DNA from: Onchidella celtica
Taxonomy: Eukaryota; Mollusca; Gastropoda; Systellommatophora; Onchidiidae
NCBI GenBank assembly: GCA_963931925.1
Contig: OZ007567.1
Coordinates: forward strand, 78,225,686 to 78,289,685
Direction: 5' to 3'
Length of the DNA stretch: 64,000 nt
In this document: piece after piece, positions 1-64,000 of the stretch
Layout of the letters: each line of letters begins with the position of its first letter
How positions within the stretch are numbered: position 1 is the first letter of the stretch
Translations under genes and position numbers: made by a program
Notes under the pieces: generated by a model
What the model was told of the DNA's origin: nothing
Databases searched by the model: none
The model's input: only the letters and a program-made list of their open reading frames with translations

Positions 1-2567
1 GACTTGTACTAAAAAAATTCTACCATTATTCTTCAATCAATACCTCGAAAGTGTCCAGGGCTATGAGACTGCCAAGAATCGTGTGGCATTTCGTAGTGTT
101 TTGAAGTCTGAATGGTAATTAGTAGGTTTTCATTGAATTGTTCAAGAGCATTCTCTGTCTTGTTTTGTTTTTTTTTCTGGTTTTTTTTTTTTAAATCAAC
201 ACTCACTGCTGTCCAAAACATTGTGACCACAGAAGTTCCACTTAAGCTGGAAAACCCAACGGCGCTTCCGAGAATAATAGATGAAAACCTCAGCAATTAA
301 CTATAGTTTAAGTGATTTTCTTGGCCATTATTTACATGGCCAGGACAAATTAATGAGCTGGGGAATGGGACGATTTCCACTCCGCCTGGGTTCAATGGCA
401 GTAACAAAATGTTGCACATGTCACGAAAACCAATGGCCACCACCCCTCTCACCTTTTCACACTGCATTGCTCTTCAATGGTTCACACTAGTGTTTTTTTT
501 AAAAATGGTTACATGGATGACTTGAAACTTTCTGGTGGAGAAATCTCTGTTCTTTCTCTCTCTCTCTCTCTCTCTCTGTCTCTGTCCCCCCTCCCCCTTT
601 CTCTCTGCCCCCCCTAAACGATAGCTAGACGGACTTTCTGTTTTAATGTCATACGGCTTTCCACTTTGAACAATAGAGAGATAACGTGTGGCCTTGCAAG
701 GCAGTTCACAATCAGTCTAGTCATTCCCTATGTATGAACTGATTTCATTTATCCTTGCCTGAAGTTGAAAAGGATAAAAATGACATTTCAAATTTAAAAA
801 GAAACAGATATCCACTTAGCAGTCTAATTTGTCAGATTATTCAGCCAGTGTCTACTACTGTTATATTCTTTTACACGCTTACATGGGCAGTGTTTCTCCC
901 GAATGGGCTTTAAGGCTGGCTCCAAATTTTAGACCCCAGCTGGTAAAGTTGCTGATTCTGGATTTGTTTTGATATCTGTTCATCAGCAGTTGTTCATTTG
1001 TAAGTGAAGTAAGTAACATTATTATGTTCAGTATTATTGCTATTGTTATTTGGGCTTAAAATAATAACGTTAAAAACAGTATATTAACATTGTCTTTGTC
1101 GATTGCCATTGTGGTAGAACTTTGTAAACTCAAATTACTGAACGAAACAAGGTAGGAGTAGATTTACTTTCGAACAGTTGCCGAGGGTAAAAGAGGCCTA
1201 TTGCATCCGTTTTTTGTTTGTTTTGTCAAACACGTGTAAATGTCAGACAAAATCTAGCAGAGGCTTTGCCGTGTGTAATACGAGACAAGAACCATCATCA
1301 CTAATTGGTGGGTAACCCCTAAACTGTATCAATTACAAATTTATTTCGCAAGGAACAATGCCATTTTAGCAGTACCTCTCTTAGAAGCAGAAACCCTATC
1401 ATATGGCCCACGGTTTAAAGTTGCTTAAACAGTGACCCGATGCCTTGTTCTCCTTGAGAAGTGGCAAACGAAATCTTCTTGGCTCTGACTTCATGTCGCA
1501 CAGAAGCTAACAATGCTAATGGGCAGGCGCCCAGGTCTCAATGAAGTTTGCTCTCAACCGTGAAAATAATAATATGTTCTGATCGGATTATTCTATTATT
1601 GACAAGTAAAGCCACTCCTCAGTGAGGTTGCACAGTATACTATAATTCTGAATGAAAGAATTCCGTTTTTTGGTGGAGGTGTTTCGCTTTTCTCAACGGT
1701 TGGCCTGCTTTGTTCCTTCCACACGCTCGTTGTTAAATCCGAAATGTGACGGTAGAGGGGGTGCATAAGGTTTCTCCACCCTTCCATTGCTCTCGGTTGC
1801 GTCATCAAAAATACTGTAAGGTTTCTCCACCCAAACCATCGTATCGAATATTTATTATTTCTCAAGAATTAGTAAGTGAATGTGAATGAATACAAAACAT
1901 TTTCCCTCTGTGTTACGGGCTGGGGACCGTCACATACTATAAACTATTTTTCAATAGCTATTTATATATGGCCACATTAACCCTTTCGCAACGTCAAGTT
2001 TTCGTTTCATTTTACGCAGACTTTTCAGAGTTTGTGCATTCCATTTTACGCAGGGAAAATTGGAGGCTCATAGGTCATGTTTTAAAAATATTCATTCTAT
2101 AGCTATAGCTTTCTATATAAAACACTATGTCGCCCTAATAACAGGACACAATGAAACATTCACTTACGTCGAAAAGGAGAAATATAATCGAGTATAATCG
2201 ATACTTGGGCGGAGAAACCTTGATTCAGGGCTTTCAGCATTTCAGCTGTTACGTCACGGGTGGAGAAACCTTGAGACCCCAGTAGAGGTTTTGAAGTGGC
2301 TCAACATAATCATTTGGACCACCTACGGGACGCGGTCAGTGCCATTGTGGTACTTATAGGTAAACAATGGACCTATGAAACACAGGCGGGAGGTTCTGAA
2401 TAATGTTATCGCCCAACCAAAGGAGCAATATTGATCGATGGTAACTGACAGCAACGTCAAGCAATAGTAAAGCAGTAAAGTTATAAGCTGTAATTGGCAA
2501 AACTGTCCACACTATGCCATGCCAGGACATTATGGTGGTGTGTCCCGTGTTGGAAAGGGCAGGGTGT
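1..2567. other. Intergenic, left edge
   Basis: No gene seen. Contains a TC microsatellite (about 553-579), one copy of a 38-bp exact repeat (788-825), and four copies of a 15-bp motif arranged as two inverted pairs (1767-2272). Confidence 0.6.
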
Positions 2568-2647
2568 TCAGGCCTTTATTTTAGGAGGTTCGCGCTGCCC
2601 TAGGCATTTACATCTCACTTTTCTTGTTTTTGTTTTTCTTGTTCTTG

Positions 2648-2699
<52 letters not shown>

Positions 2700-2982
2700 G
2701 GTAGGGATTAGTTTTTAAGAATTTTGCCCGGGCAACGGCTTTCTTCGGCCAGCTCTTCTCGTCTTTCAATTGTCATGGTATCTTTAACGTGGGCAATGTG
2801 CATACGGGCCCTCCGAGTTTTTCGTAATTATCCGAGAAGATTAAGTGCTCGATCCAACCTACTGTAGGATTAGGGACAGGAATATTCCCCGAAAAAGATT
2901 CCAACATGCCTGCACCGGCCAGGGATCGAACTCGGTACCTTCGATATGAGAGGCGAGCACCTTGCCTCTAGACCACAGGACA
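2568..2982 (-). mobile_element. tRNA-derived SINE, copy 1
   Basis: On the - strand it reads as a degenerate A box (GTGGTCTAGAGGCAAGGTG region), a B-box-like stretch, then a conserved body. The body holds the GGGCCCGT ... CACGTTAAAGATACC segment, GAGAAGAGC and the GCCCGGGCAAAATT block. The 3' tail ends in CCTCCTAAAATAAAGGCC. The same architecture occurs at five other places in the window. A (TG)n tract of about 44 bp sits in the tail. Confidence 0.8.
2652..2695. repeat. (TG)n microsatellite
   Basis: About 22 perfect dinucleotide units inside SINE copy 1, replacing a short T/G-rich tail seen in other copies. Confidence 0.95.
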
Positions 2983-5900
2983 AGAATTCATGATTGATGT
3001 AATTATATATACAGTACTAACATTTCTGCCCAGTAGTGCTAAAGAATAATATGTATCCTGTGTCTCGCTCGGGTTGTACGAAATTATAACCCAATTAGAA
3101 AGATGAGCACATTTTCTTGTATAAAATAATAATGATGTTAAAAAGTGAGTTTTATAAATTTAATGGTCTTTTTCCCGTAACACGGCAGCGTGAATGTAGG
3201 GGCGGTGGTGGTGTAATTAATCATCACGCGGATATACTCACCCAGCGTGCCGTGATTTACACCACAACAAAAATGAGCGACCGATCCCGCGATTTTCTGC
3301 TGCATCATGCCATCCATCACGTGTGAAAACACTGAATGGCGAAATGAATGGGGAAAAAATCATTACAGGATGTTCGGAGCGGGGGGGGGGGGGCATTACT
3401 ATGACATCAATTGGTCTCTTGCAAATTATTGCAAATCCCAAGAACTTTACGACATCACGAAAAAAAAACGGACGGTTTCGCCAGATTCAGTTCATAAGCC
3501 ATGAAAAAAGGGAAGGCAAGTTTAGCCTTTAGCAAGTGGGTAAAGACGGGTATCTCACCTAGCACGTCCATGCAGATATAGCTGTAGATTTGATGGTTTG
3601 TGTCGGCATTAATTGAAAAGAGGGCACATTGACAGCCGCAGGTTCCCATGCAAAAATCTGCTGATCTCCGGGATAAACTGGTTGTGCGCACTTAAAAGGC
3701 AGGCGGATGGTCCAAATGTTTATGTACACATACAGATATAGATCATTAAGGCATGAAATGCAGGCAGCGTGTCTTCTAGCGTAGCCCTGCTGTTGCCCCG
3801 CCATAATGTCGCATTGGCCATGCAGTGCTGAGAGAGCCAGTCGATCTTATTTCACCTTAACCTCCCTCCCCTCTTCAGAGAAAACAACCGAAAAACAACC
3901 CCAACAACAACGGAACGCATAATGTTTTATTTGCAGGTGAAAACACCCCGCAAGGACACCAACACCAACAACAACGACAACAACAAACACACGTGCCACC
4001 ACGCACGACGTCTTTTGAGCACCGGCGTGGTAAATACAATGAATAGGGCCAGGGGAGGTAATTCTATGGTTAAACCGTCTTGTGAAATTTAAACGTTTTC
4101 TCTTTGTTTGCGGTTGAGTGTTTGACCTAGATCACAGATTAAAAACACCCAAACATATTACAAGGTCGAAAAAAATATATATCATCCCAGACAGCGATAT
4201 TCCTAACCATAATTATTGTAATTTACAGGAGTTTATCAGGATAGTGAAAAGAGGAAAATAATGACGGTTTTATAACCGTCAAATTTAAAAAGAAACAGAT
4301 ATCCACTTAGCAGTCTCTTCAAGTTACCGATACACTTTTCAATGTCTAGGACAGTCCATGGCCCAGATTCCAGACATGCGTTATGCAGTCCCCGTTTGGT
4401 TTCTGTTTCAACTATACAGTGTGCCACCGGTTTATTCTATATTCGGCTGTGACCATGGTGAACAACAAAGTCTAGATGATTCTTAATAGGCCGATGAATC
4501 AATACACACTGCTGACCTTCGATACGGCCTTCTCCTAGTCGCACCTTGTCCCAGCTCCATGACAATGTGCTTTCGCCGGCAGCCCCAGTGAACGGGAAAC
4601 ATTTATGGGAAGTTTGCCGCCCCCCCTCCCCACCCTGCCCTTCGCCCAATCTGCTCAAACCATTGAGCCGCGAACGATGGCAAATCAATAGAAAGTTTGA
4701 CGCGTTGGGTCCTGTGTTTGGCCGACGACTTCTCGCCAATGGTGAATAAGCCACGGGGAGGGGAAGGGGGAAAGTAAAAAATCAGAACATTTCATAAGTG
4801 AAACCTGTTTCTACTTGTGAGTGAAACCTGTTTCTACTTGTGCAGGACAGTTCCCTAATCAGGATTATTAGGGATTTGCAGTTCACGCTATTCTCACTTA
4901 GTATACCATAGAGAGGTATAATTTATTTCTCCGCTGCACAATTTAGAGCAAGGTTAGATTGTTTATTTCTCCGCTGCACGGTGTTGAGCAAGGCTGGAAA
5001 ATCTTGCTTCCACATGGTTCCACATAACTGGGCCCATGACTTTAAAAAAATGGTCAAACTCCCATTGAATTGTTTTTGATAAAAATGATCTCGAAAACTC
5101 GAGAGAAACTTTGGCAGGCGAAGAGAAAATACATGAAATTATTTTATTAGTCCATGAATAAAAGAGTGGAATATAAGTCAACTGAAAGATTGGAAGAGCC
5201 TGTACATGCTCTTAAGGTATATCTCAGTTTCCAGTCGAAAGTCGAGTTAAACGACTCTTTCATTCATAGGAACAAGTATTGTACAACTTTCATTGAGATG
5301 CCAAATGCAGTTACGTGAGGACGTTTTCATTCTCCGTACACGTCGGGTTAAAGTTATCTCAGTTTCCAACAAAACTGGAGCTGAACGATTCTTTTATTCA
5401 TAGGAACGATTCATTGGGTATTTTCCATATTGTTGTATGTGCATTTTTGTCTTTTCGAGAAAATGAGGATCGAAACTTTGAAGAGTTGTATAAAATCAGA
5501 GGACATTACGTTACAAACCCATGCCTCGAAAAGTGTTTAACCGATTGGAATGACACTCATACATAGTGAAATTAGGAGTGATAGAACCATTTTCAAGACA
5601 AAACCTCAAAATCCGCAAAATGTCGCTTACAACAACATGGCAAATACCCCACGAATTATTATGCAACTCCCGTAAGGATGTGAAGTGCAGTATCCTCTGT
5701 TCCTCATGTATGCCGGGAAAGGAAAGAAAAATTAATGGTTTTTCATGGTGATGTTCTTAGTTTTGAGTCAGATGTTTCTGTGCACTCTGTCGTATATGCC
5801 AGATCAGGTTATAGAGGGTTACATATTGGGAGGGTCATCATCTTTTTTTTTATTGTCGTGAGGCTCTTTCAGCTTTGTTAAAAATGACATTAAACTTAAA

Positions 5901-8900
5901 ATATTATACTGGGCAATTTTCTCGGAATTCAGAAGCCAGTGTGCAATTAACATGTGGAATTATCGCCTTATATTTCACTGACTCGACCTTTGGTTCTGTT
6001 GAAGAAAGGATATTTAGAAAAAAAAATAAATAGATGTAGCAGCTTAGCCCTTTAGGCATCATAATGTATCACCAGTGATACACAAACATTTATCACTCGG
6101 TTGCAGTTCCCGCGAGAATTCAGCGCGAGGAAAGTAAGTTATTTTTAGTGTTTTTTGCAATATACACATGAAATAATGATCATTGAAAAACCCCTTAATT
6201 ATGAATCTAAGAACAAAATACCCATGAAATCAGAATTCGCCCACAAGCAGAAATGGGGGTGGGGCCCAGAGAATTAATCATTTGTTAAGATTTTGTTTTG
6301 AATTTGAATATCCCGCTAAAACTGACATTACAGACAAGAAAGCAACTTTTCAAAATCTCAGTTGTGATAGGGTTTATTAGGACATGCATTCAATATTTCA
6401 ACACACGATTGAAGTTTGTCATCGACAACGCTGTTCATGAGTGACCATGTTGACATTACAGGTAGGTAGGAAATCATTGTGCATCGATTTGTGTAAATAA
6501 GAACAGAAAAGCTCACAGGTCTCCAGTAACCAAGTGATGCTATAAGAAACAAAAGTAATATTTTGCTGTGAAAGTGAACACGAACGCAAGAAATACATTA
6601 TTACATATCTAATGAATCGAAAACTTTGAAAGCAGGTGCAGACAGGACACGACGCCCTACAGTTTTTTTACGTCCATGTTTGTGGCATTCCACAACAGTA
6701 GAGCAAACACCAAGCCACTTTCTACAGACTACTTTGAAGTTCCATTATTGTGGTCACGCGAGACTGCCCTACTGTTGGTTTGTTAAACCCTCTTTATTAA
6801 ATTATAAGGCCTTCCTGGTCAGGTCGGTCTGGGTTTGAATGCCCTTTATATTATTATGAAAGTTCACTTCAGAATCGACATGTGTTGGGATCTGTGGATG
6901 GGTGGAAACGCTATTCAAGGACGGTAAAGCTGTTCCAACCGGTTTGTTACAAAAAACCCATCATTTCCATCAGGCAAATGAGAGGAAAATTAAAATCAAG
7001 CGCTTGCTCTAAATTAAGGATCAGCTGTATTTTTATAAGATTAGTTCATTGAAAGAAAAAAAAAAGTTGGAAATTACAAAAGTGCAGCGCATCTAAACAT
7101 CGCAAAAGTACAAAATTCGCTAACTGCAGTTGGATTCTCATGCTAGTTCCATCTATCCAATGGTTTCTGGTGATTTAGTTTTCTCTCACTCCTTTCAGCA
7201 TGAGGGAAAGTTTGGAAATGGGAATGAAGACAAGATTGGACGGACAAGTTTGACGAAATAACCCTTCCCTCCTCCTTTCTTTCTTTAATTTAGCTCAAAG
7301 GCTGGCGTATGAAGCAATTTTTAATCAACCTCGGGGCCCGGCCAAAATTTCTTGGCCGGCCTTATGCTGCCCTGTCTAATTCAGAATATAACATCATGAG
7401 ATTACAAAATCCTAATTAACAAAGAAATATAAGAACAACGTCAATTTGAAAGCGTCTCAACCACTGACACCGTAGAGTAAAAGTTGCGTGCATTACTTTA
7501 TCATAGATTTAAGGTGAATTGTCTCTCCACGGAAGAATATTATCATGTGACAAAACAATTTATTTGCTGCAGTGATATGATCTGATTCGTCTTCTTCAAA
7601 AAGTAGTGGATGAAAGTGCTATCCTAGAAAAGAATATCTCGGATCTTGAGTTTCTGATGGTGAAAATTTCAAACAGAAACAACGAAGGCGCATTCTGGCT
7701 AAATACGTGTACCAATTTTTCTTCTCTAATTTGTTTTAACAATCGTGGATACTGGACCCATGGCGAAGTCAAGAGTCCCAGTTTCAGTACACAACTTCAC
7801 GGGTTAGTAGCGGAAAAGTGGACAAGGTAATATGAAGCAGTCCATGGATTTACCAAAACCGGACTCCGTCCTGAGATGGTGTACCGTATGAAGAATGGAA
7901 ATGTTGACATTAGGGCTTTTTCCTTCTGTGTTGTCTCAGCACGTTCAGTCAACTGGACGCCTTTGGCAAAGTGGCTCCAGTTATGAGTGGTCGAACATTT
8001 TTGCTTGGACACTCGGAAGAGGGTTTTTTGCATTGAGGCCAAGTATCCCGGATAAAAGCAGAAGACACGGTGTGACACGTGAAGTCGTTTATTAAGGTAT
8101 TTTCAGGATTCAGGATAATTTCGTGCAGTGTGGAGAGACATCTAAAATAGTCTATTTTCGTCTGCATTATTCCAGAACCTTCTTCTGTGAGGTACAATTT
8201 TTGATATTTTATTAAACAACTTAAGTAATCCCACACCACGAAAGAGTAAAGTCAAAAATTGGCAAAAAAAAAAAAAAAAGTTGTATTTAGCAAAGCCTAG
8301 TGTGAGAAATAACACCCAAAACCATACAATGAAACGAAACGTTTTTCTATGATTTTTATCATATTTTATGAAACACTAAGTGACATTTTGTAAATTCTGT
8401 TACAACTCAAGACTTATAGATGCGGTTTGAGATAAGGACATCTAAGGATGCTATCACTTGCTCTGACCCTGAACCAAGAGACGAAAGCATGATTATTTAA
8501 GAGGATCTCGTGATCGATAGACTGATTGAATACATCGTGTATTACATGTATTTATCAGTGTGTGTGTATATATGTGTGTGTGCGCGCTATGTATCATACT
8601 TTCTGCTTCTGTAACTGTATTGTTATGTATTCAATGATCAAAACAAATTTCCTTGTACAAGGACGAATAAAATTTATCTTATCTTATCTTATCTTATCTT
8701 ATCTTATCTTATGTGCACTATCTATATGCTCTGACATTACCCTGTCTATTTAACAAGGTTTGATTTCAAAGTAATATTAAACTCACAATAATTATTGTTA
8801 TTGATTGAAATCGATTTGTGCTATCTCCTAATTTTTTATATTTTTTTTTTTATTGTTTATGAAAGTCATTAATGCATTGCGAAATATGGATTTTTAGCCC

Positions 8901-9612
8901 TCTTTTTCAGTGCAATGTCATAGCAACATTATGCCTTTATTTCATGAACTGTAAGTCAAAGAGCCTTATACATTAAGCGCCATTCGGACAGCTGTATCTT
9001 AGAGACGAAAGCGATATGAAAAGGAAATAAATATGCGAATGTTGATTGGCACAAACGTGGACAATGTACACATCTATACTATATATATTTGTGGACTTAA
9101 GATTTTTCGTTGTAAAAGGCTTCTGAACCGCTCAACACTCAGACTTCAAATTTTATATGGTGCATCAGAATGGATGTAAGGGTGCACAGTTTTTAATAGA
9201 AGTCTCAAATCGGTGTAGTTTTTTTTATTGGAAATTTATTGTTTCGCCATCATTTAGAGCTATTTCGAGTCATGGTTCGCCATTTTAAGGTTTCGTTATC
9301 ACTTCCTGCGGTGTGTTCACTATCAAACACACTAACCCGTGCGCAAATCATGCTATTGTACGGGATGAGCAGGGTGTCAACCATAGAGATATTATTACAC
9401 TAGAGTGCGCACGGTGTCACAGGACGTGGAACTATTAGAGTCTCGTGGCGGCCATTTTGACTTGGGGTGGCGATTTCGGAAGTCAGAGGGTTATTTTTCC
9501 TGTATGCAACTGCAAGATGGTTCAGAATTCCATAAATCATTTCTATCCTTCTGTCCTTCCCATCTAGGAAGGATCGAGTAGTTCTTGGAAATTGGATTTT
9601 TCTCATATTTTC
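2983..9612. other. Intergenic, mostly unique-looking sequence
   Basis: No gene seen. Short open frames have no family features. Contains the second 38-bp exact repeat copy (4279-4316), one arm of a dispersed inverted repeat (5416-5557), a copy of a hairpin-type repeat (about 8251-8340) and a LINE-like tail with (TTATC)n. Confidence 0.55.
8560..8712 (+). mobile_element. LINE-like 3' end with (TTATC)n tail
   Basis: A sequence ending GACGAATAAAATTTATC runs straight into eight or so TTATC units (8674-8712). A 3' end of the form AATAAAATTTATC followed by a short-unit tail is typical of CR1/L2-type non-LTR elements in marine invertebrates. No protein part remains. Confidence 0.55.
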
Positions 9613-9912
9613 AAGTCCCTGGCCCTATTGGGGGGGGGGGGGTAGGATCAAGTACCTAGTCTTCTCGGGTAAGGACGAAAAAATTCGGAGGGCCCGTGTG
9701 CACGTTGCGCACGTTAAAGATACCTTGGCAGTTGGAAATCGTAAAGAGCAGACCGAAAGGCCGCTGCCCGGGCAAAATTGAAATTAATAGATTAAAATTT
9801 ATCCATATCATCTCCCCTCTCCCCCCCCCCCCCCCCGCCAGAACAAGAAATAATAAAACAAGTAAAGTGAGGTGTAAATGCCAGGGGCAGCGAACCTCCT
9901 AAAATAAAGACC
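9613..9912 (+). mobile_element. tRNA-derived SINE, copy 2 (5'-truncated)
   Basis: Contains the family body from GTAGGATCAAGTACCTAGTC through GCACGTTAAAGATACC and GCCCGGGCAAAATTG to the tail GCGAACCTCCTAAAATAAAG. The tRNA-like head with the A and B boxes is missing, and a G run lies at the truncation point. Confidence 0.8.
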
Positions 9913-11888
9913 TCAAATCAGTCCTTCCCATCTAAGGCTGAGCAAGCCCAGTTTACGATAACAACGTCTTTCAATCTCTCCCACGCACGCCATCTGTGAT
10001 TTGTAAATCCATTTGTCTTAATTATAATTACACACTTGCGAAGTAACACGGGAAAGACTCGGGGCGGGGTGGGGGGGGGGGGAGGGAGAGGAAAGGCAGA
10101 AGAGAATCAAAGACCTGCCGAAGCGACCCCGAGTTGACTGCACGGCGATGGCTCAGTTTCAAGGAGATAGGATGCTAAATGCTCTGGGCAAATAATGTCT
10201 AGATTTGCGTGTCATCGAACTGCATCATGCTCCTCCCACCCCCATCACCCTTGTGTTTTGGATTGTCTCAGCTAAAACAGACAGCCATGATGGGACTGAG
10301 TGGCGAGGTGATCTCCATAGGCCTAATTCCTCTTTGATATGAATAAAACGTACGTCCAAACAACTTGATCATTTAGTGCATTGGATTGACAATAGGGAAG
10401 GGCTAAAGGTCAAAACCTGTTGTAATATATTTATCAATATGAGTATATCGTGGGGCATTGCCATATTGTTGTTTGCGACACTGTGCTGACTTTTTAGCCT
10501 TTGTCATGAAAGTGGTTCTCTCACTCCTCATTTCATTATAAGTGTCATTCCAATCTTTAAGTTTCGATTTTGAAAGGTCTGGAACAAACCCCAGATGTTA
10601 CACAACTCTTCGAATTTTCAATCCTCATTTTCCTGAAAAGGCAAAGATGCACATAATACAACAATATGGAAAATGCCAGTCGATATTATTTATCAAACAA
10701 TAACAACAATTTTTTATTGTGACTTATTTTTTGCTTTTTTTTTTTTTTGCTTTCCGTGGAAGGAATCTGAGAGATTGGCTAAATGGATTGCCAGAATAAG
10801 TAGACAAACTGAGAATGGGAAGCCTTGGCATCCAACCAAGAATGACTAAGTGTGTAGGGCTCACTTCCTAAGCTCTGACAATTACGCAGGGCTCGATAAA
10901 CAGACACTAAGACCAAAGGCAATTCCATCTGTTTTCGACAATTATCCTCCCCTCAAGCAGAAACTGCCAACTCCAAGAAGACCATCTCCCAAAAAGAGGA
11001 ATAATCCTGAGAGCTGAACACACCCCCCCCCCTCCCGCCAAGGCATGTATGTATGATCTAGATCACTCATATGCCCACCACTCAATCGAAGATCATCTTG
11101 AGAGGACAAAGGCAGAGATTAATTTATGCAAATAAAAGAAAGCTGAATTAAGAAATAGCAAGAAAAAGCTGGTGCGGAGAGAGAAGAAAATTGAAAGTTT
11201 TCATGTCTATTCTCTTCTTTCTTTCTTTCTTTATATGATCCAGTTATACCTCTAAAATATATATATATTTTTTTTCTGTATGAAGGTGAACATTTTTCCT
11301 TGTTATATACTACTAACATGCCCTTCTCATGATTTTCTTTTCAAAGCTATGCATGTTGTAATTTTCATGACTCTTACTAGTTTTACCAGTTATGAACTTG
11401 TTATTTTGAAGAACGTTGTTTGGGGGACGTAGTCTGATTACAAAACCAAACAGAAAATATTGCGGTGTTCACTGTTCAGCTTTAGCTTTCTATGTAAAAA
11501 TAAACTGTCTCCGCAACAACAGCCTGTGTTCCATCGTATTTGTAGTATATCTATTATGACTTTGACATAACTATAGGCGGGGATGGGATTATTATTCCTT
11601 GAGAGGTCGAACAGCCAGCGCCTACTCGCTAGCGAATCCTTCCCAAGTCAACATGGCGCGCATGTAGGCCAGTTGGGGCACTTGTGCATGCGTGCGGACT
11701 CTAGTTTATTATAGTATCTCTATGGTGTCAACTCACAAAGGCAGAGCAGTAAGACTTATTTAAAAACAAACAAACAAAAATAAAATAAACAAATAGGAAC
11801 AGGCCAGATGAAGCAGGTCCATAATAATCACCCAGAACTAAAACCAATATTCAAACCGATTTATCCCGGGCAGGGCCGGGGACCTCAG

Positions 11889-12629
11889 CTAGTCTATTAT
11901 ATATTTCAGTAACTTGCAACCTTTGGCATGACTAACTGACCAAACTATACACTCTTCAGGCCTTAAATTTGGCAGGAAGGTGGCAGTTGAGATAAGGAAG
12001 ATGATGGCTATAATTAAAAATTGTTTACTTCAAGCATGTATTTTAAAAAAAATAACAATGTTTATTGCTATGTAACATCTGTATATTTGCATGTTTGTTT
12101 CGTAATATAATAGTACCGTGCATGTCATAAAAAGCAATCGTATCAAACGTTCAGTTTGGTGCGTAATGTTGTGGTGCGCATGAGTTCTGAAGCAAGACTG
12201 TAGTTTATTACTTTTATTATACTAGAGAGAGGGGGGAGGGGGGATCACATGATTGTTTATTCTGGGCAATGCCCGGTAGCTCATCTAGTCTATTATATAT
12301 TTCAATAACTTGCAGCCTTTGGCATGACTAACTGACCAAACTATACACTCTTCAGGCCTTAAATTTGGCAGGAAGGTGGCAATTGAGATAAGGAAGATGA
12401 TGGCTATAATTAAAAGTTGTTTACTTCAAGCATGTATTTTTTAAAAAAGTAACAATGTTTATTGCTATGTAACATCTGTATTTTTGCATGTTTGTTTCGT
12501 AATACATATTATAGTACCGCGCATGTCATAAAAAGTAACCCTATCAAGCGTTCAGTTTGGTGCGTAGTGTTCTGGTGCGCATGAGTTCTGAAGCAAGACT
12601 GTATAGTTTATTACTTTTATTATAATTAT

Positions 12630-12662
<33 letters not shown>

Positions 12663-12701
12663 CACATTATTGTTTATTCTGGGCAATGCCCGGTTGGTCA
12701 T
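11889..12701. repeat. Tandem duplication, two units of 396 and 417 bp
   Basis: Both units start CTAGTCTATTATATATTTCA and continue with nearly identical sequence, including the GCATGACTAACTGACC segment and TGGTGCGCATGAGTTCTGAAG. Both end in a GA/G tract followed by TTCTGGGCAATGCCCGGT and CATCTAGT. Differences are scattered point changes plus a longer GA run in unit 2. The repeated CTAGT at each boundary suggests element ends placed head to tail. Confidence 0.9.
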
Positions 12702-13951
12702 CTAGTACAAATATATTCCAAGAAAAGCGATCTGAACAAGAAATATGCCTCTGAAAGACAGCTGGAAAGTTAAGTTCACTTTTGAACTCTTTACAGTTAT
12801 GACTATCGATCCTGATCAGTCACAAATATGAACTTTACAGTGGTTGCGCAAGGTGATGAAGTTTATTTACTTTTTAAGCTCTGGCTTTGTGATATTATTT
12901 TGTGTGTGTGTTTGTATATGTGTGAACCATATCCTTTCTGCTGGCATTGAATTGTCCCCCCCCCCCCGCCCCCCGCCTAGAATGATAAGGTTCTAATTCC
13001 CTCCCGTCAACCTTTGAGAAATCGAGGATTGAATTTTCATGTGATCGCAGATTTTAGACCAAAGATTTTTTTTTCAATGGTGTAATAGTTACAAATTACA
13101 CACCGAATCCGCTTGATACTTTGACACACAATGCAGAAGGCCCGTAGAAGTAGTGTGTAGTGTGTAACTCAGTTCAGCCAAAAAGTGGAGATTGAACCTT
13201 GTCATTCTAACTGACGGAGTGGCTGTACAACGTCTTTGAAACAGAACGCATAAAATTCATACGAATACTGGTATAGATGTGTGGTTGATTCGACAAGGGA
13301 AGTGTTGATGATTGATTTACGTGTGGCGTAGGAGTGCTAGTTAGTCGCTCTTGTTGTTCCAAATCTGAAGGAAAGCGGGCTACCACTTGAACAATTAATT
13401 AGAAGCAACAACAACAACAACATACATACACACACAAACACACAGAATAGCCACAGGAGAGCAATATTATAAAAAACACAGAAAAACTAAGAAGAGTGGG
13501 GTGGGGGGGGGGGGGGTCGCAGCGAAACTTAAAGCAAAGTCAAAAATTGGACGTTTCATTGTATTGGAAATGATTTCGGACGCGAGGCACTGTGCTCCAT
13601 ACTTTTTCCGACTTCACAGGAGCGCAGTAGGGCTTAGCCCGGAGTAAACAGCCGGCAAAATAATAATAATCAAGAAAATTTGTTTTTGGCTGGTGTATGG
13701 ACCGTGGATTATGCATTTGCCAAGTCAAAATTAGGCACTTCCTAGCCCGAATTGACGAAACTTACCGCAGATTTCAGTAATATGCATTCTTTTATCAAAA
13801 GAATGGATACCTGATTTTATAAATTCTTCAACGTTTGTCGTGCACTGTAGTGTTTTTTGTTTGTTTGTTTGTTTGTCGGAGCTGTGTGTGCATGCTCCCT
13901 TTTTCACCATATTTATTGGCTGGTGTCTTAGTTCTCATGGTCACAAGTATA

Positions 13952-14332
<381 letters not shown>

Positions 14333-14579
14333 AGCTGAGGCATCCGGTATTGCCTGAGCTAAACCTTCTTCCTCCATCCCCGCCTCTCTCAGATAAAGTC
14401 AGAAATTTAGACGCTTATACGTTTTGCTTTTAACTGGTGTCAAACATCGGCAAGTCCAGAGTATTGATTCAAGAAACAGGTAGAACGATCAGCCATCTAA
14501 CTAGGCTGTAAAAGTTTGAGCACTACTTTCAGTATTTTCGTTTGCTTGGCATTATCAGTTTTAAAGTTGGACAATAAGC

Positions 14580-14889
14580 TGTTGTTACAAGTACGTACGC
14601 ACCCCCAGCGTTTTGCGGTAAGGGCGCGTACGCATACGTACCTATCCCTAACCCCGTCCTTATCCTCAACCCTAAAGCTTATCGAATCCCTAACCCTGTC
14701 CCCTAATCTTTCAACAAAAAAAACAGGAGGAAAAAAATTGTGCAAGAATAATTAATTGATAATTAATTAAAGCTGTGATTAGCGACATTTCGAGAGGAGT
14801 TCTCTGGCTCTGGAGTCACAAAAGGCTTTAAAATACGCACCCCTAGCGCAAAAGAATTGGGGGGACATACGTACGTACTTGTAACAACA
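14580..14889. mobile_element. Inverted-repeat element (MITE-like), 310 bp
   Basis: Starts TGTTGTTACAAGTACGTACG and ends with the reverse complement CGTACGTACTTGTAACAACA, so the terminal repeats match for about 20 bp and loosely beyond. The left half has CTATCCCTAACCCCGTCCTT. A related half-copy is at about 21248-21332. It lies close upstream of the LicD-like gene's first coding exon. Confidence 0.75.
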
Positions 14890-14998
14890 TTCTGCATAAC
14901 ATGGATTAGTTTTGAAGATGGCCCTGATTGTTTACTTTCTGCTGGTGTCCCCAGAACAGTCATGTGGTGAAGGTCTGTTCAACCCCAGATCAGTCGGC

Positions 14999-15184
14999 AT
15001 GAAAGAAAGAAGAGACGTCATGTGGCAGGTACGCCGACTCTCCAGGTTTTGGCAGCAACGGAACCTGAGTGCCCGTCTCAGAGTGGTAGTGGCCGTAGCA
15101 ATACTCATTCTGTTCATAACACCCTTAAGAAACGCCCTGGTACCCAAATGGCCTCATGTCTACGAGAGAATGAGTACCTTTCGG
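14999..15184 (+). CDS. LicD-like gene, coding exon 1: cytoplasmic tail and membrane anchor
   Basis: The exon encodes 62 residues. A strongly basic tail of about 28 residues is followed by a hydrophobic run (VVVAVAILILFITPL, about residues 29-43), typical of a type II signal anchor. It ends in a consensus donor (GTAAGT at 15185) after a complete codon, so it joins the next exon in phase 0. An in-frame ATG at 14918 has a better Kozak context (A at -3, G at +4) and would add 27 residues beginning with a hydrophobic stretch. I prefer 14999 because the sequence before it (pyrimidines, then CCCAG near 14954) looks like a splice acceptor and because the resulting topology is the usual one. The start is uncertain, the 3' boundary firm. 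Confidence 0.75.
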
Positions 15185-16247
15185 GTAAGTGGACGCAGGT
15201 GCATATTTAAATAGGGAACTGATCATTTGAAAATTGTCTTTGCCGTTTAAAGAATCTCAAAAGGAAATGTGTCCGCCATAACAGCATCATTATTTTCAGA
15301 CTTCTTATCAAATCTGCATTCACATTGCTACAAACAGCAAGCAATATAAAACATTCGCCAGTGACAGAAACTCTAAACTTTACCTGTTTCATGAAAATAC
15401 TCACAACCGAAGACAAATCTGCAATCCCCGCTAGGCTAAGGTTGAGAGATGGCCCAGGTGAACATGAAATTATTGCTGTATTTATGCACTGATGCAAAAG
15501 ATAGTGTCACATATCATGACTCTTAGTTGAAAAATGTGGAGACCCCCCCCCCCCCCCCTCAGAAAGAATGATGTTGATGATTTACAGTTGGAATTGAAAT
15601 CGTGATTTGACATTAATCAATGCAGAGATAAAGCAAAGATACTAGAATTGGTAAGATGACACAGCTAGTGCTTTTAGCGTGCACAAATTTCGCACTGCCA
15701 CCTAGTGGCAAAGGCGCAAAGTCATGAAAAGTGCCGTATTTTACAAAGCCAAATAGGGAAAACTGAATTTTGTTCATAGTTCAGCTATCGCTATAGGCCT
15801 TGCCTGACGTCACCTATTGTGGAATTATAACCTCAGTCCCAATGGGAAAACTCTGGCTATTTTTTCTTTTGTTTTAGTCGCAGTAGTACTGTCACAATTT
15901 TGCATCATAAATTTACCATTACATCAAGCGTTCTTTTCATACTATGCCCAGCGTGCTAATTGTGTGCACATTTTTTTTAGTGGTGCAAAGATGACAGTGT
16001 CTCACATTATCGTTTCTCGTATCTTTGGATAAAGTAACGATTATATATGGCTAGTGGTCATCACAATGATGTATTGCGACGAGAAAAATAGGCGAGAGTG
16101 TAGATGATTATTATAAGGTTTGTCACGAAAAAAACAACATACAAAAACAACTTGTGATTCTCAAAACACAGCCTAGCAAATAGTAATGAATAGATTCTCC
16201 CAACTTGGGGATTGATTCTATAGTGTTTATCACACTCTCCATTGCAG
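15185..16247 (+). other. Intron of the LicD-like gene (1,063 bp)
   Basis: The intron starts GTAAGT and ends with a pyrimidine-rich tract and TTGCAG, so both boundaries are canonical. It contains a run of 16 C at about 15544 but no coding sequence that I can recognise. Confidence 0.85.
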
Positions 16248-17165
16248 GTGATCAGCATGTATGTTCAAGATTGGTTTTTCTATGTTGACACCACGCCTTA
16301 TACAGGGTCATGTGACTTTGTGCACAGTCGCTTGGCAAGAGTTAAAATGCCGAAGTTGGAAGAAATGGCAGTTTACCCAATGGATGACTGGAATCGCCAT
16401 ATGGAACGGATCAAACACACATTACCAGAGGAAGAGTTCGATAAGCTGGACAAATTTAAACCCTCAATGACATTACAAGAACAGAGGTACATCATGTATG
16501 CCATGCTGTCCGCTACCCAAGCCATGACAGCATTTAATATCACCTACTTGGTAAGAGGTGGCTCGTTGATTGGCTATTGGCGTCATCATGGTCGCATGCC
16601 GTGGGATGAAGACGTAGACATTCTTATTGACAGCAAACAGTGGGCGTTAGCTCGGAAGGTATTATCATGTCTCCCGAACTTGCAGATCAATTTAGGAAAT
16701 GAATATATGTGGAAACTCTTTCACAAAGACGCCACTCTTTGGAAAGGGGAGGACTTCATCAAATTTCCGTACGTCGATCTGTTTTTATACGGAGAAGATT
16801 CTGACCATGTCTGGCCATTGACTATTTGGATGAAAATGATAACCATGCGGAAAGAATGGGCTTTGCCACCATCAGTGGGTATTTTTGAAGGCTGGCCAAT
16901 TGCTATCCCCAACAAACCATCCAAGGTACTACATGATCTTTATCCCGGGCGTATCATGTCCGACTGCTATTCTCAAATATTTCATCGTCGCAACAGAGAG
17001 GCTGTGCCCCGAAAGGAGAGGGTTTATGTCCCCTGCTCCATGCTGCGTGGCATCTATCCTCTGGTAGTGCGCACTTTGGACAAAGGTGTGGTCATCGAAG
17101 ACAGGACATTAGGCAACAAAATATTATCTACTTTTAATACGACCTATCGCGGCTTTTTAGAATGA
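16248..17165 (+). CDS. LicD-like gene, coding exon 2: LicD / fukutin-related catalytic domain
   Basis: This exon gives the C-terminal 305 residues and the stop. The LicD signature is clear: YLVRGGSLIGYWRHHGRMPW followed by DEDVDILID, at about protein residues 162-190. The PWDEDVD acidic cluster matches the metal-binding aspartates of the nucleotidyltransferase-fold LicD family. The conserved downstream blocks (FPYVDLFLYGE, then the Pro-rich IPNKPSKVLHDLYPG region) also fit. Potential N-glycosylation sequons are present, for example NIT just before the signature. A lumenal stem of about 60-90 residues lies between the anchor and the domain. Family members in animals act in the Golgi on protein or lipid glycans. 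The frame is intact, with no stop or frameshift, so the gene looks functional. Specific substrate unknown. Confidence 0.93.
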   Translation: MISMYVQDWFFYVDTTPYTGSCDFVHSRLARVKMPKLEEMAVYPMDDWNRHMERIKHTLPEEEFDKLDKFKPSMTLQEQRYIMYAMLSATQAMTAFNITYLVRGGSLIGYWRHHGRMPWDEDVDILIDSKQWALARKVLSCLPNLQINLGNEYMWKLFHKDATLWKGEDFIKFPYVDLFLYGEDSDHVWPLTIWMKMITMRKEWALPPSVGIFEGWPIAIPNKPSKVLHDLYPGRIMSDCYSQIFHRRNREAVPRKERVYVPCSMLRGIYPLVVRTLDKGVVIEDRTLGNKILSTFNTTYRGFLE

Positions 17166-17429
17166 TGATCAGGGGACCTGAAAATTGGTTTGTTGATAAG
17201 ACCTTGGGTTGGGTCGTCCGCTGTCTGGGCCTATATCAGGGAAGAGTTCGAACGAAAACACTCTGGCGTCCGACGTCCACATGGATACAGAGAAAGTGAT
17301 TCCAGATTTAAATTTATCGGTTTGTTTGGCCCTTGCCCTGATTTCTTGTGAATTGTTGGTGCAAAACGAACAATGAACAAAATGTTCGTCACTGCTTCGA
17401 AATATTGACATGATACAGAAGCTATAAGA

Positions 17430-17541
<112 letters not shown>

Positions 17542-17560
17542 TCTTATAATATGTGTGAAA

Positions 17561-17566
17561 AATAAA
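17561..17566 (+). promoter_or_regulatory. Candidate polyadenylation signal of the LicD-like gene
   Basis: AATAAA lies about 400 bp after the stop codon and directly after the GA satellite. No transcript evidence is available, and other A-rich hexamers occur nearby. Confidence 0.3.
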
Positions 17567-18835
17567 AAATATGAAGTAATATTAGTCACGGGACAATGGG
17601 AAAACAGTGAGAAAGATGGTAAGGAAGAGCGTGAGAGCGAGAATGAAAGAGGGAGAAAGAAAGACCGGGGAGACAGGGAACAATATGGCAATACAACAAT
17701 ACGTAATTAATTTGTTTGTCATTAGAGTTAAATGCCTCATTTTATGTGTGTTTATGGCCAGTTTGTAAAGGGGGGGCGGGGGTATCATACTAAACCAGGA
17801 ATTTCATAGCCAATTGCTGGTAGTAACTGACTGTGCCATTCCGTGCTTAGTATTGATCGCCCCCCCCCCCTCCACATTAGTTCCACTCATTGGGCAGGCC
17901 ACATAAGGACAATGATAATAGGCCGGAGAAAACATAACAAACAGTTCTTTGAATGTACAAGAATACCTTTATTCGAGAGATCACTGTGAGAAGTGGACAA
18001 TGTCAACGCCCATTCAGAATGTCTGATTCTTGTGTCTGGAACAAGATCAATGGCCATTGGTCATCTGTGACGGGTACTTTTTAAAGAAACAGCTCTTCTT
18101 AAAGCATGAGAATAAATTTCTTTATTGCCATCTCTATTCACATCGTCCCAGAAACCTGTCTACAAAAAAATGGCTGTAGTTAGATTATAATAAAGCCCCT
18201 TGTGTGGACGTGAAAGTGTGGCCAAAAGAAAAAGTTGTACGTAGCAAAGCGAGGCGTAAGAAATAATACAGAAAGGATACAATAAAACGCAAAGGAAAAG
18301 AAAAGACAAACCGAGCTTTTATTTTCCGTTTTATTGTGTCGTTTCTCTATCATTTCTTGCTACATACAACTTTTTCTTTTTGGAACATTTTGACTTTGCT
18401 TCAAGCCTTGCTGCGATATATATATATATACATGTATATATATAAATATATTTTTTCAAATAATATTTTGTCAGTTTGTTATATATAACGTGTAGCTTTC
18501 GTCTTTTGCGCAGAGTTGAATGTTTTTAGTTGTTTTCACACGAGAAGAAAGGTCTGGTATGACAGAAGTAAATTGCACTCACGGTTCCCCCCCCCCCCCC
18601 CCCCCGCTCATTCCTCACCGTCCCTTCGGCATTCACCCCCTCCCCGCCATTTCAAGAACAAAATAAAGCTTTGATCAGTATGTCATTGGAAGTTATGGGT
18701 GTTTTCCCAGCACTAATTTCATTTCCAAATCATTCCAAGTCAAGCTACAAATAGCAATTTTATTTGGACTTTACTCTGGGCATCGAGGTCAAGGGTTTAA
18801 GGTCAGAGTTGTGACTGCCCCCCACCCCCACCCCA

Positions 18836-18873
<38 letters not shown>

Positions 18874-20005
18874 TGCGGTACGTGCTAGTGATATTACATT
18901 TTTTTTTTTTGCGCTGACATACCGAGCTGACTGTCACATTATGGACGTCATTTTCACACTGAAATAGATATATATATATTTTGTATTTGTCTTTGTATTT
19001 TGGCGGGTCGCTGTTCTTGGATGTGGCGGGTTTGTGTTAGTTGTAGGTTAAAGTGAATAATGCCGATAGGCACTCCAGCATAGGTTCGGTTTCTTTTATT
19101 TTTTGTTTCAGGGCTTCGCCAGACTGGTAGATCTCCAATGGCTGGGAAATGTAAAAGTAGATCCTATGTCAATTAAGGTTGAGCTCCCCTGGTCTAAACA
19201 AACGAAGGATATTATGCGTGCGTTTTTACTGCTCATCTGTGGATGTCCGCTCGGAGTAGCATTAGCAGTACACTAAGTCAAGTCTGTTTTGCCTCAGTTT
19301 GAGCCGAGGCACAGAATACCGAGACTGACCATTCCTTCTTTCACTGTATGTCCACAACTTGCGCGCGTATAAACACGGTGAGTGCTACTCACAGAGCTCT
19401 GTGCTACTAGTCTCTTTCGTTCAAGTATGAAGAGGTGTGGTGCGAATTGTTGCATTGTTGACATGGATGATACACGCCCAAGTCGACGGGCGGAATTTGG
19501 CGAATTGATTCGTCTGGGTATCTTGTATATCGGGTTTGAGTGTGTGATTGTGGACTGTGGGACTTTCCGCACTCTTGTAACTGAAACAAGTCTGTCTCGA
19601 CAGTAGATTTAGAATCAGTTCAAGTCGGAATCAAAACCGGACCGACACAAAACAGACATGAGCCGGTGTGCTTTTAGCCTTAGTGAAAACCATGCTAAGT
19701 CCCGCTAATTTAACACCGTTCTTTAAATTCAGTCAAAACCAGAGAGCATAGAAGAAAAACAAGTCTTTCTCTCAATATAGACCGGTATATTATCATAATT
19801 ATATATTTACCCCCTGCCCCCTTTTTTTAATGTACGTCTTTTTTAGACGTGAAGAGTATTGTTTATTTGCCTGTATGTCTGTATGGATTGGCAGAACGTA
19901 TAATATCCTTTTTATATCGCGCGCTCTTGTGAATGATTACAATGACAGCTGATTCTGTTTACAATACTTACGAGGGTCATGTACCAACGGTTTACTCTCA
20001 TATAA
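17567..20005. other. Intergenic, no gene seen
   Basis: Contains a palindromic element (18216-18400), a TA-rich tract (about 18417-18450), C runs (about 18588) and (CA)n at 18841-18870. An open frame near 19382-19606 shows no family features. Confidence 0.55.
18216..18400. repeat. Palindromic hairpin-type repeat, 185 bp
   Basis: The left arm GTGGCCAAAAGAAAAAGTTG and onward is the reverse complement of the right arm ending in CAACTTTTTCTTTTTGGAAC and ATTTTGAC, with the fold near 18310. Both arms include GTAGCAA, AAGAAAT and CAATAAAACG blocks. Single-arm relatives occur at about 8251-8340, 25480-25590, 45694-45756 and 49183-49276. Confidence 0.75.
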
Positions 20006-20323
20006 CAAGGGTGGCCAAACTTGCTTAATGATAAACTTCATATGTTCGAGAGCAACAAGATAGGAACAAAATTTACATACACATTTTTATGTTACATACA
20101 CATTTTGTTAAAAACGTTTTATATAAATATTAAGAAATACATGTATGCAGCAATGTTTCCTCATGTATGCAGTTTTTTAGACTGTTAATTTGTATTAGTA
20201 CCAGTAATCACAAAGTACAAAATGTATATTAAGTGAGCTCAGCCAACATATTATTTCCACGAGCTGCATACTGAAGGTCAAAGAGCCGCAGTTGGCTCGC
20301 GAGCCGCGGCTTGGCCACCCTTG
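20006..20323. mobile_element. Non-autonomous hAT-like element, 318 bp
   Basis: Perfect 13-bp terminal inverted repeats CAAGGGTGGCCAA ... TTGGCCACCCTTG. The subterminal GAGCCGCGGC near the right end is a style common in hAT MITEs. Flanking 8-mers TCATATAA and TCATAATC agree only in their first five bases. No transposase is encoded. Confidence 0.7.
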
Positions 20324-23300
20324 TCATAATCAATACTTTGTCCTCAGACCTGCAGTCTTCTTATTGCTGACGTGGATACTGTTTGTTGTATCTCAATACA
20401 ATGCATTCCACAAGAACCTGCTGCCAATCTCTGGGCTAATCTGCTCAATACAACAACTTTATATATTATGATGTATATATATATGCAAGTTTATCTACAT
20501 TCGAATATCCCAATCATGGTGGTATTCGTCTTAAAACATTCCTGTGACTGTTTATATACCTCAGATATTTACAGATTTCCGCCTATTTTTGCTGTTACGG
20601 ATATCATATTTTTATAAACAATTTTATGATAGAAAAATAGAGTAGCATAATATTACTACTTTTCCTGTTCATTTGTATTACGTACCGCTTGACCTCACAT
20701 TCAAATCAGCTTATTTTGGGAAAATAATTTATTGAACAATATAAACCCGTGTTAACTATTTTAAATCTTCATTGTCCGTTTTTTCTTTTCATTCTGGAGA
20801 AAACCACATCTTCCTTCGCAATTCTTACAGAATTGCATATATTGTAAACTGCCCACCATTTGCAGCGCTAATTAGTTCATTAGTTATTTTCTCTTGCCTA
20901 TCAAGCATGTCAACTTCGCATAAGGAAGAGAGAATAAATGAATTTCATGTCGGCAGCTCATATTAACATGTACGGATACATTAAACCTTACATTTTCGGA
21001 GACGTCAACTGTGCAAATATGTTTTCAGGAACATTTTGGTTGTATTAACCATTACATTGGGATTCCAACAAAATATCCCTGTGTCAGTCCGTTTCTAGGG
21101 TAAAAAGTTTTATACCCTACAATTTCCCTGTGTCACTGTAGCATGGAATTTGTGCCACCGGCTATTACGTATCAAATCAAGTGACTTGGTTACAAAAAAA
21201 AATTGCTAAAAATTTGCAAGGGTACTGATAAATTGGCGGCCTTTGTTACTTGTACGTGCATACCCGAAGCATTCTGCTCTAGGGGCACGTACGTATACTT
21301 ACCTAGCCCTAACCCCGTCCTTCTGAATTCACACAGTATGAAACCGCAAAATGTTCAAACCAGGATTAATCCCTATACTTTTCCCTAAAATGCACCAAGC
21401 AACTCGGCCATTCTTTCCGACAACAGCCATGCATTAAAGCAATAATAATATGCACAGATTTGTTTGTTTTCGGTAGCTATGACAAACACGTGACAGATAA
21501 TGTATGTCAATAACATAATCGTTGTTATCTTTTCCGTCCTCTTCAACTGGCGTAGTGTTATTTTCCCATTGTTTACATGTTATCAACCTCATGATGATAA
21601 GCATGCTGGGTGAGGACGATGTTATGTAAAGGTGTCATATACGGTTATGAAAAGTGGTGAAGTGTGGCGGCGCAAAGTGGTAACGCGTAACCATGTAAAA
21701 TGGTCATGTATGGCCATGTACAGTGGTAAAGTGTAGTTTTGTCAAGTGGTAATGTATGGTTATGTAAAGAGGTTATGTATGGTTATTTAAAGAGGTAATT
21801 TATGGTCACCGATATTAGTCCACGTGTTGAGCATTGAGCATTCGATTTATTATGATATTATTCAATCTACTCTCATGTTTGTGATCACCAGCAGCATTGT
21901 TCTCCCATTTTCTGCTCCTTTTTCCATTATAAGATTATGTATAAATAATATATAAATTTACAAACACGTTCTCCATCATCTGTCTTCTGCGTTTCCTTAT
22001 CAGAATTATTGTGCAATGAAGATCCAACATTCTGAGATTCTTTTATTCAATATACCGAAACATTCCAAATAACAACCATTCTCACTATTGATACAAATTA
22101 CTTTTGGAATAAAGGTACGACAAGTGCATTTTGTTTTCAAAATAGAGAGAATGTATTTATTTACACGTGAGAATGTGATGACATAATTGTTTAGTGCTAC
22201 AGAATTTATAATAAAACATTTCTTTTCATCACATAATTATATGTTATACACTTGTTGCTTCTGACTGGACAAATGTATATGTGTTTGCTTCCAGCACAGC
22301 ATGTAATGTGTGTGAATATGTTAATTTAAATTGATCACATGATGGTCATTGGCTCCATAATAACATATGATACCATGAAAAAATTCACTAAATGCCCACA
22401 TTTTAACCCAGATACCAAGACTAAATTAACAAAACAAAACAAAAAACAACCACAACAGCAAAAAAAGCAACAACAACAGCAAAAAAAAAAAAAAAAGCAA
22501 CAACAACAGAAACAAAACAAAAAAAAAAACAACCCAAGAACAACCAAATACAAAAAGCTGTGAAGTGGCAGTAAAGCCTGGCACTAAGTTAAAAATATGT
22601 AAATAAATAAACAATAAAAACGACCAACCAAAGTGAAGTAACCCACTCGTCGCCACCTTTCTTGCTTTAGTACGATGAAGGTCCTTAACGACCGAAAACT
22701 TAGGTATTTTAGTTTGTTTTAATTCCCTCAAATTCATTGTACAGTTTTGTTTTGTCATTACTACATTTCTAATGTGGGACTTTCCGAAGTATTTATGTTT
22801 TTAATTTTTTTTGTATGGCCTCATTTAACTTTCTTGTGCCAGTACAAAATGCTCGTGTAACAACATGCCCGTATGTAGACGTTTTGCTGACACAAAGCGG
22901 AATATGAATAGTCCAGAACGTAAAGGACATTACTCAATGGGCGGTCCAGGTGATAAAATTCAAACACTAGTGAACTGATTCTCAAATGGAGTCTCTTTTG
23001 ACTACCAGCAAAAAAAAAAAAAAAATCATTTAAATATCCAACAGGAAAATTGTATAAAAACTACTGGTTTTGAAATATTCTTCAGGAAGACGAAGACTCA
23101 CAAAAATACAATATTATGACCGGAGAAATCGCAAAATAAACCTTACACATTGTATCTTGGCTTACAAATATTTCAGAAAACTATCAAAAATATTATGTAA
23201 ATGTCTTGCTATCAAAAATACTACGTGAATGAGTGGCCCAGATCACAAAATGAACCGTACTCATTGTCTCTTGGCTTTAAATATTTCAGTTGGAGAAAAT

Positions 23301-24252
23301 GGCGGGAATCAAAAATACAATCCACGGATAAAGACAAACAATATTCTGCACACTGCTTTGATTGTCTTTGGCTTATCTGGGGGAAGTACAAGCTAATTAT
23401 TCCATTAATTTCATAAACATTGATGCGCAGGCAATCTCCATATTACATTTTTTCCCATTTGAAGTTTTAGCTTAAGTTTCGCACGATAGAGTTCCTTCCT
23501 GACCGAAAACTTGCGTAACTTAGTTACTTTTCATTCCTTTTCAGATTCACTGTACAGGTTCCTGGATTTTTTTTTTTTTTTTCGTGTGGGGCTTACCGAA
23601 ATAGGTATACAACTTTCTCTCTTTCTTTTTTGTGTGGCCAGAATTAACTTTTCACCTGTGAAGCCAACAGGGGAGAGGGATGTGTAAGCAATCGCCCAAA
23701 TCAAGCTTACGTACTCTATGGACGGCCCTTGAAGAGGCCATTTCCCCCATCGCCCTCCAACAAAAACAACAACAACAACATAGCAATGTTGGGTTTAGTC
23801 TCTTCTACCGTTAACCGTATTGCTGCTAAGATAAAATTACTGTCTCCCCCCCCCCTTTTTTTTTATTGCTGCAAATAGTAATCTTGGTAATTGGAGCTTG
23901 TATTAACCAGGAAACATCAACAGAGTATACATTATTTTTAGGAAGTCGACTTCATTGGTTCTGACAGAATAGAATTTAAAAATTAGTTGTATCTTGGCAG
24001 CAGGAGAGTTAACCGTATACATAGCATTCTTGAATTATAGGAAACAGTCGTAGCAAGTTACCTATAGTCTTCCTAGAAAACTGAAGGGAATGACTACGGC
24101 ATGCTGCATTAGGCCGTATGTTTTTTTTTTTTTTTTTTAAATTTATGCCACACCCATGATTGAACAGAAATTTTCTGTTTTTGAAAGGGTATGCCCCCAC
24201 CACTGCCCGGCCGCATACTAAGTACGAACAACAAAAGAGGGATGCTCTAAAA
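20324..24252. other. Intergenic, no gene seen
   Basis: Contains part of an inverted-repeat element family (about 21248-21332), a CAA/A-rich stretch (22430-22550), and a pair of related segments (about 22665-22945 and 23478-23735). Confidence 0.55.
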
Positions 24253-25343
24253 TAGGCATGTCAAACGTGCCACCCTTTATAAACTCGAGGGCGGCCCGCG
24301 ACAAGTTCAGTTTTCTTATGGCTTCGATGCTCATTTGTTTACCAATAAACCCTTGCATTACAAACCATTGAAAATCACTTCTACTGCTACTTCTACTCTC
24401 GAAAGCGCTCCGTTAAAAATAAACAATTATAACCATGACCTTAACTGAGCACAGCTAAAAATAAAAGGAATTGTTTGCCCGGATAAAGTGAAAGTATTCC
24501 AAGACATAATTATCTATTACAAGAAACACAGTGGCAGAAAGTTATGAAATGACAGATGAACTAAAAACACACATAAAAGCCATTTCAATCAAGTTTGAAT
24601 ATTTTTCAATTGCCATTGATGAAACAGTTGATGTTATACAGGTATAGCACAACTTGCCATTTTTCTCAGAGCTTGTGATGAAGACTTTCATGTTTACGAA
24701 GAGCTATTGAACTTATACCAGTGCACGAAACTACAGCAAGCCAGGACATTTTTGAGAAGGTAGAACACCTTCTGAAAGACTGTGATTTCAAACTGGATAA
24801 GGTTGTCTGGTTAGCCACCAGCGGTGCGTGACTCGCAAACGTAAGGGTGCAAAACTGTCGAGTAAGGTACAAGAAATACCATCCAAAGTCATCGTTTGCC
24901 CGCTATCGCTGTATCATTCGTCAACAAAATCTCTGCTCCAAAATTTTAAAGGCCTATAGATTATGTCCTTACCCTTGTTAGTAAGGCCGTGGACTACAGT
25001 CCTGGGCGTGCACTGAGCCATCGCCGGTTCATATAGTTATGGGATGACATGGGTAGTGACTTTGACGGTGTACATTTTTACACTAAAACACGTTAGTTGT
25101 CATGCCATAAAATTTTGAAAAGATTTTACATTCTGTGAGATAAACTTATTCTTTTTTAGCAGAGATGAAAGGTCAGAAGGACAGAACAGATGAACTAAAA
25201 GCTGAATATTGGATTAGGTTGTATAAAATATGTGGCCCACTTCTATTTTTTGAGAATGTGTAATCGAATTAAAACGATGAGGCCCCTAGGACAACATATA
25301 CCAACAATATGGCCCATAGGCACTTGTCAATTTGACATGTCTG
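24253..25343 (+). mobile_element. hAT transposon relic, 1,091 bp, with 8-bp target duplication
   Basis: The termini TAGGCATGTCAAA and TTTGACATGTCTG are inverted repeats with two mismatches. They are flanked on both sides by the identical 8-mer CTCTAAAA, the duplication size of hAT elements. The GGCGGCCCGCGA block near the left end is typical of Charlie-type hAT elements. The inside carries a decayed transposase in the + orientation. Confidence 0.88.
24480..25245 (+). pseudogene. Decayed hAT transposase (GTF2IRD2/ZBED5-like type)
   Basis: Conceptual translation with several frame changes and stops gives blocks of the transposase family that was domesticated as GTF2IRD2 and ZBED5/FAM200 in vertebrates. 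These include FEYFSIAIDETVDV (acidic catalytic region), LAIFLRACDEDFHVYEELL, TASQDIFEKVEHLLKDCDFK, and a CIIRQQNLCSKIL block matching the CxxH-Q-LC segment. Later fragments resemble the KRFYIL/KLILF helix. Stops follow TSGA, and the insertion-domain end is missing. It cannot encode an active enzyme. Confidence 0.8.
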
Positions 25344-26861
25344 CTCTAAAAATACCGTCGGCATTTGAGGAATAAAAGTAGTTCATTTTCACACAACCAC
25401 AGTAAGTCCCCCTTATTTGCGGTAATTATGCCTGCATCTTTAATCCTCCACCAACTCTTTAAAATTTCTTGCAGCACTTTCTATGGCATTTGTTTTTCCT
25501 TTTCCTCTGCATTTAATTGTACCGTTTGTGTATTATTTCTTACGCAAGGCTTTGCAACATACCAGTTCATCTTTTTGCCATATTTTGACAACGAAGTTGG
25601 CGCCGCATAAGTTTTGGATGATAATTTTGCTATTCTTTCGTTGCAGCTCGGTTTCACATATAAAACATCTTCTATTATAGGTATATTGGGAAAAGCCAGG
25701 ACACTGCTATAAATCTACATTAAATTAATAATGCCAGTCTATCAAAAAACCGCAACATCGGCCGACCTCAATAGTATCAAGGCAGTACAAAACAAAACAA
25801 AGCAAACAAAAAAAACCAACCAAACAAAACAAAACAAAACAAAAACAGTAAAGAAATAACCTGCCAATCATGTACATACGGTATAGAGTTAGGGACAGGG
25901 TTAAGAAAAGCTTCAGTATTAGGGTCAGGAAAAAGGTTTCGGGCTAGAGATGGAGTCAAACAAACTGGTCGGGACATTGGGAAGTCTTCCCAGTAAGAAG
26001 TAAGAGAATTGGTCAAGGGAAAATCAGAACCTAGCTCAGAATTTGGAAATAAAAGTCATTTCCATAGAACCTACTATCATCCACCCCATGCATATTCATA
26101 TCTCGAAAAGAGTTCCTTACATCCCGTCCGCTTTGCACTCTTAATAAACATCATCAGCAGATCAGAAAACTAAAAGCATAAAAAATCAGTACCAATGAGC
26201 GTTCAGCACATTCGCCCAATGCATGCCATTTCATGATTAAGTGTTCTGATCCATCATGAAAATACTTGTGAGAAACGCAACATGGATAAAATAATGACGA
26301 GATATCACGCGAATAATAATGAATATTTCAATATTTAATGTTGTGCGCCTTCATGTTTTCATATCATATTACGTTCTAGCTTTCTAGTACACACCGTGAC
26401 CTCAAGCTATAAAAATTATAGCCTCACTGAACTACTTCAATATGTTTCTAACTGCTGCAAAAGTCATGAATTGTATATGACTATCTCCAACTCACCATAG
26501 GGGGCTATCCCTAAAGTAGATAATTATGCTCGGAGTGGGGGAAGGGGGGTGCATTGTTATCTTTTTGGGTGGGGGGGGGGGGGTGAGCCAAGCGTACGTA
26601 GGGTACTATATTAAAAAGTTTGGTTTCATTTACATGTTTTTTTTTTCAAGAAAATAGGTTGTAGCCCACCACTGAAGAAAAACCAAGTACAGGCTATGTT
26701 TTTATTTAAGGCCTCTATCCTGGAAATTCAACATTTTAATGATCGTACGCTCATGCAAGCGGCAAAGGTGGCCTTGGGGTGGGGTGGTGGGGGGTGGTGA
26801 AGCCTAACATTATGAAAAGGATACATGGGGGAAGGGGGGGGGGGCAGGGTGTAAGAAATCG
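25344..26861. other. Intergenic, no gene seen
   Basis: Contains a single-arm copy of the hairpin-type repeat (about 25480-25590), A-rich tracts with CAAAA units (25790-25850) and G runs (about 26568-26583). Confidence 0.5.
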
Positions 26862-26874
26862 CCCAAATTGAGCT

Positions 26875-27263
26875 GTTGTTTTAGTTTTTTATTTTAGGAG
26901 GTTCGCTGCTCTTGCTTGGCATTTACACCTCGCTTTCTTCGTTTTTTAGTTTTCTTGTTCTTGTCTCGGTGTGCTTTTGAGGTAGGGATTAGTTTTTTAG
27001 AATTTCGTCCGGGCAGCGGCCTTGTTTGGCTTGCTCTTCTCGACTTTCAACTGTATCGTTAACGTGCGCAACGTGCACACGGGCCCTCTGAATTTTTCGT
27101 CCTTACTGGAGAAGAATGGGTGCTCCATCTTACCAATCATAGGATTAAGGACAGGACTCTTTCCCCCATAAAAATGCTAACATGCCTGCATCGACCGGGG
27201 ATCGAACCCAATACCTTCGGCAATAGAGGCGAGCACTTTGCCTCTAGACCAACGTGTTCCCTA
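26875..27263 (-). mobile_element. tRNA-derived SINE, copy 3, with 13-bp target duplication
   Basis: A complete copy on the - strand. The A box TGGTCTAGAGG is followed by a B-box region, GGGTTCGATCCCCGGTCGATG. The conserved body and a tail ending near CTAAAATAAAAAAC complete it. Flanking 13-mers CCCAAATTGAGCT (26862) and CCCAAATCGAGCT (27264) differ at one base and are the target duplication. The host sequence is itself a repeat, whose SINE-free copy is at 23690-23735. Confidence 0.88.
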
Positions 27264-27570
27264 CCCAAATCGAGCTTACACACCTTATGTACGGCCCCTA
27301 AAAAGATTTGTTCCAAAAACATATAAACATTTCATAGTCATACAAAAACCGGGGGAGAAATTTGACTGCTGTCAATCCTCCATGACCGACAAGCCTTCAA
27401 TTATTCATCTACCTGGCCAGGGTTGGAATCAGATACCACTAAAGAATCGATCTACGCCGTAGCCATTCAGAAATGGGGCAGGGCAACAACCGACCGTTGC
27501 AAAGATTTTCTTGAAAACGCGGAAAGATGAGTGGAGAAAACACGCGCACATCCACGCACTAGCGCGCACG

Positions 27571-27572
27571 TG

Positions 27573-27615
<43 letters not shown>

Positions 27616-27649
27616 CCACCACCCCCACACCCACACACCCACACCCACA

Positions 27650-27709
<60 letters not shown>
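27571..27709. repeat. (CA)n microsatellite with CCCACA interruptions
   Basis: Two long CA runs separated by about 60 bp of CCCCCACC/CCCACA variants. Confidence 0.97.
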
Positions 27710-27712
<3 letters not shown>

Positions 27713-27940
27713 TTATTGTTTGTCGAGATTCATCCATGTGGTGTTTTGTCCCTCATGGAAATTATGACATTTTAAAGTTTTCACAACAAACAAAACAATT
27801 ATAATGACGCCGGTGGCGATATTAACAACAGCATTAATGATAATACATGTAGTACAATAAAAAATAAACTAGTTGCTTCTGTGGCAGATGGCAAGTGTGA
27901 TTCATGATTATGGTGTCTACAACAGGTAAACCTGCTTAGA

Positions 27941-28180
27941 CCAGACACAGTGGTTTAAGTTTCATTTCGCTTCCGGCTCGCTTTCGTTCGAAAGTTTTGT
28001 CGAAAGACTTCGGTCCCAATAGAAAACGAAACGAGAAGAAAACGGAAGCACTATGCCCGAAAGGCGCTGTGAAGGTTTTTGACATCTTGTCGGCTTTTCG
28101 GCAGGACGAGGCTGACGCCATTCGGATAAAGTGCTGAAAGCGAGCCGAAAACGAAACGAAAACCAAGCCACTGTGTCTGG
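27941..28180. mobile_element. Inverted-repeat element (MITE), 240 bp, with long terminal repeats
   Basis: Begins CCAGACACAGTGG and ends CCACTGTGTCTGG. The inverted match runs about 45 bp with a few mismatches and includes GGCTCGCTTTC on the left and GAAAGCGAGCC on the right. The interior is rich in TTTCG/CGAAA. No clear target duplication is seen. Confidence 0.85.
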
Positions 28181-29932
28181 GCCTCTACGTCAACACTTCA
28201 GTGCAAAGAATTTACCTTCATCACTGCAGCAAATCATTTTCGTGGATACACATTTAATAATTATTCATATAATTAAATAATTCTTACATACTGGAAAATG
28301 ATATTAAATTGTTTAGGTTAGCTACTCTTCAAGACCACTCTAAAAGTTTTACAAAGTCCAAAATCAAAGAACAACAAAAGTACCAAAAGGAAATGAGCGG
28401 TTGGAAACGTGCAAAACGAACAAACAGAAAACCTACTATTGTTTGCACGATCACGCACTGATTCCGGTTGCCTTAGTCTATGAATAAAGGAAGTTTCCGC
28501 AGTCCTGGGAAGCTCTGGACTTCAATGCGAAGAGATATTTGAATTCAGCATTCCAAACTTCCCTGAAAACTTATCTCCAAAATAATTTCAGATAAAAGCT
28601 AGACCAGTTAAAGTATTTCTCGGGTTACTGGATCACTCCCATTTAAAACGAATCAGGCTAAAAGCTTCAGCAATAAGGCTTTATCTAAATAAATAATAAT
28701 AATAATAAAAAAATCATAGTTTTACCTTGCAGCAGGCCATATTTTGCAGATCTGGTCTAAAATTATAGAGAGTTTGAGTTTGGAGAGAGCACGTCGATAC
28801 GATAACGGCCAAGTTGTGTTAGGATGAAGCAAGGCGATGGACAGAATACAGGAAAATGATAGGACAGGAGGAAAATTGTAGAGACTTAAAGAAATGAAAA
28901 CCAACTAGGAATGATGAATCAAGTACACAGCAAACATATTATCTGATAGATGAGCCAGAACAAAAGCTTTTAAATTGTACGTGTCTCGTGTATGGATGTT
29001 CTTTAGTTTGTTTTTGTTCTCCTTTAAAAAAAAAAAAAAATTACATTCATAAATTCCAATGGTGTCTTTTCGCGAGAAAAAATAAATTTGTATTCAATAT
29101 GTCTCAGTGCATCCAAATGATTAATGTAGTATATTCGTATGGGAGTTTAACCTCTTCATCTGTATGGTGTAAAACAACATCAACAACAACAACAACATTT
29201 TGGCAAAATCATCATAATTTAATCTTCAATAATTTGACCAAGATATTATACCTTTTGTACTTTGGTGTAATAAACTGGTTTATTAATAAATCCCACCCCT
29301 CCCGCTTTTTTAAGGCTTTAACATTGATATATAAGCATCCCTTAAACCAGTGTGTAGAGTACAGCACAATAAGGATTGGCTTCTTCGGGATGCCAGTTCG
29401 GCACTTTTTCTTGATATTAACCACACGAAATAGAAATTTGATTTTCCCGCAAATGCCCACAATTCAGTCAAAGAAGCAATATTTATGTTACAAGCTACAT
29501 TTCCTAGATTGTCTGCAGTGACTTGAATACTCAGTGATGGACAAATTAAAAATAATATCCGGGAATTACTGTATCCATTAAGGAGAGTTTGAATAATTGT
29601 TCATGTTTCTCCCGTGTGGAAAGTGACAAGTTTGTGTATTATTTTAATAACAAACCAAAGGACAATCTTTTGGAGACATTTACACGTCTTACTAGTGGTG
29701 AATTATTTGAAACTAACATTATCGGCAATGGTGAATGTCGGTAAACACGAAAGAAACAAGAATAAAATTGGAGTGATGTTGAGGATTCAGCAGATGAAGA
29801 ATATTATCTCAATATGAATTATGAGCCATTGCATGAATGCATGAATCAATGGACAGATGGATGGATGGACGAAAGGAACAGTCAGTTAATGGATGTATGT
29901 ACGAATGGTTGGATGGACACTGCACGTCATCT
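28181..29932. other. 3' flank and possible 3' untranslated region of the nAChR gene
   Basis: No gene seen. On the - strand the first AATAAA after the receptor stop lies near 29284. A 177-codon open frame on the + strand here is A/T-driven and matches nothing. Confidence 0.45.
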
Positions 29933-30717
29933 TCACACAGCAGCAGGTTTAAACAGTGGCTTGATCACTAAGATGGCCAGTGAAGAGACAACGGCAACTA
30001 CCAGAAACAGCCAGAACAACAGTCTATCCATAACATGAGCCACAAATTGCCACTCAGCCACAAGCTCCTGATATTTATCAAATTCAGGATCGTATGGATG
30101 CACAGGGCGGCCTCGTTCTATTGCATAGTCTGTGGGGACAGGGTAGCCTGCCCGGAATGACCCCCGGAAGCTGTGGTCTCGTCTAAAGCTTGACCGGAGA
30201 CTTGACCTGAGGCTTTGGGAAAACGCTGATGGCATTTCGTAATGAGTTGACTGGGTAATGCCATAGTCAGACGAGTACTGCCCTCCCGGAAAACCTAAAG
30301 AGGTTGGGCTGAGTTCATTATTCGTAGGAGCAACACGGTCATTGTTACCGTTACTTCTCTGTAAAACTGCATCCCCGTTGCAGCTCCGTGAAGCAGTTCC
30401 CCCGCTATTACCGCGTCTCGTATTTCCAGAAGCTGCAGAGCTACCCCCAACGCCACCACTTGCGTCCATCGATACAGCAGTGGGTTCCACGACTGTTATC
30501 GTGCGCGAGTCCGTTCCCGAGTGTTTTGAATACTCGTGCCTGAGAGTTCTAGAGTCGTGACACATGCACACCAATCTTGCAAACACATCGAAGACTAGGG
30601 ACTTCAGCCAGCGGGGAACTCTGCGTTTGTGGGGACCAACGTGATGAAGCTGGAGCACGAAGACTGTCAGAATGATGGAGAGTGACGTCATTCCCATGGT
30701 GACTGTCAAATAAATAC
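29933..30717 (-). CDS. nAChR subunit last coding exon: M3, cytoplasmic loop, M4 and stop
   Basis: The exon completes Gly300 and encodes 260 more residues. M3 is IYLTVTMGMTSLSIILTVFV, followed by the family motif HHVGPHKRRVPRW. A cytoplasmic loop of about 205 residues, rich in Ser, Gly, Asn and Arg, holds an Arg/Ser run (SLRSSLRSSFRRDHSFRGSF) that could be phosphorylated. An amphipathic helix (EFDKYQELVAEWQFVAHVMD) and M4 (about 532-551) precede a short tail ending FKPAAV. The acceptor TCGGCAG lies inside the open frame, so the leading residues of that frame are intron. The loop has no intron. Confidence 0.95.
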
Positions 30718-31824
30718 CTGCCGACAACGAGAATGGAAACATTACCGTATTTTTGCACCATGTATTCAGCAACGAATATACATAAGTGTTCCCCGCAAAT
30801 CTCTTCAAGTCTATAAATCACATGTCCTAGAGTTCTAGTTGTAATAAGCGGGCCAAAATCGTATCTGATGTGTATTAAAGGTAGATAACCTTACTCCTCG
30901 AACAGGAAACAGTTGCAGCATTTCTCTTTCTAGACGTCCCAACGGGGATTAGGAAGCCGAAAGGAAAGTAAATCCCTACATTTCCCCACATTATTGGTAA
31001 GTAGTCTATACGAGAGTTGACTTGATGAAACTTCTTAACTGCAAACCTGCATGCTTCAGTATGAAACAAGTTACGTGTAAAGGGAACTAACTGTTAAAAA
31101 ATTATACGAAGAGAATTGTCTACCCTTTCCCTTGCCTTTGGGGAAAGGGGTGAAAGTTGGGGGGGGGGGGGGGATGAAAATTAATGCACCAGTCTCAAAA
31201 GGATCAAGTAGAAATTGAAAACTAAAGAGAAATGAGTACATCTTGTAAGTAAAGAAAAAATTAATAAAAAGGACAGATAAGGTAGACAGACAAATGAAGT
31301 AAATGGAAAGAAGCGCCCAGCTAGACAAAAGCACACACAGACAAGCTTGTGATGGGAACAAAAAAGGCAAAATAAAGAAAAGAAGAGATAAATAAAATCA
31401 AGAGAGAGAAAGTCGTTTTGGTAGACAGCCAGACATACAAAGAAGGCAGGGGTCAAAAGGGGAGGCAACTGATTGAAAATAATGAGACAGAATCGGGCCA
31501 CGAGTGATCTAACTTGATCGAGCGTGTAGATAAAAGGAAAATCGAACCCAACATCATTGGATTTTCTCTCCCCTTTGATGTGAACGAGGTCTTTCTCCTT
31601 CCATACAAACTATACACAAATTTCATTAAGAATCTAATATGTCTATAGATCTTGATAGGTAAATGGACTGCTTATAAAATAAACGACCTTAACTTTGCAA
31701 TGATAGAATAATTTATCCTTCAGTTTTGTCATCTATAGGAAAGAGAAACTTAGTTTGAATTCAGCAAATATTAGCCAGCTTTGCAATGTGAGACCGCACT
31801 GTGATACTTTACATGGCATTCATG

Positions 31825-32858
31825 CAGTGGCGCAGTGTGGGTTGCCAGCACCCGGGGCAAGGCAAGCATTGCGCCCTCCCTCCCCGATCCGTTAGCACTT
31901 CCTGAGTCCCTTCCACCAGTCCAGTATTGGATCCTTTAACCCCTAAGTACATGTACTGTATTTTAAGAAAATACTGCTGTAATTAAAATAAAATGCATTC
32001 AAAAGTGAACCATTTAACCCCTAAGTACATGTACTGTATTTTAAGAAAATACTGCTGTAATTAAAATAAAATGCATTCAAAAGTGAACCCTTTAACCCCT
32101 AAGTACATGTACTGTATTTTAAGAAAATACTGCTGTACTTAAAATAAAATAATGCATTCAAAACTATTACGCTCAAAATTTATATAAAATCGCCCGATTT
32201 TAAATCGTGCAAACTTTTGAATAACATTTTGAAACCTTCATTGAAATGTACAATTGACAATATTGCTAGGTTACTGAGTCTTTCTTGGCTCATTGTAGAG
32301 CCCTGATGCGTTTTGAGAAAATTCTTTCACAAATGGGAGGTGAAACAGTGATGACTAAAAAAGATTCTTAATGTCACAACAAAGTCGTTCAAACTATCTT
32401 GCAGCTTCCACTTGTACACCCACTAAAGCAAATCTAAAGCTGTTCAGTCAGCAGTCTACTCATCGTGATTGACTTCCTTATACAAGACAATGTGGCGATT
32501 TACTCCGGCGATTATAACTGCAGCATTCAACTTTGTTTGCTTAGCATAGGCGTGCTGAATTTGTACATTGAAAAATCATCTTTTTCAGTACCCAACAATG
32601 TCTAGATTTGAAAGAAAGGAAATAGAAGTTTTGTAATTCTGTCTTAAGCTGATCAATATCTCCCAGTTGTTCCGTGCGGTTTTCGGACATTGTGAAAGTT
32701 TCTGTGTGAGGAGAGGGCGTGCTATTTTTTTTATTTATTCTTATTACTTTATTATTATTATTATAATTATTTTCAATTTTGCCCCCCCCCCCGCAAGAAT
32801 TGTTCGCCCACGACAACCGCTCCTTTGCCCCACCCCCCCCCCCCCAGCTACGCCACTG
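31825..32858. mobile_element. Inverted-repeat element, about 1.03 kb, carrying a tandem array
   Basis: Starts CAGTGGCGCAG and ends CTACGCCACTG, inverted repeats with one mismatch plus G/C runs next to each end. Flanking 8-mers CATTCATG and CCTTCATA agree at six of eight bases, as expected for an aged hAT-type duplication. The interior encodes no recognisable transposase. Confidence 0.65.
31935..32168. repeat. Tandem repeat, 3 x 78 bp
   Basis: Units begin TTTAACCCCTAAGTACATGT at 31935, 32013 and 32091, giving an exact period of 78. The first two units are almost identical; the third diverges near its end. Confidence 0.95.
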
Positions 32859-33595
32859 CCTTCATATACATCTCATCTTCAACTCTGTATTTTAGATTTT
32901 CATGCATTTGCCTCGTTGCCGAAGTCTTCATTATATTTCAGTGGTATTTATAAGTTTAATATAATTCATCACAGGCATTCATCAATTCACAGAAGAAATT
33001 TTCGTTGCCATGTTTCAAAAAAGATAACTTACATCGTGCGCTCTCTTTTGCCCTAATCCTAAAAAATAACAATAAAAGTAGTAGTGGTCTTAAAAAGAAA
33101 AACAAATAAAATAAAAAAGAAATGGATTTCCGGAAAAAAAATGTCCCGTTGCATTCTTTAGTGTGGGTTAATTTTTTAATTTTTTATGGACACTGTCTGT
33201 ATTGTCGGGGGGGGGGGGGGCTTTTTGTGTTTTGTATTGAGATGTGGATGGCTGCGTAGGTGGCGGGTGGATGATCCAGTCCCCTGTCATAATAATTACG
33301 CTCTAACAGAGACAAGGTTCTTTTGGAGGGGGGAGGGGGAGGGGAGGGGGTGGATGGGGAAGTGGACTGAATACTGTAAAAACATCGTCAGAAAACAGAA
33401 AGTACTTTTATTGGACTCTGTCACGACCAGGATGGAAACTTACTACCTCTCGCACCCAGGTTAAGCGCTCTAGCTGCTGGGAAGCCATTGCATGGGAGGG
33501 GGGGGGGGAACGGGGGATTCAGCCTGTCTTTTAACTCTGAACATAATAATGTACCACCATATATTGCAGTGAAAAAAAAAAAAGTTTATACTGAC

Positions 33596-33732
33596 CTATA
33601 AGCGGTACAAACTCTGAGGTAGCTGGCATACTTTCTGCTATTAGTAACATGAAGACAGAAAATGCCAATAATACAGTGATGCCCAGTGTAATCTTTTCTC
33701 CTGAATCAGGGGGTAACCAGAATCCAAGGAGG
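33596..33732 (-). CDS. nAChR subunit exon with the pore-lining M2 helix
   Basis: The 137-bp exon encodes residues 255-299 with split codons at both ends. The sequence [20 protein letters not shown] leads through M2 to [15 protein letters not shown]. In pore numbering Glu266 is -1', Lys267 0', Leu276 9' (the gate leucine) and Glu287 20'. The intact GEK at the inner mouth and absence of a Pro-Ala insertion indicate cation selectivity. The acceptor is CTATCCACAG and the donor GTCAGT. It is not an open frame long enough for a simple ORF scan. Confidence 0.95.
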
Positions 33733-33869
33733 CTGTGGATAGAAATAAGATTTGTATATTTTCCAGCGATATCAAGAGCAGATCAGCTCAGTGCTTAGCG
33801 CCAACTATTGAAAGGTTAATTACTAACCACACGTTGTGTTTCATCATATTTGCATTGGTTTTTCTGATG

Positions 33870-34372
33870 TTAACATACACTTTTCTAATGCAGTCAAGAA
33901 GTAGTGGAATCAGGAACATTTCTAACACAATTATTGGTCTAGTAGAGTCAGGAATTTTTCTGATGCAATGATGAACTTTTCTATTGGACTCGGGAACTTT
34001 TCTTGGGCAGTGAAAAGCCTTCCTAATGCAGTAAAGACATTTTCTCAAGCAGTCAGGAACTTTTCTAATGCAGTCAGGAACTTTTTAATGCGGTGAGTAA
34101 CATTTCTAGTCTAATGCGATTAGGAAATTTTCTAATGCAGTGAAGAACTTTTCTAGTGGATTAAGGAACTTTTCCGGGGCAGTAAGGAGCCTTCCCAATT
34201 CAGTGAGGAAACTTTCTAATGCAGTCAAGAACTTTTTCTAGTGTAGGCAGGATCTTTTCTAATGCACTGAGGGACTCGGGATCTTTTCTAGGACAGTGAG
34301 GAATACAGTAAATACATTTCTAATGCAGTCAAGAACTTGAATATTTCTATTGCAGTTAGGAATGGATTAGTT
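33870..34372. repeat. Degenerate minisatellite, about 21-bp unit
   Basis: Roughly 20 or more diverged units of the form GCAGTCAGGAACTTTTCTAAT. It lies wholly in the receptor intron, about 140 bp from the M2 exon acceptor. Confidence 0.9.
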
Positions 34373-35037
34373 TATTGATTAACGCCAGCTACTGACAGAT
34401 TTAGTAAACACCGCATAATTTTGTTTGGTTATTAATTATAACGATACATAGGGACAAAAATGAGGGTCAAAATTTAACTAAAGAAATATTCAGCATAGCA
34501 TAATCGATTCTATAGCGTTCAAACTGTTCCAACACTAAGAGTACCGACAACAACAACAACAAAATAGGGCCATTCATATGCTTTTGACGTCCCCGGATAA
34601 AGACATTTGTCTCTTCACACGGCCCAAATGAGATTAAACAAAACGTAATATAATTCATTAGGAGCAACACAGCTAACTGCTGATACACAGCTGATAAACA
34701 TTACGCCTACATTAACTCTTGCGCAAGATAAGCGAACTCATGGACCCTTTTCGAATGCACAGAAATGTGCGCATACACACGGGATTCATTCACTAACAAC
34801 ATTTAACAATCTAGCAGCTTTTGTTTCCTGCATCATTTGGATTAGTGAATAATGCCTGGCCTGGTATCAGAGGCGGCTTTGATTCTTTGATGTAAAAACA
34901 AAGCTAGGTTTTTTTTTCCTTCGTGGACGATAAAAGGCTAAACGAAATGATGAGAGATTTAATGAATAATAAAAGGCATTAGTGATGGGTAATTATATTG
35001 AAAAGAAGATTATTGCAGAGATATGGGATATTTTGTC

Positions 35038-35373
35038 GTCCACCCATCTCTATCCACGCATCCATCCGCCCGTCCGCCTGTCCATCGATCCATCCATCCT
35101 TCCGTCCATCCATCAATCCGTCTGTCCGTCCGTCCGTCCACCCGTTCGTTTGTTCCATTCACCCATCGATCCATACGACCGTCCGTTCGACTGTCTGTCT
35201 GTCCGTCCGTTCTTTCGTTCATTCGTCCGCCCGCCGGTCCTTCCATCCATCCGTCCATCTATCCATCCATCCATCCATTTGTCCGTCTGCCCATCCATCC
35301 ATTTGTCCTTCTGTCCGTCCGCCCGTCCAGCCATCCGTTCAGCCATCCGTCCATCCATCCATCCATCCGCCCA
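35038..35373. repeat. Degenerate (CCAT)n / (CCGT)n array
   Basis: Tetranucleotide units with many point changes. It ends about 10 bp from the donor of the receptor M1 exon. Open frames on both strands are repeat translation. Confidence 0.95.
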
Positions 35374-35382
35374 TGAACTTAC

Positions 35383-35583
35383 CTTAATATGGTTAACCAT
35401 AAACAAGGAAAGATGATATTAAACAGATAATACAGAGTTTTGCGACGAATGACAATGGTAAATCGTACATCTGGGTATGGCTCTATACAACAGGCATAGG
35501 TCATCTCTGTTCTCCGTATTCTGACATCTATAAGCTCCCACTCGCCGCTGAAGACATAATTCTGCAAGTCTACTGACGCAGAT
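35383..35583 (-). CDS. nAChR subunit exon with vicinal cysteines (loop C) and M1
   Basis: Residues 188-253 are encoded between a TTTTTCCAG acceptor and a GTAAGT donor. SGEWELIDV leads to loop C, TYACCIEPYPDVRF, where adjacent Cys218-Cys219 flanked by Tyr216 and Tyr223 mark an alpha-type, agonist-binding subunit. The pre-M1 segment TIVIRRK and M1 (about 238-260, YYLFNIIFPCLWLTIL) follow. M1 continues into the next exon through a split serine codon. A degenerate CCAT/CCGT repeat begins only about 10 bp beyond the donor. Confidence 0.95.
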
Positions 35584-36908
35584 CTGGAAAAATCAAACAA
35601 AAGAAGACAGGTACATTTCTATCTAGATGTATATAAAAATGGACTTGCAAGGCGTTCTCTGCGAATTCCTCCATTGTCATAGGCCATTGAGAAACTAAAT
35701 TTTCAGGCTTGTCAGAGTTGATCTCAAGCTAGATTTGGATAATGACTAGTGATTGAGAGGAAGGGCGAGAAGGACATGGGAACCTGGATATGAGCGGCAG
35801 GATTAAAGAACACATTTAGAACTTCATTAGTGAAATTTTTTCTGAATAAAATTAAGATGATGAGTCTGAAATCTACAGGGGAGATCTGAACGGTCATGTA
35901 CAGAGATACGTTTACTACCACAGAAAGAGAAAATGAAAAATCGGTTGACTTAAACTATTACAGTATTAGACAAACATCTATTCGACGTTTAGCTAAGGCT
36001 AAGTCAATGTCATTCTTCATTTTCAAAGCTTCAGGATAGAAAGAAAGAAGGATGTTAGGTTATTAGATACCCTGTCATTATGCTCCTGTGGCCCCACTTT
36101 CCGGACCGTCAAATTACTGCCAGTTCTGAATTCTCAGAACGGTTTCCGGACATAATTCAGTGCAGGCCAGTTGGTTGTGGGACTGAATTATGGAATGTCA
36201 TTTGCTAATACACTGGCACATTAAAATCGAAGTAACATCACTAAGCATCCTCTAAGAAAGAAAAATGACGATAAAAACAGCAGGAACAGCAGCAACAAAA
36301 GTGAATTATTAAAGCCTGAAACCTGGTAGATGTTCTTTGATAATACAGTGCTTTTAAGTAGTGGGCGAAGAGGAGAAAAGGTGGGAGGGAAGCGGGGGGG
36401 GGGGGACGCAGTGAACATAGCTTGTCACGATCTCTTCAAGGTCGTTGCTGACGTCTTCAGTGCCAGGGGAGTTACGTGCCCACGAGATATAACCCGTTGT
36501 GTGAAGGTACAGCGAGTCAATTATCGCTGGAAATCTGAGAAGGGCACGGAAAGCCATCTTTTCTGTTCTCTGGCTAATAAGTGCATGGAATGTCCCCAGA
36601 GACGGGAATGACAGACAGGCAAACAGAAAAATAACTACCGTCTTTGCTTGTTTGTTGTATATATTTTCTTTTATGGTGTCTTGGCACATTTAGTCACAGT
36701 AATAAAAACACCCATGCCCTTATTTTGTCCACAACAGTACACTTATTTTGACATAGTTCTGTTTGTTATTTGGCCGTTTTGGAGCTGTAATAAATTCTAC
36801 CACAGATGCAGAAAGTTCCTTCTTGAGCAAATACGTTTATTGCCAAAGGCAAAAATAGCGGGCCTCACCCATACTCATTAACTGGAGTGCAAGGCAGGTA
36901 ACATGCAC

Positions 36909-36912
36909 ACAG

Positions 36913-36945
<33 letters not shown>

Positions 36946-36949
36946 TACG

Positions 36950-36987
<38 letters not shown>
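36909..36987. repeat. (CA)n microsatellite with CATA interruption
   Basis: Two CA runs separated by AACGTACGCATACATACATA, in a receptor intron. Confidence 0.95.
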
Positions 36988-37564
36988 TGAACATACAAAA
37001 CTGGCGGTGGCATGAGCTTTGCGCAAGAACATGACATTTCTTCACAATTAACTACATTAAAGCCCCATTTGTACTGAAAAACAAACAATTGAAAAAAAAA
37101 AAAAAAGAAAGAAAGATCAACAATGGGAAGCCAGAATAGCATGGAAAGCATTTTTGCTGTCGTGGACGTGCAAGCAGCTGAGACAAATCAATTAATTATT
37201 AGCCTGCGCTTGAGTTTCAGAATGCGGCTGATTGGAAATTTGATACTTTATTAATTATAACTTTATCATTGTGCATGTGTTGGCGTAGAGTTGCAATCAT
37301 AGGAAAAAACTATGGGCCTGGCATAAAGTCAATCAGCGAAGAACTTTTATAACCAAGTTATTTGAAGAATTTTTTATGTTCTGAAAACTTTACATAGAGC
37401 AAAGTTATGAGCCTAAATTTTCAGACATGAGGACAAATTTATAACTTTAAACCATTTCTCTCAATAATATTCATGGCATTTTTGCTGCCAGTTATTCAAC
37501 AAAAGAAGCTATGGTATTTAAATTAAACTATTTTTCCGCGTCCTCAATAATTATATTTATGATT

Positions 37565-37716
37565 CAGTGGCGGACCTACATTTTTTGGGACCCTGAAGCT
37601 TGAACTGTTATTGAGCCCCTTCGTACCCAGCAGCAATCAGGCAACATCCAAATTCCCTCCGGGATTGGGGGCCCTGGAGCTTAAGCTTCATTAGTTTCAC
37701 CGTAGATCCGCCACTG
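37565..37716. mobile_element. Inverted-repeat element (MITE), 152 bp
   Basis: Begins CAGTGGCGGACCTAC and ends GTAGATCCGCCACTG, one mismatch in 15. The interior has paired GGGACCCTGAAGCTTGA and GGGCCCTGGAGCTTAAG segments. No target duplication is obvious. Confidence 0.85.
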
Positions 37717-38803
37717 ACAAGACTGTACTTGATATGATGCAAAACTGCTCACTCAGTAATAAAGAGGGCTCCCAAAACTACCAGAATGCTGAATATTGAC
37801 GTTACCACTCACGCCACATCGACACTGATAGCCTTTGGAATGGCTGAGAACTTCAACAGATACCACAAACAAGTAGCATGGACGGTTCGATATGTTATCA
37901 CAAACCATTTCTTTGCACTCATTCCAGCCTCTTTCATGCCCTCCACTCCACACTGCAGTCTTCTGTCAGGTTTTCACGCTGGGCGCAGACATGAAGTAAA
38001 TTGGTACCATCATTGATATGCGAGGATGTTCTGCCGTGTTGACAGTATAAATATTAAGTGACGACAGCCGATTTGCCCTTTGCCGGAGACTGCCAGATAA
38101 AGAGCTTTGACAACCTCAGTTTCAGGACAAGCCCAGGAGGAAACACCTAGAGCTGCGTCATACAGTCTCCAGAAATTATTCGGTGTCATCTAACACTCTG
38201 GTTTCTCCGCACCCCCCTCCCCCCCCCCGCCCTATTTTTTTGCACTCATACGCCTTTCCTGGTGGCGAAGAGTACGTTTTACTGCTTTTGATATCTCAGT
38301 GCAAATTAAATACTGGTCCATGACCCTCCATACTCCTTTTAAAAAAAAAAGTAATTAGTTCTGTAATAATAAAAACAAATCACTAGCTTTGCTACGCCAG
38401 TGACAATTGTTTTCCAAAGGTCTCCGTAATTACCATCTCAGGTTTCACTTAACATTTTTTTAAATGTTTGTTTGTTTTTTGGTTTGGGTTTTACAGCTCG
38501 CCAGGTCGACAAGGCCGCCCTAAGAAGTCTTATCGAACGTAGCAAATGCTTGGTAGCCTACAACAGGAGACTCCATATTATTGAAATGAGCACACTGTGA
38601 TTTTTACGCTATCAAATTCAGCTGAAATTCCTTTCTATCGTGGTCATTAGAAATAATAAGTCTACGTGGGAAGCAAGGAAATGCTGGACACTTGAAATGG
38701 CCTATGTGGTTTCGGGACAGAAGAAGGGAAGGAAAGATAGCTAGGAACGACAAAACTCTGACCTGTGACTATGCACGAAGAGAGAGTATATTATTATGCT
38801 CAC

Positions 38804-39001
38804 CTGTTGGTTATATCTACTTGGAAGCCATCGTAAGTCCATGACCCAAATTTCAGCTCACAAGTCTGATCATCAAAGGGGAAGTAAGTGATGTCGATCT
38901 TGCAAGAACTTCTGAATTTTGCTGGAGGTGGCCAAAACACATTGCCGTCATTTCCTACCATGGCTTTGCTATTCATGTATCCTGTTGTATAATCATCAGC
39001 A
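38804..39001 (-). CDS. nAChR subunit exon with Cys-loop and loop B
   Basis: The exon completes Ser121 and encodes residues 122-186 plus two bases of Arg187. It holds the Cys-loop SSCKIDITYFPFDDQTC with exactly 13 residues between Cys154 and Cys168. The loop B motif GSWTYDGF follows, with Trp175, the cation-pi partner of acetylcholine. The acceptor is CTCTGGCAG and the donor GTGAGC. The open frame runs on upstream into a GTT repeat, but the acceptor and the restored split codon show where the exon really begins. Confidence 0.95.
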
Positions 39002-40466
39002 CTGCCAGAGAGAGGAAATTTTTGTTCGGCTACGCTCATCACCACGTTAACTGGCATGTTCAATGACACATTAACAACAACAACAACAACAACAACAACA
39101 CCAACAACAACAAAAGTTACATTTTGACACATTTGCTTGTATTACGAATATCGCATTCAGAAGACAAATCATCTTACACTTTCTAAAGGGCTGGCTGGTG
39201 AATTTCATATTAAATCTGTTCAGCCCTTAAGCCAATTTGCTGTGCACGTTTTTTTTCTTCTTAAATCAATGTATGGGCAGCTATTGTACCGTATCACGCA
39301 CTCGTCACAAGGGATATGCACTTCCACTCGCTCATTCTCTGTAGTGCATCATTTTTATTTCTTGAGGGGAGATAAATGTGGAGCATGCCAAGAAAAGACA
39401 ATGACTGAGTTAAATTTGGACGTCAGCCGTCACTGAATGGCCAATGCCATATGAACCCAATCCAGTTTGTAATTTCCTTTCTGCCAACTTGCCAGTATTG
39501 GTTACGATCATGTGCATCACGGAGGTGATGCCTTTCAAAATTATTATGGGAATATGGCATGAATGCGTTTGGTTTCTATGTATGAAAAATGAGCCTTTGC
39601 TATGCGTTATCTTCTGTGTAATGGTATGGCAGAATGTGTGTGTGTGTTTGTGTGTGTGTGTGCATGCATGCGTGTACTGTCTTTCCATAAAATCGAGAGA
39701 CTTTCAATTTTATGCTGAAGTCAAAGAGCAGGATGACCCAGCCACAGTGACAGATTTATGGAACATTTCATTGTCATATTTTGTTTAGCACTTTTAGGTC
39801 CAACAAATAGAAAAAAAAATGCAGGTAGGCCATTATTTCATTACTGTGTCCGTTATTTTTCGTACCTGCTATATTACTGAAGGTTAATCCGTAATTTGGC
39901 AAACTCTTTGAACAAAGTATTTTTCTTCCATAAAATTTGTTGTTGTTTAATGGTGTGTACCTGTAGGAATTATCTGTCCTAAACATTATCTCCATGTCTT
40001 ATTTCATCTCCGTCTGCGTCGCCAGAGCTACTAGGCGTTTCTTTCAGAGAAGTCTTGCACAAACTCGTTCAGTAAACAAGCCGAAGACAAATTAGCAGAT
40101 CCACCAATAGCAGTGATTTAAAAATGAAAACCTGGAAACACGTTTTAATATTTTGAGCACGATTCAAAATAATGAAAAAAGTGTATTTGAAATTGACGAC
40201 TCTTAGAATCACCCCCCGCCCCCCGACTTTCTCCAGATCTTGCTTACAGTCTTGATAAGAAACTAATTTTCCGGCGCTACCGACTGCGAAGCCCAAGAAC
40301 TTTACGGATATATGTCGAAGTATTACATGTATATTCCACAGACAAAGTAACTTTCAAAACCTTCTCAAACGAACGCTGTATACTTAGTGTGTAAGTGATA
40401 ATTCAAGAAAGCATTGACACTGAAATTTCAGAGAATTCTTCTTACAGTCTTAAGGGTGAAATCTAC
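39002..40466 (-). other. nAChR intron between the 110-bp and Cys-loop exons
   Basis: About 1.5 kb. A CAA/GTT repeat at 39072-39112 abuts the acceptor side, and a TG-rich tract lies at 39636-39668. Nothing else recognisable. Confidence 0.85.
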
Positions 40467-40576
40467 CTGTTATACAGTACAATGTCGGGCAGCCACAGTT
40501 TCTCGCATGGTATTCGAAGTTTGTTCAGGTCGTTGTAGTCTTTAGGGTCCCAAGTCAAGCGCTCATCAAACCATTC
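40467..40576 (-). CDS. nAChR subunit 110-bp exon (loop A region)
   Basis: It encodes residues 85-120 plus part of a split codon: EWFDERLTWDPKDYNDL and then LPDIVLYN. Loop A Tyr119 contributes to the acetylcholine pocket. The acceptor is TTTTTTCCAG and the donor GTAGAT. The length, 110 bp, is the classical size of this exon in vertebrate receptor genes. An unusual cysteine (Cys108, in RIPCEKLW) replaces the common serine of IPSEK, so a free or extra thiol may lie near the subunit interface. Confidence 0.93.
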
Positions 40577-41125
40577 CTGGAAAAAATATACAGTCAAACA
40601 TGGCGAATGATCTTACACGATTGAATAATAATACATACATGTACATAGTGTGAATCAAAACAACTGCCCATCCTTGTTTGGCATGCGGGTAGGCAAACAA
40701 ACATATTCGTTTAACACAAATCACATACCCTTCTGTCAGTGAAGGTTCTATTACATGTTGAAGCATAATTAGAACAAATCTTCAATCATTACTACTTTAA
40801 CAAACTCTTTCCAACATCACTAAAATGGTATTTTCTCTCATTAGTCCCCGCGAATGTTTATTGTTTGCTACTTGCTTCTCGAACCCAGCCACTCATTAGA
40901 TTTTAATGTCTTACATTACTTTTCCACACAGTGCCCTCGGTGACTCGAGATTTTATTCTCATTTTCTTTTTCGCAATATTATTCAAGACGAATGGGGATG
41001 ATTTTTAGCAGTATTAAATTATTTTGCATACAAAAAGACGCAGAATCAACAGAACAAGAAAAACACATACAAAGGTCCTGTAGAATGTTCCAAAATTTCT
41101 GTAAATCATACACGTTATTCTATTT

Positions 41126-41285
41126 GTCTTGGTAATAGTGACGTTACAAATAGGCAAAAAAGAGGAAAAGGACAGTAATTGAAAGGAGAAAAAAAACAAC
41201 CCCAAAACAAATGATTTCGCTTGGTGACTGGAATGTTACGCAAAGTTTGCATGCACGGAATGTCATAGGATCCACCTCACAATAA
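41126..41285 (+). repeat. Direct repeat, left copy
   Basis: Begins GTCTTGGTAATAGTGACGTT and includes TTCGCTTGGTGACTGGAATG and GCACGGAATGTCATAGGATC. Its partner lies about 555 bp to the right in the same orientation. Confidence 0.8.
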
Positions 41286-41684
41286 ACAACCCAAACGTTC
41301 TTTTTTACAGCCACAATATTGAGACATCAGGTTTACAAACAGCAATATATTGTTACGTGAAATCCTTTCACATTTGCTACATTTCTACCCCGGTGACATT
41401 ATCAACGATTAATATTCAGGGACCACAGGTTCAAACCACAAGAAACAAGACATCACCAGCGAGAAAACTGTATTTCTTCCCAAATATGTTTGGCGGCATT
41501 GATCTGGTGTTTTTTCATTTTGTCTCCGGTTGTCTGGAATCAGTGAGGGAGTTAGTCGGCTTTCTTAACCCGCAAAGAGATGGCATTTTGATAAGTCTGA
41601 ACAGCCACATATCTATGCAAATACCCTGACCAACTCATGACTACGTCGAGGACTTGCATATCGAAGTGTTGGTCGGACACCAAT

Positions 41685-41833
41685 GTCTTGGTGTAATAGT
41701 GACATTGTAAATGGGTAAAAAGAGTAAAAGGAGAGGAAATGGAAAGAAAAATAGGCAAATGACTTCGCTTGGTGATTGGAATATTACACAAAGCTTGCGC
41801 GCACGGAATGTCATAGGATGCACATCACAATAT
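41685..41833 (+). repeat. Direct repeat, right copy
   Basis: Begins GTCTTGGTGTAATAGTGACA and shares TTCGCTTGGTGATTGGAAT and GCACGGAATGTCATAGGATG with the left copy at about 80 percent visible identity. Confidence 0.8.
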
Positions 41834-41981
41834 GGCACTGGTACGCCACGCACATTGTAGAATAACCCACAATCCGTGGTAAAGTATCATTAGACAGATT
41901 CCCTGATTGAAAAATGTTGTCATGACTGGAATGTTATATCAATATTTTGTTGCCGCATCTAATGGCACTTTCAGAGCCGAA

Positions 41982-43062
41982 TGTCACAAATCCCAGACTG
42001 GGAGATGTAATAATTACGACAGGACAACAATCACGAACGAACAAGTATAACACTTAACAGAACAACCAAACAGACTCACACATTTATTATATATAAAAGT
42101 AAGATATCTGTGCAATTACATACATTACATTAACTCAATTCAAATACCATTCAATGGTCAGTATTCCCAACATTCATTCTTCTCCGGGTCCACAACCCGA
42201 TAGTTACTTCCTAACTATGCTCTGGCCTCAGCCTCACATCCATATATATACTACTTGTTGGCCTCTCTTATTGGCTCCTGCTCAACCTAATCTCCGTATC
42301 TCAATCTCCCCTCGATGTCTTAATAGCACATTAATATTTCAATAGCACATTAGTATCTAAATAGCACATTAACATCTTAATAGCAACAAGGACAATAACA
42401 ACGTCCCTGTCTGTGGCCAGACTGCCACGACTCATGTGCTCCCGCTGTCCTGCGCGACAGCTTCGCTCAGGCGGCCTGTGGGTAGCCTTCGGCCCAACCC
42501 CGGCACAAGTCCGCTCACCGCGGGTGGCTTCTCTGCCCGACCCCGGCACCTATAGAAATAACATTACATCTGTATAACACCATACAATTACTATCCACTT
42601 CACCACTCATTACGAACCATCAAGCGTACCCACAATAGTCCACATTTCACTCACCACACATCTGCACTTCTCTACGGTAACACACCTCCACCGTATTACA
42701 CAGTACTCAGACTCGCTACGAATCCATGATCCTAACTTACATCTATCGCTCATTGCGCACATCTCTATACACAGTAATCAATGACTTTCACATTCCTCAC
42801 ATATATCTTATTTACATCATGGTCATAGGAGAACATAGTACATCAATCACCGTAATTATCAATCATAGTTCAACCTACCAGTCATCACTGGAAAACACAC
42901 AATCTCCCGACTGCTTTCTCACGTCTGTCTCCTTGGACTTCTTAACTTGCAGTGATCTGACTATTCAGATTTTGCCTCTACTACGCCTCAACTTCACTCA
43001 CAACATGCACGCTTCAAGTCCCTTCCCCGCACTTACCGACCCTCGCTCACTCGCTCGTGACA
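41982..43062 (+). mobile_element. Solo LTR, 1,081 bp, with 5-bp target duplication CCGAA
   Basis: The element begins TGTCAC and ends GTGACA, the TG...CA form of retrotransposon LTRs. It is flanked on both sides by CCGAA (41977-41981 and 43063-43067), the 5-bp duplication size usual for Gypsy-type elements. A strong TATA-like TATATAAAAG lies at 42090, suggesting + orientation. The strand is conspicuously poor in G except for a GC-rich block at 42400-42550. No internal region or second LTR remains, so it is a recombination product. The superfamily is inferred from the duplication size only. Confidence 0.85.
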
Positions 43063-46000
43063 CCGAACATTTAAAGATTTACTGAACTACGAAATCCAGG
43101 CAGTTCCACATCAGAAAACGGGCCATAGTCACTTTGCCCCCCCCCCCCCCCCAAAGCAAATCTCAGTGTTGACCAAGAAAGAAAACTATATGAGATATGC
43201 GGATCTTTGCAAATAAGGTGATTTTTCTGAAATATGTCGTTGTAACAAGGCTGAATATTTGGACCGGTCAAGTAAGATTTACAGCAAAAATAATTTTGCT
43301 ACAAACACACAAACAACAAACCTACAGTCATGAAAACACACACTTGCGCACACACATTGTCATGCAAACACATCAATCAATTTATCACGATAACACACAT
43401 TAGTGTTTTGTTTTATATCCCAAAGCATCTGTTTAGACAATCAGTGTCGTCAATCAATCTTCTGTTCTGGTCGAATGTGTTGGCCAACGCTTGTCATTGA
43501 TCTGCTTATTTCTCACATGGCGCATAATGAGGCGTGTAATTTTATTAATAAGAAGCCATCGCCTATAACTACCACTTTCATCGACGAAATGTCATCTCAC
43601 AACAAAGACATTCCCTAGTTAGATTTGCAATTCTGAGGCAGGTATGAAACTGAGGTAATATTTACTTGTGGCCCGAATTGCATTCATAATGCCAGCCTGG
43701 CAGTTAATTCACCTCCTTATGTGCATGTGCGCGCGCGCCCGTATGATGTTTTGATGTTCGGCCCAACCATCTCCGGGCTCATTAAAGATAAAAAAAAGCC
43801 TTATGTTAAATAAGATCAATACCATGTAATGAAATCTACTGCCTGCGTTTATTAATATACATTTTCAAATATGTCCCTGGTATCTTCTACAACATTTTAA
43901 AACTGCGTTGGAGAGACACCCAAGCCTCAAATGACCAACGCCACTACAGACTCGGAAATTAGACTCTGTGAAAAAAACAACCCAAAAACGTGGCCGGGTA
44001 AGTAACTTATCTTCCTCATCTCGTAAAGTTTCCCATCCCTTCAAGGGGCTGAGAACGATAACGAGTAATCTATCTGCCCTGGAGCCCTACAATATTTGGA
44101 CAGGATCGAAGACCACTCTTCTGTCGGGACTTTTCCGCTGTTCACGATTGAGAGAAGAGCGTCCCAAAGGTGCTGACACTGAAGGCAAGGTGTCACTTGT
44201 AGAATAGTGTTGATTCAGTAAGGGGACGTCCGGCGTTTCAAATCAGTTAGTGGTTTTATCAACTGATTTGTGAAAATCTCTGAGAATAATTCCGGAAGAC
44301 GTTCCTACGTGCGATTTTCCACCGAAAATCCTTGAGATGTTTTGCCCTCTGCGGAGGACAAAGCAAATTTTGAAATAGATCACTTCGCACTTTGTGTGAC
44401 AGAGATTACCCTCCAGAGACGCCGGCTTGATAATGAGTCTTTGTTTTGCTACACGACAGCGCCGTACAGTTCAGCTAGTTTAAACTGGACAGGATTAAAA
44501 AAAAAGGGTAGATTAAGTGCGTGACTGTGCATAAAAAGTAATGGTTTTCTGCTTGTAATAGAAAAGGGTTTCGAACAGCGTGAGAATGAGTGATACTTGT
44601 CCTTCTATGCCAAGCAGATGAACTGAAGGTTGCAAATGTGTACCACGATAATTTTCCTTCTTCATCTATTCTGACATAGGTGATTGGCAGTAACTTAACT
44701 AGATCTCTCGCCCCTCACCGGCCTCCTGCCCTCCGGTCCCTGGCAAATGTGTATGTTTTAGCCCTATTTTAAAGAAAATACAAAATAAAACAAAACAAAC
44801 AAACACACAGACAAGAAACGCACACAGATTTATGCAAACATCTCTGGCCCAACATGATACGGTGAAGTTGCTATAGAATCTGTTTAAGATATATACGGAT
44901 AACAGATAATGCTCAGTACACCAATGGAATAACAGATATTTGCTCTGCACACCAACAGGAATGGTCTGTTCTCTTAGATAAAACTGCAAGAAGTATTCAA
45001 GCCGGGTGGAATGATCAGTGAAAGAATCCCTGCCAATATCAATCCAATGGCTATCTCAGTGCTTGTAGAAGCGGATTTAAAGAAAACACCGCGAATCAAC
45101 AAGTTTCTCTTTCAGCAAAGAAAAATGAGTCTGACTGAAGTCGAGTAAAATTGCTGAACACAAGAAACTGATTAAAAAAAAAATAGTTGCAAAAAACTTG
45201 ATGCTTGAGATGAGACAACCTCATCTGATCAAACCCCTACAAAAGAGAACTCCCCATGTAGGGCCGGCCTTTAGGAGCTGCGGGCCTCAATAATTATAAT
45301 CGTTGCTGTTCTCTGTCAAACCTGACAATGTGGGGGAGGGGGGGAGGGTGACGTGTATGTTGCAATGTGTTGTTGTGTGTGCTTGACAAGACTACATTAC
45401 CCTAAGATGGGAGCCCTAAATGCGGGGCCCAATTGGGAGCGATAATGGTCCATAAACAAAATATTAAAAAACAACAACAAGAACGAAAAAAAAAAAAACA
45501 GGGTTTAAAGATTAACGAGATAGAAAAGTAAACAAATAAAAAAAAAAATCAAACAAATAATAAAATCGCAGAATGTTTAACAAATGCGGTACTAATTATC
45601 TGGGAGTCCCAAAGATTTTTTTATTGGTTTAATTTTCTATCCTATTACATTTTTTTTCCTGAAGGAAATATTAATATACCGAAAACTTGATTTATCTTTC
45701 TCTTTCCTTTGGAGTTCTCTATTATTATTTTTTTTCTTTTTGCCACATTTTGATTTGAGTCCAATAAAATGGCCCTGTCCCCACGTCCCCAAAACCATGC
45801 ACCAGAACTTAAGAAACATTCAAGAACGCCAAGACTATCATCTTCTCCTCCGGGCAGATCAAGGTCATAATTCAGTGAGTTGGGACAGGGCATCATACTC
45901 AGCGCTCGCATGTTCTGCCTCCTTCAATGTAGGTCACTCACCCAGTTGACCATTATGCTGGTCACATAAACTAAGACGCGGGAAATGTACAGGAGCCTTG

Positions 46001-48584
46001 AACCTAGTGCAAAACAATCAATGGAAAGTGTAAAAACGTTTATACTATAATACAGCAGCCATTTGCATAGTAACAGAAATCTTTGACGAGATGCCGCTAA
46101 AAAATTTCAGAACTAATTATGCCTTAAGTAATTTCAGCAGTCTTGAAAGTTCTTTCGTCATTGTGTCTGCCCCCAGCCTTGCTCACAACTTCAAAACCGA
46201 AACAGAGAACCCCAAAATAATATGATTTGAAATCGCTACGGTATGCAAATCAATATTACAGTCTAAATGTACAGTAATATGCTCTTTGAGGTTGGCACTA
46301 AATATGCCTAATTATTTCAGTAATACCGTAGCTGAATACATTTTTTTCTTTCTTTTTTTTTTTTTGGTTGTTATTATTGTCCGCTAAAAAGATATAAGCA
46401 TTACATTTATCTTCACCGGAATCTTTGCCTGCGTTTTCCCCTTTTCTGACTAAAAAGTCCCAGCCGACCTTCAATCGTACTGGCCAACAGAAATACTCAT
46501 CAATGCAAAGCCCCAGGATTACCTCTTGGGCTAATCGATGCAGCGTGACACTGATGGCCCCTTTTCCGTATTCCTCCCTTTCCCCCTTCCCCATTGGATA
46601 TCTCATACCATTCTCACCCCTTCTTTCTTCAACAACAGATTATGTTCATTTTTTAAATTAATTTTCTTCAACCACGCTCTTTCAAGTAACTGGCCAAACC
46701 AGCAGCCAGGCCGCCTGAGCTCTTTCTGCCCTGTGTGTGTATGTTTGTGAGTGTGTGTGCCCGTGTTTGTGTTTGTGTTTTGAGTGTGTGTGTGTGCGTG
46801 TTTGTGTTTATGAGTATGTGAGTAAGTGTGTACATATGCTCTGGTTGTGTGTGTGTGTTTTCTGTTGAGCGCATGATTCCAGTGGCAGATCTATAACATA
46901 TTTCTGTGCGACACCCAATCACATTTCACACCTTTGTTAAACGCACTATTTCTAGTTCGCTGTTGTTTGCATGCTGTAAAAATGCCACCTGTTAACTCCC
47001 AATGAACATTTCATATGGACAGATATGACCCCGGCATCTGGCCTCCATATGGTCGAGAAATGAAACAAACAGAGTAACTATAATTTCTCCCCACAAGCGT
47101 GGGAGTTTCGCAAGGTAAATTGAGAATATGCGTCTGTTTGGAGTGCCCTAAATACCGGCTTGACAATCTACAACCGCGAGGGTGTGGATGTAATGATATT
47201 AGCCCAAAAGTGAATTATCTCAAAATATTGTAATTTGTGGTACAATTTAGCGATGTCACTTTATCATCTGAAAGCACTTTTTATTAGAGAAAGAAAGAGA
47301 AAATAATTATTATTCTTGAGTTTTTTTTCAGATTAGAGTCACTTTTGGTGAGGAAGTTCACCAAGCAAGTTAAATCTGGAGATCAAGCTGTCCCAATGAA
47401 GTACGAACAAGTTAGCGTCTCGTATTTATGTATCAAATAATCGGACAAGACACATAAAAGAGAGCTTTTCCCCTCAAAGGGTAAACAAGTAGAAGAGACA
47501 AGGTAAGCACATCGTAAACAAAACAAAACAAAAAAAAAATATGACGATAAACAGCACTTTTAAATTGTAAGTTTGGAGAACCAAATAAAAGTCGTTGTGA
47601 TATAAGAAGAAAATCCTCTTTAGGAGTATGATATATCTGAGACCCCATGACTGAGGGTATGACAATAAAAAATCAACAATAAAATCCTCTTTAAAAGTTT
47701 GGTGTCTGTGAGACCCGAGGACGTACGGGTGGGAGTTGTGAACATGCATGTGCATGTATTAAAATTTTAAAATTATGAGAGGAATACCTGGAATTTCAAG
47801 AAAAATTCCCCCAAAATAAGATAATAATAAACGTTTTTAACCGCCTCTGGGTCCACTAGACCCACGACGTACAGCGACAGTTAAGATGGTGGCTCGTCTC
47901 GTTGACAAAATTAATAGTTACATTCTTCTAGTGAGAAATTAAGATGTATCTGGTCACCATAGGTCGTGAAACAACTTCGGTTATTGCAAAACCCGCTAGG
48001 ATCACTTATCCCCTTTCCCCTATCCGCCCCGTCTTGATTTCTGTCTGGAAAACGAAACCTTTCAGGCAAATAATGTTGAAAATAAAACTGTATTTTGCCC
48101 CAGCTATGAGGTCTAGATGGTTTCGAATGAAAATGATAGCAATTTTCGTTAAATCGAAGCAGAGGAAAATTACGAGAATAAACTGCCGTAAATAATAATA
48201 AGACTGCTGTATAAATTGTCTGGGACTGTGTCTTCTGCCTCCATTTCGGGGGGACACATTATTGCAAAGTATTGATCTTTTCCTTAAGTTAATGAAATCC
48301 TTGATGTGATAGACTTGAATGCAAAATTCCAGATCCAGAAGCGTCTGTAAAGATGCAGATTAACTTTTGACAGCATGAAAAGTTTGTGGCAAGATACGGG
48401 GCTCCAGGGCAAGACGCATTTTTCATTTCATTTTCACAAAAGTCACATTGTTATTATAATTGTGAATTGATATCGGGACTGCCTGACACTGTCGTTCTGG
48501 CAGACAGAAAAATAAACATTTGAAGAGTTTAGCAAGGCGCATATATGAGACTTGCTGTCGAGTCTTAGTTCCATGTTTCGTGTT

Positions 48585-48926
48585 TAGGTCTTTATCTTAT
48601 GAGGTTCGCTGTCCTTGGCATTTACACCTCACATTTTCTTGTTTTATTTCTCTTGTTGTGATAGGGATTCGTTGTTTAGAATTTTGCCCGGGCAGCGGCC
48701 TATTCGGCCAGCTCTTTTCGATTTCCAACTGCCTAAGTATCTTTAACGTGCACAACGTGCCCACGGGCCCTCCGAGTTTTTCGTGTTTTTCCGAGAAGAC
48801 TAGGTGCTCGATCCCACCTACCATAGGATCAGGGACAGGAAAATATGAGAAAAATCTCAAAATTCCAACATGCCTACACCGAGCGGGATTCGAGCCCGGT
48901 ATATTGCCTCTAGACCACCGTGTTCC
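48585..48926 (-). mobile_element. tRNA-derived SINE, copy 4
   Basis: - strand copy with the A-box-like TGGTCTAGAGG, a B box reading GGGCTCGAATCC, the conserved CACGTTAAAGATAC segment and tail CCTCATAAGATAAAGACC. A short CATGTTTC occurs on each side (48572 and 48938) and may be the remains of the target duplication. Confidence 0.85.
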
Positions 48927-50852
48927 TAGTGTAATTTCATGTTTCTGTTGCCTCTTTAATTAATGAGCCCATCTCTCGCATGTGTGCGTATTTCCACCCA
49001 TTGGCCTAGACTTAAAAAGAAAAATATTTCAGTAATACCGTAGTTGAATACAGTAGCGCAAGAAAGCCGCACATTTGCGAGTAGACTTAGAAAAATCAAA
49101 GTTGCAGTGTGAGAAAGTGAGTGGAAGACCTCTCAAGACAAGGACCAGCGAAGAATAACGAAAATATCATGTTGTCCTCCCTTTTCCTTTGCGTTTTATT
49201 GTATTGTTTCGGTACTATTTCTTAAGCGAGGCTTTGCTACATACCACTGTTTCTTTTCGCCACATTTTGACTTTCCGAAGAATGAGAGAATGGGTAAGGA
49301 GTCTGTGAGAGAAAAATAAGGAGAGAGTAAAAACTGAATGAAAGCAAACAAGAAATAAAAGGATACAGAACGAGTATGACAAGTCGAAGAATCTAGGAAA
49401 CACACAAAACGTATTTGACAAGAGACAAAAAATACAGAGGAAATGTTCTCTCGATTCTAGGAAGGAAATAAACGTGGATGAAAAACGAATACAGTGCGAA
49501 TCCAACTCAGGCAGTGGATGTTAGATGCGATTCTGCAGTCTGGCAGTGGGTTTAAAATAAATTATTTTGCTGAACAAAACTTCCAGAAAAAAAAAAATCT
49601 GTTGAAATGTCTGCTTCGTCATTTCTCCGCCCCCTCCGTCCTGTTACTATGTCTACATCAATATCACTAGGTTGCAATTTTGCCTGCTTGTCTGTCGTTA
49701 CCAAGTGAATTCTGTAAATTAATTCCTTGTCGTAATTCAATTTATGCACCACAGAATCATTTCTGATATATTTTTATAGACAGACATCTTTGCAGGGGTT
49801 TCTCGTGGGTGTCAGTCAAATTATAGCGTGGTCCATGCCTGACAGACCGTGGGAAGAGACCGGACGGAAGGGGATTGAATGACAGATTAATTTATCTCTA
49901 CCCAACTTCCCCAGTTCCGTAGTTACGGGTATATCCGCTACTCGCCCCCCCCTCCCCCCCGTCCTCCCTCTTTCTATTTCTGGCCATGTACAATACAGCG
50001 TGACCCAAAACCACATTACTGGAGGGTTTCCTGGAAAAGTTAAGGTCGATTAAGTGTAATTATCTATATATCCTTTCTAACAAACCTTCTTTTCGGGCAC
50101 TCTTATATGAAGAAAAATGAGTAGTATAACTAAATTATATCTGAGTACAAACGGTTGACAGAATTTAATAAAAGAATACAGTCACAAGCATTGTTCTTCC
50201 TATCCCCAAATACGGTATTTTGCTTTGTGACATTGGACTGAAATAAATAAATAAATTGATGGAGGAAACCGATCAACTCCTGTTGCTGACTCGAAGAAAA
50301 AATAGTGTTAGGTTGTCATTGATACGGCCAGAAACGCGCCGTTTTGCATCGGGTTTGGCTCCGCCTTGAATTTCCTTTGAGTCAATTGGCAAGACAGACT
50401 TATTTCAGTGCAGTCTCGCTAGTGCGCGTGGCCACGATTAACACCGTGGTCCACAAAACCGACTCTTTACAGATTTGACTCAGTGTGCTCTGGGCCGAAC
50501 TTGCGGAAAAAATGAAACAACACCAGTTTGGTCCTTGAAGTGAAATACCCTTTTAAATATCTCAGACAAAAACACAATGTATTTTCGGAAACGATTTACA
50601 GTTTTTCTGTCACTTTAACTCAAATCATTTAAAAGCCATGTTTTTTTTGTTTGTTCGCAAAATGAACACGATGAAGTTCTCAGATGTAGACAGAATCCAA
50701 GTGCTGCTGTCCATAATTATGAGAACGTTATAATATCTTGCACGAAGAAAGATATCGTCTTAATTGCCGGGGATGGGCAGCGTACTGTGTCGGTGTGGTC
50801 CGTTAGAGCGTAAAAATACGAATGATAATGAATCTAAATCGATCGATGGACA

Positions 50853-51216
50853 GGGGACACGTCAGTCTACAGGCAAGGTGCTCGCGTCTCATGCCGAGGG
50901 TACGTGGTTTGATTCCCGGTCGGTGCAGGCATGTTGGAATTTTGGGGGAAAAGTCCTGTCCCTGATCCTATAGTAGGTAGGATCGAGCACCTAGTCTTCG
51001 CGGATAGGGACGAACAACTCGGAGGTCCAGTGCGCGTGTTGCGCACGTTAAAGATGCCTTGGCAGCTGAAAGTCGAGAAGAGCAGGCCTTACAAGGGGCA
51101 AAATTAAATAAAAACAACAACTAATTCCTACCATAAAAACACAGACAAACAAGAACAAGAAAAATAGAGATGCAGATAGCAAGGGTAGAGATCATCCGAA
51201 AACAAAGATCCTAACA
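50853..51216 (+). mobile_element. tRNA-derived SINE, copy 5
   Basis: + strand copy with a degenerate A box (CAGTCTACAGG) and the B-box region GGTTTGATTCCCGGTCGGTG. The body runs through GCGCACGTTAAAGATGCC to a diverged tail. Confidence 0.8.
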
Positions 51217-52482
51217 CACGCTCGATGGACAGGACTGCATTTTTACAATGCCCAACCTCCCCTCATCCAGCGATTCTCTTCTTTCCAGCGTAAGTGAATG
51301 TGATATTTGCACCACACAACGCGCACACTTGCATCCGTATTTCGAAGACAACACAAGTGAAAATACCAAAGATCTTAAAATAGTATTAATACTATTTTAA
51401 CATCTTTGGAAAATACTCATCTCCGAAGTTTAAAAGTTGTACGTGGGGCAGTTCAGAAATTCAGCGAATGGTCGCTGTCCTCGTGAAGGGTACGGTTTTT
51501 GTAAATTATAAAGACGTTATTGTAATTTCTAACATTTTAACTCAATAAAAAATTTTCTGTGACCATTGTGGGGGAGGGGGGGGGGGTGGATTTTGAACGA
51601 CACTGAAACTTTCAGGTACGTAGCTTTCATATGGTTTATGCAAAAAAAAAAAAGTTCATTTGTAGAAATTCTGTACTGCTCCTCGTAGTTTTCATGCTTT
51701 ACCCAGTTACAACCAGTTATAAATGGACGACAAATCGTCATCGTTTCCCAAAACTGTAGGAAAAAAAAAAAGAGAAGCAGAAAAACTGTTTTATTTTAGT
51801 ACAACTGGTTTAGTTTCGATGAATTTTTGAAAGTTTGTTATTCCATTATTTTTTCGTCTTAGGAGTCTGTAACCAAGATCATTCGATGCGGTTTTAAATG
51901 TAGCTGATTGTGTATGAACATCGATATTTCGAATTTTTCAGTTACTACAGTCTTAGGGAACGGTGAGAAAATATTAAGAACCCTAAAAATGTAAAATGTC
52001 CCATTTAGTGTGAACGACCCTGCAAGATAAAAGGAAGAAGATGTTTAGAAGGATATTTCACGACCATAGTTTTTGTTTGTTTATCTCCATTTTCTGAAAA
52101 ACTGGAGATGTTTTAGTACGTAGAATACTTGTAACAAATGCTCACTTTGTCACTTGTTTAAAATGCCTAGTGGTATTTACCAAGCTGTATTACAGTCCCG
52201 ATTTAGTTCAACTCCTTTTCCTTGCCGCCAACGTCTAATGTCAAATTTCTCAGTTGTGCAGAAAGGGAGTTGGAACAAACAAGAACTAAGGCCGCAAATT
52301 TATAAAAAAAAAGATAAAAAGTCCAGAACTCAACAGGCCGGAGAGTAAACATGAGCGTACAAAAAACAACAACAAGGAAAACAGACAGAAATGGATGTGG
52401 AGAATGTCAACAAACAACACAAACTAAATAACCTTTGACCCAACAGGTGGGCTTACCAATGTCTTAATGAACTGCAGCTTAC

Positions 52483-52527
52483 CTGTTCCAGCCACACGTT
52501 AATTGTCAGCACTTGATTTACTTCGTC
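52483..52527 (-). CDS. nAChR subunit 45-bp exon (beta-1/beta-2 region)
   Basis: Fifteen residues, DEVNQVLTINVWLEQ, lie between a CCGCAG acceptor and a GTAAGC donor, both phase 0. This is the standard nicotinic-receptor block after the first strand, with the Trp of ligand loop D. A 45-bp exon at exactly this place is known from vertebrate nicotinic receptor genes. It is far too short for ORF finders and was located from its flanking exons. Confidence 0.93.
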
Positions 52528-53307
52528 CTGCGGAATCGAAAAACAAGAAAGTATGAACAGTGACCACACGGCTTTCCATACGTAGGGGTATAATATAAGG
52601 AACTAACAGCGAAGTATGAGCTATGTGTTTCTTTAGTTACGTAAGCAACTAATACCCACCCGGCTATAAATCTCATGCTTTCTCATGTTCAACGCCAATA
52701 ATATACAATCTAACATTACAGATTAACGCCTTACAGTGAATACAATACTGTTGTTGGAATAGCAATACCCAGATATGTTATGTAAAAAATGACCCACACG
52801 CATAAAATACCGTGCTTCAACAGCTTGTATAACACTGATGTATAATTACATAGGATGAAACAAACAGTCCTGAATATTCATATTTGCACCGTGGAGATAA
52901 CCTGGGTGACTCACTGGAAATGCAAATGTTACTGGATAGCAGACATAATTGGACACATAAATAAATGGCGTACTACACATAATTCACTTTCACAAATGGA
53001 AATAATTACATGGTGGGCCAAGAGTTACCTTACCATCATCTGGAAAATAGTAAAATAAATGATAATAAAGAATTGGTTAAAAATACATTGCAATGGAATT
53101 TAAAAATAGAATTAAAGTCAAATGCATATCTCACCCTGAAATATAACTGTGGTTTTAGTTGTTATCATTTTTAAATTATATAATAATCATTATGTTAAAG
53201 TAACTTTTGGCTTACCATGTAGGTCACACATTCACAAATGGAATAATGGACATCCATTTCTTCGTAAAAGCTCTAATATGCTCATAAGAAAGAAAGAACT
53301 TTGCAAA

Positions 53308-53309
53308 CA

Positions 53310-53348
<39 letters not shown>

Positions 53349-53352
53349 ATAC
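53308..53352. repeat. (AAAT)n microsatellite
   Basis: About ten AAAT units in a receptor intron. Confidence 0.95.
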
Positions 53353-53494
53353 ATAAAAATCACTCTCTTTAAAGTGTTTATACATAGAAATGTATCATTC
53401 ACTAAATTTTCAGATAAATTGACAAAGATAAATACAAAGCACTATCATTACCACCTCCAGGTCTAACTGCATATTTAATTATGAAGGCTCATGG

Positions 53495-53637
53495 CGCAAT
53501 GAGTCACGCCTCGGTTTTGTGGACTAAGAAGTTGAACGGCACCTCTCGCTCTGGTGAGATTGAAACAACTGTGTCTCGCTAGGAAATTCAAGTCTGAGTC
53601 AAAACCGCGGCATGCCAGACTGTCTTGACTCATTGCG
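53495..53637. mobile_element. Inverted-repeat element (MITE), 143 bp
   Basis: Perfect 12-bp terminal repeats CGCAATGAGTCA ... TGACTCATTGCG. The interior has paired CGGTTTTG and CAAAACCG segments, so it can fold on itself. No target duplication is clear. Confidence 0.8.
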
Positions 53638-53750
53638 TTACTAGAAATGTTTCATAGAGATCTCTCCTTGCGGAAGGTGTGCGCACGTGTGTGTGTGTGT
53701 GTGTGTGGGGGGGGGGTGTTCTGTCGTAATGTGCAAGTGTCATTCTGCAA

Positions 53751-54142
53751 TGTGTTTAGGTCTTTATTTTAGGAGGTTCCGCTGTCCTCGGCATTTACAC
53801 TTCAATTTTCTTGTTTTTATTTTTCTTGTTCTTGTTTCTGTGTGTTTTTGTGCTAGGGATGAGTTTTTTTTTTTTTTTAGAATTTTGCCCAGGCAGCGGC
53901 CTTGTTCGGCCTGCTCTTCTCGTCTTTAACTGCCAAGGTATCTTTAACGTGCGGAACGCGCACCCTGGAACCCCCCCCCCTCACATTTCTTCCTTATCCG
54001 AGAAGACTAGGTGTTCGATCCTACCTACCATGGATCAGAGACAGAAATTCCCCCCTCCCCCCCCCCCCCCCGAAAAAACATTCCAACATGCCTGCACTGA
54101 CCGGGGATCGAACCCGGTACCTTCGGCAAGACAGGCGAGTGC
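53751..54142 (-). mobile_element. tRNA-derived SINE, copy 6 (A box lost)
   Basis: - strand copy with an excellent B box (GGGTTCGATCCCCGG), the conserved body and a tail ending CCTAAAATAAAGACC. The 5' head stops before the A box. Flanking CATTCTGCAA (53741) and CATCCTGCAA (54143) differ at one base and mark the target duplication. Confidence 0.85.
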
Positions 54143-55774
54143 CATCCTGCAACAGGTGGACTTGAATATTTATTTTCTGTAACTACCATCTCATATATTT
54201 AGTCTACTGTAGTGGCATTCGTTTTAAATTTCAAATGTCTCAAAAGTTTCAATTCATGTTGACATGAAATGTGGAAGAAGGAAACTATGTGGGATGGTGA
54301 CCCTAACGGCCACAATAAAACACTGGAGGATTGGACAAGGCCTTATATGGGAAGCTTTGCTAAGGCCTGATCTATATACTGGAAAACACGAAGCGGCGTC
54401 AAACCCCAGATTCAGAAAAGACAGCAAACACCTTGGTGGATATTTGCGTGGCAGTCCTTCCAGAAGGGCATTAGTGCTGATTGCTACGAAATGTGGCTCC
54501 GTGGCCCGGCTGTTCTTTCCCCCCAAATTGAACCCATTGCATCTTGATGGGGTATCTGACCAGGAAGTGCTCCCATAAGCTATCACGGCGTCAGGATCTA
54601 ATGTGGGTATTTGCATTACATCGTGTCTTCAATAGCCATTTTCCAAGCTTCTCTTTTTTAAGTGCAGCCATCGCAATATGAACGTACGTTTCTGCCAATC
54701 TGCATTAAGATTCCGTAAGTGCACGGGCTTCTTTTTCGTCTTTTTCCATCTGCTTCATCCCTGATCTGGAGTCATTGTCCCGAGTCCATTTCCGCAATGA
54801 CGATGGGAATGTTCATAATGTTATGGAGTTTATGAATAATAACAGCGACGGGAAAGGGATAAACGATAACGAGCATCGAAGATACTTGCAAACGTCATAT
54901 GCATACCATGGTAACGGCAACTTACAAATATGCCAATTTTTTTTCCTGTCAACCCATGCGCTATCCAGTCTCCCATTATGTTTCTACTCTCTTGGTTCTT
55001 TTCCCATGGGTGTCTCGGTGTAATATTTAATAGTTTTTCTTTCTTTATATCATTATCCATTGTTGATATATCTGAATGAACACAACAAGCACGTTCCAAT
55101 AAGAATCTCCAGATTCCGATGGCTAAAAACTAAAAGAGCAAAATGCGTCATGTGTTTACATCTATTTGGACAAAAGGAAAACTAAAATCACAAAAGAAGA
55201 CTCAAGCCGAGATCTTGGTGATGCACGATCAGGATGAAAAGAAAGTTAGCCATGATATTTTAATCATTAAATTCCACGGGATTCAATTTCGCATGACATC
55301 TGTGTTCTTGTATATTTAACGACACACAGCAATTTTTCCGTCCGTTGTCTTGATGTTACGTAAGCTATATAATATAAAGAACGATATATCAGACCTGGAA
55401 ATCATGAAACCTAGGCCAGCGCGGTAAATAAGAATTTGGAAAGAGCCGCGGGCGCCACAAAAGATGTGTAGATCCACTTATTCTGATTTCTCTAGACTTT
55501 GGGTTGATTGAACCAAACTGTCGGTTTAGTCGCTTAACATCAAGAATTAAGATCTTTTTCCAGCTGTGCAATCGACCAATAGTTATCCCTCTCGTTATAT
55601 ACAATATGAATAATCTTCTCTGATATTACTAATAATAACGGGCAACATGTCTGACAAGTTTAGCTCCTAATATAAGCCATTGCTAGAAAGTTTCAAAGAT
55701 ACACATCCTACAGGACACTCTTCAATTGGCTTGTCCTTCTTACCTGTTGATGATGGCCACCTTTGAATACTTAC

Positions 55775-56001
55775 CATGTCTGAAATTTGAACCAGCGTGA
55801 TCCCAAATTTGATAACAACAGAATGAGATGCATTGATAACTGGTCGTGAGTATTTGTGGTAGCCTTCAAGTAATCGTTCCATTAGTAGTTGCTCATCAGG
55901 TATTGGTTTAGGACGCTGGTTCGTTTGTGAATAGCTGGGCATAATCGTGGAATTACCTAATCTGGCCGCACCAGATTCGTGAGACGACGATGCTGTACTA
56001 C
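55775..56001 (-). CDS. nAChR subunit exon B: alternative N-terminal ligand-binding segment
   Basis: The exon is 227 bp, with acceptor TTCTCCAG before it and donor GTAAGT after it. It opens with two bases completing a codon, then encodes 75 residues: a Ser/Ala-rich leader, then DEQLLMERLLEGYHKYSRPV and SVVIKFGITLVQISDM. It ends at the same residue and phase as exon A and shares about half of its visible conserved positions, including the NAS sequon. No signal peptide is encoded here, and the entry phase calls for an upstream exon ending with one base of a codon. I did not find that exon up to the window edge. It could instead belong to a second transcript or a neighbouring paralogue. Confidence 0.75.
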
Positions 56002-56057
56002 CTGGAGAAGCAAGAATAATGACAGGAAGATGTGAAAAATGTTCAGCTAAAACTTAC

Positions 56058-56264
56058 CATGTCTGAAATTTGCGTCAGTGTTATTCCGAATTTAACAGTG
56101 ACGGTGTTGGAAGCGTTGTAGACAGGCCTGGCAGCTGGGTTATAGTTATGGAGGATGTTGTTAATGAGCCGGGTCTCATCAGATTTCTCCGTGGCGCATG
56201 TCAGAAACTCCATAAAGACGCGCAGGATGATAAAACAGACACAGTATTTTCGGAGTCTATCCAT
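56058..56264 (-). CDS. nAChR subunit exon A: start codon, signal peptide and N-terminal ligand-binding segment
   Basis: The exon encodes 69 residues from an ATG. A basic start and hydrophobic core (about residues 7-23) resemble a signal peptide, followed by a short acidic stretch. The family N-terminal helix and beta-1 strand follow: RLINNILHNYNPAARPVYNA and then TVTVKFGITLTQISDM. An N-glycosylation sequon (NAS, residue 50) falls where many receptor subunits carry one. The exon ends after a whole codon at GTAAGT, in phase 0 with the 45-bp exon. It is self-sufficient as a first coding exon. Exon B, 56 bp downstream on the - strand, encodes an equivalent segment with the same last four residues. 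Confidence 0.88.
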
Positions 56265-57584
56265 TTCTGTACTGTTCTGAAGTTCCGAGTCCCAAACGCC
56301 GAAGAAGCCTGAACCTCACTATTTTATGTCCAGTTGCAAATACTTGCACAGAAATATTTGCACATCCGCATGTCTCCGATAGGTAAGATAGTTAATACTA
56401 GCATGCAAAGTCGGAAGTCATTATATGTTTCTTATTTCCATATTTACGAACATGTTCACCTCAAATTAAATTTCTGTCGCTAATGACGCACTGTGGAATT
56501 TTACATGTAGTTAGCTACCGAGCAATATGTCTTGAACGGCAACCAAAACTATTTGCGCGGTACATGAGAAGTTGTGGTATTCCATGAAGTGATTTTACCA
56601 ACTTGATTAGTATTCCTGTAAACTGAGTTGACCTGAATGAAGAATAATCCACATCAGTGAATGAACACAACAAGCACGTTCCATTAAGAATCTCCAGATT
56701 CCGATGACTAAAAACTAAAAGATGTATACACCAGCTATCGCCTGAAGGCCCAGAGATAATGTCGCTCGCAACAGAGCAAGCGTAACACAATATCTCTACA
56801 ACCCTTTCATCAAATCAGCAATAAGAAATAATATTTATGGGTTGATAAACACTTCGTCATGGTTATTAAACTTGCTCCACAGCTTTGGTTTGTTATTTAA
56901 TATTCCTCTCCATGGTCAGAATAAACAGCTTTGTGGACAAACAAAAATGTCACTCCGCGGCGAGATGGCCATTTCTATTTCTGTCTCAACGAGGATCAAT
57001 TTCCTGAGAATTGTTAAGCCTTAATTTGATCCTGACCGAATTAGAAATTAAATATTAAAAAATGTCATGCTATAAATCTGCAGGCTATTTTTTTGCCTGT
57101 ATTCTGGAGAATGATTAATGTTTTGTGTTTTTTAATGCAATCAAGCAGACCAATAAATCAGTTAGATAAAGATATGAAATTCGTCTAAGAGAAATAAAGA
57201 TATCGAATTCTTCCAAGAGGAGCCATACTTTGGATGGCCTACTGGAAAACATAAACACTGGACATTCTTAAGAAAAGGGCAGGAACTTAAGTGAATTGCT
57301 AGAGGAACAAAAACGTTACAAAGCAAGAGTAGACTGAGGTAAATTCAAGCTTGAGATCCGCATAAATGTGTAAGTTGTTACATGCGCGGTTATGTGCGAA
57401 CATGGAACAGAGACTGGGTATTTCGATAAAAGAGGTGATCTAGAGATGGGTCTATCCCAGCAGCCAGCACAAAGTGTTGTAAAATCCTTCTTTGCGGTCC
57501 ACACAAAGACAACGTGATGAGAATATGAAGAATGGAACAACATGATTTATTAAATACGACTAATGTAGCTTATAAAAAAAAAGA
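56265..57584. other. Region upstream of receptor exon A
   Basis: Should contain the receptor promoter and 5' untranslated region on the - strand. I see no convincing TATA box. A segment at 56657-56720 is nearly identical to 55074-55135. No other gene seen. Confidence 0.4.
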
Positions 57585-57730
57585 GAGGACGACCCGTGAG
57601 ACGATGTGCAGACAGGAGGACAGGCATAGACGAGGCGGGCGAAAGGCAGAGAAGAATGGAAATCATTGACGGAGGGCTACATCCTGCAGTGGACGGACGT
57701 GGCCTAGTAAGAACAAGAACAGGAATGTAG
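57585..57730 (+). mobile_element. Non-LTR retrotransposon 3' end, fragment 1
   Basis: Broken translation contains KKRGRPVRR and, in another frame, EGYILQWTDVA followed by a stop. These are the terminal residues typical of RTE-like reverse transcriptase proteins. A GAACAAGAACAGG tail follows. The fragment shares GACAGGCATAGAC and GGAGGGCTACATCCT with fragment 2. Confidence 0.7.
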
Positions 57731-61226
<3,496 letters not shown>

Positions 61227-62512
61227 ACAATGGTAAGAATTGGGGCAGTGCTCAAAATTAGGCAATTCGTCCAGTGAGCGGGGAACATGATGTCTTCAAA
61301 ATCAATTATGTTTTCAGTGAGCGCTAACTGCAGTTGTATGTAGAAGATTAAAGATAAAGATTTAAATAAATACTTTACAATCATTTCTGACCTTTGGATT
61401 CATTTCTTGAGACGGCGTGCTAAAGACGATCATCAGCTTAAAATAAGAGAGTTCAACAACAGTTAATAACTGAGGAATAGGGAAGGCATGCTGCAATGTC
61501 GTATTTCTTCTCATTTATTGGTGGAGTCTCATCGCGTATCATTATTTATGTACAAAACTTAAGCATATCCAGCAGAGAACATGTTATATCTGCCCAATCC
61601 GCATCAAAATGACCTTCTTTTGGTTCATACTCAACAATACAATGTAGACAATTCTTCGTTAGAACTAAGGTGTAAAAGCTATAATGTCCACTGGAATGGA
61701 ACATTTGTCTTAATGAGAAGCCAGCAATCATGTCGTTTCATAAGATGATCATGGAAGTGTGACGTACCCTAAATGCACCGAGTTGTAAATTCCACCACAC
61801 CAATGTTCTTGAATGTTACTGCTATTGCAATAGCATAAACGCAGATTAATTATACGCCCACATTTTTCCATACCCTGCATTACTGAATGGAATAAAAATT
61901 ACGTTTTGCAATTATTGCTTGTCCTCAATCGAAGCCGCACACATGAATTAAGAAATGGACACGCCTCTGTTCACTTATGAATTGCCTTGTCAAATTTTAT
62001 CGAAAGACAGCCCAGGAAATGGACGTCTTCAATATTTGCACAAAGAGAAACTGTCGACATTGCATTTCTTTCAAGGTTCAGCAGCCTGGAGAAAAATTAA
62101 GGAAACCCAAGAAGATTTTTAAAGGAACAACAACAAGAAAAGAAAAAGGTGAGAAATTAAATCTGCCTGTTTGGCTATACGGTTCCTCTGGCCACATTAG
62201 TTCAGTCATGCATATAAGAGACATTTGTGATAACATTGACAACACTCGGTTTTCTTCGTTTTTTATTCTGCAGGAGCACATTTCAGACGCATGTCTTGTC
62301 GTTAAAGCAAACGGCAATCTTCATTTGTTCTATTTTCAGTTTTTGCTAGAATTGTCTTCACATGTGCATTCAAAAAAAAAAAAAAAAAGCTTTAAGCAAC
62401 ACTAGAAAAATGAAAAATGTCACGTACCTCAAAAACGCGTAACCTCTTTTTATTGATCTATATTTTACATATCACTCGTGAATAGGGAAATATCAGAAAA
62501 TTTCATTAACAT

Positions 62513-62558
62513 ATCGAGAGAGAGAGAGAGAGAGAGAGAGAGCGGGAGAGAGAGAGAA

Positions 62559-62609
<51 letters not shown>

Positions 62610-62665
62610 CCATAAATAAATGAATAAATAATAAATAAATAAATATATAAATAAATAAATAAACG
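62513..62665. repeat. Compound (GA)n / (GAAA)n / (AAAT)n repeat
   Basis: GA-rich tract of about 95 bp changing into AAAT/ATAAATA units. Confidence 0.95.
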
Positions 62666-63309
62666 GCGTGAAATAGGAAGTTTCTTTCAAGAGATCTTCT
62701 TCAGCAATGACGGAAAAGGACTGGGATTCCAACTACCACCAGCCTCAGCAAGCAATTATAATCATTTTCTGTACATAACACAAACATCATTATTCAGATA
62801 GTTTGTGGTGTCCTATAGTGTTGGCTTGCTTAAATTCAGATCTTATTAAACCAGTACAATTACACCTGTGTGTTTGTGTGTGAGTATGGGTGGGTGTGCG
62901 CATGTTTGTATGTGTGTGTCTGTGTGTGTTTTAAGGACAAAATGAATGAGAACAAATGGCAAACAATAATCTAACACAATAAAAACACAATAACAACAAC
63001 AAAAAAAAATACAGGAAAAAAATTACCTGACAAATCACTGATGTATCTCATAATGCCCACTATTCCATGATGTTTGGATCATGTTATCAGCTGTCCGGTG
63101 TTTATCTTAAGACCGCTTCCTAGTTTATCAACAACAATGATTTTTCACCATAAATACTCAAAGTATATATCGATACCAGTCGAGAGAATTGGAGGATGCT
63201 GGTTGCCAGATCACCTATGACGCCCCAGACGGTCCACAAGACTACGGGATAGCGAGAGATATCCATACAACCCCTCACACTGATATTTAGAAATCAGAAA
63301 CAAACCCAG

Positions 63310-63593
63310 GTTACAGACATTGAGAAAAATATACTATGACAAAAATGGAAATGGGCTTGTCATGCATATCGGAAGACTGAAAGAAAGCAGATGGCCAAGG
63401 CATTGCACTGAATGGAGGCCTAAAATAGAAAAGAGAACAAGAGGACGCCCCGAGAGACAATAGAGAGATGGTATTTTGCAGACGGGTGACAGGCATGGAC
63501 ATGACGGACGGAAAACAGAGATACATAGAGATTATAGGCGGAGGGCTATATCCTACAGTGAACGGACGAGGCCGACAAGAACAAGAACAAGAA
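63310..63593 (+). mobile_element. Non-LTR retrotransposon 3' end, fragment 2
   Basis: One frame reads HIGRLKESRWPRHCTEWRPK and then KRTRGRPERQ before a stop, the C-terminal block of RTE-like reverse transcriptases. Another frame gives EGYILQ-TDEADKNKNKK with a stop in place of Trp. It ends in a GAACAAGAACAAG tail like fragment 1. Several stops and frame changes show that it is dead. Confidence 0.8.
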
Positions 63594-64000
63594 ATACTTT
63601 GCTTTTTGCGTTCCTTTGACCATTCTAAAGCAGTTTTGTGAGTAACAGAATTTATAGAAAAGGCAATATATAATTTTGTCTGGGCAAGAGAAGGCTAAAT
63701 CTTCCCATAGGACGGGCTTAGATCGCGACCTTTGTTCTTGTTTGTTCTAACTCCACCCACTTTTTGCACATCAGAGAAATTCGGCGTTAAACGTTTGCGG
63801 CTTTAGTATTATGATAACGAATTAGAATAAATCGAGTCTTTGAAAGAGCTTGATAAGTGCCACAACGCATTTTAAACAAGTGTCAAAGTGTGCATTCGTT
63901 ATACCTCTTCTCCAGCTTAAAAGATATCCAGTTTTCAGAAAATGGAGGTAGAACAAACAACAACTAAGCTAGCCAAGTTCCCGTAACTCCTTTCTGCAAG

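Follow-up and report, generated by a model that had tools for sequence, protein, structure and literature searches.

The window analysed here, a stretch of 64,000 nucleotides (C1:78225686-78289685), carries on its minus strand a nicotinic acetylcholine receptor (nAChR) gene whose product is an alpha-type subunit with an intact body, encoded by exons 3-8, and in which two related N-terminal exons, A and B, can each be read into that body. Judged from sequence features, it is about an even bet (a probability near 0.5) that this is one alpha-type gene with two entry points, yielding an A form and a B form. The A/B pair is real and represents an unusual form of the exon diversity known from nAChR genes, with the use of B unproven; for exon A, an alternative first coding exon is the best reading, and exon B looks like the standard exon 2 of the family.

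One receptor body and two related N-terminal exons

The complete A form consists of exon A and exons 3-8, joined across gt-ag introns, and encodes 560 amino acids. Exon A (56264-56058, minus strand, as are all exons of the gene; 207 bp) holds 69 codons, running from MDRLRK to QISDM, and exits in phase 0. It is separated by a 56-bp gap (56057-56002), which reads GT...AG from the donor of A to the acceptor of B, from exon B (56001-55775; 227 bp), which consists of two bases and 75 codons, runs from DEQLLM to QISDM, and also exits in phase 0. Exon B thus lies between exon A and exon 3 (52527-52483; 45 bp; DEVNQVLTINVWLEQ), of which the window holds one found copy. The remainder of the body comprises exon 4 (40576-40467; 110 bp), exon 5 with the Cys-loop (39001-38804; 198 bp), exon 6 with the alpha-type vicinal cysteines YACC and M1 (35583-35383; 201 bp), exon 7 with the M2 region (33732-33596; 137 bp), and exon 8 with M3, the M3-M4 loop, M4, and the stop codon (30717-29933; 785 bp). 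The A-form translation contains CKIDITYFPFDDQTC and YACC, which we take to be the Cys-loop and the vicinal cysteines of alpha subunits, and it exceeds the cut-offs of two Pfam profiles by a wide margin, matching Neur_chan_LBD at 3.8e-71 and Neur_chan_memb at 6.4e-46.

The original prediction of two related N-terminal exons with a common downstream body is borne out. From exon A through exons 3-8, the frame is open down to the stop codon; exon B likewise enters exon 3 in frame, and B together with exons 3-5 and part of exon 6 spans positions 2-216 of the 216 in the ligand-binding domain (LBD) profile. In a tblastn search of the whole window with exon A, exon B was matched at E 2.7e-12, with 23 of 41 residues identical, and the match that followed had an E of 0.48, which indicates that the homology is real and not due to chance. 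Taken alone, exon A matches Neur_chan_LBD above the curated cut-off of 26 bits (30.1 bits; 4.2e-7), and exon B falls just below it (24.3 bits; 2.5e-5). Compared with solved nAChR chains, A plus exon 3 has alpha-7 as its best match (8e-12) and B plus exon 3 has alpha-4 (7.1e-13); over the 41 residues, A shares 17 with alpha7 and 16 with alpha4, and B shares 13 and 17, such that the two exons differ little in these identities despite their unlike best matches.

Exon B might instead be part of a separate, neighbouring receptor gene, and clustered nAChR matches do occur elsewhere in the genome (e.g., C1:12.98-13.26 Mb). This is highly improbable, because the window lacks a second exon 3 (the next-best place is a 9-residue match with E 0.68), each exon after exon 3 is matched once in the window by the receptor query, and the eight loci upstream (L019-L026, searched except for 5 kb) gave no match with E of 0.5 or less to either exon or to the body. 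Three of these upstream loci (L023-L025) show by eye long retrotransposon-like open frames, the minus strand of L024 carrying one of 1565 aa, and L025 also shows a receptor-like (GPCR) set of frames. Within the window, pieces of a dispersed repeat at 50880-51170 and 53750-54140 are about 76-90% alike, and the repeat recurs, for example, near 2564-2957, 9641-9779, 26877-27233, and 48580-48842.

A probable start exon next to an exon 2 of the family kind

The two exons are not equivalent at their 5' ends. A search of the genome (1.14 Gb, 43 contigs) with exon A returned 17 places, namely A, B, and 15 others. For A, B, and 14 paralogous exons, splice acceptors ahead of the helix were scored within the open frame, using simple weights; one place (L018) was dropped for its E of 5.4 and an internal stop, and the scoring covered the places matched by the A query, leaving out those matched by the B query alone (e.g., L032 and L034). 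In exon B, the top-scoring acceptor (7.9) leaves two bases ahead of the first full codon, and so do those of 13 of the 14 paralogous exons, although in two of the genes, L005 and L010, the two-leading-base acceptor is weak (1.5). In the fourteenth exon, L006, such an acceptor comes second (4.0 vs 4.7). Exon A has no acceptor scoring above zero within its open frame, the 5' untranslated part above the in-frame stops lying outside the scoring. Its ATG is preceded by in-frame stops, and the one exon runs from the start codon through a signal-like stretch to the N-terminal helix and the first strand. Read in the phase-1 frame, exon A is riddled with stops. Exon B instead opens with a hydrophilic leader of 34 codons before the helix, including an NST sequon, and a long pre-helix leader is also found in L005 (65 codons). 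The L005 leader (exon 2 at C1:25797678-25797806) is of low complexity, rich in Asn/Thr, and longer than that of B. Exons 2 and 3 are fused in another paralogue, L013.

With a start codon and no visible acceptor in its open frame, exon A has the features expected of an alternative first exon. Classical mutually exclusive exons, produced by tandem duplication and flanked by the same constitutive exons on either side, would account for the adjacency and homology of A and B, the 3' boundary common to both, and the 15-base tail in which they do not differ. Such exons also match in their boundaries on both sides, and here the 5' boundaries are unlike, A having a start codon and no visible acceptor and B a phase-1 acceptor; this explanation is therefore very unlikely, and the comparison with paralogues given below leans the same way without rejecting A and B as sisters. 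Of the alternative exon pair as first proposed, relatedness and the common body stand, and equivalence does not, since A is a start exon and B needs an exon upstream.

The 56-bp spacing, the common QISDM ends, and the phase-0 exits are all confirmed, as is the prediction that using A and B jointly breaks the frame. Exon A exits in phase 0, whereas the first two bases of exon B complete a codon begun in an upstream exon, and A joined to B in the frame of A reaches TAG after 14 codons. The same frame clash had been put forward as a design special to the pair; no special design is needed, because the clash follows from inherited phases, and length locks are common among human exon clusters (PMC5740500). 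Similarly, 56 bp had been called short for an intron, but this length is not too short by itself: splicing of a 56-nt intron of human HNRNPH1 was reported in all tissue samples (PMC4463651). Retention of the gap was considered as well, and in the frame of A it leads to TGA after four gap codons; a search for RNA structure spanning the 56-bp gap gave no signal (z 0.32).

The same facts could be turned into a regulatory role for exon B as a poison exon, in which splicing of A to B, with its stop after 14 codons, destroys the message and thereby tunes receptor dose. Both splice sites are present for this, and an intron of 56 nt can be spliced in human (PMC4463651). A poison exon has no need of an open LBD frame or of invariant residues, yet exon B has both, which makes this role very unlikely.

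Conservation of exon B and possible origins of the pair

All 11 residues that do not vary among A and four paralogues are kept in exon B, as are 13 of the 14 that do not vary among A and the three nearest paralogues. When other exons were left out in turn, the corresponding counts were 11/12 for A, 11/13 for L006, and 11/11 each for L003, L005, and L007. The open frame and both splice sites (AG/GT) of exon B are also intact. In a simulation of neutral decay by substitutions only, the frame, AG/GT, and the 11 residues survived together in 19% of runs at 0.05 substitutions per site and in 4% at 0.10, and any neutral phase in the history of B must therefore have been short. Exon-2 branch lengths are 0.46 for B, 0.48 for L005, 0.43 for L003, and 0.28 for A, in a tree of 17 rows that leaves 12 of its 14 inner branches open; B resembles L005 and L003 in this respect and has a longer branch than A. 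The retention of invariant residues, frame, and splice sites indicates that B is in use now or was until recently, and on balance the chance that it is in use may be put at a little over one half.

The main competitor is an orphan exon B: the first exon of the gene would have been lost or silenced on the rise of A as start exon, leaving the original exon 2, namely B, as a recent relic that is now skipped. This is a serious possibility, although the less likely of the two. It agrees with the inherited exon-2 anatomy of B and with upstream scans, covering 78.5 of 83.5 kb, that gave no credible candidate for an exon 1 of B. A strict scan gave no candidate on the coding strand and one on the other strand; a laxer scan (83.5 kb less 5 kb) gave seven weak candidates on the coding strand, all outside the window, vs ten on the other strand; and the laxest scan, adjoining A, gave nine candidates (five donors) vs none on the other strand, all donors scoring at most 1.7. 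Donors inside exon A that might lend its signal peptide to B in phase 1 were also considered and rejected, the best scoring -4.4. Unlike the gene in the window, the L005 and L006 genes have exon-1 candidates, themselves unproven, about 1.6 kb upstream of exon 2 with good position and donor. Against the orphan exon stand the short neutral phase implied by the intact frame, AG/GT, and 11/11 residues, and the weakness of the scan itself: across five paralogues it returned two candidates on the coding strand vs four on the other, with zero for L003, L007, and L012, such that a missing exon 1 for B says little.

Both versions of the exon are old. A and B differ at 17, 9, and 27 sites in codon positions 1, 2, and 3, respectively, and their silent sites are saturated (pS 0.81 vs pN 0.31). 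Their distance is that between paralogous genes of the group (23/41 identical residues for B-L005 and for L003-L007, 22/41 for A-L003 and for A-L005), which argues for the age of both. The gene body shares 115/170, 114/170, 115/170, and 106/164 residues with four paralogues, and a body tree of the five genes plus alpha7 leaves the sister of the window gene undecided. Local duplicates would be expected to be sisters; a four-sequence test instead favours pairing A with L003, and B with L005. The margin is 2.45 log units (p-AU 0.23 for A and B as sisters), or 3.1 log units without the last five residues (p-AU 0.112), and in neither case are sisters rejected. A may have been captured from another paralogue (exon capture) and not have arisen by local duplication.

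The tails of the two exons point in the opposite direction. The last 15 coding bases are identical in A (56058-56072) and B (55775-55789) and are followed in both by gtaagt. The degenerate codons of QISD are the same in four of four cases, vs four of 18 for the other shared degenerate residues, and given the proteins, the chance of an identical tail is 2-3%; ISDM is absent from all other tails among the 10 examined. Shared ancestry of recent date, conversion over a short tract, or constraint from the common exon 3 would each account for the identity.

Near exon 2 of L003, L005, L007, and L012 (loci L037-L046), no second A- or B-like exon was found besides exon 2 itself; the one additional match of A in these loci (E 0.41) is without the exon-2 core. 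For the paralogue at C1:5.49 Mb, the 4.85 kb preceding the match to exon 4 gave no exon 2. A 65-bp direct repeat (55073-55137 and 56658-56722; 97% identical) flanks the A/B pair, has two copies genome-wide, and is far younger than the A/B split.

Two putative entry points and known exon diversity

The two-entry reading draws on the acceptor score of B and its family phase, on the position of the ATG of A after stops, on the one body that serves both exons, on the conserved residues and the branch length of B, and on the common 15-base tail plus gtaagt, as if both exons had been fitted to exon 3; the lack of a credible exon 1 for B in the upstream scans counts against it. To produce the A form, transcription would begin just upstream of A, which would supply both start codon and signal peptide and be spliced to exon 3, with B skipped. 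For the B form, transcription would start farther upstream, at a separate, putative signal-peptide exon spliced in phase 1 to B, after the pattern of the paralogues, and thence to exon 3, and A would be bypassed for want of a visible acceptor. Promoter choice would keep the two exons apart, backed up by the frame clash and the tightness of the 56-bp gap. The resulting subunits would have exons 3-8 in common; the differences would lie in the N-terminal helix, the first strand, and the leader of about 34 residues in B. In this scheme, we infer the two promoters, exon 1 of B, the use of B, and any effect on assembly.

The stretch encoded by A or B is the N-terminal helix and first strand of the nAChR fold, outside the binding loops, and a swap is for that reason likelier to affect assembly partners or surface level than agonist binding. 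In Drosophila alpha4, assembly was reportedly influenced by an alternative exon, according to work cited in PMC2064938. It is tempting to go further and propose that one gene yields two subunit classes through two promoters, with promoter choice setting the assembly partners, an alpha7-like helix (NYNPAARPV) in A, an alpha4-like helix (GYHKYSRPV) plus a long, glycosylatable leader in B, and A perhaps acquired by exon capture; as a whole, this extended proposal is unlikely. If both forms of the two-entry gene are made, they would constitute a natural experiment on the role of the N-terminal helix in receptor assembly, in a group in which the diversity of receptors is put down chiefly to the number of genes.

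Molluscan nAChR genes are many, and are often intronless or in tandem arrays (PMC6896357); that paper attributes their diversity to gene number, through retroposition and tandem duplication, and the string "alternative splic" is absent from its main text. The genome examined here is similar in its many receptor matches, with intronless-like open frames among them: the receptor body as query gave 146 matches, each exon piece being counted separately, and 16 of these, which are probably intronless nAChR genes, lie in open frames of at least 400 aa without a stop inside the match.

Among human clusters of mutually exclusive exons described in PMC5740500, 57 of 629 show possible steric interference and 377 of 629 have lengths not divisible by three, such that a short distance between exons and a frame shift on joint inclusion, both seen in the A/B pair, are recognised locks. 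The human clusters were validated by junction reads, whereas A and B are predicted from the sequence and have unlike 5' boundaries.

The closest parallels come from insects, where alternative exons are described for nAChR alpha6 (3a/3b and 8a/8b/8c) and alpha4 (4/4'), and are thought to have arisen by tandem exon duplication (PMC1919356, PMC2064938). The open-licence literature consulted shows no evident case in which the N-terminal helix has a start exon as its alternative next to an exon 2 of the family kind. The insect exons, which are mostly not spliced together, are homologous alternatives within one nAChR gene, as A and B would be. In silkworm alpha6, however, joint inclusion of 3a and 3b keeps the frame, whereas A plus B breaks it. 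Finally, the insect exons 3, 4, and 8 are internal, whereas the pair described here occupies the exon 2 region and has as one of its members a start exon with a signal peptide.
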